From positions 1-57,160 of the IMG/VR virus record IMGVR_UViG_3300022843_000014: a stretch of 57,160 nucleotides of DNA. One strand, written 5' to 3'. Positions 1 to 57,160 of this stretch are shown in pieces; position 1 is the stretch's first letter; the number at the start of each line of letters is the position of its first letter. Source of the DNA: a virus. The translations under genes and the position numbers were made by a program. The notes below the pieces were generated by a model. The model had not been told where the DNA came from, did not search any database, and worked only from the letters and a program-made list of their open reading frames with translations.

Positions 1-2
1 AA

Positions 3-311
3 AATGTATCAGCTACCCAAATAGATGAAGCAGGTATGGAATATGTAAAAGAAACAATGGGGGGTTATTACTCGTATATTGAAGATTTTATAGAGGATAT
101 GAAAAAAGTATTTTCTACATTAAAAGATGATTGGGGTGTATATGTACCAGAAGTAAAATATCTGTCAGCAGAACCCCTAGTTAATTATAAGGATTTGTCT
201 TTAACTAAATATCCTAACGTTCATTTTGTTGGAGATGCTCTTTCTGCTCGAGGTATAACGGTTTCAGGAGGTCAAGGTATTTATGTGGCTGAACAAATTT
301 TGGATAACTAA
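3..311 (+). CDS. FAD-dependent dehydrogenase-like protein, C-terminal fragment
   Basis: The reading frame is open to the left edge of the window, so this is the 3' end of a longer gene; the ATG at 36 is probably internal. The visible part holds the segment VHFVGDALSARGITVSGGQG, which resembles the FAD-binding C-terminus of uncharacterised FAD-dependent dehydrogenases of the COG2509 type, where a VGDGxGxxRGIxxASAxG segment contacts the flavin. The substrate is unknown. The family call rests on this one motif and its position near the C-terminus. It is followed 24 bases later by a small gene with its own promoter-like site. Confidence 0.55.
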   Translation, partial: NVSATQIDEAGMEYVKETMGGYYSYIEDFIEDMKKVFSTLKDDWGVYVPEVKYLSAEPLVNYKDLSLTKYPNVHFVGDALSARGITVSGGQGIYVAEQILDN

Positions 312-331
312 AATAAATTTCGTATATTAAC
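299..331 (+). promoter_or_regulatory. Host-type promoter candidate
   Basis: TTTGG at 299 lies 20 bases before TTCGTATATTAAC at 319-331. The -7 box TATATTAA departs from the consensus. The next start codon is at 335, so the transcript would be almost leaderless if this site is used. Confidence 0.4.
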
Positions 332-334
332 ATT

Positions 335-592
335 ATGGAAAAGCAATCAACAAAATGGCCTAAAAGTCAAAAATTAAAAAAAGTAGATGGTACCGTTGCC
401 TATATTTGGGATAGTAAGCTACATAATTGGACTGGTCCTGCTCTTTATCCCGAAGGTAATACTAGAAAAGGAGAATATTTTTTATATGGTATACCTATGA
501 CAAAGGATGAATGGAGGGAAGCTATATCTCAACAATCAGGATTACCTTGGTATAAAAAACCAGCACCAAAAGGTGCTAATCATAGAAACTAA
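335..592 (+). CDS. Small hypothetical protein with one degenerate GPA repeat
   Basis: An 85-residue protein of unknown function. Residues about 32-60 (HNWTGPALYPEG followed by EYFLYGIPMTKDEW) look like a single worn copy of the HREDGPA-type repeat found in three other proteins of this window. Here the repeat ends in the same way, with a short helix after a YxxGxxMTKxEW segment. No signal peptide or membrane segment is visible. It lies between the FAD-enzyme fragment and a P-loop kinase-like gene and may be cotranscribed with the latter. Confidence 0.6.
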   Translation: MEKQSTKWPKSQKLKKVDGTVAYIWDSKLHNWTGPALYPEGNTRKGEYFLYGIPMTKDEWREAISQQSGLPWYKKPAPKGANHRN

Positions 593-609
593 AAGTATAA
601 TTATAATAT

Positions 610-1158
610 ATGGAAAAAAGAAAAACAAATCGTATAGGGTTATGTGGTACAATGTGCGTTGGAAAAACGAGTTTAGTAAATGCTTTAAAAGAATTAGACC
701 AATTTAAAGATTATAAATTTGCAACCGAACGAAGTCAATACTTAATGTCTTTAGGTATACCATTAAATACAGATTCAACTCTTAAAGGACAAACCGTATT
801 CTTAGCTGAACGTTGTAGTGAACTAATGTATGAGAATATTATAACAGATAGAACAATTCTAGACGTTATGGCTTTTACTCTTAATGCCAATTCAATTGCT
901 TATCAAGACAAAGAGGCATTTGAGAGATATGCTAGTAATTTTGTTAGGGAATATGATTATATATTTTACATATCACCTGAAGGTATTCCCGTTGAAGAAA
1001 ACGGAGTTAGGGAGACAGATGAACATTATAGAAGTATAATTGATCATACAATTGTGTCATTAGTTAAAAAACATGGTCATAAAGCCGGTAAAGTTGAAAA
1101 AATATCGGGTTCTACCGATGAACGTATTCAACAAATTTTAACTATTATGGAGTTGTAA
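610..1158 (+). CDS. P-loop NTPase, kinase-like (AAA_28/deoxynucleoside kinase fold)
   Basis: A 182-residue P-loop protein. The Walker A motif is GTMCVGKTS at about residues 13-21, and a kinase-like DRTILDVMAF segment follows at about 79-88. The length and motif order fit small nucleotide or nucleoside kinases and the AAA_28 ATPase family, as in NadR-like and phage deoxynucleoside kinases. A role in nucleotide or cofactor metabolism is inference; the substrate cannot be read from the sequence. The start at 610 is preceded by an A+T-rich leader without a Shine-Dalgarno sequence. Confidence 0.6.
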   Translation: MEKRKTNRIGLCGTMCVGKTSLVNALKELDQFKDYKFATERSQYLMSLGIPLNTDSTLKGQTVFLAERCSELMYENIITDRTILDVMAFTLNANSIAYQDKEAFERYASNFVREYDYIFYISPEGIPVEENGVRETDEHYRSIIDHTIVSLVKKHGHKAGKVEKISGSTDERIQQILTIMEL

Positions 1159-1160
1159 CA

Positions 1161-1170
1161 TATTTATAAC
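1161..1170 (+). promoter_or_regulatory. Late-type promoter motif
   Basis: TATTTATAAC, followed by AAAAC, begins 34 bases before the start codon at 1195. Confidence 0.5.
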
Positions 1171-1194
1171 AAAACATAACTTAATATTAAAATA

Positions 1195-1758
1195 ATGAAA
1201 AAATCCGAATTAAAAGACTACATTAAAGAGAACATTTTATCTTCATTATCTGAAAGTAATGAAGATGCTATTAAATCTACTAATGATTTAACTACAGCAT
1301 TTCAAGACTTAAAAAAAGCCAAAGATGAAGCAGGTATAGAAGAAGCAAATATAGGACTCGCTGATTTAGAAGAAATGGGATATGAAGAAGGAGAACAATA
1401 CTTTGAAAGTATAAAATCCCGATTTAAAAATAGACCTGACTTTAAGTATTTTAAAATGGGATTCATTCAGGGAATAACCGATGCAGCAGGTAGTTATGGG
1501 TTAAATGAGAGTGAAGATGATGATGATGAAAAATCAGCCATCAAGTCTGCAAATGCATCCCGTGGTAAGAGTAAAAAACTAGATGTGGCTGTAAAAGCTT
1601 TAAAGGATATTACTACCGAAATGAAGTCAATAGCTCGTAAGTATAGTAGTGCCGAAGGTGTTGAGAAAGAAAAAATTAAGGACCAGCTAAAAATACAAAC
1701 AGTAAAGAAAAAAGAACTAGAATCCTTAGTAGCTAAGTTAGAAAAAGATGTGGTATAA
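1195..1758 (+). CDS. Hypothetical virion-region protein
   Basis: A 187-residue charged protein with no recognised domain. It begins MKKSELKDYIKENILSSLSES, an N-terminal amphipathic helix ending in LSE-S, which fits the T4 prohead protease cleavage consensus (L/I)xE before a small residue; another LNE-S occurs near residue 104. The C-terminal third (about 125-187) is lysine/glutamate-rich and probably coiled coil. It follows a late-type promoter and overlaps the next gene by 11 bases, so it probably belongs to the late transcription unit leading to the terminase. It sits where T4 has the small terminase subunit, but I see no similarity that would support that call. Confidence 0.55.
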   Translation: MKKSELKDYIKENILSSLSESNEDAIKSTNDLTTAFQDLKKAKDEAGIEEANIGLADLEEMGYEEGEQYFESIKSRFKNRPDFKYFKMGFIQGITDAAGSYGLNESEDDDDEKSAIKSANASRGKSKKLDVAVKALKDITTEMKSIARKYSSAEGVEKEKIKDQLKIQTVKKKELESLVAKLEKDVV

Positions 1759-2152
1759 AGAACCTTATAAGGAAAAGAGAAATCTCTATATTGTTTTAAT
1801 TGCAATATTTTTATCTCTTATTTATGTGTTATATTTTACCCCAAACAAACCTACTAGTAGTGAATATGAATACAAATCCAGAATAAATATCTTAAAGGCA
1901 AAATCTGATTCATTACAAAAAACAAACAAGTACCTAGTAAATAAAATTGACGTTTTAAATTTACAAGTAATAGATTTAGATAAATCAATACTCTTACAAG
2001 ATGAAAAAATAATAACTTTAAAAAAGCAAACTAATGAAAAGATTAACAATGTTGATTCTTTTAGTGATGATGAACTTAATATGTTCTTCACAAATCGTTA
2101 CGGACAGTACCTTGATTCAATTAAAAAAACCAGTAGTAAGATTAGTAATTAA
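1748..2152 (+). CDS. Inner-membrane spanin-like protein
   Basis: A 134-residue protein with a short charged N-terminus, one membrane segment at about residues 14-31 (YIVLIAIFLSLIYVLYF), then a long periplasmic coiled coil. This is the layout of an i-spanin (Rz-like), which with an outer-membrane partner disrupts the outer membrane at the end of lysis. Residues 103-119 (DSFSDDELNMFFTNRYG) form a conserved-looking C-terminal element. The start overlaps the end of the previous gene by 11 bases. Its last 119 bases are overprinted in another frame by the next gene. Spanin function is inferred from topology and gene overlap, not from sequence similarity to lambda Rz. Confidence 0.6.
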   Translation: MWYKEPYKEKRNLYIVLIAIFLSLIYVLYFTPNKPTSSEYEYKSRINILKAKSDSLQKTNKYLVNKIDVLNLQVIDLDKSILLQDEKIITLKKQTNEKINNVDSFSDDELNMFFTNRYGQYLDSIKKTSSKISN

Positions 2153-2438
2153 AGACCTAATAAAGGGTGATAGTTTTAAAGAAGAATTATTATTAATTTC
2201 AACTAAAGTTATTTTTTTAGAAAATAAAATTGTTTTAAAAGATAGTATTATTAGTAATTTTGAGCAACAGGTAAATAATTACAACTCCATATTGTTACTT
2301 AACAAATCTCAATTTGAATTAGCAGAGAGTTTAAATGAAGAATTAAAATCCTCATTAAGAAAACAAAAATTTAAAACCAGATTAGTAGGAGGGGTAGGTA
2401 TTATAGCAATTGTGGGTACAATCTACTTATTAAAATAA
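2034..2438 (+). CDS. Exported coiled-coil protein with C-terminal membrane anchor, u-spanin/o-spanin-like
   Basis: A 134-residue protein that starts inside the previous gene in a different frame. It has an N-terminal signal sequence (MKRLTMLILLVMMNLICSSQ) containing a cysteine at residue 17, a central coiled coil (about 45-110), and a C-terminal membrane segment (VGGVGIIAIVGTIYLL). An N-terminal lipoprotein or signal region plus a C-terminal anchor matches the plan of unimolecular spanins such as T1 gp11; the overlap matches Rz/Rz1 gene pairs. The lipobox is weak, because isoleucine stands directly before the cysteine, so it may be a plain signal peptide. It ends 2 bases before the terminase gene. 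Confidence 0.6.
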   Translation: MKRLTMLILLVMMNLICSSQIVTDSTLIQLKKPVVRLVIKDLIKGDSFKEELLLISTKVIFLENKIVLKDSIISNFEQQVNNYNSILLLNKSQFELAESLNEELKSSLRKQKFKTRLVGGVGIIAIVGTIYLLK

Positions 2439-2439
2439 T

Positions 2440-4020
2440 ATGAGTGATATAAAACACATAATACGTCAGGAATATCTTAAATGCTGCCAAGACCCAGTAT
2501 ATTTTATGCGTAAGTATTGTTATATACAACATCCACAACGTGGTCGCATACAGTTTAATCTGTACCCATTTCAAGAAAAGGTACTAACGTTACTTCAAAA
2601 CAACGATTATAGTGCTATTTTAAAATCTAGACAACTAGGTATATCAACCTTGGTTTCAGGTTACGGTCTTTGGTTAATGAATTTCCATAAGGATAAAAAC
2701 ATACTAGCACTTGCAACAACACAAGCAACAGCAAGAAATTTAGTTAGCAAGGTACAGTTTATGTGGGATAATCTACCATCATGGTTAAAGGTAGATGCTG
2801 TAGAAAATAATAAATTATCTCTTAGATTGACTAATGGGTCAAAAATCCAAGCTAAATCCTCAAACGCCGATGCTGCTCGTTCAGAGGCAGTATCTTTATT
2901 AATAATTGATGAAGCAGCCTTCATTGATAATATTGCAGAAACGTGGGCTTCTGCACAACAAACTCTAGCTACGGGAGGTGGAGCTATTGTACTATCTACC
3001 CCATATGGTACTGGTAATTGGTTTCATCAAACATGGGTTAAAGCAGAATCCGGAGAAAACGATTTCTTACCAATTAAACTTCCATGGTATGTTCACCCAG
3101 AACGAAACCAAACATGGAGAGATGCTCAAGATAACTTATTAGGTGACCCTAGATTAGCAGCACAAGAATGTGATTGTGACTTCAGTACATCAGGTGATAT
3201 TGTATTTTACAGTGAACATTTAGAATATTACGAAAAATCATTTATTAAAGATCCTTTAGAACGTAGGGGTGTAGACCAAAACCTATGGGTTTGGGAAAAT
3301 GCTGACTATTCAAGATCCTATATGGTTCTAGCGGATGTTGCTCGTGGGGATGGAAAAGATTTTTCTACCTGCCACGTAATGGATATTGAAAATAATGTTC
3401 AAGTTGCTGAGTACAAAGGTCAAATAGGTACTAAGGAATTTGGACATTTATTAGTTGGTTTAGCTACTGAATATAATGAAGCCTTACTTGTAATAGAAAA
3501 TGCTAATATAGGATGGGCAACTATACAAGTAGCGATAGATAGAAATTATTCTAATCTTTATTATTCACAAAGGAGTGGAGAAACCAATGCTGATTCGTAT
3601 TTTGATCAATATCAAGATAACTCAAAATTAGTAGCTGGTTTTACTATGTCTTCAAAAACAAGACCTATGGTAATAGGTAAGTTTCAAGAATACATTAATG
3701 ACAAGGGAGTAACAATTCAATCTAAAAGATTGATTGAAGAAATGAAAGTATTTATTTGGAAAAATGGTAGAGCAGAGGCTCAAGGTGGATATAATGATGA
3801 TTTAGTAATGGCATTTGGAATGGGGATGTATGTTAGAGATACAGCATTAAAATTTAAACAAAGAGGAATAGATTTAACAAAACAGTCATTGAATAATATG
3901 ACAGTTAATAGAACTCCATATCACGGGGGTTATGGGTCTGGATACGGACAACAAGTAGTAAATCCTTATTCTATGAAGAATGATAAAGGGGGTATTGAAG
4001 ATATTACTTGGTTATTATAA
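2440..4020 (+). CDS. 17: Terminase large subunit (gp17-like)
   Basis: A 526-residue packaging motor: an N-terminal ATPase that pumps DNA into the prohead and a C-terminal RNase H-fold nuclease that cuts concatemers. The Walker A-like motif is KSRQLGIST at residues 62-70, followed by Walker B LLIIDEAAF at about 152-160 with the catalytic Asp-Glu pair. A nuclease-domain acidic motif LADVARGDGKDFS follows near residue 297. The length is slightly less than T4 gp17 (610). It is followed by the portal gene, as expected for the docking partner. No small terminase subunit is recognisable in this window. Confidence 0.93.
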   Translation: MSDIKHIIRQEYLKCCQDPVYFMRKYCYIQHPQRGRIQFNLYPFQEKVLTLLQNNDYSAILKSRQLGISTLVSGYGLWLMNFHKDKNILALATTQATARNLVSKVQFMWDNLPSWLKVDAVENNKLSLRLTNGSKIQAKSSNADAARSEAVSLLIIDEAAFIDNIAETWASAQQTLATGGGAIVLSTPYGTGNWFHQTWVKAESGENDFLPIKLPWYVHPERNQTWRDAQDNLLGDPRLAAQECDCDFSTSGDIVFYSEHLEYYEKSFIKDPLERRGVDQNLWVWENADYSRSYMVLADVARGDGKDFSTCHVMDIENNVQVAEYKGQIGTKEFGHLLVGLATEYNEALLVIENANIGWATIQVAIDRNYSNLYYSQRSGETNADSYFDQYQDNSKLVAGFTMSSKTRPMVIGKFQEYINDKGVTIQSKRLIEEMKVFIWKNGRAEAQGGYNDDLVMAFGMGMYVRDTALKFKQRGIDLTKQSLNNMTVNRTPYHGGYGSGYGQQVVNPYSMKNDKGGIEDITWLL

Positions 4021-4023
4021 CCC

Positions 4024-4034
4024 TATTTATAAAC
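4024..4034 (+). promoter_or_regulatory. Late-type promoter motif
   Basis: TATTTATAAAC lies directly after the terminase stop codon, 35 bases before the portal start. Confidence 0.5.
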
Positions 4035-4058
4035 AATAATGAATAATAAATATTAAAG

Positions 4059-5954
4059 ATGGAAGATAAAGGTGTATTTACCAAATTAAAACGATTATTT
4101 TCTACTGATGTAGTAATACGAAATGTAGGAGGAGATCAAATTAAAGTCATAGATTCGGGTCACATTCAGTCTAGCGGAGAGTATGAAACAAACTCTGTAA
4201 TAGACAGATTTAATAAAGTTTATTCTTCGGCACCAACTTCCTTATACGGGGCTCAATTTAATCTAAATTATCAGTACCTTAGGACTCAATTGTATTCAGA
4301 ATATGATGTAATGGATACTGATGCTATTGTGGCTTCTTCTCTTGATATTATAGCGGATGAATCCACACTTAAAAATGATATGGGAGAAGTACTTCAAATT
4401 AGAAGTTCAAATGAAGATACACAGAAAATATTATACAACTTGTTTTATGATGTGTTAAACGTAGAGTTTAATTTATGGATGTGGGTTAGACAGATGTGTA
4501 AATATGGTGACTTTTTTTTAAAGTTAGAAATAGCTGAAAAATTTGGTGTTTATAATGTTATACCCTATACCGCCTATCATATTGAAAGGGTTGAAGGGTC
4601 AAATCCTGATAACCCCTCGGAAGTAAGATTTAAATGGAATCCTGAAGGTTTTTCTGGTGCTTCCTCTAGTGGATATTATGGAACAGCAAGCTCCCGTGGT
4701 TTAGATGATGATGGAAGTAGTATAGTATATGATAATTACGAAATGGCTCATTTTAGAATGGTGGGTGATGTTAATTATTTACCTTATGGTAGATCTTATA
4801 TTGAACCCGCTAGAAAATTGTTCAAACAGTATACTTTAATGGAGGATGCTATGCTTATTCATAGAATAGCCCGAGCACCCGAAAAAAGAGTATTTTATGT
4901 AAATGTTGGAGCTATACCTCCTAATGAAGTAGAAGCATTTATGCAAAAAACTATAACAAACATGAAACGTGCTCCTATGATGGATGAAAAAACCGGAGAA
5001 TACAATTTAAAATATAACATGCAAAACATGTTAGAAGATTTTTATATTCCGGTTCGTGGAAGTGACAGTGCAACAAAAATTGAAACAACTCCAGGCCTAC
5101 AATACGATGGTATCGCAGATGTTGAATATCTAAGAGAAAAATTATTTGCTGCCTTAAAAGTACCTAAATCTTTTATGGGTTACGGGGAAGGAGAAGCAGG
5201 TAAATCTACTTTGGCACAACAGGATATTAGATTTGCTCGTACTATTGATAGAATACAAAGAATACTACTATCAGAATTGCAAAAAATAGCATTAGTTCAT
5301 CTATACACACAGGGACATAGAGATGAAGCTTTAACAAATTTTGAATTGTCAATGACAACTCCTTCTATAATTTATGATCAAGAAAGAATTGAGCTAATGA
5401 AATCTAAATCCGAGTTAGCAGGAACATTGTTAGAGCAAGGTTTAGTGCCTTCTGATTGGATATATGATAATGTTTATCACTTTAGTGAAGATCAAATTGG
5501 GGAATATAGAGATTTAGTTCGTGAAGATTCTAAACGTAAATTTAGAAATGGTCAAATACAGGAAGAAGGTAATGATCCTTTAGAAAGTGGTCAATCCTAC
5601 GGAACCCCACATGATTTAGCTTCATTATATGGTAAAGGTAGAACAATGTCTGATCCCTCTAATGTACCTGATGGGTATTCTGATGATTTAGAAATGGGTC
5701 GACCTAAAGATGGTATTACTAACCGAGGAAAACAAGATAATAATTTTGGTAAAGATCCTTTAGGTGTTAAGGGTATGAAAGGAACAGATAAAAATGATGG
5801 AAACCCTAAACCTAGATTGTCTGAATTTGAGGATCCTAAAATTACTTTTTTAAAGAATAAAGACATCTTTAAAGGGTTAGATAAAAAACAGCTAATATTT
5901 GAACAAGATAAAGCAGATTCTTCACTACTTGATGAATCTCGATTAAGATCCTAA
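4059..5954 (+). CDS. 20: Portal protein (gp20-like)
   Basis: A 631-residue protein, close to the usual size of T4-like portals (about 520-600). It forms the dodecameric ring at the head vertex through which DNA passes and on which the prohead core is built. The recognisable core runs from about residue 70 (YDVMDTDAIVASSLDIIADE) to about 480, including FFLKLEIAEKFGVYNVIPY and the tunnel-region segment GYGEGEAGKSTLAQQD. The last 120 residues are charged and probably disordered. It lies directly between the terminase and the head genes. Confidence 0.92.
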   Translation: MEDKGVFTKLKRLFSTDVVIRNVGGDQIKVIDSGHIQSSGEYETNSVIDRFNKVYSSAPTSLYGAQFNLNYQYLRTQLYSEYDVMDTDAIVASSLDIIADESTLKNDMGEVLQIRSSNEDTQKILYNLFYDVLNVEFNLWMWVRQMCKYGDFFLKLEIAEKFGVYNVIPYTAYHIERVEGSNPDNPSEVRFKWNPEGFSGASSSGYYGTASSRGLDDDGSSIVYDNYEMAHFRMVGDVNYLPYGRSYIEPARKLFKQYTLMEDAMLIHRIARAPEKRVFYVNVGAIPPNEVEAFMQKTITNMKRAPMMDEKTGEYNLKYNMQNMLEDFYIPVRGSDSATKIETTPGLQYDGIADVEYLREKLFAALKVPKSFMGYGEGEAGKSTLAQQDIRFARTIDRIQRILLSELQKIALVHLYTQGHRDEALTNFELSMTTPSIIYDQERIELMKSKSELAGTLLEQGLVPSDWIYDNVYHFSEDQIGEYRDLVREDSKRKFRNGQIQEEGNDPLESGQSYGTPHDLASLYGKGRTMSDPSNVPDGYSDDLEMGRPKDGITNRGKQDNNFGKDPLGVKGMKGTDKNDGNPKPRLSEFEDPKITFLKNKDIFKGLDKKQLIFEQDKADSSLLDESRLRS

Positions 5955-5963
5955 TATTTATAA
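5955..5963 (+). promoter_or_regulatory. Late-type promoter motif
   Basis: TATTTATAA lies directly after the portal gene, 65 bases before the next start. This is the longest motif-to-start distance of the set. Confidence 0.4.
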
Positions 5964-6019
5964 ATAAATATACTTTAATAATCAAAAAACAAAAGGAGAT
6001 TTAATTTTAATTACAAAAA

Positions 6020-6889
6020 ATGAAGAACAATAATAGGATTACCCACTCAAAGTATAAAAATACAGGTATATTATTCGAATTGCTTGTTAGACAGATAACA
6101 TCAGACACTTTATCGGGTAAAGATTCTAAAGCTATTAACTTATTAAAAACTTATTTTACAAAAACTGAATTAGGTCGTGAGTACAGGTTATATGAAACTA
6201 TTACTAAATCTAAAACATTAAGTGAGGCAAGAGCTTCTATATATTTGAACACAACTCTTGATAATTCTAAGGCATTTAATAGGAGTGCATTAAAAAGACA
6301 AAAGTATAACTTAATTAATGAAATAAAATCTCATTATGATTTAAATACTTTTTTTGGGTCTCAAATTAAAAATTATAAAGAAACAGCAGCCCTATATACT
6401 TTAATAGAAGGTGTTAATTCTAAAAATGTTGTAAATAATGACCAATTAATTGCTAATAAAATTACAATATTAGAATTTCTAACTAAAAAAGAAATAACCC
6501 CAACTAAAGATGACGAAGTACTAGCAGAATTTATTACTTATGATAAGGATATAAGATCCCTAACCTATAGAATATTGTTAGAAAAGTTTAATGAAAAGTA
6601 TGATGGGTTATGTAATGAACAAAAACAAGTACTTAAGGAATTTATTAATTCTGTAGATTCAACCCCGGGTTTAAGAATTTTTTATAATACTAAAATAAAC
6701 GAACTTAAAAATTCTTTAAAAGAATCAATTAACGACATAAAGGATTCTGCTACTAAAGTTAAAATAACTGAAATCTCTAAATTTTTAGTTGAACTGAATA
6801 AAACAGATAAAGTAGATAACAACAATTTAGTTGATTTGTTACAATATTATGAACTAGTAAATGAACTTAAAAGATCTAATGGCATATAA
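6020..6889 (+). CDS. Hypothetical head-region protein
   Basis: A 289-residue, lysine-rich, apparently all-alpha protein without a domain I recognise. It begins MKNNNRITHSKYKNTGILFELLVRQ and has no signal peptide or membrane segment. Its place between portal and prohead protease, in the same orientation and behind a late-type promoter, suggests a role in head assembly or a virion component. T4 has the small core proteins gp67 and gp68 at this position, but the length here is far greater and no similarity is visible. Its 3' end overlaps the next gene. Confidence 0.6.
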   Translation: MKNNNRITHSKYKNTGILFELLVRQITSDTLSGKDSKAINLLKTYFTKTELGREYRLYETITKSKTLSEARASIYLNTTLDNSKAFNRSALKRQKYNLINEIKSHYDLNTFFGSQIKNYKETAALYTLIEGVNSKNVVNNDQLIANKITILEFLTKKEITPTKDDEVLAEFITYDKDIRSLTYRILLEKFNEKYDGLCNEQKQVLKEFINSVDSTPGLRIFYNTKINELKNSLKESINDIKDSATKVKITEISKFLVELNKTDKVDNNNLVDLLQYYELVNELKRSNGI

Positions 6890-7544
6890 ATACAAACTTA
6901 AAGAAATTGAAGTGGGTGATGTTAAATCATCTTCATTAACAAAAGATACAATACGTACACACGTTAGAAATAACTACCCAGAAGAATATAAAAAATCTGT
7001 GGGGGTGAATGAATCACTTAATGAGGCTGCTATTGATGGTGACCGGCAAATGATTACTAGAGCTATAGAAAATATGGTTAGTAGAAAAATGACTGTAGGT
7101 CAGGTAATGCAAGAAATCAAGAACGCAGTAGATCAGAGTGAGAGCATGAGTGATATTTTTAAGTCAAATTTAAAATATGGTTTAAGAGAAGAAGACGTAG
7201 AAGAAATGTCAACCTCCGGAGGTGCTGGTGCCTATCTAACACCTTATGCCTTTAAATTAACTAAAAAACAAAAATCTATAGAAGAATCTGAATCTAAAAT
7301 ATATAATAAATTACAACAAATACAGAAGAAAATAGTTAAAGATATTAAAGCAAATACACCCCCCGATTCTTTAAAAAGTGACATAATTCAATGGGTACGT
7401 GATAGTGCAGGGGAATACATTCAACATTTGAAACAGGCAAGTAAAAGTAACCAAACATATAGACAGGAAGAGGATAGGATAGATAATGTGCTTGATGATT
7501 TCACAAATCAAACATATAATGACTTTTTCAACAAAACTAAATAA
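6879..7544 (+). CDS. Hypothetical head-region protein with STSGGAGAYLTPYAF motif
   Basis: A 221-residue protein if started at the second ATG (6879), which overlaps the previous gene by 11 bases; the first ATG at 6861 would add six residues. I prefer 6879 because MAYKYKLKEIE reads as a natural start. The protein is charged and helical, with a short glycine-rich motif MSTSGGAGAYLTPYAF at about residues 109-124. It has no signal or membrane segment. The context between portal and prohead protease points to head or core assembly; the function is unknown. Confidence 0.6.
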   Translation: MAYKYKLKEIEVGDVKSSSLTKDTIRTHVRNNYPEEYKKSVGVNESLNEAAIDGDRQMITRAIENMVSRKMTVGQVMQEIKNAVDQSESMSDIFKSNLKYGLREEDVEEMSTSGGAGAYLTPYAFKLTKKQKSIEESESKIYNKLQQIQKKIVKDIKANTPPDSLKSDIIQWVRDSAGEYIQHLKQASKSNQTYRQEEDRIDNVLDDFTNQTYNDFFNKTK

Positions 7545-7573
7545 CAAAAATCTATTTAAAAGTATATTCTAAT

Positions 7574-7804
7574 ATGTATAAGGGTATGATAATTAAAGAA
7601 AATGAAGATAAACTAAAATTTCAAGAGGAAAGAATTAAAGCCTTTAGTAAAATAGAAGAAGACTTATTATCTTTGATTAAACCTTTAAGACAAGCAAAAA
7701 TAGAAACAATAAAATACTACAGGGAAAACCCAGAAAGTTTTTCTGTAGTAACAGGTACAGATTTAATTCAAGACTTTATAAAAGACATTAAAACATTATT
7801 ATGA
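7574..7804 (+). CDS. Small hypothetical protein
   Basis: A 76-residue charged, helical protein (MYKGMIIKENEDKLKFQEE) of unknown function. Its stop codon overlaps the start of the next gene in an ATGA arrangement at 7801-7804, which suggests translational coupling. It lies in the head module between portal and prohead protease. Confidence 0.55.
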   Translation: MYKGMIIKENEDKLKFQEERIKAFSKIEEDLLSLIKPLRQAKIETIKYYRENPESFSVVTGTDLIQDFIKDIKTLL

Positions 7805-9246
7805 AAACACTACAGGAACAATATAATTTAATCCAAGAAGGCAAAGGCCGTAAAGATTTATTTTTAAAGGAGGCAAAGTCTACTTATCCTAATTTAATAT
7901 CAAACATAACTTCTTATAATGATGCTGAAAAAATATTAAAAAGCAAAAGCAAAATTAACGAAAATATAGGTGGTATTATTACTTTAAAACCTATATCCCA
8001 GTTAACATCCGAGGATTTTAACCCTAACAAACAATCTTGGGAATATAAATATGAAAATTTTGTTAACGAAGAGAGAGCAAAATCATTAAAACCTGCCATC
8101 AATAAGGATAAAAAGATTAATACTGAAGAACAGGATGAAAAAATCAAAGCGGATATAAAAAAAGTATCAGACCCTGTAGAAAATATTGATAAGAGTAATT
8201 ATGATTACTCACCCAAAGAGGATAATATTAATAATGTTAACGCCCAGGAAATGATGAACGGTGTATATTTTGAACTTAAAGAAGATCCTTCTTTATCTTT
8301 AGAAAAGGCTCAAGAAAAAGTAATTAAAAACCTAGCAAAAGACCCACTAACTTACATAAAGAATGGGCAATTTGGGGTAGGTATAGGTTATACAGAACCA
8401 GAAGTATACGAAAATTCAGGCAAAACCTACGGGGGTAGCGGATATAGTGATAAATTAAAAAAAACAGATACTAAAATGAGACCATTAAAAGAATCAACTT
8501 ACAAGAGACTAATTAAAGAAGGATTAGGAGGAGTAGTAACATCAGGTAATTCAAATTCCTATGCCTCACAGTCCGGGAGAGAAATTAGAAAAATGATGGC
8601 TGAAGATTATAATCAGCAAGAAGTAGGATCCCAATATCATAGTTCTTTATATACCGAATCCAATGAAGAAAAACCACTTCCTATGGATGAAAAGGCAAAA
8701 CCAGACTTCCTAGATTTAGATGGAGATGGTGACAAGGGTGAAACTATGAAAAAAGCAGCATCTGATAAAAAACAAAAACCTAAAAAAGATTCAATAGATG
8801 CTAAATTGGCAGAAATTGGAGCCGAGGCCGAAGCAGTTAAAATGGAAGCTCAATTAGAGTATTTAACTAATCATATTAACGAAAAGCAAGATAGATTGAC
8901 TGGTATTAATGAAGATGAAAATATGTTGGATTTAATGGATAAATCTAAATTGAAAGAAATGGCTAGGGACATTAAGCTTCTAGAAAAGAAGAAATCACAA
9001 ATGGAGAAAATCTACGAAAAAACATGTGGTAAAAGTTACTCCCCAACTAAAATGGTAGATGAAGATGTAGATGGTGGATTTGAAAGTGAGGATGAAAAAG
9101 AAAATTATTATTTAAATTTAGATAGTGTTGATGAAATGGATGCCGTAAGTTGGAATGATAAAAACAACCCAACACGTGGAGCTGCAGGTGAAAGAGATCC
9201 TAAAAAAGTAGGTACTTCAACAGGAGAATATTCTGTAAACAAATAA
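7801..9246 (+). CDS. Large acidic head-core-type protein
   Basis: A 481-residue highly charged protein with little predicted globular structure. The N-terminus MKTLQEQYNLIQEGKGRK resembles a T4 capsid-targeting sequence (compare MKTYQEFIAEA of internal protein III), with an IQE-G site fitting the prohead protease consensus. A second candidate site, LIKE-G, occurs near residue 239. A motif PDFLDLDGDGDKGE lies at about 300-313, and a long coiled coil follows (about 330-400). Position directly before the protease and composition suggest a prohead core or internal protein. The exact role is unknown. Confidence 0.6.
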   Translation: MKTLQEQYNLIQEGKGRKDLFLKEAKSTYPNLISNITSYNDAEKILKSKSKINENIGGIITLKPISQLTSEDFNPNKQSWEYKYENFVNEERAKSLKPAINKDKKINTEEQDEKIKADIKKVSDPVENIDKSNYDYSPKEDNINNVNAQEMMNGVYFELKEDPSLSLEKAQEKVIKNLAKDPLTYIKNGQFGVGIGYTEPEVYENSGKTYGGSGYSDKLKKTDTKMRPLKESTYKRLIKEGLGGVVTSGNSNSYASQSGREIRKMMAEDYNQQEVGSQYHSSLYTESNEEKPLPMDEKAKPDFLDLDGDGDKGETMKKAASDKKQKPKKDSIDAKLAEIGAEAEAVKMEAQLEYLTNHINEKQDRLTGINEDENMLDLMDKSKLKEMARDIKLLEKKKSQMEKIYEKTCGKSYSPTKMVDEDVDGGFESEDEKENYYLNLDSVDEMDAVSWNDKNNPTRGAAGERDPKKVGTSTGEYSVNK

Positions 9247-9252
9247 ATTAAC

Positions 9253-9855
9253 ATGAGAAAGCTATTAATAGAAACTCATAAAATCAATTATGCCCCTACC
9301 GTATTGACCGAAAGTGTTAACGCGGAAAACGGTAATATGATCGTTGAGGGAATATTAGCTACTTGTGAAGTTAAAAACGGAAACGGTAGATATTATTCTA
9401 AGGAATTATGGGAGAGAGAAATGGACCGTTACTCTGAATTAATAGAACAAAGACGTTCTATGGGAGAATTAGACCATCCAGAGTCTCAAGTAATAAATCT
9501 ACAAAATGTATCACATATTATTAGTGGATATAGATGGGAAGGTAATGACATTATAGGAAAAATTGAAGTCTTACCAACCCCAGCAGGTAACATATTAAAA
9601 GCACTTGTAGGTAATGGTGTAACAGTAGGTGTATCATCTCGGGGTATGGGTTCATTAGAAGAAAAAGAAGGTGTAATGGAAGTACAAGACGATTTCCAAC
9701 TACTTTGCTGGGATTTCGTGTCTACACCCTCAAACCCAGGTTCATACATGAGTCTAATTAAAGAAGACATAGGATTACCTCAATATAGTTATACAAGAGT
9801 AAACAAAATAATCCATGAAATCCTTTGTTCAAAAGGTTCTTGTAATATTTTTTAA
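9253..9855 (+). CDS. 21: Prohead core protease (gp21-like)
   Basis: A 200-residue serine protease of the T4 gp21/herpesvirus assemblin type, which matures the prohead by cleaving scaffold, capsid and internal proteins. The catalytic His lies in GELDHPES (about residue 76) and the catalytic Ser in VGVSSRGMGS (about 125). The N-terminal NGNGRYYSKELWE is also typical. It is close to T4 gp21 in size (212). The C-terminus IIHEILCSKGSCNIF seems complete, so the following endonuclease gene is inserted between genes rather than within this one. Confidence 0.92.
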   Translation: MRKLLIETHKINYAPTVLTESVNAENGNMIVEGILATCEVKNGNGRYYSKELWEREMDRYSELIEQRRSMGELDHPESQVINLQNVSHIISGYRWEGNDIIGKIEVLPTPAGNILKALVGNGVTVGVSSRGMGSLEEKEGVMEVQDDFQLLCWDFVSTPSNPGSYMSLIKEDIGLPQYSYTRVNKIIHEILCSKGSCNIF

Positions 9856-9884
9856 TCCAATGTAATTTTTCAAAGTCATTTACA

Positions 9885-9893
9885 TATGTATAA
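9885..9893 (+). promoter_or_regulatory. Late-type promoter motif for the HNH gene
   Basis: TATGTATAA begins 20 bases before the endonuclease start at 9905. ATGTAA at 9860 can pair weakly with TTACAT just before the motif. Confidence 0.45.
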
Positions 9894-9904
9894 TAAAATA
9901 TAAT

Positions 9905-10570
9905 ATGTTGAAGATATGTCCCACTTGTAAAAATGAAAAAAATACTAAGGATTTTAATAAAAATTCTACACGAAAGGATGGCATACAGAGAGAGTGTAGA
10001 GAATGTTGTCACACCCACCACAACAAACATTACCATTCTAAAAAGTCAATTAGGTTAAAAGAAAATCTAAGGGAAGGACATAAAGTATGTACTGTATGTG
10101 AAAAAGAACTTCCCATTAATGGGTTTAAACCTAGTAAAAATGGAAGATTTGGAGTAGGGAGTAATTGTAGACCTTGTTGTAATATTAAATGGAATCAATA
10201 CCAAAAAGAAACAAGACAAAATATAAAATATAGTAGGAGTAGAAAAAAAACAGATCCTATATATAAACTAAAATACCTTACTAGACTAAGAGTTAATGAA
10301 GTAATAAAAAAAGATAATATCACCAAAAACCACTCAGGGTTAAAGTATTTAGGATGTGACGTATCAACATACAAACATCATTTAGAATCCCAATTTTCCC
10401 AAAAAATGAGTTGGGGTAATCATGGGGTTTATTGGGAAGTAGATCACATAAAACCCCTAGTTTTAATTAAAAATGAAAAAGATTGTTTTAAATATTTCCA
10501 TTATCTAAATACCCAACCCTTAACAGTCCAAGAAAATAGAAAAAAAGGTAGTAAAATAACAATAAAATAA
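9905..10570 (+). CDS. HNH endonuclease, probably homing
   Basis: A 221-residue protein with two N-terminal zinc-finger-like repeats, each CxxC followed about 20-25 residues later by CxxCC (first Cys pairs near residues 5 and 62), then a basic linker and a C-terminal HNH nuclease core: WEVDHIKPL at about 179-187 and NTQPLTVQENRKKGSK near 202-217. Free-standing HNH genes of this type spread by cutting phages that lack the gene. It is inserted between the gp21 and gp22 genes, the usual pattern for T4-like homing genes. It carries its own late-type promoter. Confidence 0.85.
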   Translation: MLKICPTCKNEKNTKDFNKNSTRKDGIQRECRECCHTHHNKHYHSKKSIRLKENLREGHKVCTVCEKELPINGFKPSKNGRFGVGSNCRPCCNIKWNQYQKETRQNIKYSRSRKKTDPIYKLKYLTRLRVNEVIKKDNITKNHSGLKYLGCDVSTYKHHLESQFSQKMSWGNHGVYWEVDHIKPLVLIKNEKDCFKYFHYLNTQPLTVQENRKKGSKITIK

Positions 10571-10589
10571 AATAAAATAAATTAAAATT

Positions 10590-10841
10590 ATGGAAGAATT
10601 TAACACCTTTAGAAAGTACTTAATGGAAGGGGAAATTGGAGAAGAAAATATTCCTTCTTTCCTTAATAAAAAAAAGAAAGAATTAAACCAAGTTTTAGAA
10701 GATAACACTTTAGTAGATTTACTTAAATTTTTTGGGGAATATTATACCAATACACCCCCAATAAAAAGACTATTTACTTCAAGTTATAAACAATTAGAAA
10801 AAATTAAAGAAGAACTACCTCGATATCAAGCTATTAGATAA
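10590..10841 (+). CDS. Small protein with capsid-targeting-like N-terminus
   Basis: An 83-residue protein starting MEEFNTFRKYLMEGEIGEEN. The opening helix closely resembles MKELTAFRKYLVEGK of the gene at 32454, and LME-G fits the gp21 cleavage consensus. It may be an internal head protein trimmed by the protease. The rest is charged and unrecognised. It lies between the HNH gene and the gp22-like scaffold, and a rho-independent terminator follows 40 bases after its stop. Confidence 0.6.
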   Translation: MEEFNTFRKYLMEGEIGEENIPSFLNKKKKELNQVLEDNTLVDLLKFFGEYYTNTPPIKRLFTSSYKQLEKIKEELPRYQAIR

Positions 10842-10880
10842 ATACTTTTCTTCGGACGCTACCGACGGATTAGAAACATT

Positions 10881-10903
10881 AGACGCTTATTTTAGCGTCT
10901 TTT
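10881..10903 (+). terminator. Rho-independent terminator
   Basis: AGACGC (10881-10886) pairs with GCGTCT (10895-10900) around an 8-base loop, followed by TTT. It closes the gp21-side transcript before the scaffold gene. Confidence 0.6.
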
Positions 10904-10941
10904 GTGTTCTTAATAAGTTACCACATACGTATGACTGTAAT

Positions 10942-11007
10942 ACATCATGATTATTCTTATATGATGTTAAGTAAATATTATTTCTATTACGGTTCTTAAT
11001 AACCGTA
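10942..11007 (+). promoter_or_regulatory. Two hairpins in the scaffold gene leader
   Basis: ACATCAT (10942-10948) pairs with ATGATGT (10961-10967), and TACGGTT (10988-10994) pairs with AACCGTA (11001-11007). Both are perfect 7-bp stems between the terminator and the start at 11035. No promoter motif of either class is obvious here, so the region may control the stability or translation of the scaffold message. Confidence 0.4.
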
Positions 11008-11034
11008 TTTCACAAACTAAATTTTGAGATTATT

Positions 11035-12069
11035 ATGACAAACAACAGAGATTTGTTAAAAGAAGCAATCGCCGATGCTAAAGCAGTTAAAGAAACCGCT
11101 ATTGCGAATGCAAAACTTGCCCTAGAGGAAGCTTTTACCCCCTATTTAAAAAACCAACTATCTGCTAAACTGCAAGAGATGGACCATGAAGACGACATGA
11201 AAAAACCAGAACCAACCAAAAAAGTTAAAGAAGGCGAAGAGGAAGATTTTGACCTTGAAGAACTATTAGCTGAAATGGAAATGGATGGTGAAGAAATGGA
11301 AGAAGAAATGGATATGGATATGGGAGATGATATGAGAGACGATGATATGGATATGGACAACGAGGATGTTGATCTTGAAGACCTATCAGAAGACGACCTT
11401 AAATCCTTTATAGAGGATGTTATTAAGGATATGGTAGCATCAGGAGAAATTGAGCCCGGAGACGATTTTGAATCCGAAGATATGGAAGACATGGAAGACA
11501 TGGATGACATGGAAGATATGGATGTAGAAATCGATGAAATACTCAATGAAGATTCTGAACTAGGCGAGGATGCTAGATCAGATGCCGCTGCAAGAGGTTT
11601 TGAAAACATAGTTAGTAGCCTAAAAAAATTGGTAGATGCTGCTGGCCCTATGGCTAAAAAAGCAAAAGAAGCTTTAGAAGTATTAGGTAGTGCCGCAGGA
11701 TCAGCAATACGTGCTGAAGAAATGGACGGAATGGATGAACTTAGACAAGAACTTCAAGAAGTTAATCTCTTAAACGCTAAATTGCTTTATACTAATAAAA
11801 TTTTTAAAGCTAAAAACCTAACTGAAAGTAAAAAAATCAAGGTATTAAAAGCTTTTGATAATGCCACTGATGTTAAACAAGCAAAAGCCATTTATGAAAC
11901 ATTAAATGAAGGTATTGTAAATATTACTACAAATTCAAGGGTTAATGAATCAGTTAGAAGAGGTTTAGCTTCAAAGGCTAGTGGTTTAGAACCAAAGTCT
12001 AGTAGAAAACCAATTCTAGAATCAAACGAGGTATATGATCGTATGCGTAAGCTAGCGGGATTAATCTAA
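11035..12069 (+). CDS. 22: Prohead scaffold protein (gp22-like)
   Basis: A 344-residue, very acidic protein between the prohead protease and the major capsid gene, the place of the T4 gp22 core protein. The N-terminus (about residues 5-45, DLLKEAIADAKAVKETAIAN onward) is a helix typical of scaffold proteins. A Glu/Asp/Met-rich stretch spans about 55-180, then helices. The C-terminus ends in a short helix, YDRMRKLAGLI. Sites fitting gp21 cleavage are LKE-A near residue 11 and ILE-S near 327. The extreme acidity suits peptides that are cut up and leave the head. Confidence 0.8.
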   Translation: MTNNRDLLKEAIADAKAVKETAIANAKLALEEAFTPYLKNQLSAKLQEMDHEDDMKKPEPTKKVKEGEEEDFDLEELLAEMEMDGEEMEEEMDMDMGDDMRDDDMDMDNEDVDLEDLSEDDLKSFIEDVIKDMVASGEIEPGDDFESEDMEDMEDMDDMEDMDVEIDEILNEDSELGEDARSDAAARGFENIVSSLKKLVDAAGPMAKKAKEALEVLGSAAGSAIRAEEMDGMDELRQELQEVNLLNAKLLYTNKIFKAKNLTESKKIKVLKAFDNATDVKQAKAIYETLNEGIVNITTNSRVNESVRRGLASKASGLEPKSSRKPILESNEVYDRMRKLAGLI

Positions 12070-12100
12070 AAAACAATTTAAAATTTAAAAAACAAACAAC

Positions 12101-13771
12101 ATGAGCTTAAATTCATTATTAGAAAGCGCAAACCCATATCATACTATGCAGTCTGATGCGGCCAGATTATCTGGAAAATGGGCAAAAACAGGTCTTCTAG
12201 AAGGTCTAGAAGGCACCAACAAAACTAACATGAGTATCATATTAGAAAGCCAAGCTAAGCAGTTGGTAGTAGAATCATCCCAAACAGGTGGTGGTGCTGC
12301 ATCATCAGGTACATTCCAATCACAAACAGCTGTTAACACAGGTGGTCAGTGGGCTGGTGTTGCTTTGCCTTTAGTAAGAAAAGTATTTGGACAAATCGCA
12401 GCGAAAGAATTCGTTTCGGTTCAACCAATGAATCTACCTTCAGGTCTTGTATTTTTCCTAGATTTCCAATATGGAAGTGACAAAACACCATTTGCAGCAG
12501 GATCTTCTTTATATGGTAATGCTTCTGCAAAAACAGCACCATTTGGAAATGAAACAGAAGGTGGATTATTCGGAGCAGGTCGTTTTGGTTATTCTGTAAA
12601 CAATACACAGTCAGTTGAAACTGGTCTTGTAGCCACAGTAGCTACTTGGGGTGACATGAATTATGACTCTAACTTCTCAGCATCGGCACAAGCCCAGGAA
12701 TATTGGAAGATATTGGTCCCAGTAGCTGATTTAGATTTTGTAGACAAAGATGGTGTAGCAGCATTTCAACTAGTACCAGGAAATAGTGCAGATGCCTACA
12801 AACAAGGAACACCAGGTGTTCAAGTATCCGCTTTTACAAAGCAAGTTGATGGTAATGTTGTTTTTATAGCTTCTAAGGCAGCAACAGAAGCTACTATAGC
12901 AGAAATTGCAGCTGAGAATTTTGCAGTTGTTTATCAAATTCAACCAACAGATCAATTTAGAGGAGATTTTGAAGACAATAACCCAGAACCAAATTCACTA
13001 AACTCACCTTCAATCGCTATTCCAGAAATTAATGTTCAGATGAAATCATCTGCCATTGTAGCGAAAACTCGTAAGCTAAAAGCTGTTTGGACTCCAGAGT
13101 TTGCACAGGATTTAAATGCTTACCATGCTTTAGATGCCGAGGCTGAATTAACTTCTATATTGAGTGAGTATATCTCCCTAGAAATAGATTTAGAAATACT
13201 TTCTATGTTGATGGAAAATGCAGCAGCAGGAACTGAAGTATGGTCTGCCGTAAATAATCAATCAATTACATCTGGGGGAGGCATTAACGATAGTTTAGGA
13301 TTTTTTAATTCTCAAGGACAATGGTTCCAAACATTAGGAACTAAAATCCAAAAGTTAAGTAACATTATCCACCAGAAAACATTAAGAGGTGGTGCAAACT
13401 TCCTAGTATGTTCTCCAGCTGTAGGAACTATCATGGAATCAATCCCAGGATTTGCTGCTGATACTGATGGTGATGCTGCTAAAGCAACTTATGCATTTGG
13501 TGTACAAAAAGTAGGTCAATTAAACGGACGTTACAAAGTGTACAAAAACCCATACATGACTGAAAACGTAATTCTATTAGGATTTAGAGGATCTCAATTC
13601 TTGGAAACAGGCGCGGTTTTTGCACCTTACATTCCATTAATAATGACTCCACTTATCTATGACCCAGAAACTTTCACACCGAGAAAAGGTTTACTTACTC
13701 GTTATGCTAAGAAAATGGTTCGTCCAGAATTCTATGCGACTATTCAGGTAGCTGGTTTAAATACTTTATAG
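12101..13771 (+). CDS. 23: Major capsid protein (gp23-like)
   Basis: A 556-residue HK97-fold capsid protein, slightly longer than T4 gp23 (521). It forms the hexamers of the head shell. The N-terminal 50 residues contain sites fitting maturation by the prohead protease: LLE-G near residue 38 and ILE-S near 50. Strong family segments are WAGVALPLVRKVFGQIAAKE, KSSAIVAKTRKLKAVWTPE and NFLVCSPAVG. It lies directly after the scaffold gene and is followed by a strong terminator, as expected for the most highly expressed late gene. Confidence 0.95.
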   Translation: MSLNSLLESANPYHTMQSDAARLSGKWAKTGLLEGLEGTNKTNMSIILESQAKQLVVESSQTGGGAASSGTFQSQTAVNTGGQWAGVALPLVRKVFGQIAAKEFVSVQPMNLPSGLVFFLDFQYGSDKTPFAAGSSLYGNASAKTAPFGNETEGGLFGAGRFGYSVNNTQSVETGLVATVATWGDMNYDSNFSASAQAQEYWKILVPVADLDFVDKDGVAAFQLVPGNSADAYKQGTPGVQVSAFTKQVDGNVVFIASKAATEATIAEIAAENFAVVYQIQPTDQFRGDFEDNNPEPNSLNSPSIAIPEINVQMKSSAIVAKTRKLKAVWTPEFAQDLNAYHALDAEAELTSILSEYISLEIDLEILSMLMENAAAGTEVWSAVNNQSITSGGGINDSLGFFNSQGQWFQTLGTKIQKLSNIIHQKTLRGGANFLVCSPAVGTIMESIPGFAADTDGDAAKATYAFGVQKVGQLNGRYKVYKNPYMTENVILLGFRGSQFLETGAVFAPYIPLIMTPLIYDPETFTPRKGLLTRYAKKMVRPEFYATIQVAGLNTL

Positions 13772-13800
13772 TATTAAAAATTAGTATATTATTGATAATT

Positions 13801-13826
13801 AAACCCGACTTAGGTCGGGTTTTTTT
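13801..13826 (+). terminator. Rho-independent terminator after the capsid gene
   Basis: AAACCCGAC (13801-13809), loop TTAG, GTCGGGTTT (13814-13822), with a T run to 13826. It is among the strongest terminator hairpins in the window. Confidence 0.9.
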
Positions 13827-13838
13827 ATCCTTTTTTAA

Positions 13839-13847
13839 TATGTATAA
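13839..13847 (+). promoter_or_regulatory. Late-type promoter motif
   Basis: TATGTATAA follows the capsid terminator by 12 bases and lies 41 bases before the neck gene start. Confidence 0.5.
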
Positions 13848-13879
13848 TAAGGCAATAACCACTAAGTTAAAAATAAAAT

Positions 13880-15055
13880 ATGAACATACCAATTTGGAAC
13901 GGAGTAAGTACATTTGCACCAGGTCAAACCCCATTTGGCTTCTATGATTCACAATCCGATTTTGTTGTTGATGCAAATAAAGTCGCTAATTTTTGTGCTC
14001 AAAGAATGGGATTTCCCCTAGTAGATGTAGAATTACAGTCGGGGTCATTTTTTACAGCATTCGAGGAGGCTATAACCACATATGGTAACGAAATTTATGC
14101 GTATAAAATACGAGATAATCAATTATCTATTGATGGGTTACCAACCGCATCCCTTTTAAATACTGCACTTATAACACCAAGCTTTGAGCCAATAGTTAGG
14201 TTATCTGAACAATATGGAGCCGAAGCAGGTAGTGGAGGAAATGTTCCACATTATTCAGGTTCGTTTGCTTTAACTTCTAGTGTACAAGATTATAATTTTT
14301 CAACATTCATGACCTCTAGTGGACTTACGGGTTCAGAATATATTCATGGTATAGAAGTAAAAAAAGTATTTTATGAAACCAATTACCCAGCAGCATCAAG
14401 ATTCCTAGGGACAAATAATGGTTTTGGTTTTGGGGGTGTTATAGCCTCTGGAGTAATGGGTCTAGGTGGGTTTGGAGCTGAAGGAGGTTATCTAATGGCC
14501 CCCTTAAATTATGACATAGCAGTAATTCAGCAAATAGAAATGAGTGAAACTATTAGAAGGAATCAATACTCATTCGAAATAAGAAATGATAACCTAAGAA
14601 TATTCCCAATTCCTAATTTTTCTTTTAGTGAAAATACCGATTCTCGAATATGGTTTGAATATATCTTAAGAGATGAAAGAATTACGGGTGCGGTTAAGCA
14701 AACACCCAACAACGTTACTAATGTATCAAATTCTCCATATGGTAATCCTAACTATAATCAAATTAATTCCGTTGGTAGACAATGGATATTTGAGTATACT
14801 TTAGCTTTATCCAAAGAAATGTTGGGGTATGTAAGAGGTAAATACGGTACTATACCCATCCCTAATTCAGATGTAACATTAAATCAATCAGATTTAATCG
14901 CAGCAGCAACCTCTGAAAAATCTACTTTAATTGAAAGATTAAGAACTTATTTAGATGAAACATCTAGAATGGCTTTATTAGAGAGAAGAGCTAAAGAAGG
15001 AGAATCAAAAATGTTGGAATTGCAAAAAGTTCCCTACACAATTTTTATAGGATAG
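13880..15055 (+). CDS. 13: Neck protein (gp13-like)
   Basis: A 391-residue protein that I assign to gp13, which with gp14 closes the filled head and provides the tail-joining surface. Support comes from position (first gene of the neck-tail block, directly before the gp14-like gene) and from segments such as FCAQRMGFPLVDVELQSGSF and FEEAITTYGNEI near the N-terminus. It is longer than T4 gp13 (309). The next gene starts 1 base after its stop, so the two are coupled. Confidence 0.75.
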   Translation: MNIPIWNGVSTFAPGQTPFGFYDSQSDFVVDANKVANFCAQRMGFPLVDVELQSGSFFTAFEEAITTYGNEIYAYKIRDNQLSIDGLPTASLLNTALITPSFEPIVRLSEQYGAEAGSGGNVPHYSGSFALTSSVQDYNFSTFMTSSGLTGSEYIHGIEVKKVFYETNYPAASRFLGTNNGFGFGGVIASGVMGLGGFGAEGGYLMAPLNYDIAVIQQIEMSETIRRNQYSFEIRNDNLRIFPIPNFSFSENTDSRIWFEYILRDERITGAVKQTPNNVTNVSNSPYGNPNYNQINSVGRQWIFEYTLALSKEMLGYVRGKYGTIPIPNSDVTLNQSDLIAAATSEKSTLIERLRTYLDETSRMALLERRAKEGESKMLELQKVPYTIFIG

Positions 15056-15056
15056 T

Positions 15057-15590
15057 ATGTGCGCAATGTTTACGGGACAAAGAGACGTTTCTCTTATACG
15101 AAAATTTAATAGAGAGTTGATGGGGAACATTATAACCCAACAATGTGCCTTATATCAGTTCAAATTAGAAGAAACTAAGGTAAATCTTTATGGAGAGGCA
15201 TCCGAAGAAAAATACTATAATGGTCCTTTTTTGTTTAATGTTTTAATAGATAGAGAGGATCAACAATATTCAGGAGGAGAAGAAGGTGTACAATTTGAAC
15301 AAGGCATTAGCTTTTATTTTTTTAGAGATGATTTAGTAGATGCAAATGTTGAACCTCAAATAGGAGATATTGTATTATACGAAAATAAGTATTATGGAGT
15401 GCAAGGCACTATTGCTAACTACTATTGGGGTGGTAAAAACCCACAATATCCCAATAATGATTCCGATGGTACACCAAACCCACTAAACCCTGGTTTAGAA
15501 AAATTTGGTAACGTAATATCCATATTAGTAGCAACATATTATATCCCAAGTGATAAAGTAGCAATATCCCCTAACATTGAAAGAATGTAA
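15057..15590 (+). CDS. 14: Neck protein (gp14-like)
   Basis: A 177-residue protein; the second ATG at 15066 (MFTGQRDVSLIRKFNREL) is an equally good start. It contains a gp14-like segment, LEETKVNLYGEASEEKYYNG, and YFFRDDLVDANVEPQIGDIV, typical of T4-like head-closure proteins. It is shorter than T4 gp14 (256). It overlaps the next gene by one base, which fits tight expression of the gp13-gp14-gp15 set. Confidence 0.75.
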   Translation: MCAMFTGQRDVSLIRKFNRELMGNIITQQCALYQFKLEETKVNLYGEASEEKYYNGPFLFNVLIDREDQQYSGGEEGVQFEQGISFYFFRDDLVDANVEPQIGDIVLYENKYYGVQGTIANYYWGGKNPQYPNNDSDGTPNPLNPGLEKFGNVISILVATYYIPSDKVAISPNIERM

Positions 15591-16498
15591 TGTCAAAACC
15601 TAGAAAACCCATACCAAAAACTCAATTAGCCTTAAGTACCAGCAAGCAAACAGCTTTTGAAGGAATAGAAAACAGAGGATCATTAGGTAACCCCAATGAT
15701 TCGATAATGCCTTCAAACCCTAATTACACTGAAACTGGTGTTAATATTAATAGGTCGTCACAAATAAGCTTTAAAAATGATACTACTAAACAATATTCGG
15801 TTGGTATAAAGGATATTGATGAAGCCATGTTTTTTTATTTTGAGAATGTAATTAAGCCTTTTGTTTATCAAAATGGAGAACGTAGAGAAGTACCTATAAT
15901 ATATGGTGCTCCTGAAAGATGGAAATCATTCCAGCGTGATGGGTATTACAGAGATAAAAGTGGGGCGATTATGCTTCCTATTATAGTAATAAAAAGAGAT
16001 TCTCTAACTAAAGATAGATCGATAGCCAATAAACTAGATGCCAATATGCCTAACTTATATGGGCAATGGTCTAAAGAATTTAGTTCCAAAAATATTTATG
16101 GTAACTTTAGTGCTTTAAACAATAGAAAACCAGTAGAAAAATTTCATATAGTAGCCCAACCTGATTATGTTACTCTAGAGTATAGTGTTATCATTCAAAC
16201 TTACTATATGGAGCAACTAAATAAAATAATAGAAGCATGTGAGTATGCATCCGATGCTTACTGGGGGAATCCTGAGAGATTTCAATTTAGAGCCTTCATA
16301 GACAGTTTTGCCACTTCTACAGAATTAACCCAAGGAAAGGATAGGCTAGTAAAATCCACATTTAATATTAAATTAAGGGGATATATATTACCCGATACTA
16401 TACAAAAAGAATTAAATTCTACCCGAGTATACAATTCAAAAGCAAAAGTAACAATAACAACAGAAACCGTAAATAATATCGAAGACATCGATTTTTAA
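15590..16498 (+). CDS. 15: Tail completion and sheath stabiliser protein (gp15-like)
   Basis: A 302-residue protein matching the tail terminator gp15, which caps the tube and sheath and joins the tail to the head (T4: 272). Family-like segments are REVPIIYGAPERWKSFQRDG (about 98-117) and FHIVAQPDYVTLEYSVIIQTYYMEQLNKIIEACEYASDAYWG split across about 185-225. The order gp13-gp14-gp15-gp18-gp19 also supports the call. The stop is followed by a small coiled-coil gene. Confidence 0.8.
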   Translation: MSKPRKPIPKTQLALSTSKQTAFEGIENRGSLGNPNDSIMPSNPNYTETGVNINRSSQISFKNDTTKQYSVGIKDIDEAMFFYFENVIKPFVYQNGERREVPIIYGAPERWKSFQRDGYYRDKSGAIMLPIIVIKRDSLTKDRSIANKLDANMPNLYGQWSKEFSSKNIYGNFSALNNRKPVEKFHIVAQPDYVTLEYSVIIQTYYMEQLNKIIEACEYASDAYWGNPERFQFRAFIDSFATSTELTQGKDRLVKSTFNIKLRGYILPDTIQKELNSTRVYNSKAKVTITTETVNNIEDIDF

Positions 16499-16510
16499 AT
16501 AATTTTTACA

Positions 16511-16519
16511 TATTTATCA
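16511..16519 (+). promoter_or_regulatory. Late-type promoter motif, variant
   Basis: TATTTATCA, with C in place of the usual A, lies 25 bases before the start at 16536. Confidence 0.35.
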
Positions 16520-16535
16520 TCAAAATAGTTTATAT

Positions 16536-16787
16536 ATGAAAAGTCAAACGTTATCACCAGAAGAGTTACAAATACTTCAAGATTATCAATCACAAAACAA
16601 CCAAAATGTTTTAATGTTAGGTAATATAGAATTACAATTAAATATTTTAACTCGCCAAAAAACAGAATTACTAAAAGAATTTCAAACTCTATTAGAAGAA
16701 CAACAAGCAACCGGTAAAAAATTACAAGATAAATACGGTGAAGGTAACATAAATTTAGAAGATGGAAGTTTTGTTCCAATAGAGTAA
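16536..16787 (+). CDS. Small coiled-coil protein between gp15 and gp18
   Basis: An 83-residue, glutamine- and leucine-rich protein that is almost entirely predicted helix (TLSPEELQILQDYQSQNNQN, then a heptad region to about 65), ending KYGEGNINLEDGSFVPIE. Similar small proteins occur in many T4-like phages without a known role. It stands between the tail completion and sheath genes, so a tail-assembly role is plausible but unproved. Confidence 0.6.
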   Translation: MKSQTLSPEELQILQDYQSQNNQNVLMLGNIELQLNILTRQKTELLKEFQTLLEEQQATGKKLQDKYGEGNINLEDGSFVPIE

Positions 16788-16807
16788 ATTTTTGAAATAT
16801 TTTTTAA

Positions 16808-16816
16808 TATTTATAA
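16808..16816 (+). promoter_or_regulatory. Late-type promoter motif
   Basis: TATTTATAA followed by CAAAC lies 37 bases before the sheath gene start. It is one of the best matches to the consensus. Confidence 0.55.
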
Positions 16817-16844
16817 CAAACAAAAACAAATAAACATACAAACA

Positions 16845-18875
16845 ATGGCAGAAACATTAATATCTCCAGGTGTATTAACAAGAGAAAACGATTCATCCTT
16901 TATAGGTTCTAGACCTGTTACCTTTGGAGCAGCCGTGATAGGTCCTGCAGTTATGGGACCTGTTGGTATCCCGACAGGTGTATCTACTTTCTCTCAATAT
17001 GAAGCCATATTTGGAGGATCCGTAGAAAGTGGATCTCAGCAGTACACCTACTTAAATTCTATATCCGCAAGAAATTATTTTGCTCAAGGAGGACAATCTC
17101 TACTAGTAACACGTGTTGTTACTGGTTCTTTTTTGGAAGCTATTACTTCAGTTAGTAGTCTTTTGACAAATGGTGGTTTAAAAGCAGGAACAAACTCATT
17201 ACTAGGTTCAATAACTAACACACCCAATATTACAGGTAGTGAAGGAGGAACAACATCAGATGTAGTAATTGTAGGTGATAATGGTTCAGAAGCATTAGCT
17301 ACAGTTGTAATTGCTCCACAACTAGCATCAGCAACAACTTCAATAGTTACTAGTGTAACAATTACTACTCCAGGAACAGGATATGAAGTAGGAGATATTG
17401 TAGTAATGGAATCATCATCATTAGGAGCTAATGTAGGTGGTGGTACTAATGTGCAATACACCCTAACAACTAATGATTTAGCTTACACCCCTTCATTTAG
17501 TATTAAAACAATATCGGAGGGTGTAATAATGAATAATGAACAAGGAGCAGATTCTGCAAATGGAACACTAGATAGTGGTTCTGCTAATAATCTTAGATTA
17601 GAGATCTCATCCGTAAACACTTCTTCAGGTCAGTTTTCACTATTAGTAAGAAGAGGAAATGATACAAATACACAGAAAGCTATATTGGAAACATATAGTA
17701 ATCTATCATTAGACCCTAATGCACCTAATTATATTTCAAAAGCAATTGGTGATACTTATTCTACAATAGAGCAAGATGGTACCGACTTTTTCGTAAGAAC
17801 AAATGGTAACTACCCACAAAGAAGCTCTTATATTTTTGTATCAGAGGTAAATTTACCAACTCCTTCTTATTTTGATAATAATGGAGCTGCAAAATCAGAA
17901 TTTACTTCTAGTTTACCATTCGTTCAATCAGGATCATTTAGTGGTGCTGTGGGTGTTAATTTTATGAATGGTAGTGTAGCTAAATTTAATGAAAATATAA
18001 CAGAAGACAACGTACAAGGTATTTCGCCTAATGACTACACACAGTCAATCAATTTATTAAGTAATTCAGATGATTATCAGTTTAATGTAATAACAGCACC
18101 TGGACTAAATTCACAATTACACCCTTCACAGACAACACGTTTAGTAACATTAGCCCAAGGTAGAACGGATTGTATAGCAGTAATTGATGTCGCGGGTTAT
18201 AACGCGTCAATCAACACAGTTACAACAGCTGCTAGTGCATTTGATAGCTCATATGCCGCTACTTACTGGCCGTGGTTACAAACGTTAGATGCACAGACAG
18301 GACAAATAGTATGGGCTCCAGCCTCTACATATATTCCTGCAGTTTACGCATTTACAGATGCGTCATCAGATCCATGGTTCGCACCCGCAGGTTTACTTAG
18401 AGGGGCTTTAGGAAGTGTAATAAGAGCAGAAAGAAGATTAACATCAGGTAATAGAGATACTTTATACGGTGCTAATGTTAATCCAATTGCAACATTCCCA
18501 GGAAGTGGAGTTGTAGTATTTGGCCAAAAAACACTACAGAAAAGAGATAGTGCATTAGACCGAGTAAATGTTCGTAGGTTATTAATATCACTTAAAGGAT
18601 TTATCACACAAGTATCAGATAACCTAGTATTTGAACAAAATACAAATGCCACAAGAAACAACTTCTTAGCAAATGTAAACCCCTACTTAGAATCGGTACA
18701 ACAAAGACAAGGATTATATGCTTTTAAAGTGGTAATGGATTCTACAAATAATTCACCGGATGTAATTGATAGAAATGAGTTAGTAGGTCAAATTTATCTA
18801 CAACCAACAAAAACAGCTGAATTTATTATACTAGATTTTAATGTTTTACCAACAGGGGTCCTTTTTCCTTCATAA
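16845..18875 (+). CDS. 18: Contractile tail sheath protein (gp18-like)
   Basis: A 676-residue sheath subunit, close to T4 gp18 (659). It polymerises around the tail tube and contracts to drive infection. The N-terminus LISPGVLTRENDSSFIG and the C-terminal domain with PVRLLISLKGFI-like text (NVRRLLISLKGFITQVSDNL), VNPYLESVQQRQGLYAFKVV and FIILDFNVLPTG are family signatures. The middle third is repetitive and Thr/Ser-rich, as in surface-exposed sheath insertions. It is followed by an inserted endonuclease gene, then the tube gene. Confidence 0.93.
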   Translation: MAETLISPGVLTRENDSSFIGSRPVTFGAAVIGPAVMGPVGIPTGVSTFSQYEAIFGGSVESGSQQYTYLNSISARNYFAQGGQSLLVTRVVTGSFLEAITSVSSLLTNGGLKAGTNSLLGSITNTPNITGSEGGTTSDVVIVGDNGSEALATVVIAPQLASATTSIVTSVTITTPGTGYEVGDIVVMESSSLGANVGGGTNVQYTLTTNDLAYTPSFSIKTISEGVIMNNEQGADSANGTLDSGSANNLRLEISSVNTSSGQFSLLVRRGNDTNTQKAILETYSNLSLDPNAPNYISKAIGDTYSTIEQDGTDFFVRTNGNYPQRSSYIFVSEVNLPTPSYFDNNGAAKSEFTSSLPFVQSGSFSGAVGVNFMNGSVAKFNENITEDNVQGISPNDYTQSINLLSNSDDYQFNVITAPGLNSQLHPSQTTRLVTLAQGRTDCIAVIDVAGYNASINTVTTAASAFDSSYAATYWPWLQTLDAQTGQIVWAPASTYIPAVYAFTDASSDPWFAPAGLLRGALGSVIRAERRLTSGNRDTLYGANVNPIATFPGSGVVVFGQKTLQKRDSALDRVNVRRLLISLKGFITQVSDNLVFEQNTNATRNNFLANVNPYLESVQQRQGLYAFKVVMDSTNNSPDVIDRNELVGQIYLQPTKTAEFIILDFNVLPTGVLFPS

Positions 18876-18900
18876 TATCTTTTAGTAGAATATTAATATT

Positions 18901-18941
18901 AATATCCTTTTACATATATATAACAAATGTAAAAGGATATT
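18901..18941 (+). promoter_or_regulatory. 15-bp hairpin enclosing a late promoter, ahead of the GIY-YIG gene
   Basis: Bases 18901-18915 and 18927-18941 form a perfect 15-bp inverted repeat (AATATCCTTTTACAT with its complement). The late-type motif TATATATAA (18915-18923) sits almost wholly in the loop, and the start codon follows at 18945. Read-through RNA from the sheath gene would fold and block the start, and could also terminate; RNA started at this promoter would lack the 5' arm. This matches the known I-TevI control scheme of T4. Confidence 0.7.
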
Positions 18942-18944
18942 TCT

Positions 18945-19643
18945 ATGATTGTATATTTAACAAAAAATCTTATTAACGGTAAAAAGTATATAGGTAAGGA
19001 TTCACATAATAACCCCAACTATTTAGGGAGTGGTACCCTCTTATTGGAAGATATTAAAAAATATGGTAGGGAAAATTTTCAAAAAGAAATTTTAGAAGTA
19101 TGTTACTCTGATGAAGAATTAACATATCAAGAGTCATATTGGATTACACATTTCAATGCCACAAAATCGGATTCTTTTTATAATTTAGTGGATTTTAGTG
19201 GGGGGTGGAATATTCATAAGTTGGGTAAGAAAAAATATGATTTCATATGTAATAAAATTTCAATTTCTACCATAGGTATCCCAAAACCCTGGCTCAAAAT
19301 AGATAATAATAGAAAAGACAAACTACGTAAAGCTAATAAGGGTAAACCAAAACCTAAGGGGTTTGGGGAAAAAATTAGTAAAATGAAAAAAGGCAAAAAA
19401 TTACCCCCTTCCCATTGTAAATCCATATCTCAAGGAAAATTAGGTAAAAAACAACCTCAATCCTTTCTAGATAAAAAATATAAACCCATACAACAATTAG
19501 ACAAAGACAATAATGTAATACGTGAGTTTAAAAGCATAGAAGACGCTTCCACATATAGTTTAAACTTTAAAAGGAGTAACATTAGTTGTTGTTTAACGGG
19601 TGTTTCAAAAACGGCCTATGGTTTTAAATGGGTTTATAAATAG
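18945..19643 (+). CDS. GIY-YIG endonuclease, probably homing (Seg-like)
   Basis: A 232-residue nuclease. The N-terminal GIY-YIG domain is recognisable as MIVYLTKNLINGKKYIGKD, with VYL in place of GIY, a conserved GSG (LGSGTLL), and the catalytic Glu probably in YQESYWI near residue 66. The middle has basic NUMOD3-like repeats (GKPKPKGFGEKISKMKKGKK) and the C-terminus a NUMOD1-like DNA-binding helix (FKSIEDASTYS to GFKWVYK). It lies between sheath and tube genes, which are normally adjacent, so it is an insertion. Control by the hairpin just upstream is likely. Confidence 0.85.
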   Translation: MIVYLTKNLINGKKYIGKDSHNNPNYLGSGTLLLEDIKKYGRENFQKEILEVCYSDEELTYQESYWITHFNATKSDSFYNLVDFSGGWNIHKLGKKKYDFICNKISISTIGIPKPWLKIDNNRKDKLRKANKGKPKPKGFGEKISKMKKGKKLPPSHCKSISQGKLGKKQPQSFLDKKYKPIQQLDKDNNVIREFKSIEDASTYSLNFKRSNISCCLTGVSKTAYGFKWVYK

Positions 19644-19668
19644 GAGGCAATCTACCCTCCTCCTATCA

Positions 19669-19677
19669 TATGTATAA
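19669..19677 (+). promoter_or_regulatory. Late-type promoter motif
   Basis: TATGTATAA follows a GGAGG/CCTCC inverted repeat after the endonuclease gene. A second, better placed motif follows at 19701. Confidence 0.35.
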
Positions 19678-19700
19678 TCGATAAAAACAATAACTTAGAA

Positions 19701-19709
19701 TATTTATAA
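19701..19709 (+). promoter_or_regulatory. Late-type promoter motif
   Basis: TATTTATAA followed by CAAAA lies 24 bases before the tube gene start. Confidence 0.5.
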
Positions 19710-19724
19710 CAAAAATATATAACA

Positions 19725-20213
19725 ATGGCAGTATTAGACCCGAACGAAATATTTTACACAGCATTCGAACCAAAACAAAAGAATAGGTTTATACTGTATG
19801 TAGATGGAATCCCTTCATACCAAATTAAAGGTATGGGCGCAGTTTCATTAACCCAAGGTACAGTTCAATTGAACCATATCAACGTTGCAAGATACGTAAA
19901 AGGTAAAACACTTTGGAATACAATTTCAATGACGTTATTTGACCCTATTACTCCAAGTGGTGCACAAGCATGTATGGAATGGGTTAGATTACACCACGAA
20001 TCAGTAACAGGTAGAGATGGTTATAGTGATTTCTATAAAAAAGATTTAACTATGAACGTATTAGGACCTGTAGGTGATATCGTTTCAGAATGGATTATCA
20101 AAGGAGCTATGATTACTGAAGCAAACTTCGGAGATTACAGTTGGGATGATGAAAGTGCTGCTGTGGAAATATCACTAACCGTACAACCTGATTATTGCAT
20201 TTTGAACTTCTAG
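19725..20213 (+). CDS. 19: Tail tube protein (gp19-like)
   Basis: A 162-residue tube subunit, the same length class as T4 gp19 (163). It stacks in rings to form the inner tube. Segments such as KQKNRFILYVDGIPSYQIKG, HINVARYVKGKTLWNTISM and the C-terminal VEISLTVQPDYCIL are typical of the family. It has its own late-type promoter and a terminator, so it is probably made as a separate abundant message. Confidence 0.93.
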   Translation: MAVLDPNEIFYTAFEPKQKNRFILYVDGIPSYQIKGMGAVSLTQGTVQLNHINVARYVKGKTLWNTISMTLFDPITPSGAQACMEWVRLHHESVTGRDGYSDFYKKDLTMNVLGPVGDIVSEWIIKGAMITEANFGDYSWDDESAAVEISLTVQPDYCILNF

Positions 20214-20241
20214 GAAAACAATTAAATAATTTATCAAAACT

Positions 20242-20265
20242 GCTTGGCTTCGTGTCAAGCTTTTT
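20242..20265 (+). terminator. Rho-independent terminator after the tube gene
   Basis: GCTTGGC (20242-20248) pairs with GTCAAGC (20254-20260), with one G-T pair and a TTCGT loop, then TTTTT. Confidence 0.8.
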
Positions 20266-20275
20266 GTATTTTATA

Positions 20276-20284
20276 TATGTATAA
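20276..20284 (+). promoter_or_regulatory. Late-type promoter motif
   Basis: TATGTATAA followed by ACAAAA lies just after the tube terminator, 41 bases before the start at 20317. Confidence 0.5.
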
Positions 20285-20316
20285 ACAAAATAACGTTTTA
20301 ATTAAATAAAGATTAT

Positions 20317-21042
20317 ATGAGTGATTACAAATTCCCCACAGAAGAAATTGAATTACCATCTAAAGGATTGATTTATCCTAAAGATAACCCTCTATCCAGT
20401 GGTAAGATAGAAATTAAATATATGACAGCTAAGGAAGAAGACATTTTATCAAATCAAGCCTATATTAAAAAAGGTAATGTTTTAGATAAATTATTAGCTT
20501 CTGTCATTATATCCAAAATAGAAATAAAAGATTTAGTAGTTGGAGATAAAAATGCTGTTTTAATTGCTACCCGTATTTTAGGATACGGTAAAAATTATAA
20601 AGTAGTAATTAAAGGTGAAGAACAAATTATTGACTTATCGATTCTTGAAAATAAACCGTTTAATGAAAAAGACATTACCCCAGGCAAAAATGAGTTCAAC
20701 TTTACCCTACCTAGTACAGGAGTAGATATTACTTATAAAATCTTAACGGGGCATGACGAAGTTAAAATAGATAACGAAGTATCTGGTCTTAAAAGATTAT
20801 ATAAAGATGCCTCACCTGAATTATCTACCCGTTTAAAATACATAATAACATCAGTTGGAGGTGAAACCGGTACCAAAGAAATTAGAGAATATGTTGATAA
20901 TTATTTATTAGCAATGGATTCACGTTCTCTTAGAGAGCATATTAAAGCTACTCAACCCGATGTTAATTTAAATTATATTCTGGATAATGGAGAGGAGGTA
21001 AGTATTCCTATTGGAATTAACTTTTTTTGGCCTGACATCTAG
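20317..21042 (+). CDS. 26: Tail assembly chaperone/baseplate hub assembly protein (gp26-like)
   Basis: A 241-residue protein resembling the T4_baseplate family that contains T4 gp26: IELPSKGLIYPKDNPLSSGK at residues 10-29 and IKYMTAKEEDILSNQAYIKK at about 33-52. It ends EVSIPIGINFFWPDI. It stands two reading frames before the tape measure gene, the place of the frameshifted chaperones (gpG/gpGT) of other tailed phages. Just before its stop codon is a run of seven T residues, where a +1 or -2 shift would enter the next frame. Confidence 0.75.
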   Translation: MSDYKFPTEEIELPSKGLIYPKDNPLSSGKIEIKYMTAKEEDILSNQAYIKKGNVLDKLLASVIISKIEIKDLVVGDKNAVLIATRILGYGKNYKVVIKGEEQIIDLSILENKPFNEKDITPGKNEFNFTLPSTGVDITYKILTGHDEVKIDNEVSGLKRLYKDASPELSTRLKYIITSVGGETGTKEIREYVDNYLLAMDSRSLREHIKATQPDVNLNYILDNGEEVSIPIGINFFWPDI

Positions 21043-21328
21043 TAACACCTCACAAGTAAGAATAAACCTATTCTCACAGATCCACCAAATACTATTTTAT
21101 GGTAAGGGGGGTTATGATTACACCACTATATATAATATGCCTATTTGGTTGCGTAAATTCACTTATAATGAAATAAAATTATTTTATGATGAAGAGAATA
21201 AACCTAACGAACCATCATCTAGGGATAGTAAAGGAACTAAAAATCTAATAACCCCCGATGGTAAGATAAACACACCATCTTTTGCCGAAGCGAGTAAGGC
21301 ATATAAAGGTCAAACAAACTATAAGTAA
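21011..21328 (+). CDS. Frameshift extension of the tail chaperone (or separate gene with TTG start)
   Basis: An open frame in the +1 register relative to the previous gene, overlapping it by 32 bases. It has no ATG before the conserved-looking part: the first ATG is at 21137, inside the segment GGYDYTTIYNMPIWLRKFTYNEIKL. The frame is closed upstream by TAA at 20999, so translation must enter between 21002 and the stop at 21040, either at TTG 21011 or by slippage on CTTTTTTTGG (21021-21030). The product would be a chaperone with a C-terminal extension, as in gpGT. Which mode is used is inference. Confidence 0.65.
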   Translation: MELTFFGLTSSNTSQVRINLFSQIHQILFYGKGGYDYTTIYNMPIWLRKFTYNEIKLFYDEENKPNEPSSRDSKGTKNLITPDGKINTPSFAEASKAYKGQTNYK

Positions 21329-21331
21329 TAA

Positions 21332-21340
21332 TATTTATAA
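21332..21340 (+). promoter_or_regulatory. Late-type promoter motif
   Basis: TATTTATAA followed by TAAAA lies 21 bases before the tape measure start. Confidence 0.5.
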
Positions 21341-21352
21341 TAAAAAATATTC

Positions 21353-23758
21353 ATGGCCACTCAACAGGAAATTGATAAAGCTCAAGAGCTTTTAAGGATT
21401 GAAGCCGAAAGGTTAAGAATTAAATCTAAACTAAATGAACTAGATGCCGATGCGGTTAGTCTTTCATCTGCTTTGGTTGACTCTGTTAAGGAAATGCAAG
21501 GCTCTATTTCAAAAAGAACTACTTTTGATCAAAGCTTACTTAAGATTAATAAACAGATTACAAATGAAATTTTAGGTCAAAAAAGTGGTTTAAGTGATAT
21601 AGGTGGTATACAAAAGCAAATAACCAGAAATGTAAATTTAATAAATCAAGCACAAAAAGTAACAAATGCCTTAATCACATCAATATCAGGTCCAGAATTA
21701 AATACACTTAATCAGGCAAAATCACAAGTACAAATACTAAGTGAACAAAAATTAATACAAGAAACTTTACTAAAAAATGCTGAAAAAGGGATACAAATTT
21801 CTAATGAAGCATATGACAACTCAATTGCAGCCCAAATAGCGGCAGAACTTGCACTAGAAATGGAAACCGCAAAACTAGGACCTTTAGGAAGACAAGCACT
21901 TTTCACAGCTCAAAACACCTCAGAATTAGAACGTCAAAATCAACTACGAAATGATGAAATAACCTTTATAAATACTATAAATGATAGTTTAGGGATTACA
22001 GGATCTTTACTAAAAGGGGCTGAAGGATTTTTAGGCAAGATAGGTTTAGGTGCCTTATCCTCAAGTTTAGGGTTTGATAAAATTAATGCAGATCTTAGAG
22101 AGTTTACAGAGAAGTTAGAAACAACAGAACCATCATTATCTGCTGCTGAAAAAAAGCAAAGAGTAATGAACCAGGGCTTTAAGCTTATGGGAGCATCTGT
22201 AAAAGACCTATTAACAGACCCTATAGCTATCCTATCATTATCCATAAAAGGTATATCAGTAATCGTGGGTAAAATAGCTGATGGGTTTAATAGAAGTCAG
22301 GTAACCACTGGAGATATAGCTAAAAATTTAAGTATTAGTAATGGTGAAGCTATGGGTATTACTCAAGGTATGATGGACGCTTCATTTGGTTCTGATAAAC
22401 TTTTTGTATCTAGTAAGGGTTTAGGTGAAACCTTAGTAGCTATAAATTCATCATTAGGGACATCCGTTGTTCTCTCAAATGAACAACTAGAAACCTTTAC
22501 TAAGTTAAGAGCAACAGCGGGATTGACTAATGATGAATTGATGGGAGTACAAAAGCTATCTTTGGCCAATGGTGAATCCTTTGATGATAATGCCAACAGT
22601 TTACTAAATCAGGTAAATGCTTTAAACGAATCTAGTGGTTTATATATTAACAATAAAGAAGTACTGAAAGAAGTAGGCAAACTTTCAGCGGCAACAACAC
22701 TTTCTCTGGGTAAAAATCCTAAGGCCCTAGCCGAAGCGGTTACAGTTGCAAAATCTTTAGGAATGGAAATGAGTAAGGTTGATGCAATAGCAGGTAGCTT
22801 GTTAGATTTTGAATCCTCTATTGAAAACGAGTTACAAGCTGAATTATTATTAAATAAGGATATTAATTTAGAAAAAGCAAGACAAGCAGCCTTAAACAAT
22901 GACTTTGCTACGGTAGCCCGGGAAATAGCAAACCAAGCAGGAAACTCAGCTGAATTCACTGCTATGAACAGAATTCAACAAGAATCTTTAGCCAAAGCTG
23001 TTGGTATGTCTCGTGATGATTTAGCAGAAACTTTATTTATGCAAGAAGCTATAGCAGGAGCTAGTGGGGATGAAGCAGAAAGAAGAGAAAAAGTTTTAAA
23101 TGCTAGAATAAAAGAAGTAGGTTTAGCACAAGCCCAAAAAGAAGCAGCAGATGGTGGTTTAAAAGCTATGTTAGATCAAGCAACAGCCTCCGAAAAGATG
23201 GAAGCTTCAATGGGTAAAATTAATGAATTATTTACGGCCACTGGTGCTATGTTTGCTCCCATTGTAGATATGTTTGCTAATGTTGCGGGTTTTATTATGT
23301 CATCTAAAGAAGGAATGACTGCTTTTGCTGGAATTCTAACAGGTGTTATAGCTTTTCTTAGTATTATGGCAGTAAAGGCAGCATCCGTAGCTGTTGCTTC
23401 TATTTTTACGGGTTCAATGGCTTTAGGGCCCATAGGTATCCCCTTAGCTATTGCGGGTGTAGCAGCATTAGTAGGAGGAATAGCAGCAGCATCATCAATT
23501 GGTGACATAAACTCACCAGCAGACGGAAAAACACAAATATCTACCAAAGAGGGTGGTTTATTTGAATTATCTAAAAATGATGATATAGTAGCATTCCCAG
23601 GAGCCTCTAAAATGGCTGCTAATACACCTAGTGGGGGTGCTACTACAGTAGTACAAGCACCTGAAAATAAAGAGACAAATTCCCTTTTAGCTCAACTGGT
23701 AATGCAAAACAAAAAACAACCTCAATTATCTGCAGTTGGGTTATACGAAGTACAATAA
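21353..23758 (+). CDS. Tail tape measure protein
   Basis: An 801-residue, largely helical protein with coiled coils in the first 300 residues and a hydrophobic stretch near residues 650-720 (FAGILTGVIAFLSIMAVKAA and GPIGIPLAIAGVAALVGGIA), the usual plan of tape measure proteins, which set tail length and sit inside the tube. It follows the chaperone genes, as expected. T4 gp29 (590 residues) fills this role. I do not assign the symbol because similarity to gp29 itself is not visible. The C-terminal region is low in complexity and ends QLSAVGLYEVQ. Confidence 0.8.
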   Translation: MATQQEIDKAQELLRIEAERLRIKSKLNELDADAVSLSSALVDSVKEMQGSISKRTTFDQSLLKINKQITNEILGQKSGLSDIGGIQKQITRNVNLINQAQKVTNALITSISGPELNTLNQAKSQVQILSEQKLIQETLLKNAEKGIQISNEAYDNSIAAQIAAELALEMETAKLGPLGRQALFTAQNTSELERQNQLRNDEITFINTINDSLGITGSLLKGAEGFLGKIGLGALSSSLGFDKINADLREFTEKLETTEPSLSAAEKKQRVMNQGFKLMGASVKDLLTDPIAILSLSIKGISVIVGKIADGFNRSQVTTGDIAKNLSISNGEAMGITQGMMDASFGSDKLFVSSKGLGETLVAINSSLGTSVVLSNEQLETFTKLRATAGLTNDELMGVQKLSLANGESFDDNANSLLNQVNALNESSGLYINNKEVLKEVGKLSAATTLSLGKNPKALAEAVTVAKSLGMEMSKVDAIAGSLLDFESSIENELQAELLLNKDINLEKARQAALNNDFATVAREIANQAGNSAEFTAMNRIQQESLAKAVGMSRDDLAETLFMQEAIAGASGDEAERREKVLNARIKEVGLAQAQKEAADGGLKAMLDQATASEKMEASMGKINELFTATGAMFAPIVDMFANVAGFIMSSKEGMTAFAGILTGVIAFLSIMAVKAASVAVASIFTGSMALGPIGIPLAIAGVAALVGGIAAASSIGDINSPADGKTQISTKEGGLFELSKNDDIVAFPGASKMAANTPSGGATTVVQAPENKETNSLLAQLVMQNKKQPQLSAVGLYEVQ

Positions 23759-23763
23759 TTTAA

Positions 23764-23772
23764 TATTTATAA
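23764..23772 (+). promoter_or_regulatory. Late-type promoter motif
   Basis: TATTTATAA followed by TAAAAAC lies 22 bases before the start at 23786. Confidence 0.5.
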
Positions 23773-23785
23773 TAAAAACATACTT

Positions 23786-24013
23786 ATGAGCTTATTAAAC
23801 AAATTATTATCGGGTCAAGCAGTATCAACAAGTTTGAATGGTACAACCCCACCTCGACCAAATTTTCAACAGTCTACTTTACATAAAGAGTATTCTACTA
23901 TTGGTAATCCATCATCTACTTCTGTAAGACCACTAAATGGAGTTTTACCACAACCTTCAAATTTAGAAGGTCCGGCAACACCACCAAGATATTTAAATAA
24001 TCTTCCACGCTAA
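23786..24013 (+). CDS. Small proline- and serine-rich tail-region protein
   Basis: A 75-residue protein of low complexity, rich in Pro, Ser, Thr and Asn (for example NGTTPPRPNFQQSTLHKEYS), without signal or membrane segments. It is probably extended. It lies between the tape measure and a large baseplate protein, with its own late-type promoter, and ends 9 bases before the next gene. The function is unknown; a minor virion component is plausible. Confidence 0.5.
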   Translation: MSLLNKLLSGQAVSTSLNGTTPPRPNFQQSTLHKEYSTIGNPSSTSVRPLNGVLPQPSNLEGPATPPRYLNNLPR

Positions 24014-24022
24014 CATTAAAAC

Positions 24023-26170
24023 ATGGGTTTAGTTAATATGACAACCAACCTTAAATCATTAAGGTATGGTAAAGACACACTTGGAGGAGGTAATAGCAAC
24101 CAACCTTATATAAAAAGCAACATCCCAGATAACATTTCTGATGTAGGAAGAACGGGGGGTCCGGATTTTTTATTAAGAGGAGGTACACTATTACCTAAAA
24201 TAACAGCAAACGACGTTTCGAGGATGACTCAAATGTTTTTTGATTTTAAATCTCCTAGAGGTCCTTTATTTATTGCAAAACAAAACATATTATCTTTAAC
24301 CAATGTTAATTCAAGTGCGGGTTATGAACCTTTTCAAACAACAACAAACCCTGGATTTTTTGGTGCCATAGGTTCATTTATAAGAAATAATATCTCCATA
24401 AACCAAGGAATATATACTCCTTTATCTACAATAGGTCAAGCAGCGGGTAACGCATTGGGGGTACATCTAAACAAGCAAGGTCTAAATCCTCTTATTAAAA
24501 CATCACCCAGCTCTCCTAACGGTAATTCTCCTTTAGGTTTACCCACTTATTTAAATACTATTTTTACTGGTGGTACTGAGGGTAATAAAAGTAGACTTGA
24601 ACCTCTGTTAGACAAAATCAACAATACAAAAGGAGATAATGTATTATACACATATAGCGGTGGACCTGGTGCAATTTTAGGAGTTGGACGAACTAACATT
24701 GTAATGTTAGGAGACCAAAGAACAGGTGTAAATAACAACACAAACAACACAGAACTACAATATACATATCGCTCTAATTCTCCCATAAATCTTAATACTT
24801 TAGTTAGTGGTATTACTACTACTAACCTTCAAGTACTCTCCCAAAACATTAAAATAAATAGTGGGGAAATAAAATATAATAGTAGTATATATACTCCTGG
24901 TCTAAACAAAACCAAAAACATATCGGACATCCAATCTACCTATGGTGCGTCCACAATGTACTTTTCTACCTTATTACCTACAAGTCAAGCACGTTATATA
25001 GGAGCAAATAACATATTTAATAATGATGGTGTTACCCCTATATTTCCTAGTGTATATCAACCTGGAACATTATTAAAATCAAACAATAGTAAATTAACAA
25101 GTGGTGTAGGAAATATCCTCCTACCACAGGTATTTACTCAAGAACAAGTTAATGAAGCAATACCCTTTAGTAAAAACCAAGACCCAACCAGAGAGGGTGG
25201 AGGAGGTTTTAGTAAATTATTATTCCCTACTGGCTCAGAACAAATACCTAACTCATTATCATATTTAAATAAAAATATAGAGTCACGAGTAAACTTAGGA
25301 GATCCTGGTAGAAGAGGTAACCTAAAAAGTTACACTATTGGTAAAAGAGTAATAGGGGGGTCAAATTTAAGAGACACAGTAGAAGGCAACTCTGAATACA
25401 AACATGCACTAGATAAAATAAACGCCTACCCCTTATACCAGTCCGGGGGTGTAACGGGTGACAATGTTAAGAACGACTTAGTTAAATTTAGAATAGGTGT
25501 AATATCCAACACAGACCCTTCTAAGAAAACTTATATCCATTTTAGGGCATTTATAGATAGTTTCGGAGACAACTACTCAGCAGATTGGAAATCCCAATCT
25601 TACATGGGTAGGGGAGAAAAATTCTATAAATATGGGGGGTTTGACAGACAAGTAAGTATGGCTTGGACTGTAGCAGCCCAATCAAAGCAAGAGCTTATAC
25701 CAATGTATCAAAAACTAAATTACTTAGCATCTGTATGTGCTCCCGACTATTCAACAAACACGGGGTATATGCAAGGAAATCTTATTACATTAACTGTAGG
25801 AGGATATTTATATGAGCAAGTAGGAATTATGACTGGGATTAATTTTGATATCCCTCAAGAATCACCTTGGGAGGTAGGAATACCTGGTGGTAGTAATAAT
25901 ACCTCTATAGGGGGAGAAGGTAATGAAATATCTACTGACCCTTCTGTTAAAGAGATGCCTATGATTATTAAAGTATCAGGTTTTAATTTTATCCCCATTC
26001 ACAATTTCGTACCTAGAGTACAACAGAATAAATTTACCAAAGGTAAACCAATAGAAGCAGGTGGAACATTTGTTGGAGAATACGGAAAAGAACATTATAT
26101 TAACCTTGCCGCGGCAACAGGAAATAATTATGAAGGTGATAAACAAAATTTAAATTACATCCCTAAATAA
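24023..26170 (+). CDS. Baseplate/tail tube-associated structural protein
   Basis: A 715-residue protein. The first 450 residues are rich in Asn, Gly and Ser and look like extended beta structure. The C-terminal 250 contain a more conserved-looking domain: YIHFRAFIDSFGDNYSADWK, QSYMGRGEKFYKYGGFDRQV, ELIPMYQKLNYLASVCAPDY and GNLITLTVGGYLYEQVG. This arrangement recalls tube-related baseplate proteins such as T4 gp48 or gp54, and the position before the gp53-like gene agrees. I do not assign one of those symbols. It is probably part of the baseplate-tube junction. Confidence 0.6.
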   Translation: MGLVNMTTNLKSLRYGKDTLGGGNSNQPYIKSNIPDNISDVGRTGGPDFLLRGGTLLPKITANDVSRMTQMFFDFKSPRGPLFIAKQNILSLTNVNSSAGYEPFQTTTNPGFFGAIGSFIRNNISINQGIYTPLSTIGQAAGNALGVHLNKQGLNPLIKTSPSSPNGNSPLGLPTYLNTIFTGGTEGNKSRLEPLLDKINNTKGDNVLYTYSGGPGAILGVGRTNIVMLGDQRTGVNNNTNNTELQYTYRSNSPINLNTLVSGITTTNLQVLSQNIKINSGEIKYNSSIYTPGLNKTKNISDIQSTYGASTMYFSTLLPTSQARYIGANNIFNNDGVTPIFPSVYQPGTLLKSNNSKLTSGVGNILLPQVFTQEQVNEAIPFSKNQDPTREGGGGFSKLLFPTGSEQIPNSLSYLNKNIESRVNLGDPGRRGNLKSYTIGKRVIGGSNLRDTVEGNSEYKHALDKINAYPLYQSGGVTGDNVKNDLVKFRIGVISNTDPSKKTYIHFRAFIDSFGDNYSADWKSQSYMGRGEKFYKYGGFDRQVSMAWTVAAQSKQELIPMYQKLNYLASVCAPDYSTNTGYMQGNLITLTVGGYLYEQVGIMTGINFDIPQESPWEVGIPGGSNNTSIGGEGNEISTDPSVKEMPMIIKVSGFNFIPIHNFVPRVQQNKFTKGKPIEAGGTFVGEYGKEHYINLAAATGNNYEGDKQNLNYIPK

Positions 26171-26175
26171 TAAAA

Positions 26176-26496
26176 ATGAATAGATATAATAGAATACCAA
26201 TACTAAATAGAAAAACACCACAAGGTTCAAATGGTAAACCTTATTATAGGGGAGTAAAATATCCTCAAATCCCCCTGAATTTTTCAGATATATATGTATA
26301 CTCTGAAGAAGGAGATAGGTTTGATATTTTAGCCCAACAATATTATAATGATTCTTCACTTTGGTGGATTATCACAACTGCTAATACCTTTTTAAAACAA
26401 GATTCATATTATATACCATTAGGAATTCAGATTAGAATTCCTACTAATATCGGAGCTATACAAGCAGATTATAATTTATTAAATGGAGTAATATAA
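26176..26496 (+). CDS. 53: Baseplate wedge protein, LysM-like (gp53-like)
   Basis: A 106-residue protein whose core, DIYVYSEEGDRFDILAQQYY followed by NDSSLWWIITTANTF and a closing PLGIQIRIPTN, fits the LysM-like fold of T4 gp53, the wedge subunit that clamps neighbouring wedges. It is shorter than T4 gp53 (196), consisting of little more than the LysM-like core. It starts 5 bases after the previous stop and is followed 6 bases later by the hub gene. Confidence 0.7.
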   Translation: MNRYNRIPILNRKTPQGSNGKPYYRGVKYPQIPLNFSDIYVYSEEGDRFDILAQQYYNDSSLWWIITTANTFLKQDSYYIPLGIQIRIPTNIGAIQADYNLLNGVI

Positions 26497-26502
26497 AAAG
26501 TT

Positions 26503-29500
26503 ATGGGAAACTTAGTAGGAGAATCATTTGATGATTTTGTAAGGGAGCAAATAGACATGCGTCAACGAACTGCTGGTAGAGGCTTTAATGATGATTTTAG
26601 AACCGTTGATCAGTTACAAGTTCAAAACAACCAAAATGCTTGGTTAAAATTATCTTCTTCTGTTAGGTTTATAACAGCTGAAAAGATGATAGCTGAGTTA
26701 AAAAAAGTAGACGAGGGGCTTGATATAACAAAGTTCGGTAATAGAATAGATGGGGAAAGAAGGCTAGGAGATATAGGCCTTACTACTCCTTCTGACTACA
26801 TGGATGAAAAGCTGGCTAAAAAAGCAGTCCTATTTAACTCCTTATCAAATTTAGAATCCACAAGTTATACATTTAGATCTGGTGTATCCACTGATAACAG
26901 TGTATGGAACAATAGTGCTTATGGGTTAGGTGGCACTTCACAAGGTCTAGCCCCACCCCCAGGATTAATAGATGCTAATATAGAGGCTATAAACCGGGGT
27001 TCTATTAGAAAGGCAGTAGTTAACATAAAAGCATACAACACTTTTCAATTCCAATTAATTGAATTACTTTATATAAGATTGGGGTATTCCATGCTATTAG
27101 AATGGGGTAATGATAAATTTATAAATAATAAAGGTGAGTTACAACGGATGGGTAACACACTGGCTGAGGATATATGGTTTAATAATACCACCACTTATAA
27201 TTTTACAAAACTTATAAAAGCAGTTGGTAGATATAGGGAAATATATCAGGGGAATTATGATGGTTTCATTGGTAAAGTTTCTAACTTTAGTTGGAATTTT
27301 GACCCCGATGGAACTTACAATATTACATTAAATTTAATATCGGTTGGAGATGTTATAGAATCTCTAAAAATAAACCTCCCCTCAAAATTTAAAATATTAT
27401 CTGACATAAACAATCGTGTTAAGTCATTTACACAAGCCGTTAACTCCCCTAACATATCTGAAACTTCCATGGTTACTAATGCTGGTACGTCTCCTCTAGC
27501 CTATGATTTGTTTACAGATATTATTACCGGGGAGGGAAAATGGAATCAAGAAGGTAGTAATTATTTAAATTTATTTTCCTCTTTAAAGAGTGATAACGTA
27601 GGTGCACTATTGGACATAAAATCAGAAGCAAAAAAACAAGAAGAAGGAGAAGGTGTAAATATCGATAGATATAGTTATTTTCTAACCTTAGGTGAACTAT
27701 TAGCGAAGATAAACAAATTCACTATCCCATCAGTATCGGGGGAGGGAATGATAAATATAGAGGTTAATGAAGATGAAATGATAATGACATCTTACCCTAA
27801 TCAGATTTCATTGGATCCTAGAGTAGCATTAGTAAAGCCAAAGTTTTTAGAATCTTTAACTCTAAACAACCAAACTGACCTTCATAATAATGATGATGGT
27901 ATAAAAACATACTGGGGGTTTATTAAGCAGATGAAGGAATGGAACAAAGAGGAAGGAGTAGTCATATATGGGCAAATTTTAAATATCTATCTGAATTATG
28001 ATTTTGTTTCTAGTCTTTTAGAAAAACAAACAATTAAAGGAGAAATATATTTATTTAAATTTTTACAAGGTATATGCGAAGGAATAAACAATGCATTAGG
28101 GGGAATACCTAATTTAGAACCTGTTATACTGGGGGATAATATAGTTACAATCCAAGATCAAAATAAAATCAAAGGTATTGAAAATATTGAGAAGTTTAAG
28201 GATAGATTTACGGATGATGTAGCCTTTGAGTTGTTTGGATACAACCTCACATCAAAGGTAATAACATCCAATATTGTTAGAGAATTTGGATTTAAAACAA
28301 ACATAACCCCAGAACTTTCTGCTATGATATCCATAGGAGCAACAGCTAACGGTACTGATACTAAAAACTATGATGCAACTGCTTTTTCTAATTGGAATTC
28401 GGGGTTAAGAGATCAATTCCAACAAAACTATAAAGACCCTCAAACAGAAGATCAAAGTAAAAATGATGCTTTAAGTGAGAAGTTTTTCCCACTTACCGCA
28501 GACCAAGTAAATATCTTATATACTCATTTTGAATCACTACCCCCAGTCAAATATTTTTCGATTTCCCAATTGAAAATGCGCACTAACAACCAAAAGACTT
28601 ATAAATTTGATAAAAAAGCTACAGGTCGAAGAGACATCAAAGTTTGCCCCGTTACGGGTGAAAGATATGGTGATACTTTATGGAGAGATTATGTAGATTC
28701 CGTAATAAAGTATCTTAATGACAAAGCATCCCAAGCCGTAGTAGAAGAACCATTAAAGACTTTTAGTGATAATTATATTCATTATTTAGTTCAAGGATTT
28801 AGGGGAAAAATAAATGGGAATGTGGTACGGAATAATTATTATTTTCATTTAAATGACGAATATATTAAACAGGGTCAACAATGTTTTAAGGGGTATGTTA
28901 ATATAGTAGATAATGCAATATATGCTGCTACGGGTTCACCTTCTACAAAAATTGGATTTATTCCTATTAGTTTAGATTTAACTTGTAATGGTATTAGTGG
29001 TATAAAAATATACCAAAAACTAAATATTAGACAAGACTTTTTACCTCCACAATACCCAAATGCCCTAGAATTTTTAATTACTAAAGTCAACCATAATATT
29101 TCGAATAATGATTGGTCAACTTCACTATCTACAGTATCAACACCAAAAACTAAAGAACAACCTTTACCTGAATTCCTTAATTCTGTAGTAAAAACAGTAA
29201 CTGAAAACTTAGCAGATGAACCTATTACTTTCACAACCACAACCACAACCCCAGGGACTGATCCATTTTCAAAGTCTAGAAATCTACTCGTAAATAGAAT
29301 AAATGGCAAACTCCAGGATAGTGATTTAATATCTATAGACAACCCATCAAAATATAATACTAGCGTAAACCAAAGTGATAATAGAAAAATTCGTATGATA
29401 CCCGGAGCGGCATTAGCCATGAATAATTTATTGAAGGGTGCAGAAGCCGCAGGTATAGTTCTCAAAATAAATTCTTCATATAGAACCTATCGTGACCAAC

Positions 29501-29754
29501 TAAGAGTCTATAGAGACAACTGCTCTAATACCGACCCAACAACAAGATGTATCGTTATAGGAGGCAAAAAGCTAGCAGCAATTCCAGGCACTTCAAACCA
29601 TGGTTGGGGTAGAGCAGTAGATTTTGCAAATGCCTCAGCAACCCTAGTAACATTTGGTACAAAGGAATATGAGTGGTTAATGACCTATGCACCCGGGTAC
29701 GGCTATAAAAGAATAAAAGCGGAAACATGGCATTTTGAGTATCAAAACCAATAA
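26503..29754 (+). CDS. Baseplate hub protein with C-terminal M15 peptidase (tail lysin)
   Basis: A 1083-residue protein. The first 900 residues are probably the hub (gp27-like by position). A threonine-rich linker (TFTTTTTTPGTDP) at about 907-919 joins them to a VanY/D,D-carboxypeptidase-like M15 domain at about 965-1083. Its motifs are all present: SSYRTYRDQ, SNHGWGRAVDF (zinc His near 1032, Asp near 1039) and ETWHFEY (Glu near 1074, His near 1077). The domain would cut peptidoglycan cross-links or peptide stems during DNA entry, the task of the gp5 lysozyme in T4. The peptidase call is firm; the hub call is inferred. Confidence 0.8.
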   Translation: MGNLVGESFDDFVREQIDMRQRTAGRGFNDDFRTVDQLQVQNNQNAWLKLSSSVRFITAEKMIAELKKVDEGLDITKFGNRIDGERRLGDIGLTTPSDYMDEKLAKKAVLFNSLSNLESTSYTFRSGVSTDNSVWNNSAYGLGGTSQGLAPPPGLIDANIEAINRGSIRKAVVNIKAYNTFQFQLIELLYIRLGYSMLLEWGNDKFINNKGELQRMGNTLAEDIWFNNTTTYNFTKLIKAVGRYREIYQGNYDGFIGKVSNFSWNFDPDGTYNITLNLISVGDVIESLKINLPSKFKILSDINNRVKSFTQAVNSPNISETSMVTNAGTSPLAYDLFTDIITGEGKWNQEGSNYLNLFSSLKSDNVGALLDIKSEAKKQEEGEGVNIDRYSYFLTLGELLAKINKFTIPSVSGEGMINIEVNEDEMIMTSYPNQISLDPRVALVKPKFLESLTLNNQTDLHNNDDGIKTYWGFIKQMKEWNKEEGVVIYGQILNIYLNYDFVSSLLEKQTIKGEIYLFKFLQGICEGINNALGGIPNLEPVILGDNIVTIQDQNKIKGIENIEKFKDRFTDDVAFELFGYNLTSKVITSNIVREFGFKTNITPELSAMISIGATANGTDTKNYDATAFSNWNSGLRDQFQQNYKDPQTEDQSKNDALSEKFFPLTADQVNILYTHFESLPPVKYFSISQLKMRTNNQKTYKFDKKATGRRDIKVCPVTGERYGDTLWRDYVDSVIKYLNDKASQAVVEEPLKTFSDNYIHYLVQGFRGKINGNVVRNNYYFHLNDEYIKQGQQCFKGYVNIVDNAIYAATGSPSTKIGFIPISLDLTCNGISGIKIYQKLNIRQDFLPPQYPNALEFLITKVNHNISNNDWSTSLSTVSTPKTKEQPLPEFLNSVVKTVTENLADEPITFTTTTTTPGTDPFSKSRNLLVNRINGKLQDSDLISIDNPSKYNTSVNQSDNRKIRMIPGAALAMNNLLKGAEAAGIVLKINSSYRTYRDQLRVYRDNCSNTDPTTRCIVIGGKKLAAIPGTSNHGWGRAVDFANASATLVTFGTKEYEWLMTYAPGYGYKRIKAETWHFEYQNQ

Positions 29755-29772
29755 ACATAACAAAAACAACAA

Positions 29773-30618
29773 ATGTATTACCCACTATCCCAAATAACAC
29801 CAAATTTAACTTCTAATGGAGAATTTTCTCTACTAAGTAATGGGAATACCTATATAGGAAATTATTATGCAACCTCTGATGGAAATTATTATACTGGTAA
29901 CACCCCCCAATCGGGTCCTAACGAACCATTAGCTCTTAAAGAGATAAATAACCAACAAATAGACCAATTTGGGAATACATCATTGTCTAGTGGAATCGTA
30001 GCTCCACTAAGATATCAAAACTCTATATCTATCCCTATGTCCCAAGCTCTACCACCCTCTACGATTACCCCTTACCCAACAAAAGAGGAATATAATACCG
30101 GAGAATTTGTAAGATATTTTTTAAAGAAAACAAACACCCCCTTGTATCTAGAGGTAAATAAACAAACTTATAATAATTATAATTCAAAACTCCCAAGTAC
30201 TCAACATCAAATATTTATACCCTTTAGAATTAATTGGGAACTTAAGGGTAACCCCATTGAGGTTTATAGGACAAACAAAAACATAGTTTTGTTAACCGAA
30301 ACCCAACAAAATTTATTTGGTTTTGATTTTTATTTTAAAGGTAAATTTGTGAAGTATTTTGTACCAACACCATCAAATTTTTACAACACAACTGGAGGAG
30401 AACTAAAAGTAGAAACCACTAATGACAATTATGCCGGTTTTTACCATGTTAATTCTAATCGAGGTATAATAATGGAAGGTAAATCCCATAAACCAACATT
30501 ACACAATACTCTTATTCCTTTTGAGGAGGGTGAAGTAGCGGGTAAGGTTAAAATGGGTATGGGTAATGAAGTAGGAACATCAATACGTAAAAACACCCCG
30601 AGAAATAGTGGATACTAG
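29773..30618 (+). CDS. Hypothetical tail/baseplate structural protein
   Basis: A 281-residue protein rich in Asn, Tyr, Thr and Pro, with no signal or membrane segment and no domain I know. The first part is repetitive (GNTYIGNYYATSDGNYYTGN), the remainder mixed beta (FIPFRINWELKGNPIEVYRT). It is the last gene of the structural block, 18 bases after the hub gene, and precedes a host-type promoter. A baseplate or peripheral tail component is likely by position only. Confidence 0.5.
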   Translation: MYYPLSQITPNLTSNGEFSLLSNGNTYIGNYYATSDGNYYTGNTPQSGPNEPLALKEINNQQIDQFGNTSLSSGIVAPLRYQNSISIPMSQALPPSTITPYPTKEEYNTGEFVRYFLKKTNTPLYLEVNKQTYNNYNSKLPSTQHQIFIPFRINWELKGNPIEVYRTNKNIVLLTETQQNLFGFDFYFKGKFVKYFVPTPSNFYNTTGGELKVETTNDNYAGFYHVNSNRGIIMEGKSHKPTLHNTLIPFEEGEVAGKVKMGMGNEVGTSIRKNTPRNSGY

Positions 30619-30639
30619 ATAAAGAGGTCATATATTGAC
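30607..30639 (+). promoter_or_regulatory. Host-type promoter candidate, weak
   Basis: GTCATATATTGAC at 30627-30639 resembles the -7 element and lies 16 bases before the polymerase gene. The upstream box at 30607 is poor, but AAATAGTGG nearby is shared with the site at 36082. Confidence 0.35.
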
Positions 30640-30654
30640 GTCTAAATAGGTTAT

Positions 30655-31923
30655 ATGTATTGGCTCATAGAGGGAGAAGAACAGTTAAAAGTTTTATTAA
30701 ACAGTGGTTTTAAAGAAGCATTTGTGGAAGTAATACCCTACAACAATACAACCCATCCTATCTTAAACAAAGTTAGTCTTGTGTATATTAGACCACTTAC
30801 CGCGCATAAAGGATTTATGGTATGCGTTTCACACCATGAAAGTTTAAATGCTTTAGATACGGACTTATACACGTTATTAAACGAATTTAATATATTGTAT
30901 TGCCGAGACAAGAAAGAAATGTTACATTATTATTCTCTTAAAAACCTTTATGATATAACCCCACCCCCTTATACGTATATACCACCAACCACAAGAGCCC
31001 ACGATATATTTTATGACAGACACAAGGATGAAATTTGCATAAACACACTTATCCCTATTGTTAAACATTATGAATTGTGCGAACAAATTTTTGAAGATCT
31101 AAAAACAAATATTAACAGACCTAAAACAAAATATGATGAATTTTTTAACACTAAAGTATCCTTGGTATTTAACTACATCGAACGGAATGGAATACGAGTA
31201 TGTAAACCAACCTTCGAAGAGCATTTCCACAAAATTGATAATCCACGAGTATACACACAATATAACCTTAGAACAACAACAACACGACCCTCAAATAAAT
31301 TCCAAAACGTAAATTATGCTTCACTTTCCCACAAAAACGGATGTAGAAAAAGTTTTATCCCAAGCAATAACCTATTTATTGATATTGATATTAGTGCCTA
31401 CCATCCTAGCCTGTCTTGTAGGCTCATTGATTATAATTTCCCCTCTATGGATATTCACGCTCATTTACAAGAATTATATAAGGTGGATTACGCTAAATCC
31501 AAGGAATTAACCTTCAAACAATTATATGGAGGAGTATTTAAGGAATACAAAGATCTGGAATTTTTTAAACGTATTAGTATATACGTAAAAGAACTCTGGA
31601 GTGAATTTGAAGGTAAAGGGGAGATAATGTGTCCTATTTCTAATTTTGTATATAAAAAGGAAACGTTGGTAGACATGAATCCACAAAAATTATTTAACTA
31701 TTTATTGCAGAATTTAGAGACATCGATGAATGTATTAATATTGTGGGATATGATAGGGGTATTGAGGGGTAAAAAAACAAAGTTAGTACTTTATACTTTT
31801 GATAGTTTTTTGTTTGATTGGGATGAAAGTGAAATTGAGTTAATTGAGGGTATAAAGAATATATTTAGTAAATACAAATTTAATATAAAAATAAAACAAG
31901 GTTATGATTACGATTTTAAATAA
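30655..31923 (+). CDS. Short family A DNA polymerase-like protein
   Basis: A 422-residue protein with family A polymerase palm and fingers motifs. TTTTRPSNKFQNVNYAS (about 204-220) matches the T-x-R-x-S-x-x-N-x-Q-N segment. Motif A is DIDISAYHPSL (catalytic Asp near 243-245). The O-helix is KELTFKQLYGG, with Lys, Phe and Tyr-Gly at the correct +4/+8 spacing. Motif C is FDSFLFD, keeping the Asp but not the usual His. It is far shorter than PolI, and the N-terminal 200 residues are too small for full exonuclease domains. It lies beside gp32, UvsX and helicase genes. T4 itself uses a family B polymerase. Confidence 0.75.
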   Translation: MYWLIEGEEQLKVLLNSGFKEAFVEVIPYNNTTHPILNKVSLVYIRPLTAHKGFMVCVSHHESLNALDTDLYTLLNEFNILYCRDKKEMLHYYSLKNLYDITPPPYTYIPPTTRAHDIFYDRHKDEICINTLIPIVKHYELCEQIFEDLKTNINRPKTKYDEFFNTKVSLVFNYIERNGIRVCKPTFEEHFHKIDNPRVYTQYNLRTTTTRPSNKFQNVNYASLSHKNGCRKSFIPSNNLFIDIDISAYHPSLSCRLIDYNFPSMDIHAHLQELYKVDYAKSKELTFKQLYGGVFKEYKDLEFFKRISIYVKELWSEFEGKGEIMCPISNFVYKKETLVDMNPQKLFNYLLQNLETSMNVLILWDMIGVLRGKKTKLVLYTFDSFLFDWDESEIELIEGIKNIFSKYKFNIKIKQGYDYDFK

Positions 31924-32368
31924 ACACCCCAATATGTATAATTCAGGGTACGATGTTATCCAGGAATTAATTAATACGGGAGATTTGAACAAATTATTTT
32001 GCACTTTTACAGACTTAGAGGGTCTTGATAGACTTATTGAAGATATACAATCTAAATATACAATTATATATAATAAAATATTTGTTTTAGAGATTGTAGG
32101 TAAAGACGAGTACGTTGTAACCTATAATGTAGATCCGGGTAATGTTAATTCTATCCCAGATAATACCATTCTGGTACATCGGAAGAAGGAGTCTAATACT
32201 CTCTATTCAATAAATTCACTTAATGAGTTAATTAAGAAGTTGAATGGTGGTGTTGTAGATACAAAATTCCAAATAGATTGGCAACAACACCGAAATAGTA
32301 TTTTATTAACCCAGAATGGGGAGTTTGCCCAGTTGAAAACTAAAATCTATAAAATAATTACACTATAA
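31904..32368 (+). CDS. Conserved hypothetical protein after the polymerase
   Basis: A 154-residue mixed alpha/beta protein that overlaps the polymerase gene by 20 bases and so is probably translationally coupled. The C-terminal half carries conserved-looking text: NTILVHRKKESNTLYSINSL, NELIKKLNGGVVDTKFQIDW and RNSILLTQNGEFAQLKTKIY. There is no zinc motif, signal or membrane segment. Coupling suggests a role with the polymerase, but the function is unknown. A second ATG at 31934 is possible as a start. Confidence 0.6.
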   Translation: MITILNKHPNMYNSGYDVIQELINTGDLNKLFCTFTDLEGLDRLIEDIQSKYTIIYNKIFVLEIVGKDEYVVTYNVDPGNVNSIPDNTILVHRKKESNTLYSINSLNELIKKLNGGVVDTKFQIDWQQHRNSILLTQNGEFAQLKTKIYKIITL

Positions 32369-32389
32369 TAAACAATAATATATTTGGAG

Positions 32390-32422
32390 GTAGGCTACCC
32401 GAGGTAGGGTTCGTATCTTCAC
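32390..32422 (+). promoter_or_regulatory. Host-type promoter
   Basis: GTAGGCTACCC begins at 32390 and TTCGTATCTTCAC occupies 32410-32422, giving a spacing of 20 and a -7 box of TATCTTC. The start codon follows at 32454. Confidence 0.6.
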
Positions 32423-32453
32423 ATTTTAATAAAAACAAAACAATATAAACATA

Positions 32454-33014
32454 ATGAAAGAATTAACAGCATTTAGAAAGTACTTGGTAGAAGGAAAAAC
32501 ATCACAACCCAATGATGATTTAAAAACTCCAATTAAAGAATCCAAAGAGGAGGAGCAAGCATCAGTATATTGGGGTATTATGGTTAAAAACCAACCTGAG
32601 GATGTAATACGAATGTTAACTGATTTGGTAACGGGTAAGAATACATTTGATGAATTTATAGATAATTTTGAAGTGGATATGTTTGATTCATTTAAAGATG
32701 AAAATTTTGAAGATGAAGATGAATTAAATGAAGATTCAGAAGAGGGTGAATATCAAGCTTCATTAGATAGACTTAGAACATTTGATAGAAATGAATTTAT
32801 TGATGATGCAGACCTAACAGAAGGTAAAGATTGGGCAGATTATGATTGGGATTTTTCAGATTCAGATTCAATTGATTTTGGGAAATTTGAGGTTGATATT
32901 GAGGAATTTAGAAAGAATACTAAGGGGTTTGTTGTTGATAATAATGGTAAAGAAAGGAAAATTGACAAAGCAACTATTAAGGATATACTTCAATCCTATA
33001 GAGAAAATAACTAA
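32454..33014 (+). CDS. Acidic protein with capsid-targeting-like N-terminus and duplicated C-terminal domain
   Basis: A 186-residue acidic protein. The N-terminus MKELTAFRKYLVEGK resembles a T4 capsid-targeting helix with an LVE-G cleavage site. The middle is acidic and low in complexity. The last 67 residues, from DLTEGKDWADYDWDF onward, form a compact domain that recurs almost unchanged in the 95-residue protein at 42883, with near-identical DNA. It lies before gp32, behind a host-type promoter, so it is probably expressed early or in the middle period. The function is unknown. Confidence 0.65.
   Translation: MKELTAFRKYLVEGKTSQPNDDLKTPIKESKEEEQASVYWGIMVKNQPEDVIRMLTDLVTGKNTFDEFIDNFEVDMFDSFKDENFEDEDELNEDSEEGEYQASLDRLRTFDRNEFIDDADLTEGKDWADYDWDFSDSDSIDFGKFEVDIEEFRKNTKGFVVDNNGKERKIDKATIKDILQSYRENN
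32820..33014 (+). repeat. Direct repeat copy 1, about 195 bp
   Basis: This segment is almost identical to 42975-43170. The few differences cluster around 32910-32925 (GAGGAATTTAGAAAG here, GCAGAATTTAAAAGG in the other copy). It encodes the shared C-terminal domain. Confidence 0.9.
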
Positions 33015-33040
33015 AATCTGACAAAACATATTAAAATAAA

Positions 33041-33074
33041 TTAGGAACCCCGGAAGGGGTTTCATATATTTAAG
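33041..33074 (+). promoter_or_regulatory. Host-type promoter overlapping a hairpin, before gp32
   Basis: TTAGG at 33041 lies 20 bases before TTCATATATTTAAG. Between them ACCCC and GGGGT (33047-33060) form a short hairpin followed by TTT, which may terminate the upstream message. The gp32 start follows at 33106. Confidence 0.55.
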
Positions 33075-33105
33075 TCAACATAAACAATTAAATTAAAGTT
33101 ACATT

Positions 33106-33951
33106 ATGGATTTAAATGCATTAAAGAAAAAATTGGACACACTCCAATCAAAACCCCAAGTAAGGGAAGCAACTGACTATTCACTAATATTTTGGAAACC
33201 CTCAATAGGTAAACAACAAATTAGGATAACACCATCGGCTTTCGATAATTCAAACCCCTTCACGGAACTAAAATTCCATTACGGTATTACTAACAAAGTA
33301 ATGATTTCTCCTTCTAATTTTGGTGAAAAAGATCCAATAATTATGTTTGCGGAAAAGCTTAGGGAGGAATACACAAAGGAAAATTACTTATTAGCTAAAA
33401 AGTTAGATGCTAAAAACCGTATTTTTGTTCCCGTTGTAGTTAGAGGTGAAGAAGATAAAGGTGTTAGACTATGGCAATTTGGTAAACAAGTATATGAAGA
33501 ATTGTTAGCTTTAGCTGTGGATGATGAAATAGGTGATTACACTGATATTGTAAATGGTAGAGACCTTACTATAGAGACAGTAGGGCCAGAGGCTACGGGA
33601 ACACCTTACAATAAATCGTCTGTTCGTGTTAGATTAAAAACCTCACCATTAAGTGATGATGCTACAAAAGTTGAATTATGGACATCAGAACAACCTAACC
33701 CTAAAGAAGGATTGTTTAAAGAATATTCATTTGATGAAATGAAAGCAGCATTAGAACAATGGTTATCACCCGAAGCAGAACCAGAAGATGACAAATCATT
33801 CCCAGATACTCCTGCCCCTAAAAAGCAAGCTAGTAATTTTAATTTAGATACTAGTAATGTTAAACAAAATAAAGCGGATCAATTTGATGCCTTATTCCCT
33901 GAATTTGAAACTTCATCACCTTCTGCTAAGGTTAATGATCTTCCTTTCTAA
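33106..33951 (+). CDS. 32: Single-stranded DNA-binding protein (gp32-like)
   Basis: A 281-residue protein matching T4 gp32 (301), which coats single-stranded DNA in replication, recombination and repair. Segments include MDLNALKKKLDTLQ (N-terminal cooperativity region), TDYSLIFWKPSIGKQQIRI, and a C-terminal tail that is acidic and disordered and ends DQFDALFPEFE. The protein has no cysteine at all, so the zinc site of T4 gp32 is missing. It is followed 2 bases later by the UvsX-like gene. Confidence 0.9.
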   Translation: MDLNALKKKLDTLQSKPQVREATDYSLIFWKPSIGKQQIRITPSAFDNSNPFTELKFHYGITNKVMISPSNFGEKDPIIMFAEKLREEYTKENYLLAKKLDAKNRIFVPVVVRGEEDKGVRLWQFGKQVYEELLALAVDDEIGDYTDIVNGRDLTIETVGPEATGTPYNKSSVRVRLKTSPLSDDATKVELWTSEQPNPKEGLFKEYSFDEMKAALEQWLSPEAEPEDDKSFPDTPAPKKQASNFNLDTSNVKQNKADQFDALFPEFETSSPSAKVNDLPF

Positions 33952-33953
33952 AT

Positions 33954-35027
33954 ATGGCAAAAAGGATACCAAAATCTCTCTCGGCAGCTGTGTCTGCCGA
34001 GATTAAGAGTAAATTTGATCTTAATAAATTCAAAGCCTCTAAAGGTTTAGATAAAAATGTTAAATTTAAGGAACAAAGATGGATTCCTCTATCACCCGCA
34101 TTTCAAGAAGTAGCGGGGGTACCTGGAATCCCAATGGGGCATATTACTTTGCTCCGAGGTCATTCAGATACTGGTAAAACAACTGCACTTCTAGAGGCGG
34201 CGGTTGAAGCTCAAAAGATGGGTATATTACCTGTTTTTATAATTACTGAGATGAAATGGAATTGGGAGCATGCTTCTCAAATGGGGTTACAAGTTAACCT
34301 TATTAAAGATGAAGATGGTGAAGTTGTAGACTATGATGGTGATTTTGTGTATGTAGATAGAGAAACCTTACATACCATAGAAGATGTTGCTGCTTTTATT
34401 ATGGACCTTCAAAACGAACAGAAAAAAGGCAATTTACCTTATGATTTAGCTTTCTTTTGGGATTCCATAGGTTCAATACCTTGCCTAATGTCAGTTGAGA
34501 AACTAAAAAACAACAACGAATGGAATGCTGGAGCTATGTCAACCCAATTTGGTAACACTGTTAATCAAAGTATTGTAATGTCTCGTAAAGAATCATCACC
34601 TTACACTAACACCCTAGTTGCCATTAACAAAGTTTGGACTGCTAAAGCAGAATCACCTATGGGACAACCTAAGATGATGAACAAAGGAGGAATGGCTATG
34701 TGGTACGATGCAACATTTGTAGTTACTTTTGGTAATGTCTCAAATTCTGGAACATCTAAGATAAAAGCTATTAAGGGTGGAAAGCAGGTAGAATGGGGTA
34801 AACGTACTAACTTACAAATTGATAAAAACCACGTAAATGGTATACAATCAAGAGGTAAAATTGTTATGACTACTCACGGTTTTATTGAGGATTCTGAAAA
34901 GGATAAAAACCAATACAAGAAAGAACACTCTGAAGAATGGGCTAAAATCCTAGGTGGAGGTAAGTTTGAAATTGTAGAAGATGATGATGATGTAACCCCT
35001 GTCTTATTTGATCAAGAAGACATTTAA
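33954..35027 (+). CDS. uvsX: RecA-like recombinase (UvsX)
   Basis: A 357-residue RecA/UvsX-family ATPase that forms filaments on gp32-coated DNA and carries out strand exchange, which drives recombination-dependent replication. The Walker A motif is GHSDTGKTT near residues 69-77, and Walker B lies in LAFFWDSIGSIP near 160-170. The C-terminal tail is acidic (EIVEDDDDVTP). Its length is close to T4 UvsX (391). It is coupled to gp32 upstream and RNase H downstream. Confidence 0.92.
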   Translation: MAKRIPKSLSAAVSAEIKSKFDLNKFKASKGLDKNVKFKEQRWIPLSPAFQEVAGVPGIPMGHITLLRGHSDTGKTTALLEAAVEAQKMGILPVFIITEMKWNWEHASQMGLQVNLIKDEDGEVVDYDGDFVYVDRETLHTIEDVAAFIMDLQNEQKKGNLPYDLAFFWDSIGSIPCLMSVEKLKNNNEWNAGAMSTQFGNTVNQSIVMSRKESSPYTNTLVAINKVWTAKAESPMGQPKMMNKGGMAMWYDATFVVTFGNVSNSGTSKIKAIKGGKQVEWGKRTNLQIDKNHVNGIQSRGKIVMTTHGFIEDSEKDKNQYKKEHSEEWAKILGGGKFEIVEDDDDVTPVLFDQEDI

Positions 35028-35037
35028 AAACAACAAA

Positions 35038-36078
35038 ATGAATAATAAAGAAATATTTAAACTCCTGGGTGACATTCAGGAAGATCAGGAAATCCTAACC
35101 CCTAACAGACATGAAAGGGTACTAATTTTGGATGGCTTAAACCTGTTCTTCCGAAATTTTGCTATGATGAATATGATAAATCCCGATGGTGTTCATATAG
35201 GGGGTTTAGGTGGTTTCTTTCGTTCTTTGGGGGCTATGATTAAGCAAACAAACCCCACTTCTGTTTATGTAGTATTCGATGGGGTAGGTTCAACTGTTAA
35301 TAGAAAGAATCTACTCTCCGAATACAAGGGAACAAGAAACATACAAAGAATTACTAATTGGGAGATTTTTGACAATATTGAAGAAGAGCATGATTCCAAA
35401 ATAGACCAAATTGTGCGCATAATACAGTATTTAAAATTATTACCCATAAAAACAACCATACTTGATAAGGTTGAAGCTGATGATGTAATAGCTGTGTTAG
35501 CTGAAAAATTAGTTGAGAAATATAATTCTACATGCTTTATAGTATCTAGTGATAAAGATTTTCTACAACTAGTAACAAATAAAATCATTGTATACAGCCC
35601 AATAGAAAAAGTATATTATACTCCCGAAGCTGTAGAAAAGAAATTTGGATTACTACCCTCTAATTTTATTTTATATAAAACCTTACTAGGAGATAGTTCG
35701 GATAATGTAAGAGGTATTAAGGGTTTGGGTGCTAAAGGAATATTTAAAAAATTCCCGGAGTTGATAACTCAAAAATTAACCCTAGACGATATTTTTGATA
35801 TATGTGCTACTAAATTTAAAGAACATATTATATATTCTCGCATAATCCAAGAAAAATCACGAATAGAAATTAATTATAAAGTTATGGACTTAAGTATTCC
35901 TTTAATTGATGATAAAGGTAAAAAACATGTTAGTGACTTAATAGATGATGACTTGCCTGATCTAAATTCTGAAATGTTTATTTCACTATACAATGAAGAT
36001 AGATTAGGAGGAATGATTAGAAATGTAGATATGTGGTTAAAAGATATATTTTCAAAGTTTCCAATCTATAAAAAATAG
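35038..36078 (+). CDS. rnh: 5'-3' exonuclease / RNase H (T4 Rnh-like)
   Basis: A 346-residue FEN-type nuclease that removes RNA primers and flaps. Metal-binding motifs are seen in order: VLILDGLNLFFRNF, VYVVFDGVG, VEADDVIAVLA, VSSDKDFLQL and LGDSSDNVRGIKGLGAKG (helix-hairpin-helix). I chose the ATG at 35038, 10 bases after the UvsX stop; the open frame extends to a TTG at 35008, which would overlap UvsX and add ten residues without family support. T4 Rnh has 305 residues. Confidence 0.9.
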   Translation: MNNKEIFKLLGDIQEDQEILTPNRHERVLILDGLNLFFRNFAMMNMINPDGVHIGGLGGFFRSLGAMIKQTNPTSVYVVFDGVGSTVNRKNLLSEYKGTRNIQRITNWEIFDNIEEEHDSKIDQIVRIIQYLKLLPIKTTILDKVEADDVIAVLAEKLVEKYNSTCFIVSSDKDFLQLVTNKIIVYSPIEKVYYTPEAVEKKFGLLPSNFILYKTLLGDSSDNVRGIKGLGAKGIFKKFPELITQKLTLDDIFDICATKFKEHIIYSRIIQEKSRIEINYKVMDLSIPLIDDKGKKHVSDLIDDDLPDLNSEMFISLYNEDRLGGMIRNVDMWLKDIFSKFPIYKK

Positions 36079-36081
36079 TGG

Positions 36082-36115
36082 CTTGGAGTCATAAAGAGCA
36101 AGTCGTATATTCGAC
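36082..36115 (+). promoter_or_regulatory. Host-type promoter before the helicase gene
   Basis: CTTGG at 36082 lies 20 bases before GTCGTATATTCGAC (36102-36115), which is itself an imperfect palindrome. The helicase starts at 36151. Confidence 0.55.
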
Positions 36116-36150
36116 ACAAATGGGTTATAAACTTTTAAATAGAAATTAAA

Positions 36151-37539
36151 TTGACTTTACATACGCTAAACCAATATGGAACTGACTTTCAAATAAAGGC
36201 AATTTCATCACTCTTAACACATAAAGAATTTTTAATCAACATACATGACATAATTAGTCCTGATTACTTTGAAAATAGTGCCCACAAATGGATAATAAAA
36301 GAAATACTAAAATATTACGAACGTTACCACACTACACCTAATCTTGAGACTCTAAAGATTGAATTAAAAAAAGTAGATAACGAAGTATTACAAATTTCCT
36401 TAAAAGAACAACTTAAACAAGCATATGTAGCTTCTGATGATGATTTAGTATATATTCAGGAAGAGTTTACTAATTTTTGTAAAAATCAACAATTAAAAAG
36501 AGCTTTAATGACATCAGTTGACCTATTGAAGGCAGGTGACTTCGAGGCAATAAGAATGTTGGTAGATAATGCCCTTAAAGCTGGACAGGATAAAAACTTA
36601 GGGCACGAGTATCTTAAGGATCTTGAGGATCGTTATAGAGTAGATACTAGAAAAGTAATAGCTACTCCTTGGCCTTTAATTAATAATCTTTTACAAGGAG
36701 GGTTAGGGAATGGTGATTTTGGTCTTATATTTGGTAACCCAGGTGGGGGAAAATCATGGTCGTTGGTGGCAATAGGAGGACATGCTGTAAGATGTGGTTA
36801 TACTGTCTTACATTATACTCTTGAACTTGGAGAAGATTACGTTGGTAAAAGATACGATGCTTATTTTACGGGAATAGATGTTAGTGATAGCGTAAGATTA
36901 AAACCAAAAGCTCAGGAAATAATACCACAACTCCCAGGTCAACTTATAATTAAAGAATACCCTACAGGGAGAGCAACTGTATCAACTATTGAATCCCACA
37001 TTAAAAAATGTGAGGGTATGGGTATAAAAGCAGATCTAATTATTATAGACTATGTTGACCTTCTTTCATCAAAAAGACAAAATCGTGAACGTAAAGATGA
37101 AATTGATGATATTTATATTAGTACTAAGGGTTTAGCTAAGCAACTTAATATCCCAGTATGGTCAGTATCACAGGTTAATCGTGCGGGTGCAAATGATGAT
37201 ATTATTGAAGGAGATAAGGCAGCAGGTTCTTATGATAAACTAATGATTACTGATTTTTGTATGTCTTTATCTCGCAAAAAAGAAGATAAAGTAAATGGTA
37301 CTGGAAGGTTTCACGTTATGAAAAACCGCTATGGTCCTGATGGTTTAACTTATGGGGTAGATGCAGACACCAGTACAGGACATTTTGAGGTATCTGAAAA
37401 GTATTCGTCAACAGGTGAAAACGAAGATAAGACATGGTCACCTAGTACTAAGTCTAATAGCTTGGATACTACAGATTTTCAAACAAAGAAAAAATTAGCA
37501 GAAAAATATAGTTCTGCTTTTTTTAACATAGATAGTTAA
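36151..37539 (+). CDS. 41: Replicative DNA helicase (gp41/DnaB-like), TTG start
   Basis: A 462-residue DnaB-family helicase that moves 5'-3' on the lagging strand with the primase. The N-terminal domain begins LHTLNQYGTDFQIKAISSLL, the RecA-like core has Walker A GNPGGGKSW near residue 197 and Walker B LIIIDYVDLL near 300, followed by VWSVSQVNRAG. No ATG fits; the frame opens with TTG at 36151, and residues right after it look like a family N-terminus. A weak start may limit its synthesis. The size matches T4 gp41 (475). Confidence 0.92.
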   Translation: MTLHTLNQYGTDFQIKAISSLLTHKEFLINIHDIISPDYFENSAHKWIIKEILKYYERYHTTPNLETLKIELKKVDNEVLQISLKEQLKQAYVASDDDLVYIQEEFTNFCKNQQLKRALMTSVDLLKAGDFEAIRMLVDNALKAGQDKNLGHEYLKDLEDRYRVDTRKVIATPWPLINNLLQGGLGNGDFGLIFGNPGGGKSWSLVAIGGHAVRCGYTVLHYTLELGEDYVGKRYDAYFTGIDVSDSVRLKPKAQEIIPQLPGQLIIKEYPTGRATVSTIESHIKKCEGMGIKADLIIIDYVDLLSSKRQNRERKDEIDDIYISTKGLAKQLNIPVWSVSQVNRAGANDDIIEGDKAAGSYDKLMITDFCMSLSRKKEDKVNGTGRFHVMKNRYGPDGLTYGVDADTSTGHFEVSEKYSSTGENEDKTWSPSTKSNSLDTTDFQTKKKLAEKYSSAFFNIDS

Positions 37540-37573
37540 ATAAATAATTTATAAATTAAAAACCAAAAAAAGA

Positions 37574-38560
37574 ATGAAAGAATTAAACGGATTTATTGAA
37601 CCCCTTTTAGAAGAAAATCCAAACCGATTTGTAATCTTCCCTATTCAACATGATGATATCTGGGATATGTATAAAGATCAACAAGCTAGTATTTGGTCGG
37701 CCGAGGAGATAGACTTAAGTTCAGATATTGATGATTGGGAAAATAAATTGAATGATGATGAACGTTATTTTATAAAGCATATTCTTGCTTTTTTTGCAGC
37801 ATCAGACGGAATTGTAAATGAAAATCTTGCGGAGAATTTCGTGAACGAAGTACAATATTCTGAAGCAAAATTTTTCTATGGTTTCCAAATCATGATGGAA
37901 AACATTCATTCTGAAACCTACTCTTTATTAATAGACACCTACGTTAAGGATAATAAAGAAAAAGACCAGTTGTTTAAAGCAATTGAACACTTTCCGGCTA
38001 TAAAGAAAAAAGCAGACTGGGCCATGAAGTGGATCGATAGCCCTTCTTTTGCAGAGCGCTTAATAGCGTTTGCAGCCGTAGAAGGTATTTTCTTTTCAGG
38101 AAGTTTCTGTTCTATCTTTTGGTTAAAAAATAGAGGATTATTGCCTGGGTTAACTTTTTCCAATGAGTTAATATCCCGAGATGAAGGTTTACATTGTGAT
38201 TTCGCAGTTCACTTACATAATAATCATTTAGTGAATAAAGTTCCTAAAGATCGTATCCGGGAAATAATATTATCAGCTTTAGAAATAGAAAAAGTATTTA
38301 TAATAGAATCTCTACCAGCTAGTTTAATTGGGATGAATTCAGGATTAATGACTCAATACTTAGAATACGTAACTGATAGATTGTTAATGGAATTAGGAGT
38401 AGAAGCGGAATTTAATGTTTCTCAACCTTTTAAATTTATGGAAATGATAGCACTAGAGGGACAAACTAATTTCTTTGAAAAGAGAGTAGCTGAATACCAA
38501 AAAGCAGGTGTTAAAGATGGGGAAGTAAGAGGAAATTTAGACTTTGACGCTGAGTTTTAA
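37574..38560 (+). CDS. nrdB: Ribonucleotide reductase class Ia, small subunit (NrdB)
   Basis: A 328-residue ferritin-like radical-generating subunit that supports deoxynucleotide supply. Metal ligands are seen in [29 protein letters not shown] and [12 protein letters not shown]. The C-terminal [12 protein letters not shown] is typical of the tail that docks to the large subunit. It begins [19 protein letters not shown] and overlaps nothing; the large-subunit gene starts 16 bases after its stop, so the two are cotranscribed. Confidence 0.95.
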
Positions 38561-38576
38561 AAATAATAATCAATAT

Positions 38577-40934
38577 ATGCAACAATCTAAGATTAAAAAA
38601 AGAAATGGTAGTTTAGTAAATATAGACTTTAAAAAAATACAAACTAGAATTACTTTAGCAGGAAAGGGACTAAAAGTAGATCCTTTAGAAATATCAATGA
38701 AAGTAATCCAGGGAGTATACGATGGAGTAACAACAACAATATTAGATCAACTAGCGGCTGACACCGCTGCTAGTTATGTTTTAGATCACCCAGATTACAG
38801 TAAATTAGCGGGGGAAATTGCTATTTCATCATTACATAAAGAAACAACAGGTAGTTTTACTAAAGTGTTTGAGAAAATGGATAGTGAAAACCTATTAGAT
38901 CCCTTATATAAAGAAAAATGCTTAAGTTATGGTCTAGATAAAATTTCTAAGATAATTGATTATCAAAAAGATTTTAAATTAGAATATTTTGGTTTTAAAA
39001 CTTTAGAAAGATCATATCTTGTTAGAATTAAAAAAGTTATTCTAGAACGCCCACAAGACATGTATATGCGAGAAGCAATTACAGTTACAAGGTCATTTAA
39101 AGATGCTGTTGAAACCTATGATATCTTATCTAATTGGGGGTACACTCATGCTACTCCTACAATGTTTAATTCGGGTTTAAAAAATCAACAACTAGCTTCT
39201 TGTTTTTTAATCAATAACAAAGGGGATAGTAAAGATGGTTTACTAGATACTCTAAAAGACGTATCTATTATATCATCTGGTGCAGGTGGTTTAGGAATTT
39301 CTATATCAGGTGTAAGAGCTGCGGGTTCTGATATTCATTCTTCGGGAGGTCACAGTAATGGTTTAATGCCTATGTTAAGAACATATAACGAATCCGCTAG
39401 GTGGTGGGATCAAGGGGGAGGAAAGCGTAAAGGTTCTTTTGCAATGTATCTAGAACCTTGGCACTCTGATATTATGACTTTACTTGATATTAGAAAAAAC
39501 CACGGAGCAGAAGACTTAAGAGCAAGAGACTTATTCCCAGCTTTATGGATTCCAGATTTATTTATGGAAAGAGTAAATAATAATGGTACTTGGTGTTTAA
39601 CTTGCCCTAATGAACAATTAATTAATGGTTTTACTCGACTTGATGAAATACATAGTGAAGAATTTAATATTGAATACCATAAAATTGAGCAAGCCGTAAC
39701 AAATGGTTTAATGCACGGAAAAATTATCAAGGCACAAGACATTTGGACTAAGATAATTGAATCCCAAATTGAAACAGGAACCCCTTATATGCTATATAAA
39801 GATGCTGCCAATAATAAATCAAATCAGAAAAATTTAGGTACTATCAAATCTTCTAATTTATGCACCGAAATAATAGAATACTCAGCCCCCGATGAACAGG
39901 CGGTATGTAATTTAGCTTCTATTAATTTAACAGTACTTATTAAGGATGGTGAAGTAGATTACGATCAACTGTATAAAGTAACTAAATTAGTAACTAAAAA
40001 CTTAAATACGGTTATCGATGTTTCTACATACCCCACTAAAGAAACTGAATATAGTAACTTAAAAAATAGACCAATTGGTTTAGGAGTACAGGGTTTAGCA
40101 GATTTATTTGCTCAATTGAAACTTCCGTTTACTTCTATCCCCGCTAAGGAAATAAATAGTAATATCTTTGAAGTAATGTATAAAGCAGCACTTGACGCAT
40201 CTGTAGAGGAGGCAATTAAATTTGGTAGCTATAATTCATTCCCTGGTTCTCCTGCTAGTGAAGGAATACTACAATTCGATATGTGGGAAGTTAAACCTAA
40301 ATTTTTTAGTGAAGCTAAATGGAATATTACAAGAGAAAGAATTAAAAAACACGGTCTACGTAACTCACTGTTTTTAGCTCCTATGCCTACAGCATCAACG
40401 GCTCAAATTATGGGTAATAATGAAGCCTTTGAACCCTTTAAAAATAACATGTTCGTTAGAAGGGTGCTATCAGGGGAATTTAATGTGGTAAATAAATATC
40501 TAGTTGCTGACTTGGAAAAAGAAGGGTTATGGGGTACTGAGATTAAAAATAAGATAATTAGTGATGATGGTTCTATCCAAAACATACCTGAAATACCTGT
40601 TTTTATAAAGGAATTATATCCTACCATATGGGAAGTTAGTATGAAGGATATTATAGATATGGCAGCGGATAGAGGTGCTTTTATAGATCAATCTCAAAGC
40701 ATGAATCTATGGTTAAAAAACCCTACATTTAATAAGATATCAAGTATGCATTTTTATGGGTGGAGAAAAGGGTTAAAAACAGGTATGTACTATCTAAGGA
40801 CAAAATCCGCAGTAGGGGCAATTAAAACTTTAGGTATATCAGCACCCCCTACACCAATAACAACCGAAGATTTTCGTAAAATGGTAGAATTATCTAAATC
40901 ATCACCTGAAGATTGTGAAATGTGTGGGTCTTAA
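38577..40934 (+). CDS. nrdA: Ribonucleotide reductase class Ia, large subunit (NrdA)
   Basis: A 785-residue catalytic subunit with an N-terminal ATP-cone (KIKKRNGSLVNIDFKKIQTR), the active-site region ATPTMFNSGLKNQQLASCFL, NLCTEIIEYSAPDEQAVCNL, and PMPTASTAQIMGNNEAFEP. The C-terminal CEMCGS supplies the CxxC pair that passes electrons to the active site. I chose ATG 38577; the open frame extends to a TTG at 38544 that would overlap NrdB and has no family support. Confidence 0.95.
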   Translation: MQQSKIKKRNGSLVNIDFKKIQTRITLAGKGLKVDPLEISMKVIQGVYDGVTTTILDQLAADTAASYVLDHPDYSKLAGEIAISSLHKETTGSFTKVFEKMDSENLLDPLYKEKCLSYGLDKISKIIDYQKDFKLEYFGFKTLERSYLVRIKKVILERPQDMYMREAITVTRSFKDAVETYDILSNWGYTHATPTMFNSGLKNQQLASCFLINNKGDSKDGLLDTLKDVSIISSGAGGLGISISGVRAAGSDIHSSGGHSNGLMPMLRTYNESARWWDQGGGKRKGSFAMYLEPWHSDIMTLLDIRKNHGAEDLRARDLFPALWIPDLFMERVNNNGTWCLTCPNEQLINGFTRLDEIHSEEFNIEYHKIEQAVTNGLMHGKIIKAQDIWTKIIESQIETGTPYMLYKDAANNKSNQKNLGTIKSSNLCTEIIEYSAPDEQAVCNLASINLTVLIKDGEVDYDQLYKVTKLVTKNLNTVIDVSTYPTKETEYSNLKNRPIGLGVQGLADLFAQLKLPFTSIPAKEINSNIFEVMYKAALDASVEEAIKFGSYNSFPGSPASEGILQFDMWEVKPKFFSEAKWNITRERIKKHGLRNSLFLAPMPTASTAQIMGNNEAFEPFKNNMFVRRVLSGEFNVVNKYLVADLEKEGLWGTEIKNKIISDDGSIQNIPEIPVFIKELYPTIWEVSMKDIIDMAADRGAFIDQSQSMNLWLKNPTFNKISSMHFYGWRKGLKTGMYYLRTKSAVGAIKTLGISAPPTPITTEDFRKMVELSKSSPEDCEMCGS

Positions 40935-40956
40935 TTTGTAACATAAAACATAAAGT

Positions 40957-41133
40957 ATGAAGTTTAAAGTAGGTGATAAAGTTAAATTTAAGTTCTTAAG
41001 CATACCTACAATTGGTATTATTGATCATATTCGCCCCTTAGCTTATGGGGCGGATCATAGTTTATGGTATTTTATTAATGATGGGGCTCATAGATATCCT
41101 ATTAGATTAAAGGACATACAAGAAAAAATATAA
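40957..41133 (+). CDS. Small basic protein, SH3/KOW-like
   Basis: A 58-residue protein beginning MKFKVGDKVKFKFLSIPTIG and ending PIRLKDIQEKI. The pattern, VGDKVKF at the start followed by a beta-rich middle containing WYFI, is that of small SH3-like or KOW-like barrels. It lies 23 bases after NrdA and before the late promoter of the lysis cassette. Nothing in the sequence shows a specific function. Codon use and spacing support a real gene. Confidence 0.55.
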   Translation: MKFKVGDKVKFKFLSIPTIGIIDHIRPLAYGADHSLWYFINDGAHRYPIRLKDIQEKI

Positions 41134-41154
41134 CACCCAAGAATATTTTACACA

Positions 41155-41163
41155 TATATATAA
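41155..41163 (+). promoter_or_regulatory. Late-type promoter motif for the lysis cassette
   Basis: TATATATAA followed by TAAAC lies 32 bases before the start at 41187. Confidence 0.5.
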
Positions 41164-41186
41164 TAAACAATTAAAATAAAATAAAT

Positions 41187-41411
41187 ATGATAACAACAGA
41201 ACAAGGGAAAAAACCTAAATTTTTGAAGAGAATTTTTGACTCTATTAAGTCTTGGATAGTAGGTAACGGGATAGAAGGATTTTTAGGATTAATCCTAGGA
41301 TTGGTTCTTCTATCATTTAATATCAAAGTATATGCTGGAGTAGCATTTGGAGTATTTGCAACCCGTAACTGGGATTTATTTAAAAAAGCAGTTAGAGGAC
41401 TATTCAAATAG
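41187..41411 (+). CDS. Small membrane protein, lysis-region
   Basis: A 74-residue protein with a basic N-terminus (TEQGKKPKFLKRIF), one long or two short membrane segments between residues 29 and 58 (GIEGFLGLILGLVLLSFNIK and VYAGVAFGVFA), and a basic end. It is the first gene of the lysis block and is followed by a terminator. A holin, antiholin or other membrane role is possible; the sequence alone does not decide. Confidence 0.6.
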   Translation: MITTEQGKKPKFLKRIFDSIKSWIVGNGIEGFLGLILGLVLLSFNIKVYAGVAFGVFATRNWDLFKKAVRGLFK

Positions 41412-41438
41412 TAAAAAATAAAACAATCTTTATAACAG

Positions 41439-41464
41439 AAAGGATGCATTAGCATCCTTTTTTT
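41439..41464 (+). terminator. Rho-independent terminator
   Basis: AAAGGATGC (41439-41447), loop ATTA, GCATCCTTT (41452-41460), then a T run. It separates the first small membrane gene from the holin gene. Confidence 0.9.
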
Positions 41465-41466
41465 AA

Positions 41467-41475
41467 TATGTATGA
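41467..41475 (+). promoter_or_regulatory. Late-type promoter motif, variant
   Basis: TATGTATGA directly follows the terminator and lies 45 bases before the holin start. Confidence 0.4.
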
Positions 41476-41511
41476 TTAAACAAGTTATAGTTATTATTAA
41501 TAGTTACCAAT

Positions 41512-41940
41512 ATGGTTAAATCAAAGTATATGAAAATAGTATTAGCTAGCTCTATGGTGATAGGGTTTATTGTCTCTTATTTCTTAAACATTACAATGGT
41601 TAATGCCGAACAATATATAGCAGTAGTAGCAGTAGTGATTATAGATGGTATATTTGGTATAATCTCGGGAATTAAACGTGAAGGGTTCAAAACATATAAA
41701 GCGATAAAAATACTGACATCACTTTTTGCATGGGTATTAATTCTAACTTCTATATTAATGGTAGAAAAAGGATTTCCGGGTACTAGTTGGTTAAGTGAAA
41801 CTATTATAGCTCCTTTTATCATATTCCAAATAATATCCGCTCTTAAGAATGCATCAATGGCTGGATTTATTCATAACGATTTACTAAATATTATTTTAGA
41901 TAAATTAGATAATCATAAAGGACAAAGAATTTTAAAATAA
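41512..41940 (+). CDS. Holin (phage_holin_4-like)
   Basis: A 142-residue integral membrane protein with four hydrophobic segments (about 8-26, 33-52, 66-82 and 96-112). The text IIDGIFGIISGIKREGF with a following K-rich loop, and ETIIAPFIIFQIISALKNAS, resembles the toxin-secretion/phage lysis holin family 4 common in Gram-positive and Bacteroidetes phages. It would permit endolysin release at the set time. The endolysin gene follows two genes later, which supports the call. Confidence 0.7.
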   Translation: MVKSKYMKIVLASSMVIGFIVSYFLNITMVNAEQYIAVVAVVIIDGIFGIISGIKREGFKTYKAIKILTSLFAWVLILTSILMVEKGFPGTSWLSETIIAPFIIFQIISALKNASMAGFIHNDLLNIILDKLDNHKGQRILK

Positions 41941-41955
41941 ATAAGTTATTTAAAT

Positions 41956-42219
41956 ATGTTATACCTGTTAAACCAATTAAAATGTAGATGGATGGCTTTT
42001 AAAGATATATTTAAAGATAGTAATGACCTGAATGAGAAAACTATTGTAGGCTTTGCTTGTTTTACAGTAATGGTTATATTTGCAACAGCAGATATAATCT
42101 CAGGATTTTTTGGTAGAGATCTAGTTATAAACGAATTTATTTATAACTCCTTTGTTATTATAACTCTAGGGTCCTTTGGTATTGCCGAAATAGGCAAAAT
42201 ATTTAGCAAAAAAGAATAA
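41956..42219 (+). CDS. Two-segment membrane protein of the lysis cassette
   Basis: An 87-residue protein with two membrane segments, about 28-48 (TIVGFACFTVMVIFATADII) and 60-80 (FIYNSFVIITLGSFGIAEIG), and a cytoplasmic-type basic end KIFSKKE. It stands between the holin and endolysin genes, so a second holin, pinholin or antiholin is likely. Specific function is not shown by the sequence. Confidence 0.65.
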   Translation: MLYLLNQLKCRWMAFKDIFKDSNDLNEKTIVGFACFTVMVIFATADIISGFFGRDLVINEFIYNSFVIITLGSFGIAEIGKIFSKKE

Positions 42220-42238
42220 AGTACCAAAATAAAAGAAT

Positions 42239-42853
42239 ATGAGTTTAAAAAATTTACAGAGTAAGATTGGAACAACCAATGACGGAGTATTTGGTCCTGG
42301 CACAATGAAAAAAGCTATGGAGTTTTATAAATTCACTCCGGTAAGAGCAGCCCATTTCTTTGCCCAAACATCACATGAAACAGGCAATTTCAGATTATTT
42401 ACAGAAAATTTAAACTATAGTGCTAAAGGATTACAGAGCACATTTAAAAAGTATTTTCCTACTTTAGAGAAGGCACTACTTTACCAAAGAAAACCTCAAC
42501 AAATAGCAAACTTAGTATATGCATCTAGAATGTCCAACGGGAATGAGGCATCAGGAGATGGATGGAAATTTAGAGGAAGAGGAGCCTTGCAAACCACAGG
42601 TAAAGCAAATTATCAAGCTTTATCTAATTATTTAAAAAACCCCGAGATAATGGTTAATCCCGACTTAGTTGAGTCTGAATTTGCATTTGAATCAGCAATA
42701 TTCTTTTTTGATAAGAATAAACTTTGGTCTATTTGTGATGAAGGGATATCAGATAATACTATCTTAAAAATATCCAAACGCATTAATGGGGGAACAAATG
42801 GGTTAGAGGATAGAATTAAAAAAACCAAACAATATTTCAATTTTATAAAATAA
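42239..42853 (+). CDS. Endolysin, GH19 chitinase/lysozyme-like
   Basis: A 204-residue glycoside hydrolase family 19-type domain. The catalytic Glu lies in FFAQTSHETGNFRL near residue 45, and WKFRGRGALQTTGKANYQ (about 109-126) is the family's substrate-binding segment. No signal peptide is present, so release needs the holin. In phages this fold cuts the peptidoglycan glycan strand. It is the last gene of the lysis cassette. Confidence 0.9.
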   Translation: MSLKNLQSKIGTTNDGVFGPGTMKKAMEFYKFTPVRAAHFFAQTSHETGNFRLFTENLNYSAKGLQSTFKKYFPTLEKALLYQRKPQQIANLVYASRMSNGNEASGDGWKFRGRGALQTTGKANYQALSNYLKNPEIMVNPDLVESEFAFESAIFFFDKNKLWSICDEGISDNTILKISKRINGGTNGLEDRIKKTKQYFNFIK

Positions 42854-42882
42854 CTAAATTAACTAAATAAAACAATAATAAA

Positions 42883-43170
42883 ATGGTAGAATTAATTAGA
42901 ATGAATAAATTAGCAGGTTTAATTACTGAAGAACAAGCTAGAAAAATGATGGATGTGTTAGGTACAGATCTAACAGAAGGTAAAGATTGGGCAGATTATG
43001 ATTGGGATTTTTCAGATTCAGATTCAATTGATTTTGGGAAATTTGAGGTTGATATTGCAGAATTTAAAAGGAATACTAAGGGGTTTGTTGTTGATAATAA
43101 TGGTAAAGAAAGGAAAATTGACAAAGCAACTATTAAGGATATACTTCAATCCTATAGAGAAAATAACTAA
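42883..43170 (+). CDS. Small acidic protein with duplicated C-terminal domain
   Basis: A 95-residue protein. Residues 29-95, from LTEGKDWADYDWDF onward, are nearly the same as the C-terminus of the 186-residue protein at 32454. The N-terminus MVELIRMNKLAGLITEEQAR differs and resembles short helices at the ends of other virion-region proteins (compare RMRKLAGLI of the scaffold). LITE-E gives a weak protease site. It lies after the endolysin gene and before a terminator. The function is unknown. Confidence 0.65.
   Translation: MVELIRMNKLAGLITEEQARKMMDVLGTDLTEGKDWADYDWDFSDSDSIDFGKFEVDIAEFKRNTKGFVVDNNGKERKIDKATIKDILQSYRENN
42975..43170 (+). repeat. Direct repeat copy 2, about 195 bp
   Basis: This segment is nearly identical to 32820-33014. 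Identity ends at the stop codons, so the unit is a coding domain copied without its flanks. Confidence 0.9.
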
Positions 43171-43191
43171 ATTATAATAAAAACAAAAGAT

Positions 43192-43217
43192 AGGTTGGAT
43201 AGCATCCAACCTTTTTG
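43192..43217 (+). terminator. Rho-independent terminator, overlapping a possible promoter
   Basis: AGGTTGGAT (43192-43200), loop AGC, ATCCAACCT (43204-43212), then TTTT. GTTGG within it lies 20 bases before TTTGTATATTAAAAC (43214-43228), which may be the host-type promoter of the next gene. Confidence 0.85.
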
Positions 43218-43260
43218 TATATTAAAACATAAACTGTAATTAAAAATTTAATGTATAAAT

Positions 43261-44286
43261 ATGAAAAATAAAATATTACCTTGGATAATATCCTTCGTAG
43301 CCTTAGGATTAAGTTCTACAGCGGCGTATTATAGTGTTGTAGGGTTGTCTAAACTATTTGCAGGAGTAGCAACAGCCGTAATTATTATGGCTAGTTTTCT
43401 AGAAGCCTCAAAACTAGTAATAGCCTCACTCCTTTTTCAATATTGGAAGACCATAAACAAACTATTAAGAATTTATCTAACATCCACTCTAGTAATTCTA
43501 ATCATAATAACATCCGTTGGTATTTATGGTATGCTAAGTGGAGGCTATCAACAGACTTATTCTAAGTTATCAATTGTAGAGAATCAAAAATTATTTACTC
43601 AACAAAAAATAAATTTTTATCAAACAGATATAAAAAGGTATGATACAGAAATTGAAAGAATATCTAGTAATATTAGTACTTTATCTAATGCAAAAGTTTC
43701 AACATTCCAAATACGAGACTCCAAGGTATCTGGGGGCGTTAGATCCACAATATCCACAGCTGAGATTAAAATGGCCCAAAATCGTATTATTGTTGAGGAA
43801 GAAAACCGAAAGAATATTCAAGAAAAAAGGATAGTAGCAACAGATAGCCTCCAGAAATTCCAGTTAGAAATATTAAAGCTAGATAATAATAACGACGTTG
43901 CTGGGGAACTAGGACCCCTACAGTATTTATCGGTTTTGACGGGTTACCCCATGGATAAAATTATAAATATATTACTACTTATTATAATATTTGTGTTTGA
44001 TCCTTTAGCTATATCTTTAGTAATAGCTGCAAACTTTGCTTTTAAACAAACATACCCTATAAAGGAATTAAAAATCAACTTACAGGAAGAAACTCTCCCA
44101 TCTAAAGAATTAGAAGAGTTAAAAGAACCACTACCCATTAAATCCCCATCTAATATTAATGCTAGGTATTCAAACCTTAATAATTATAATCTTACATCCC
44201 GAGATGGTAAGACCATAGATCTTCAAAATTTTATAAACCACCACACCACCCCTCCTGCTAGTAATGATGAAACTAAAACCTACTAG
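43261..44286 (+). CDS. Membrane protein with periplasmic or cytoplasmic coiled coil
   Basis: A 341-residue protein with three membrane segments near the N-terminus (about 5-25, 30-60 and 68-95), a coiled coil from about 98 to 210, and a further hydrophobic region near 238-268 (IINILLLIIIFVFDPLAISL). The C-terminal 75 residues are charged, then Asn/Thr/Pro-rich. The coiled coil between membrane segments suggests a structural or signalling role at the membrane, for example in superinfection exclusion or lysis control, but nothing identifies it. It begins a new unit after a terminator. Confidence 0.6.
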   Translation: MKNKILPWIISFVALGLSSTAAYYSVVGLSKLFAGVATAVIIMASFLEASKLVIASLLFQYWKTINKLLRIYLTSTLVILIIITSVGIYGMLSGGYQQTYSKLSIVENQKLFTQQKINFYQTDIKRYDTEIERISSNISTLSNAKVSTFQIRDSKVSGGVRSTISTAEIKMAQNRIIVEEENRKNIQEKRIVATDSLQKFQLEILKLDNNNDVAGELGPLQYLSVLTGYPMDKIINILLLIIIFVFDPLAISLVIAANFAFKQTYPIKELKINLQEETLPSKELEELKEPLPIKSPSNINARYSNLNNYNLTSRDGKTIDLQNFINHHTTPPASNDETKTY

Positions 44287-44310
44287 CTTATAAAAATCTA
44301 CCATAAAAAA

Positions 44311-44343
44311 CTAGGCTCCCCCTATATTTGTTCGTATATTTAC
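44311..44343 (+). promoter_or_regulatory. Host-type promoter
   Basis: CTAGGCTCCCC begins at 44311 and TTCGTATATTTAC ends at 44343, 22 bases before the SWIM-protein start. Confidence 0.65.
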
Positions 44344-44365
44344 ACCTAATAAAAAAATAAAGGTT

Positions 44366-44797
44366 ATGCCCATAGTAGAATTTTCAAATTTAAACAAACA
44401 TGGAAATATTCGCACCCGCAGATTTTGGCAAGAAAAATCCAGTTTGGGAATAAACCCCAATAAATTTGGTTCTTATATTGAATTTAGGCTGTTTAAATAC
44501 AAATATGTAAATAGATTGCCCCCTTCTTTTACTACTATTAAAAATAAAAGATATGTTATGCCAGGGTGGCAGGAAGTAATACACGGAACCACATTAGAGG
44601 ATATTGATTGGATTAAACCTAAAGTTAAACGTGCCGAAATATTTGAATATACTTTCAAATCTTCCAGTAGCGATAAGGTTTATACTACTAAAGAACACGT
44701 AGCAACAGACGGTTCCCGTAAATACAGCTGTTCATGTCCTGGGGCGTGGAGAGCTAAGGATAGAAGATGTACTCATATCATATCTTTAGAAAAATAA
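44366..44797 (+). CDS. SWIM zinc-finger protein
   Basis: A 143-residue protein with a C-terminal SWIM-type motif, CSCPGAWRAKDRRCTH, at about residues 121-136 (CxC, nine residues, CxH), a zinc-binding fold that contacts DNA or protein. The rest, including IKNKRYVMPGWQEVIHGTTL, is unrecognised. SWIM domains occur in nucleic-acid-associated proteins of bacteria, plants and transposons. The small size and its own host-type promoter suggest an early or middle regulatory or takeover factor; this is inference. Confidence 0.65.
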   Translation: MPIVEFSNLNKHGNIRTRRFWQEKSSLGINPNKFGSYIEFRLFKYKYVNRLPPSFTTIKNKRYVMPGWQEVIHGTTLEDIDWIKPKVKRAEIFEYTFKSSSSDKVYTTKEHVATDGSRKYSCSCPGAWRAKDRRCTHIISLEK

Positions 44798-44808
44798 TGC
44801 ATAAAAAA

Positions 44809-44842
44809 TTAGGCTCCCCCCTATATCTTTCGTATCTTCCCA
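44809..44842 (+). promoter_or_regulatory. Host-type promoter
   Basis: TTAGGCTCCCC begins at 44809 and TTCGTATCTTCCCAC spans about 44829-44843. The -7 box TATCTTC is weaker than in other copies. The start codon follows at 44890. Confidence 0.55.
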
Positions 44843-44889
44843 CGCTCGAGAGAGTTGAATGCTAATATTAATTTAAAATAACAAAGGTT

Positions 44890-45084
44890 ATGTATTTCCA
44901 AATCACAAACACAAGTAAAAAAAGAAACAACTTACTAAGAGTAGCATCTAAGGGTGCAGTTATTAGAACAATAAAGGAAAAAGGATGGAAATTATCCGAT
45001 TGTACTATCAAAGAATTAGCTGATAGTTTAGTTAAGAACTCATACAAAGAGGCAGATGGTAGGGATGCAACCAACCAACACTAA
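44890..45084 (+). CDS. Small basic hypothetical protein
   Basis: A 64-residue basic protein (MYFQITNTSKKRNNLLRVAS) with a helical second half. It is preceded by ACAAAGGTTATG, the same A+T-rich start context as its neighbours, and has its own promoter upstream. No domain is recognised. Confidence 0.55.
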   Translation: MYFQITNTSKKRNNLLRVASKGAVIRTIKEKGWKLSDCTIKELADSLVKNSYKEADGRDATNQH

Positions 45085-45096
45085 AAGCTTTATATA

Positions 45097-45594
45097 ATGT
45101 TTAAAATTCCCCAAGAAAGAAGGAACATTGAGAATATGCTCAAATCCTATCAACCTCTAAATTACAATAGATTTAGATGGTGGAGGTGGTATGAAGAAAA
45201 ATCCAAACCCCTCCCGTACAAATCAAACTTTAGAGATAAAATACTAAACGGAGACTTTGATCACTCCTGCTATATGTTGCAGGCCTATCTATGTGAATAC
45301 ATGTTAAATGATTTAGAAATGGAATGTCAAGGAGATATAGCTAAATTCAACGAAAAGGGAGCAGTATTAAAGGCACGTAGGAAAAAATTATGGGAGGATT
45401 ATGAAAAAGATGAATTTAATAGATTAGAGGCTTTATTTAATCAATTTACTAAATATTTTAATATAGAAAAATCCCAAGTAATAGAAGAATGTCTAGAATG
45501 TAGTGGAAAAATAATAGATCTTTATTATATTATAGAAGATAAATACCCAAAATATAATACTATCACCTCTAAAAGAGGTAGACCTAAGAAATAA
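45097..45594 (+). CDS. Hypothetical protein with C-terminal AT-hook-like motif
   Basis: A 165-residue helical protein. The first half is rich in Trp, Arg and Tyr (NRFRWWRWYEEKSKPLPYKS), and the C-terminus ends SKRGRPKK, a core AT-hook pattern (RGRP flanked by basic residues) that binds the minor groove of A+T-rich DNA. DNA binding is therefore plausible. It lies 12 bases after the previous gene in an apparent operon of small early or middle genes. Otherwise unknown. Confidence 0.55.
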   Translation: MFKIPQERRNIENMLKSYQPLNYNRFRWWRWYEEKSKPLPYKSNFRDKILNGDFDHSCYMLQAYLCEYMLNDLEMECQGDIAKFNEKGAVLKARRKKLWEDYEKDEFNRLEALFNQFTKYFNIEKSQVIEECLECSGKIIDLYYIIEDKYPKYNTITSKRGRPKK

Positions 45595-45599
45595 AAGTT

Positions 45600-45794
45600 A
45601 TGACACCAATAGAAACAATAGCATTAGTATTAGTATCCTTAGTTTATACAGCTTCCCAACAATTATTAAATTGGTGGGGTAGAGTAGAACTAAAAGAACC
45701 ATCTGCCAGTTTATGGGGTTTGGTGATATTTCTTTTTATGATAACAAATATCTTATTTTATACTTTTATAATATACATGATAGAGTTAATATAA
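45600..45794 (+). CDS. Small two-segment membrane protein
   Basis: A 64-residue protein with two membrane segments, about 4-24 (IETIALVLVSLVYTASQQLL) and 38-63 (SLWGLVIFLFMITNILFYTF). It starts 5 bases after the previous stop with AAAAGTTATG. It precedes the split phosphoesterase by 5 bases. The function is unknown; small phage membrane proteins of this kind often act in exclusion or lysis control. Confidence 0.55.
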   Translation: MTPIETIALVLVSLVYTASQQLLNWWGRVELKEPSASLWGLVIFLFMITNILFYTFIIYMIELI

Positions 45795-45799
45795 AGAAT

Positions 45800-46521
45800 A
45801 TGAAAAACATAAAAACAATTACTCCGGGGAAAGCTAAACTTCGTGTTTGGCATTTCTCGGATACGTAACTCATACTTACCATAATTTACTAGTAGTACCT
45901 GAAGGTATTGATATGGTTATATTTAGTGGCGACTGTTCTAACCCCAGAAACCCTTATAATAACGAACCCGAAGTTAGAAACTTTATAGATTGGTTTAGTA
46001 ACCTACCTATTAAACATAAAGTGTTTGTAGCAGGAAACCATGATAGTTCAATTGAAAAAGGTTTAGTAACTAAGGCGGACTTTGATGGTGAATGTATTTA
46101 CTATTTAGAAAATACTCATATCACTATTGAGGGTATAAAGATATTTGGTTCACCTTATACACCTCAATTTGGAAATTGGTCATTTATGAAAGAAAGACAT
46201 AAATTAGATAGAATGTGGGATAAAGCAATAGACGACGACTCAGATATTATAGTAGTTCATGGCCCTCCCAAAGGAATATTAGACTTATCTTATGATAGAG
46301 CAAATAAACTTGAAAATTGTGGTGATAAAAGTCTATGGAATAAAGTTCAAGTAGTAAAACCAAAATTAATGTTATCTGGCCATATTCATGATAACAAAGA
46401 TATCATAAACTCTGGTACTAGAACAGTAAGAGGATTAGATACAATTTTTTCAAACGGTTCTGTAGTAACTGATGGTAAGTTTGGTAGATTAAGTAGTAAT
46501 GGTAATATTTTAGACATATAA
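45800..46521 (+). CDS. Metallophosphoesterase, split after SDT by a stop and frame change
   Basis: The ATG frame gives 22 residues ending VWHFSDT, then TAA at 45866-45868. In the -1 frame a 224-residue protein continues from HTYHNLLVVPEGIDMV with all later calcineurin-like phosphoesterase motifs: SGDCSNP, VAGNHDSS, VVHGPPKG and LSGHIHDNK. The normal first motif, SDTH, is thus cut between T and H. Relative to an intact frame there are five extra bases (GTAAC after ATAC). Removal of these, or a hop from ACG (45863) to ACT (45868), restores FSDTHTYH exactly. Either a recent inactivating insertion, a sequencing error, or recoding. The family usually cleaves phosphodiesters or phosphomonoesters. 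Confidence 0.75.
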
Positions 46522-46533
46522 ACATTTACAGTT

Positions 46534-47103
46534 ATGGCCACAATAGAATTAAATAACGATCAATTAAGACTAATCCAACAAGCCCTTGATTTATATTCAA
46601 GAGTGGGTATAGGACAATTTAGTGTAATAAAAGACCACCCAACATTTCAAAAACATTTATATAATGAATGTATACCTAATAAAAAACCTGAAGTTGGTGA
46701 CCGTACCTCTCAAGGGGAAATACTTGAAATCAAAGGTAATAAAGCTTTAATAGAAGTTATTTATGTAAAAAATGGACAGTGGAATAAAAAACAGGAATGG
46801 AAGAAATTAAAAGATGTTAAGTTATCTACTGATTATTCAAGATTTCACTTGGTTCAAGATGAAGTTGATAATATATTAACTAAAGCCCGAAATACATTAA
46901 TACAAGACTACTCAGTGGGAAGAAATGGGGGTTGGGGAATACACAACCCCAATGTAGATAATTCATGTAGAGAAGCTTATGATTTAATCCAAATCATAAG
47001 ACACGAGTTTTGGAAAGCAAACCCTAATAGAAGCGATATTACCGTTGATTCAAGTGTACACCTAGTAACAGATGAAACTAAAACTATAAAAGTAACATTA
47101 TGA
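46534..47103 (+). CDS. Conserved hypothetical protein
   Basis: A 189-residue protein starting MATIELNNDQLRLIQQALDL, with a helical start (YSRVGIGQFSVIKDHPTFQK), a small beta-rich part near 50-95 (GEILEIKGNKALIEVIYVKN) and a helical C-terminal half. No catalytic motif is recognised. It follows the phosphoesterase by 12 bases and overlaps the next gene by 4 bases (ATGA at 47100), so it belongs to the same operon. Confidence 0.6.
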   Translation: MATIELNNDQLRLIQQALDLYSRVGIGQFSVIKDHPTFQKHLYNECIPNKKPEVGDRTSQGEILEIKGNKALIEVIYVKNGQWNKKQEWKKLKDVKLSTDYSRFHLVQDEVDNILTKARNTLIQDYSVGRNGGWGIHNPNVDNSCREAYDLIQIIRHEFWKANPNRSDITVDSSVHLVTDETKTIKVTL

Positions 47104-47321
47104 AAACCATAATACACGTTAACCAACATGTTATAAGAGCCAATAGAAAAAATAATGTTAATGATCCTGTCTTAACGGTTAAAACCCATAAAAGTAACGT
47201 TTATGCTCACGAAGTCGAAATATTTGGACCGAGTAAAATAGTATATAACGAAACCAAACCTCTAAGTTGTGGGGCTCATGTTTGGATAGAAACCTATAAC
47301 GAGGTAAAAATTATAAAATAA
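47100..47321 (+). CDS. Small beta-rich hypothetical protein
   Basis: A 73-residue protein (MKTIIHVNQHVIRANRKNNV) with alternating hydrophobic residues suggesting a small beta barrel. It is coupled to the previous gene through an ATGA overlap. No domain recognised. Confidence 0.55.
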   Translation: MKTIIHVNQHVIRANRKNNVNDPVLTVKTHKSNVYAHEVEIFGPSKIVYNETKPLSCGAHVWIETYNEVKIIK

Positions 47322-47329
47322 ATATCATT

Positions 47330-47551
47330 ATGAAATCTATACCTACAACTACAATTTCACTAAAGGAATTAAATATTACACCAAAACTAATAAAATTAAA
47401 AACAAACGACCCAGATAATTTTGACTATTGGAAAGAAAGGTGTATATTAGCTGAAAAGTATATAGAAGAATCTCCTTGTGACCCTGATATTTATATCTCA
47501 CAATTAGAAGCTTACCACAATTGGAAGGACTTTATTAAAAACGTATTATGA
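47330..47551 (+). CDS. Small hypothetical protein
   Basis: A 73-residue protein whose second half (YWKERCILAEKYIEESPCDP, then a helix ending HNWKDFIKNVL) is helical. It resembles small phage proteins of unknown role. The stop overlaps a further ATG (47548), which opens only a 10-codon frame. Confidence 0.5.
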   Translation: MKSIPTTTISLKELNITPKLIKLKTNDPDNFDYWKERCILAEKYIEESPCDPDIYISQLEAYHNWKDFIKNVL

Positions 47552-47580
47552 AGGCAACATTAGAATTTGATTTAAAATAA
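47548..47580 (+). pseudogene. Remnant: first ten codons of a lost gene
   Basis: ATG at 47548 overlaps the previous stop (ATGA) and encodes only MKATLEFDLK before TAA. MKATLEFDL is a common opening of small phage proteins, so this looks like the 5' end of a gene whose remainder was deleted. The coupling to the upstream gene has survived. Confidence 0.35.
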
Positions 47581-47598
47581 ATAAAAATAGTTACATAA

Positions 47599-48399
47599 AT
47601 GAAAATATCACACGAAGTACCTAGATGTCTTTTAACAGTATCCCCTAAATTTAATAAATACAACTATTGCTTACCTCATTTATTAGATATAGATAAGGAA
47701 TATGAGGCCTTCTTTAGATCAGAGAAGGAACAAGGGAGATATTGTATAATGGACAATAGTTTACATGAACTTTCTCACGCTTATGATAACGATCGTCTAA
47801 TATATTGGGTTAACGAATTAGAACCCGATGAATTTATAGTACCTGATGTTTGGATGGATTGTACTAAAACAATATTAGAGGCAAGCCATTGGATGCAACT
47901 AAAACTGCCTAAAAAAACTAAGCTAATAGCAGTAATTCAAGGACATAATGAACACGAAGCGTACTTATGTGCTGATTTATTATATGGTTTAGGTTATAAC
48001 AAATTATGTGTATCCTACGGTGCTACTTGGTATAATGATTTTTTCCCACATAGTAACGTGGACATGGGGAAGGCATTAGGTAGAGTACGGTTTGTACAGA
48101 GTTTGCTCCAACTTAAACATTTAAAAGATTTGAAATTGCATTTATTAGGGTGCACAATTCCATCAGAATTTGGTTGGTATGATAACCACCCTCAAATAGA
48201 ATCTATTGATACCTCTAACCCTATAATGGCTGCTTTAGAAGGTATTAAATATAAAAGTTATGGTTTAAACAGTAAACCTAAGGCTAATATGAACGACCAT
48301 TTTGATATGGAATATGATGAGTTGGATTATAGTATTGTTCTTTATAATGTAGAGAAGTTTAAACAAATAAACAACCTTTCTAGTAACAACCATGATTGA
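47599..48399 (+). CDS. tRNA-guanine transglycosylase-like protein (DpdA-like)
   Basis: A 266-residue TIM-barrel-type protein with the signatures I associate with phage TGT/DpdA-like proteins: CIMDNSLHELSHAYD (about 49-63), EFIVPDVWMD (about 77-86), LIAVIQGHNEHEAY, LHLLGCTIPSEF (about 180-191) and IESIDTSNPIMAALEGIKY (about 200-218). Such enzymes exchange guanine for a 7-deazaguanine base; DpdA proteins do this in DNA and so protect it from restriction. The QueC-like gene at 49800 would supply or modify the base. Catalytic Asp candidates are in the DNS and SIDTS segments. Enzyme activity is inferred. Confidence 0.65.
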   Translation: MKISHEVPRCLLTVSPKFNKYNYCLPHLLDIDKEYEAFFRSEKEQGRYCIMDNSLHELSHAYDNDRLIYWVNELEPDEFIVPDVWMDCTKTILEASHWMQLKLPKKTKLIAVIQGHNEHEAYLCADLLYGLGYNKLCVSYGATWYNDFFPHSNVDMGKALGRVRFVQSLLQLKHLKDLKLHLLGCTIPSEFGWYDNHPQIESIDTSNPIMAALEGIKYKSYGLNSKPKANMNDHFDMEYDELDYSIVLYNVEKFKQINNLSSNNHD

Positions 48400-48400
48400 A

Positions 48401-48433
48401 TTAGGCTACCCAAGATATTTTTTGTACCTTTAT
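48401..48433 (+). promoter_or_regulatory. Host-type promoter
   Basis: TTAGGCTACCC begins at 48401 and TTTGTACCTTTAT spans 48421-48433, giving a -7 box of TACCTTTA. The start codon follows at 48463. Confidence 0.6.
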
Positions 48434-48462
48434 GGGAAAGATAATAATAAACAATAAAAGTT

Positions 48463-48897
48463 ATGAAAGAATATAAAGTAGAAGTTACAGAAGGAAGTAC
48501 AAGATGGTACAATTTAGAAGGGAAACGTCATAGAGAAGATGGCCCCGCTATTGAGTATTCAAATGGAGACAAATGGTACTACATTAATGGTCAACTTCAT
48601 AGAGAGGATGGTCCAGCAATTGTATGTATGAATGGAGACAAATGGTACTTCATTAATGGTAAACGTCATAGAGAAGATGGACCTGCTGTTGAGTGGAAAA
48701 ATGGATCTAAATCTTACTACATTAAGGGTGAGTGTCATAGAGAAGATGGACCTGCTATAGAATGGGTAAATGGAGATAAGTGTTACTTCATTAATGGTGA
48801 AGAATTAACCGAAGAAGAATTTAATAGTAGAACTAAAACCTGTGAAGGTAAGGTAGTAGAGATAGAAGGTGTAAAGTATAAATTAACTAAAATATAA
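48463..48897 (+). CDS. HREDGPA-repeat protein (copy 1)
   Basis: A 144-residue protein made of four tandem repeats of about 23 residues (pattern WYxINGxxHREDGPAIExxNGDK) from about residue 13 to 105, then CYFINGEELTEEEFNSRT and a short end. The repeats resemble MORN-type beta hairpins and are probably a small elongated beta sheet. The function is unknown. Its 3' end is almost identical in DNA to that of the copy at 54619. It is preceded by a host-type promoter and AAAAGTTATG. Confidence 0.7.
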   Translation: MKEYKVEVTEGSTRWYNLEGKRHREDGPAIEYSNGDKWYYINGQLHREDGPAIVCMNGDKWYFINGKRHREDGPAVEWKNGSKSYYIKGECHREDGPAIEWVNGDKCYFINGEELTEEEFNSRTKTCEGKVVEIEGVKYKLTKI

Positions 48898-48902
48898 AAG
48901 TT

Positions 48903-49499
48903 ATGGTAGAGTATAAAGTTAAAGTTACAGAATATAGCACAGAATGGTACAACTTAAAAGGTCAACTCCATAGAGAAAATGGACCTGCTGTTAAGTGGAC
49001 AAGTGGATATAAAGCTTACTACATTAATGGTATAAAACATAGAGAAGATGGACCTGCTATTGAATATAGTGATGGAGCTAAATATTACTACATTAATGGT
49101 AAACGTCATAGAGAGGATGGTCCCGCTATTGAACATGCAGATGGAGGTAAATGGTACTACATTAACGGTAAACCACATAGGGAAGATGGCCCTGCTATTG
49201 AACATGCAGATGGAGGTAAATGGTACTTCATTAACGATAAATTATTAACCAAAAAAGAATTCAACAATAGAACAACACAAACAACTACAAAAATAGAAAC
49301 AATTATGATGTCACTTTATGATTATTTAGGAAAAGCAGCAGGTCCTGCTTTAGGAAAAAAAGTTTATGCTTATTCAAAAATTAGAAAAGAAAAAAAAGAA
49401 ATGAGAGATGTAGAAAACTCCAAATTTACGGGTGAAGTTTTCATATACAGAAAAGAATTCTTAGATGAATATTTTAAGGTCGAAAAAATATTTCAATAG
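48903..49499 (+). CDS. HREDGPA-repeat protein fused to a SLYDYLGKAAG domain (copy 2)
   Basis: A 198-residue protein. Residues about 14-120 are four 23-residue repeats of the same type as its neighbours, then KLLTKKEFNNRTT. From residue 135 the sequence changes to MMSLYDYLGKAAGPALGKKV, continuing to FTGEVFIYRKEFLDEYF. This second part looks like a separate small phage protein whose own start (ATG ATG at 49305-49310) is kept, so it could also be made on its own. The fusion is probably recent. It starts 5 bases after copy 1. Confidence 0.65.
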   Translation: MVEYKVKVTEYSTEWYNLKGQLHRENGPAVKWTSGYKAYYINGIKHREDGPAIEYSDGAKYYYINGKRHREDGPAIEHADGGKWYYINGKPHREDGPAIEHADGGKWYFINDKLLTKKEFNNRTTQTTTKIETIMMSLYDYLGKAAGPALGKKVYAYSKIRKEKKEMRDVENSKFTGEVFIYRKEFLDEYFKVEKIFQ

Positions 49500-49642
49500 T
49501 GAGCAAATCAAAACTACATAAAGAAATAGCAAAGTATAAAGTAGGAGATCCTATGTCTATAGAATTAGAAAAATATTTTAATAGATATAATTACAAGATT
49601 GGTAATAATAGAAAAGAATATAAAGAAAAAAAATATAATTAA
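49499..49642 (+). CDS. Small basic protein with GTG start
   Basis: A 47-residue lysine- and tyrosine-rich protein (SKSKLHKEIAKYKVGDPMSI) whose GTG start overlaps the previous TAG by one base. There is no better start, and the second half is helical and basic (EYKEKKYN at the end). It is supported by tight packing with its neighbours rather than by similarity. Confidence 0.4.
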   Translation: MSKSKLHKEIAKYKVGDPMSIELEKYFNRYNYKIGNNRKEYKEKKYN

Positions 49643-49645
49643 AAT

Positions 49646-49798
49646 ATGATGGAAACAATTATACATACATTGGGGCTGTGTGGTGAAAACCACCTCAAAT
49701 TAATTGACCTGGTAGGTATTTATCCCCATATTATTGAAAACAAAAATACGTTAGCCTATACGTTTAAGAATACCTGGCAAAATTTAAATTTAAGATAA
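49646..49798 (+). CDS. Small conserved-looking protein
   Basis: A 50-residue protein (METIIHTLGLCGENHLKLID, then VGIYPHIIENKNTLAYTFKN). Proteins starting with this IIHTLGLCGEN text occur in other phages without known function. Two adjacent ATG codons at 49646 and 49649 could start it. It ends 1 base before the QueC-like gene and is probably cotranscribed with it. Confidence 0.5.
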   Translation: MMETIIHTLGLCGENHLKLIDLVGIYPHIIENKNTLAYTFKNTWQNLNLR

Positions 49799-49799
49799 T

Positions 49800-50672
49800 A
49801 TGGTAAAGCAAAAAGAACACGTAGTAGTATCATTAAGTGGGGGTTTAGATTCAAGTACATTACTTTTAAGATGTCTAAAGGAATTTAAAACTGTAACGGC
49901 GATAAGCTTTGATTATGGTCAAAAACACAGAGTAGAATTAGAAAGAGCTCAATCATTAGTAAAATATCTCCAAGACCAAGGGTTTGAATTAACTCACCAA
50001 ATAATAACATTAGGAGGGTTGTCTAATCTACTTGTAAGTGGTTTAGTAGATAATGGATCTATGGAAATGAAAAAGGGTCACTATGCTCACGAAAACGCAC
50101 TGACAACCGTAGTTCCAAATCGTAATGCTATATTTGCATCAATTACATATGCCATAGCTTTATCCATGGTTAAACGAACAGGGGAGTCGTGTAAAATAGC
50201 TTTAGGGACACATATGGGGGATTTTAACAACAAAACACAAACCGGAATATACCCTGATTGCTCAGAAGAGTTTCGTGTAGCTTTAGAACATGCCTTTAAA
50301 ATAGGAAATTGGGATTCCGATAAAGTAGATTACTATGCTCCATATAATATAACTGACAAAACCGGAGTATTGAAAGACGGCATTGAATGTTGTAAAAAAT
50401 TAGGGTTAGATTATAAAGAAATATATAGTAGAACAATGACCAGTTATGCTCCAATTTATGTAGGTTTTATTGATGGGGGGGATGATAATATAGAAAAAGG
50501 AGTATGGTATAGTGACTACTTAAGTGGATCAAGTATTGAACGTGTGGAAAGTTTTATCAAGTTAGGAATAGAAGACCCAGTTCAATATGCCGAAGAGGAT
50601 GGTACTTTAGTTTCATGGGAATTTGTTAAAAAATATGTTGAGAAAATTTGTAAAGAATACACACCCTCATAA
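49800..50672 (+). CDS. queC: QueC-like 7-cyano-7-deazaguanine synthase without zinc cysteines
   Basis: A 290-residue PP-loop ATPase of the QueC family, which turns 7-carboxy-7-deazaguanine into preQ0. The PP-loop is SLSGGLDSSTLLL near residue 11, followed by ISFDYGQKH and VPNRNAIF, and TGIYPDCSEEFR. In bacterial QueC the C-terminus holds four zinc cysteines (TWSCY and CGxCxxC). Here the matching text is TMTSYAP and YSDYLSGSSIERVESF, so all four are absent, although the flanking GIEDPVQY is kept. The reaction may be altered. With the DpdA-like gene it suggests 7-deazaguanine DNA modification. The other pathway genes are not in this window. Confidence 0.8.
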   Translation: MVKQKEHVVVSLSGGLDSSTLLLRCLKEFKTVTAISFDYGQKHRVELERAQSLVKYLQDQGFELTHQIITLGGLSNLLVSGLVDNGSMEMKKGHYAHENALTTVVPNRNAIFASITYAIALSMVKRTGESCKIALGTHMGDFNNKTQTGIYPDCSEEFRVALEHAFKIGNWDSDKVDYYAPYNITDKTGVLKDGIECCKKLGLDYKEIYSRTMTSYAPIYVGFIDGGDDNIEKGVWYSDYLSGSSIERVESFIKLGIEDPVQYAEEDGTLVSWEFVKKYVEKICKEYTPS

Positions 50673-50785
50673 AATTCACAATATGTATCGTACAGCTACT
50701 ATGTTAAGATAAAAATTAGTACTCATATTTATATATGATAGCTTCATTCAACCCTCATATAAAAATAAAGAGCATTAATATCAAA

Positions 50786-51313
50786 ATGATAGAACTAATA
50801 GACTTATCAAAAAACAAAATTCTTGTTCCAAGACGCTCTCCTGAGGAACGTTCTAAGAACTTTTTAATTGTCACCCAAAAGAAAATCAAACAATATATAA
50901 AGAGCGGTAGTAAAGGTGATCTTCATTTAATAGGTACACCTATAACCTCCCTACCTCAAGGTTTAACAGTAGAGGGATACCTTAATCTTTATGGGAGTAA
51001 AATAACTTCTCTACCCCAGGGCTTAACAGTAGGGGGTTATCTTGATTTAAACAAAACACCCATCACTACCCTCCCTAAAGGTTTAAAAGTAAAAGGTAAT
51101 CTTTTTTTAAGAAATACTCTAATAACCTCCCTTCTGCAAGGTTTAACAGTGGGAGGTGATCTTCATTTAGAAGATACTAAAATAACCTCCCTCCCTCAAG
51201 GTTTAACGGTAGAAGGGTATCTTTATTTACCAAGTATACCTTTCTTTAAAAAATATAGTGAAGAACAAATTAAACAAAGGGTACACGGAGTAAAACATAT
51301 AATATATTTATAA
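50786..51313 (+). CDS. Leucine-rich-repeat protein, copy 1 (5 repeats)
   Basis: A 175-residue protein. The start at 50786 matches the N-termini of its two paralogues (MIxLIDLxxNKILVPRRSPE); an upstream ATG at 50735 would add 17 unrelated residues. A 48-residue N-terminal domain is followed by five repeats of 20 residues (type TPITSLPQGLTVGGYLNLYG) and a C-terminal cap with KKYSEEQIKQRV. The repeats form a short LRR-like solenoid, typical of protein binding. The partner is unknown. Confidence 0.7.
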   Translation: MIELIDLSKNKILVPRRSPEERSKNFLIVTQKKIKQYIKSGSKGDLHLIGTPITSLPQGLTVEGYLNLYGSKITSLPQGLTVGGYLDLNKTPITTLPKGLKVKGNLFLRNTLITSLLQGLTVGGDLHLEDTKITSLPQGLTVEGYLYLPSIPFFKKYSEEQIKQRVHGVKHIIYL

Positions 51314-51320
51314 ACATATA

Positions 51321-52088
51321 ATGATAAAATTAATAGATTTACTAGAAAACAAAATTCTTGTTACAAGACGTTCCCCTGAAGAACGCTCTAAGAACTTTTT
51401 AATTGCTACTCAAAAGAAAATCCAACAGTATATAAAAGATGGGAGTAAAGGTGATCTTGATTTAGAAAATACTCCAATAATCTCCCTACCTCAAGGTTTA
51501 ACAGTAGGAGGTTATCTTAATTTAGGTAGAACACCAATAACCTCCCTACCTCAAGGTTTAACAGTAGGAGGTGATCTTAATTTAGAAAATACCCCAATAA
51601 CCTCCCTACCTCAAGGTTTAGAAGTAGGAGGTTATCTTAATTTAAGAAATACACCAATAACCTCCCTACCCCAAGGCTTAACAGTAGGAGGTTATCTTGA
51701 TTTAGAAAATACCAAAATAACCTCCCTACCTCAAGATTTAACAATAAGAGGTGATCTTGATTTAAGAGGTACTCCCATTACTTCTTTACCTCAAGGCTTA
51801 AAAGTAGGTGGTTATCTTTATTTAGGAAATACCAAAATAACCTCATTACCACAAGGTTTAACAGTAGGGGGTTATCTTAATTTAAGAGATACCAAAATAA
51901 CCTTTCTACCACAAGGTTTAACAGTAGGGGGTAATCTTAATTTATATGGGAGTAAAATAACCTCTCTCCCTCAAGATTTAACAGTAGGAGGTTCTCTTTA
52001 TTTAACTAATACCCCACTTTCCAAAAAATATAGTGAAGAACAAATCAAACAAATGGTACCTGGTGTGAAGGGTGAAATTTATATATAA
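51321..52088 (+). CDS. Leucine-rich-repeat protein, copy 2 (9 repeats)
   Basis: A 255-residue paralogue of the previous protein, with the same N-terminal domain (MIKLIDLLENKILVTRRSPE), nine 20-residue repeats and the cap KKYSEEQIKQMVPGVKGE. The repeat DNA has an exact 60-base period from about 51460 to 52010, and many units are nearly identical, which indicates recent expansion. Its stop overlaps the start of copy 3 by one base (TAATG). Confidence 0.7.
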   Translation: MIKLIDLLENKILVTRRSPEERSKNFLIATQKKIQQYIKDGSKGDLDLENTPIISLPQGLTVGGYLNLGRTPITSLPQGLTVGGDLNLENTPITSLPQGLEVGGYLNLRNTPITSLPQGLTVGGYLDLENTKITSLPQDLTIRGDLDLRGTPITSLPQGLKVGGYLYLGNTKITSLPQGLTVGGYLNLRDTKITFLPQGLTVGGNLNLYGSKITSLPQDLTVGGSLYLTNTPLSKKYSEEQIKQMVPGVKGEIYI

Positions 52089-52720
52089 TGATAAAACTAA
52101 TAGATCTCTTAGAAAATAAAATCCTAGTCCCTAGACGCTCTCCTGAGGAACGCTCTAAGAATTTTTTAATTGCTACTCAAAAGAAAATCCAACAATACAT
52201 GAAGGATGGAAGTAAAGGTGATCTTGATTTAAGAGATACCCCAATAACCACCCTCCCCCAAGATTTAACAGTAGGTGGTTATCTTTATTTAGGAAATACC
52301 AAAATAACCTCATTACCACAAGGTTTAACAGTAGGAGGTAATCTTAATTTATTTGGGACTAAAATAACCACTCTACCTCAAGGTTTAACAGTAGGAGGTA
52401 ATCTTAATTTAAGATATACCCCACTAACCTCTCTACCTCAAGGTTTAAAAGTAGGAGGTTATCTTAATTTATTTGGGACTAGAATAACCTCCCTACCCCA
52501 AGGTTTAACAGTAGGAGGTGATCTTAATTTAGAAAATACCCCAATAACCTCCCTACCTCAAGGTTTAGAAGTAGGAAAGGATCTTTATTTAAGAGATACC
52601 AAAATAACCTCTCTACCTCAGGGTTTAAAAGTAGGAGGTGATCTTAATCTAGCTAATATCCCAATAACTTCTCTACCCAAAGGTTTAACAGTAGGAGGTT
52701 CTCTTGATTTAGAAGATACC
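51460..52720 (+). repeat. 60-bp tandem repeats within the LRR genes
   Basis: Units of 60 bases (core CTCAAGGTTTAACAGTAGGA) recur in register through copies 2 and 3; copy 1 holds five more diverged units upstream. They encode the 20-residue LRR. Confidence 0.9.
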
Positions 52721-52795
52721 CCCATCTCTAAAAAATATACTAAAGAACAAATTAAACAAATGGTGCCTGGAGTAAAAGGTGAAGTTTATATGTGA
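52088..52795 (+). CDS. Leucine-rich-repeat protein, copy 3 (8 repeats)
   Basis: A 235-residue paralogue with eight repeats and the same N-terminal domain and cap. Several repeat units are almost the same in DNA as units of copy 2, so the genes exchange or expand by recombination. There is no signal peptide in any copy, so the proteins act inside the infected cell or in the virion. The start of a fourth copy follows at 52803 but breaks off at once. Confidence 0.7.
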   Translation: MIKLIDLLENKILVPRRSPEERSKNFLIATQKKIQQYMKDGSKGDLDLRDTPITTLPQDLTVGGYLYLGNTKITSLPQGLTVGGNLNLFGTKITTLPQGLTVGGNLNLRYTPLTSLPQGLKVGGYLNLFGTRITSLPQGLTVGGDLNLENTPITSLPQGLEVGKDLYLRDTKITSLPQGLKVGGDLNLANIPITSLPKGLTVGGSLDLEDTPISKKYTKEQIKQMVPGVKGEVYM

Positions 52796-52802
52796 AAACA
52801 CA

Positions 52803-52865
52803 ATGATAAAACTAATAGAAAACTTGGCGATATTACTTCTCCTTCATATATTTATAACTGTATAA
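52803..52865 (+). pseudogene. Vestigial start of a fourth LRR gene
   Basis: ATGATAAAACTAATAGA repeats the start of copy 3 exactly, but after MIKLIENL the frame diverges and stops at 52865. The upstream spacing to copy 3 also looks like that between copies. It is probably a deletion scar. Confidence 0.5.
52849..52857 (+). promoter_or_regulatory. Late-type promoter motif
   Basis: TATTTATAA followed by CTGTATAAA lies 26 bases before the small frame at 52875. Confidence 0.4.
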
Positions 52866-52874
52866 AAATAACTA

Positions 52875-53024
52875 ATGACAACTATTCAAAGCATATTTAC
52901 AAATTTACTCTCCTCGATGCAGGTCCATAATATATGGACGCTGTGTGGTGATGTGATTTGTGGTTTGGTGTTTAATAGTGAATATAAGCAACCGAGAAAC
53001 ATTTCCGGGTTTATTATGAGTTGA
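52875..53024 (+). CDS. Small hypothetical protein
   Basis: A 49-residue frame (MTTIQSIFTNLLSSMQVHNI) with no recognised domain. It lies between a late-type promoter motif and a terminator, which together make a complete small transcription unit. Coding status is uncertain because of its length. Confidence 0.4.
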   Translation: MTTIQSIFTNLLSSMQVHNIWTLCGDVICGLVFNSEYKQPRNISGFIMS

Positions 53025-53049
53025 TAATTTAAAAACATATCATTTATAT

Positions 53050-53080
53050 AAACCCGGATCTAAAAAATTCGGGTTTTTTT
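53050..53080 (+). terminator. Rho-independent terminator
   Basis: AAACCCG (53050-53056) pairs with CGGGTTT (53070-53076) around a 13-base loop, then TTTT. Confidence 0.75.
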
Positions 53081-53101
53081 GTTAAAGTAAGTGTAAAAAA
53101 A

Positions 53102-53135
53102 CTAGGAGATGTGAAATATAGTTCGTATATTTACG
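53102..53135 (+). promoter_or_regulatory. Host-type promoter
   Basis: CTAGG at 53102, spacing 20, TTCGTATATTTACG at 53122-53135. The segment GAGATGTGAAATATAG between the boxes is shared with the copy at 53294. Confidence 0.65.
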
Positions 53136-53151
53136 TATTAAAATTAGAGAT

Positions 53152-53289
53152 ATGGAAAAATTTAAAGACACTAAAGTATTTAAAATGTTAGCTGAAAGAT
53201 GGAAAGGTAGAGACATGGAAACATATTTTATCGAAAAAAACAAAGCCTATCATGAAAAACTAAAAATTGAAGTTAAAAACTTCACATAA
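53152..53289 (+). CDS. Small charged protein
   Basis: A 45-residue helical, lysine- and glutamate-rich protein (MEKFKDTKVFKMLAERWKGR) ending KIEVKNFT. It lies between two near-identical host-type promoters, 16 bases after the first. The function is unknown. The good promoter context and intact frame favour a real gene. Confidence 0.5.
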   Translation: MEKFKDTKVFKMLAERWKGRDMETYFIEKNKAYHEKLKIEVKNFT

Positions 53290-53293
53290 AAAA

Positions 53294-53327
53294 TTAGGAG
53301 ATGTGAAATATAGTTCGTATATTTACG
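53294..53327 (+). promoter_or_regulatory. Host-type promoter of the first tRNA cluster
   Basis: TTAGG at 53294, spacing 20, TTCGTATATTTACG at 53314-53327. No coding start follows; the first product is tRNA-Ser. Confidence 0.7.
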
Positions 53328-53341
53328 TTATAAGAAATTAA

Positions 53342-53363
53342 AGTTCATTGACATATTGGATAA
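53342..53363 (+). promoter_or_regulatory. boxA-like leader element, copy 1
   Basis: A 22-base element containing GTTCATTGACATATTGGAT lies between the promoter and tRNA-Ser. It is repeated exactly at 55116-55137 in the same position before the second cluster. GTTCATTGACA resembles the rRNA antitermination boxA (TGCTCTTTAACA in E. coli). Confidence 0.5.
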
Positions 53364-53368
53364 TATTA

Positions 53369-53458
53369 AGGAAGGTGAAGCAGTGACATGGAGTCGCGAC
53401 TAGTCTTGAAAACTAGGTTTCGTTAATTCGGATGGGGTTCGAGTCCTCCTCCTTCCTC
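53369..53458 (+). tRNA. tRNA-Ser(TGA)
   Basis: Acceptor AGGAAGG pairs with CCTTCCT; the anticodon TGA is at 53407-53409 in loop CTTGAAA, with stem CTAGT/ACTAG. A long variable arm (TTTCGTTAATTCGGATG region) and T-loop GGTTCGAGTCC fit a serine tRNA. No CCA is encoded. Confidence 0.9.
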
Positions 53459-53460
53459 AA

Positions 53461-53544
53461 AAGATTCTACCCTGATCTGAAAGTTGGCCTAACGGCCCAG
53501 CTGATATGCTTGGTAGAGGACATAGGAGTCCTGCTTCTATATTT
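53461..53544 (+). other. Hairpin-rich spacer between tRNA-Ser and tRNA-Gln
   Basis: No tRNA can be folded here. Short perfect hairpins are visible: GGCC-TAAC-GGCC near 53487, AGC-TGATAT-GCT near 53500, and AGGAC-ATAGGA-GTCCT near 53517. It may be a processing spacer, a decayed tRNA or an unknown RNA. Confidence 0.35.
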
Positions 53545-53616
53545 TAGCCTGTGGTATAACGGTTATTACATTTGACTTTGACTCAAATAATGGGAGTTCG
53601 ATTCTCTCCAGGCTAA
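53545..53616 (+). tRNA. tRNA-Gln(TTG)
   Basis: Acceptor TAGCCTG pairs with CAGGCTA; stem TTTGA/TCAAA encloses CTTTGAC with anticodon TTG at 53578-53580. D-loop with GG and T-loop AGTTCGATTCT are present. Confidence 0.9.
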
Positions 53617-53660
53617 CAATAATCAGAATAAAAGTAAATAAATTGAGATTAGTATTTATA

Positions 53661-53757
53661 GCAAACGGAAACTTTGCAATAGCAGCCTAGCAATAGGCTT
53701 TAAATCCTTAAACAAGGTTTATAGATTTAACGTACCGCCTGAAACGTAATTCAGGCA
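53661..53757 (+). ncRNA. Structured RNA with a tmRNA-tag-like reading frame
   Basis: GCA at 53661 opens a short frame A-N-G-N-F-A-I-A-A followed by TAG (53688-53690), close to the E. coli tmRNA tag ANDENYALAA. The stop codon lies in a perfect hairpin, AGCCTA-GCAA-TAGGCT, as in tmRNA helix 5. More stems follow: TTAAATC/GATTTAA enclosing CCTT/AAGG, and GCCTGAA/TTCAGGC. GCAAA and TTTGC at the start of the frame also pair. No acceptor or T-arm belonging to it is visible nearby, so this is either part of a split or decayed tmRNA or an unrelated hairpin chain. Confidence 0.4.
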
Positions 53758-53760
53758 AAT

Positions 53761-53833
53761 GGCTCTATGATGTAACTGAATAGCATAGAAATCTTCTAAA
53801 TTTCTTGTATGGGTTTGAATCCCATTAGAGTCT
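53761..53833 (+). tRNA. tRNA-Arg(TCT)
   Basis: Acceptor GGCTCTA pairs with TAGAGTC (one G-T); stem GAAAT/ATTTC encloses CTTCTAA with anticodon TCT at 53795-53797. The D-loop (AACTGAATAG) lacks the usual GG pair, which is odd. The T-arm is regular. Confidence 0.85.
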
Positions 53834-53840
53834 CAAATAA

Positions 53841-53915
53841 GCAGGTGAGGTTAAGGTAACCGGTTGCTCTCCAAAAGCAATGATACACGAATAGGTTCGA
53901 TTCCTATCACCTGTG
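53841..53915 (+). tRNA. tRNA-Trp(CCA)
   Basis: Acceptor GCAGGTG pairs with CACCTGT, with discriminator G as usual for Trp. Stem TTGCT/AGCAA encloses CTCCAAA, anticodon at 53871-53873. Confidence 0.9.
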
Positions 53916-53940
53916 CAAAAATTAATATAATTATTAAATC

Positions 53941-54450
53941 ATGAAAAATCGTTATGACAAAACCTTAGTAATTGACTCTAGTTATATTGCTAGGAGTATT
54001 ATCACCACAGAAAGAGCATTTGTAGTATCATATAAGGGAAATGCAGACATAATAGAGGAATACCCAGAAACATTTGGTGTTGTAAACCCAAATCTAACAA
54101 TTTTTAAACCTTCTATTATTAGAGTACACACTTATGTAAAAATGAATTTTCAAAAAGTACCTCTAACACGTGAAAATATATTTAAAAGAGATGGGTATTT
54201 GTGTGTATATTGTGGTCACGATAAACGCAAGGATCTAACGATAGATCACGTTATACCTCAATCTAAAGGTGGGCCTAATACATGGGATAATTTAGTATCC
54301 GCTTGTATAAAATGTAATAATGAAAAAGCAAGTCTAACATTAAAGGAATATGGAAAATCTATTCCAAAACCAAAAAGACCCCATTATCTAATGTTATTAA
54401 AAAAAACATTATTTATACCGGATGAATGGAAACTTTATTTATTAATGTAG
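53941..54450 (+). CDS. HNH endonuclease (tRNA-cluster insertion)
   Basis: A 169-residue protein with an HNH core in the C-terminal half: IFKRDGYLCVYCGHDKRKDL (first CxxC), TIDHVIPQSKGGPNTWDNLV (catalytic His in DHV) and ACIKCNNEKAS (second CxxC). The N-terminal 80 residues are an unrecognised beta-rich domain. Genes of this group are widespread in bacteria and phages. Insertion between tRNA-Trp and tRNA-Cys suggests a mobile element. It begins 25 bases after tRNA-Trp, without a clear promoter of its own. Confidence 0.85.
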   Translation: MKNRYDKTLVIDSSYIARSIITTERAFVVSYKGNADIIEEYPETFGVVNPNLTIFKPSIIRVHTYVKMNFQKVPLTRENIFKRDGYLCVYCGHDKRKDLTIDHVIPQSKGGPNTWDNLVSACIKCNNEKASLTLKEYGKSIPKPKRPHYLMLLKKTLFIPDEWKLYLLM

Positions 54451-54456
54451 AAAATT

Positions 54457-54530
54457 GAGCAAGATGTTTATGGTTGGACAGTTAGTTTGCAAAACTAATC
54501 TTTTAGTGGGTTCGATTCCCACCTTGCTCT
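54457..54530 (+). tRNA. tRNA-Cys(GCA)
   Basis: Acceptor GAGCAAG pairs with CTTGCTC; stem TTAGT/ACTAA encloses TTGCAAA, anticodon at 54489-54491. The gene starts 6 bases after the HNH stop codon. Confidence 0.92.
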
Positions 54531-54563
54531 CAAAAATATAAGTAAAAAACAAATACAAAAAAA

Positions 54564-54597
54564 CTAGGTTACCCGGAATATAGTTCGTATATTTACA
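54564..54597 (+). promoter_or_regulatory. Host-type promoter
   Basis: CTAGGTTACCC at 54564, spacing 20, TTCGTATATTTAC at 54584-54596. It precedes the third HREDGPA-repeat gene by 22 bases. Confidence 0.65.
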
Positions 54598-54618
54598 CCT
54601 AATAAAAAAATAAAAGTT

Positions 54619-55053
54619 ATGAAAGAATATAAAGTAGAAGTTACAAAAAATAGTACAGAATGGTACAACATGGAAGGTAGACGTCATAGAGAAGATGGAC
54701 CTGCTATAGAGCTTGCAAACGGAGATAAATATTATTACATTAATGGTAAACGTCATAGAGAGGATGGTCCTGCTACTGAGTGGGCAAGTGGATATAAAGC
54801 TTACTACATTAATGGTAAACGTCATAGAGTGGATGGGCCTGCTGTAGAGTGGGAAAATGAATATAAGTGTTACTACATTAATGATCAACGTCATAGAGAA
54901 GATGGACCTGCTATAGAATGGGTAAATGGAGATAAGTGTTACTTCATTAATGGTGAAGAATTAACCGAAGAAGAATTTAATAGTAGAACTAAAACCTGTG
55001 AAGGTAAGGTAGTAGAGATTGACGGAGTAAAGTATAAACTATCTAAACTATAA
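54619..55053 (+). CDS. HREDGPA-repeat protein (copy 3)
   Basis: A 144-residue protein of four 23-residue repeats (WYNMEGRRHREDGPAIELAN, and so on) and the same C-terminus as copy 1 (TEEEFNSRTKTCEGKVVEID). The last 90 bases are almost identical to copy 1, and the start AAAAGTTATGAAAGAATATA is the same. It stands alone among tRNA genes with its own promoter, so it is probably a dispersed duplicate that moved as a gene-plus-promoter cassette. Confidence 0.7.
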   Translation: MKEYKVEVTKNSTEWYNMEGRRHREDGPAIELANGDKYYYINGKRHREDGPATEWASGYKAYYINGKRHRVDGPAVEWENEYKCYYINDQRHREDGPAIEWVNGDKCYFINGEELTEEEFNSRTKTCEGKVVEIDGVKYKLSKL

Positions 55054-55064
55054 TCATATAAAGA

Positions 55065-55098
55065 CTAGGCTACCCGGAATATAGTTCGTATATTTACG
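55065..55098 (+). promoter_or_regulatory. Host-type promoter of the second tRNA cluster
   Basis: CTAGGCTACCC at 55065, spacing 20, TTCGTATATTTACG at 55085-55098. It leads to the second boxA-like element and tRNA-Leu. Confidence 0.7.
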
Positions 55099-55115
55099 GA
55101 ATAGAAAATAATAAT

Positions 55116-55137
55116 AGTTCATTGACATATTGGATAA
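55116..55137 (+). promoter_or_regulatory. boxA-like leader element, copy 2
   Basis: Identical over 22 bases to 53342-53363 and, like it, placed within 10 bases of the first tRNA of its cluster. The flanking DNA differs between the two copies. Confidence 0.5.
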
Positions 55138-55146
55138 GATTAAATT

Positions 55147-55219
55147 GCTCATGTGGTGGAATGGTATACACGGCTGTTTTAGAAGCAGTATTTTGCAGGT
55201 TCGAATCCTGCCATGAGTA
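55147..55219 (+). tRNA. tRNA-Leu(TAG)
   Basis: Acceptor GCTCATG pairs with CATGAGT (one G-T); loop TTTAGAA gives anticodon TAG at 55180-55182. The D-arm TGGTGGAATGGTATACACG is leucine-like, but the variable arm is short, unlike normal leucine tRNAs. Confidence 0.8.
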
Positions 55220-55220
55220 C

Positions 55221-55470
55221 AAAAAACTGTTCGAGTACTAATTATGACTTATCACTCTAATTAGGAAGTAGTGGACAAATATATACTAAAGGTCATTAAT
55301 CAATAAACTAACCAGAATGGTTCTGATACTGAACTTGAGATTAAAGCGGTTGGATTCCGAAGTGTTAACAGGTTTAAAAGGGTAAGCTAGTTACTGTTAA
55401 TGCAAAAAATACAAGTTAGACGTTCGAAGGAGAACTTAAAAGGTATTCAAATCACCATTCTAACTTAATT
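55221..55470 (+). other. 250-base structured spacer with a tRNA-like end
   Basis: No coding frame or complete tRNA. Perfect stems include CTAATTA/TAATTAG near 55240-55265, CAGAA/TTCTG near 55315, and TAACAG/CTGTTA near 55366-55400. At the 3' end AAGTTAGA and TCTAACTT pair as an acceptor-like stem around GTTC/GAAC and a T-arm-like GGT-ATTCAAATC-ACC. This could be a tRNA-like RNA lacking D and anticodon arms, or a remnant. Confidence 0.4.
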
Positions 55471-55542
55471 GCCTCTAAAGCATAAATGGTAATGTGCCCG
55501 GTTTGTGCCCGGAGGAACAGGGTTCGATTCCTTGTAGAGGCT
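55471..55542 (+). tRNA. tRNA-Thr(TGT), less likely tRNA-His(GTG)
   Basis: Acceptor GCCTCTA pairs with TAGAGGC. A 7-base loop TTTGTGC between CCCGG and CCGGA gives TGT at 55504-55506. Shifting by one gives GTG, but the discriminator is T and there is no extra G at the 5' end as histidine tRNAs need. The stem has one C-A mismatch. Confidence 0.65.
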
Positions 55543-55625
55543 CTAAAAGTAATTCAACCTCGCTTAGCGATAAACTAACTCTAAAAACGTTTTACCAATG
55601 AGGGAGGTCAATGTTTACTTTTAAT

Positions 55626-55698
55626 GCGAGTGTAGCTCAATTGGCAGAGTGCTATCTTTCCACGTTAGAAGTTGGGGGTTCGAACCCCCCCACTCGCT
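55626..55698 (+). tRNA. tRNA-Gly(TCC)
   Basis: Acceptor GCGAGTG pairs with CACTCGC; loop TTTCCAC gives TCC at 55659-55661. One T-T mismatch lies in the anticodon stem. The T-arm GGGGGTTCGAACCCCC is strong. Confidence 0.9.
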
Positions 55699-55736
55699 CT
55701 TTTTTACATTTTCGGGCATTTTTATAAATTTTTGTA

Positions 55737-55745
55737 TATGTATGA
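55737..55745 (+). promoter_or_regulatory. Late-type promoter motif, variant
   Basis: TATGTATGA followed by TAAAC lies 22 bases before the HNH start at 55759. Confidence 0.4.
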
Positions 55746-55758
55746 TAAACAATAACAT

Positions 55759-56445
55759 ATGAAAAATATAAAATGGGAAAATGATTTATCTGGAATACTA
55801 TTAGGAAATATAATAATTAATAGTAATTCGAGTTTAAGAAGGTGGATATTAAAGAAAGAAATATTCCCCTATAAATGTAATAAATGTAAGATTGAAAAGT
55901 GGAATAGTGAGATAGTAATTTTAGAATTAGAACACATTGATGGGGATAGAAAAAACAACAAAAAAGAAAATTTAGAATTATTATGTCCCAATTGCCATTC
56001 TCAAACCAGTACATATAAAGGAAAAAATATTAAAAAAACAACACAAATTATAGACGATTCTGACAAGATCATAGACTTATTTAAAAAAGGATATAATATT
56101 AATCAAATATTAAGTACATTAAGTTGGTCAGGAGGTAAGAATTATAAAATAGTATATAAAATATTAAAAGACAAGGGAATTAACCTTCCCACAAAACATG
56201 ATATGTTTTTATTAAAAAAAGATAAGAACCAACAAAAAATAGAAAAAAAATTAAGTGTTTTACAAAATCGAATTAATATTGTTAAAACCTGTAATATTAA
56301 TTTCAACCAACATGGGTGGGGGATAAAATTATCCAAACTTATAAATTTAACTCCTTCAGCCACCCTAAAATTTATGAAAAGAGAATTACCTGAGTTTAGT
56401 AAAAAATGTTGGCAACATTCAGATAATTTAAATATACAATATTAA
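55759..56445 (+). CDS. HNH endonuclease (second tRNA-cluster insertion)
   Basis: A 228-residue protein. The N-terminal half holds an HNH core: CNKCKIEKWN (first CxxC), LELEHIDGDRKNNKKENLEL (catalytic His in EHID) and LCPNCHSQTSTYKGK (second CxxC with His). The C-terminal half is basic and helical with two possible helix-turn-helix segments, probably for site recognition. It lies between tRNA-Gly and a spacer before tRNA-Glu and carries its own late-type promoter, as do the other inserted endonuclease genes. Confidence 0.85.
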   Translation: MKNIKWENDLSGILLGNIIINSNSSLRRWILKKEIFPYKCNKCKIEKWNSEIVILELEHIDGDRKNNKKENLELLCPNCHSQTSTYKGKNIKKTTQIIDDSDKIIDLFKKGYNINQILSTLSWSGGKNYKIVYKILKDKGINLPTKHDMFLLKKDKNQQKIEKKLSVLQNRINIVKTCNINFNQHGWGIKLSKLINLTPSATLKFMKRELPEFSKKCWQHSDNLNIQY

Positions 56446-56577
56446 AGCAAGCGGTTACTTGACTCCTAATATGTACAGTAACAGTCGCCTAGATTTTAGG
56501 AAGTCTGAGGGCGGTACGTCATTAATGCTCAATTTAATGGTAGGTACGTATCAATATTATGTTAAAACCTACATTCT
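56446..56577 (+). other. Hairpin-rich spacer before tRNA-Glu
   Basis: No gene is visible. GTTAC/GTAAC (56453-56495), CGCC/GGCG (about 56496-56523), and TACGT/ACGTA enclosing CATTA/TAATG (about 56515-56555) can pair. It resembles the other inter-tRNA spacers in being full of short perfect stems. Confidence 0.35.
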
Positions 56578-56649
56578 GCTCCTGTCGACAACTGGCTAAG
56601 TCACTACCCTTTCACGGTAGAGTAGAGGGATCGATACCCTCCAGGAGTA
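56578..56649 (+). tRNA. tRNA-Glu(TTC)
   Basis: Acceptor GCTCCTG pairs with CAGGAGT; stem CTACC/GGTAG encloses CTTTCAC, anticodon at 56611-56613. From the anticodon arm to the T-loop it is nearly identical to tRNA-Asp at 56802. Confidence 0.92.
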
Positions 56650-56654
56650 CAATT

Positions 56655-56727
56655 GGGGATATGGTGAAATTGGCTATCATAGTAGATTTGCATTCTGCTG
56701 TTCCGAGTTCGAACCTCGGTATCTCCA
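56655..56727 (+). tRNA. tRNA-Ala(TGC)
   Basis: Acceptor GGGGATA pairs with TATCTCC; stem GTAGA/TCTGC encloses TTTGCAT, anticodon at 56689-56691. Confidence 0.92.
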
Positions 56728-56801
56728 CAATTATGGGATATCTACCTTAGGTAGGTGTTCTGTCAAGGTTTTTAAGGTTGAACCCGTAATCAACCTTAAC
56801 C

Positions 56802-56873
56802 GGTCTATTAGTGAACTGGCTATCATGCTACCCTGTCACGGTAGAGTAGAGGGATCGAAACCCTCATAGACCG
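56802..56873 (+). tRNA. tRNA-Asp(GTC)
   Basis: Acceptor GGTCTAT pairs with ATAGACC, with discriminator G. Stem CTACC/GGTAG encloses CTGTCAC, anticodon at 56835-56837. An AAGGTTG/CAACCTT hairpin lies just upstream (about 56773-56797). Confidence 0.93.
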
Positions 56874-56879
56874 CCAAAT

Positions 56880-56950
56880 TGCGTTAAGGTGTAAAGGTTG
56901 CATGGGACTCTCATAAGGTCTACGGGGTGGTTCGAATCCACATTACGCAA
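56880..56950 (+). tRNA. tRNA-Met(CAT), first
   Basis: Acceptor TGCGTTA pairs with TTACGCA with one T-T mismatch; loop CTCATAA gives CAT at 56912-56914. The T1-A72 end pair is unusual. A modified CAT that reads isoleucine AUA is an alternative. Confidence 0.8.
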
Positions 56951-57011
56951 CTAAATAGTTTTATAGGTCGTTCTGTCCTTGAGTTCTATTTCAAAACTCT
57001 AAAAAAGGCAA

Positions 57012-57087
57012 GGTCCCTTAGCTCAGTCTGGTAAGTAGCAACTCGCTCATAACGAGAAGGTCACAGGTTCAAATCCTGTAGGGACCA
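57012..57087 (+). tRNA. tRNA-Met or tRNA-Ile2(CAT), second
   Basis: Acceptor GGTCCCT pairs with AGGGACC; stem CTCG/CGAG encloses CTCATAA, anticodon at 57048-57050. Normal D- and T-arms. The G1-C72 pair argues against an initiator. Beyond it, 57088-57160 shows nothing I can assign. Confidence 0.88.
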
Positions 57088-57160
57088 CAAAAATATTTAT
57101 CCAATATACTTCTAATTATTTATTATATTTCCTTGACCCCTGCTTGGGTACCATACTTAT

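Follow-up and report, generated by a model that had tools for sequence, protein, structure and literature searches.

Until now, gene 60 of phage T4 has been nearly the only natural example of programmed translational bypassing. Bonocora et al., in 2011, reportedly described mobA and the bypass as forming one mobile cassette. Gene 60 owes its origin to a homing endonuclease that split gene 39, and its 50-nt insert may protect it from cleavage (PMC5009743). A stem-loop at its 5' side is assigned a pulling role, exerted by refolding behind the ribosome (PMC5009743, PMC11194080), and the mobA homing endonuclease of T4 has been described in two papers (PMC2988022, PMC3014915). Counterparts of this bypass, perhaps shorter, had long been presumed by the time of a 2016 review (PMC5009743). 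Here we describe an interrupted phosphoesterase gene in a virus DNA of 57,160 bases (IMG/VR record IMGVR_UViG_3300022843_000014; this whole stretch is referred to as the window). Judging from its sequence and from its relatives, this locus was very probably left behind as a scar by a mobile homing cassette that brought with it a re-created gene start and a signal for programmed translational bypassing of 5 nt.

The split phosphoesterase gene and its relatives

The window locus comprises the following features.

45793..45837, + strand: relic of a homing endonuclease C-terminus, KEYEKHKNNYSGES followed by a stop, in the -1 frame, sharing bases with the leader and with the 5' arm of the hairpin; 14 residues match the end of the L030 endonuclease at 86% identity
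45800..45865, + strand: putative re-created start of the phosphoesterase gene, MKNIKTITPGKAKLRVWHFSDT, whose last codon is the take-off ACG
45823..45861, + strand: RNA hairpin of 16 bp, -21.9 kcal/mol, z -5.1; covariation in 10 sequences
45863..45865, + strand: predicted take-off codon ACG (Thr), which holds the P site when the A site contains the stop
45866..45868, + strand: in-frame stop TAA immediately 3' of the take-off codon (TGA instead in L091 and L134)
45868..45870, + strand: predicted landing codon ACT (Thr), decoding restarting at CAT 45871; ACN at the equivalent place in 10/10 loci
45871..46521, + strand: remaining metallophosphoesterase (MPPED2-like) with GD, GNHD, HGPP and GHIH motifs intact; dN/dS 0.09 against L005

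The frame opening at ATG 45800 runs for 22 codons, ends in SDT and meets TAA at 45866-45868, while the -1 frame, read from ACT 45868, gives THTYHNLLVVPEG and stays open until TAA 46519-46521. A 5-nt hop from ACG to ACT would yield a 238-aa product with an exact SDTH and no residue gained or lost. Domain and family searches assigned the downstream part to the calcineurin-like phosphoesterases (PF00149, E=5e-9; phrog_1649). The nearest PDB protein is MPPED2, whose ISDTH aligns with the GDTH of one uninterrupted relative. An earlier note on this DNA had placed the split at SDT, with the later motifs in the -1 frame, and all of its coordinates held; right about the split, it had overlooked the hairpin (45823-45861), the endonuclease tail (45793-45837) and the relatives.

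Elsewhere in the window, ten tRNA genes are clustered at 53545-57088, one of them tRNA-Thr(UGU) at 55471-55543; an eleventh may lie at 56880-56950. Two adjacent ORFs of repeated HREDGPA-type units (48463-49499) are probably tandem copies of one gene, and at about 49746-49963 the DNA is 78% identical to a gene of Flavobacterium phage immuto, that for 7-cyano-7-deazaguanine synthase.

A protein search of IMG/VR with the phosphoesterase returned 79 loci. The interrupted start of the window was found in two others, and the rest with the start present read through D-[T/S]-H. A block of ~90 bases common to the window, L030 and L015 is nearly identical among them, while the genes after it are only ~70-75% alike and the preceding flanks differ. 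The segment at 45800..45865 is homologous in L030 and L015, and four of the five differences fall at third codon positions. The idea that this block is a widespread repeat was rejected; it is confined to these three sequences. Pattern searches revealed the same gap in L084, L085, L086, L088, L091, L092 and L134, in sequences that are otherwise different. The gap, ACN-TRA-CN from Thr to Thr, thus occurs on ten IMG/VR contigs from different samples, in seven to eight divergent lineages with protein identity down to ~50%, and SDTH is uninterrupted in about 70 relatives. Of 77 distinct phosphoesterase loci, 68 were contiguous, 8 were broken, all by exactly this 5-base gap, and 1 started at a contig edge. 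The L002 contig apparently carries two versions of the phosphoesterase start, as two distinct segments.

A search in which the hairpin and stop were fixed and the landing codon was left free recovered the same gapped phosphoesterase loci, each with ACN followed by CAY; 14 further matches to the hairpin pattern, none of them phosphoesterases, were due to chance. The third bases of the take-off and landing codons are unlike in 6/10 contigs, which indicates that the two are matched by codon box. The base after the stop is C in 10/10 gapped loci, a weak termination context, though one forced by the landing codon. Bacterial genomes gave no match to the longer gap pattern and only three chance matches to the shorter one. 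In the isolated-phage relatives examined (elemo and immuto) the gene is annotated as one uninterrupted CDS; the gapped alleles all lie on metagenomic contigs. Gapped genes were scattered in a phosphoesterase tree, mostly beside uninterrupted ones, and the 9 gapped rows required 8 changes, an uncertain guide to how often the gap was independently acquired: it is a minimum-change count in which gains and losses are indistinguishable and well-supported branches force 4 of the changes.

Taken in isolation, the window would look like a pseudogene made by a five-base insertion, or like an assembly error, which the earlier note had offered as the simpler reading. L015 has a second frame break (about 4990-5005), where four extra bases, a CAAC-like duplication after the landing site, disrupt the downstream frame; this also fits such a reading and may itself be decay or assembly error. 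The ten contigs, however, share a gap of identical size, with no other break type in its place, and the sequence after it is constrained. Between gapped genes and their uninterrupted sisters, dN/dS after the gap was 0.09 (window/L005), 0.10 (L030/L033) and 0.08 (L084/L076), with dS near 1, compared with 0.12 for an uninterrupted control pair, also with dS near 1; between gapped genes the values were 0.14-0.35. The downstream frame contains no stop over 217-227 codons. On the other side, all ten gapped loci encode an [I/L/F]SDT peptide before the gap, while codons of the preceding residues vary. These comparisons indicate that both sides of the gap evolve as conserved protein, and that the gap did not arise as a mutation private to the window or through faulty assembly. 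Given also the covariation of the hairpin described below, gene death or error is an extremely unlikely explanation. The other reading in the earlier note, a 5-base hop, was strengthened by the conservation of the same gap, and of intact downstream motifs, among the relatives.

The frame might be restored in other ways. It is regained by any net -1 (mod 3) shift, including -1 or +2 frameshifting, and removal of five bases from the mRNA predicts an identical protein. A -1 or +2 shift would, however, insert residues between D and H of D-x-H, a spacing that is invariant in uninterrupted relatives, and a slippery heptamer was not seen; as for removal, we know of no enzyme that takes five such bases out of RNA. 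We consider restoration by these routes unlikely. Alternatively, the downstream frame could be initiated independently, giving a phosphoesterase that lacks the motif-I aspartate. An in-frame TTG does precede THxxH in the window and L030, as does an ATG in L085 and L091. In L084, L086, L088 and L092, however, THxxH is not preceded by any ATG, GTG or TTG that could be used downstream of the last stop, and L134 has only a TTG touching the T codon. The [I/L/F]SDT with which the other frame closes is conserved in 10/10 loci, which also argues against such starts and makes them very improbable. Most likely, as far as sequence can tell, the ribosome jumps the gap.

The RNA hairpin before the gap

The window hairpin has an outer helix of 9 bp (45823-45831 with 45853-45861), an A.A mismatch and an inner helix of 7 bp (45833-45839 with 45845-45851) closed by the loop UUCGU. 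Across the gapped genes, UCCGRGR.. pairs with ..UCUCGGA in an outer helix of 8-10 bp, topped by an inner helix (5-8 bp) with UUCG, GAGA, GAAA or other loops. A stable hairpin adjoins the last codon before the gap in every gapped gene and in no uninterrupted gene; the minimum free energy of the region was -20 to -28 kcal/mol in 10/10 gapped genes, compared with a mean of -4.8 (sd 2.1, best -10.4) in 60 uninterrupted relatives. In a covariation analysis of the 10 sequences, 84% of cells were paired and 7 pairs had changed on both sides, in an alignment fitted with a misplaced-helix model and so not biased to the structure, which was itself derived from the same sequences. The covariation score was reached by 0/500 shuffles, and slid registers paired at most 48%.

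The reading frame in which the 5' arm, TCCGRG, falls differs from phage to phage, and in three of them the arm lies beyond the endonuclease stop; the conserved entity is thus the RNA, and neither peptide explains it. With the frame of this arm varying and the leader peptides differing, a conserved nascent-peptide signal is absent from the ten gapped loci. The take-off codon and stop are not inside the hairpin, which ends before take-off, and weak extra pairing over the take-off codon occurs only in the window and L015. Three apparent revertants (L035 1480-1537, L046 4951-5011 and L049 3525-3585) are uninterrupted and keep a relic of the 5' arm, while the 3' arm and the gap are both gone, a joint loss that suggests that hairpin and gap are functionally tied. 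The 3' strand of the inner helix terminates 12 bases upstream of an ACN that occupies the P site, approximately where mRNA leaves the ribosome.

The upstream endonuclease gene and its remains

Among the GIY-YIG homing endonucleases of phages, T5orf172 proteins form a subfamily (PMC10448857). The gene upstream of the gap in L030, L086, L091 and L092 matched phrog_681 in all four (E down to 1e-28), and T5orf172 (PF10544) scored above the cut-off in L030 and L091 and below it in L086. NCBIfam and PDB sequence searches with the endonuclease returned nothing useful; structure prediction was poor (mean pLDDT 64.6) and a fold search was uninformative. The domain matches indicate that the upstream gene encodes a T5orf172/GIY-YIG homing endonuclease, which would cut the uninterrupted target and home into it. 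Its 3' end overlaps the phosphoesterase leader and, in L030 and L086, also the hairpin. Six loci have an endonuclease tail alone: KEYEKHKNNYSGES in the window, KEYEKYKNNYSGES in L015, KYIYEQFKQRSPR in L134, EQFKTESPRE in L088 and IINDFKK in L084, each followed by a stop, and a 61-residue C-terminal piece in L085. The L084 tail, the shortest, is suggestive only as an endonuclease relic.

The original phosphoesterase start is stranded before the endonuclease as MKIWHIGDT in L030 and MKILHISDTHS in L086. Such a stub is present in only 2/4 endonuclease-bearing contigs; L091 shows none, and L092 ends at the contig edge. No stub was seen upstream in the window, L015, L084, L085, L088 or L134, all of which bear the gap. 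In L088, whose neighbourhood is that of L086, both stub and endonuclease have been cleanly lost and the gap persists. If a self-splicing intron contained the endonuclease, joining the stub to the downstream part in L030 and L086 could make the full motif. No Rfam intron was found at gathering scores, however, and there is no room for one, with only tens of bases between stub, endonuclease ORF and hairpin. Retention of the gap in the six loci where no stub was seen, and the [I/L/F]SDT encoded before the gap in 10/10, also speak against splicing, which we regard as highly unlikely.

Proposed mechanism and comparison with known systems

We propose that a T5orf172/GIY-YIG endonuclease gene inserted itself at the SDT/H codons of phage phosphoesterase genes and brought with it a re-created gene start, the cassette junction bearing the five extra bases and the hairpin adjoining the take-off codon. 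Ribosomes would initiate at an upstream ATG that overlaps the endonuclease tail, read ~20-22 codons to ACN and meet UAA or UGA, whereupon the peptidyl-tRNA-Thr would slide 5 nt to the next ACN to give an exact SDTH. The tRNA-Thr(UGU) encoded in the window could, speculatively, be the hopping tRNA. From the position of the inner helix, ending 12 bases upstream, and the blocked outer helix, which would be unable to close before the ribosome advances, we infer that refolding behind the ribosome would pull the mRNA 5'-ward and the ribosome forward, a role most likely like that of the gene 60 5' stem-loop. The five additional bases, together with the altered codons, would probably keep the endonuclease from cutting its own copy, a plausible form of self-protection. 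In the window, the endonuclease has been lost, with the gap and hairpin remaining.

Several properties expected of programmed bypassing occur together here. Take-off and landing are non-overlapping ACN codons, five bases apart and served by one tRNA family, and a covarying hairpin is a conserved signal and candidate stimulator, both in 10/10 loci; selection on protein is visible in both frames, as dN/dS of ~0.1 after the gap and as [I/L/F]SDT before it. We think it reasonably probable that these loci represent a recurring class of homing cassette with its own short bypass signal, in which the endonuclease would break essential codons and block recutting with the protein unchanged, the signal would outlive the endonuclease, and the hairpin would by itself suffice to carry the ribosome 5 nt past a stop, with no nascent-peptide signal. 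If this is true, the origin of bypassing as a by-product of selfish homing genes, which need immunity without harm to the host gene, becomes testable. With ten natural alleles, some retaining the endonuclease and others lacking it, and with the apparent revertants, the parts of the signal become readable from evolution and testable in short constructs. A literature search, mostly without subscription journals, found no report of such a 5-nt homing-linked bypass.

The likeness to T4 gene 60 that the earlier note had pointed out is even closer than claimed there, as this site is likewise tied to insertion of a homing endonuclease. In both gene 60/mobA and the present loci, a stop directly follows the take-off codon, take-off and landing codons belong to the same tRNA family, a stem-loop lies 5' of take-off, the gene split is linked to a homing endonuclease, and the insert is proposed to protect against cleavage (PMC5009743, PMC3014915, PMC2988022). 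Unlike in gene 60, the gap here is 5 rather than 50 nt, the codons are Thr codons rather than GGA, and the hairpin adjoins the take-off codon. The gene encodes a phosphoesterase rather than a topoisomerase, the endonuclease is of the T5orf172 rather than the HNH type, and many independent alleles occur, in another phage group. Neither a nascent-peptide signal nor a stem-loop holding the take-off site was found, and this would therefore be a distinct form of programmed bypassing, not one of the gene 60 type.

Short extra nucleotide blocks are skipped at many places in Magnusiomyces capitatus mitochondria as well, but bypassing there is said to be independent of mRNA context, whereas a conserved hairpin and a stop are always present here (PMC5009743). 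Synthetic stop hops in E. coli also use matched codons flanking a stop to encode one residue; those are 9-nt constructs, whereas the present offset is 5 nt, natural and conserved (PMC5009743). With free-standing phage T5orf172 endonucleases the upstream genes share the T5orf172 domain, weak DUF723 similarity, phrog_681 membership, presence/absence variation and decay, but here, unlike in those cases, a recoding signal lies in the target gene (PMC10448857).
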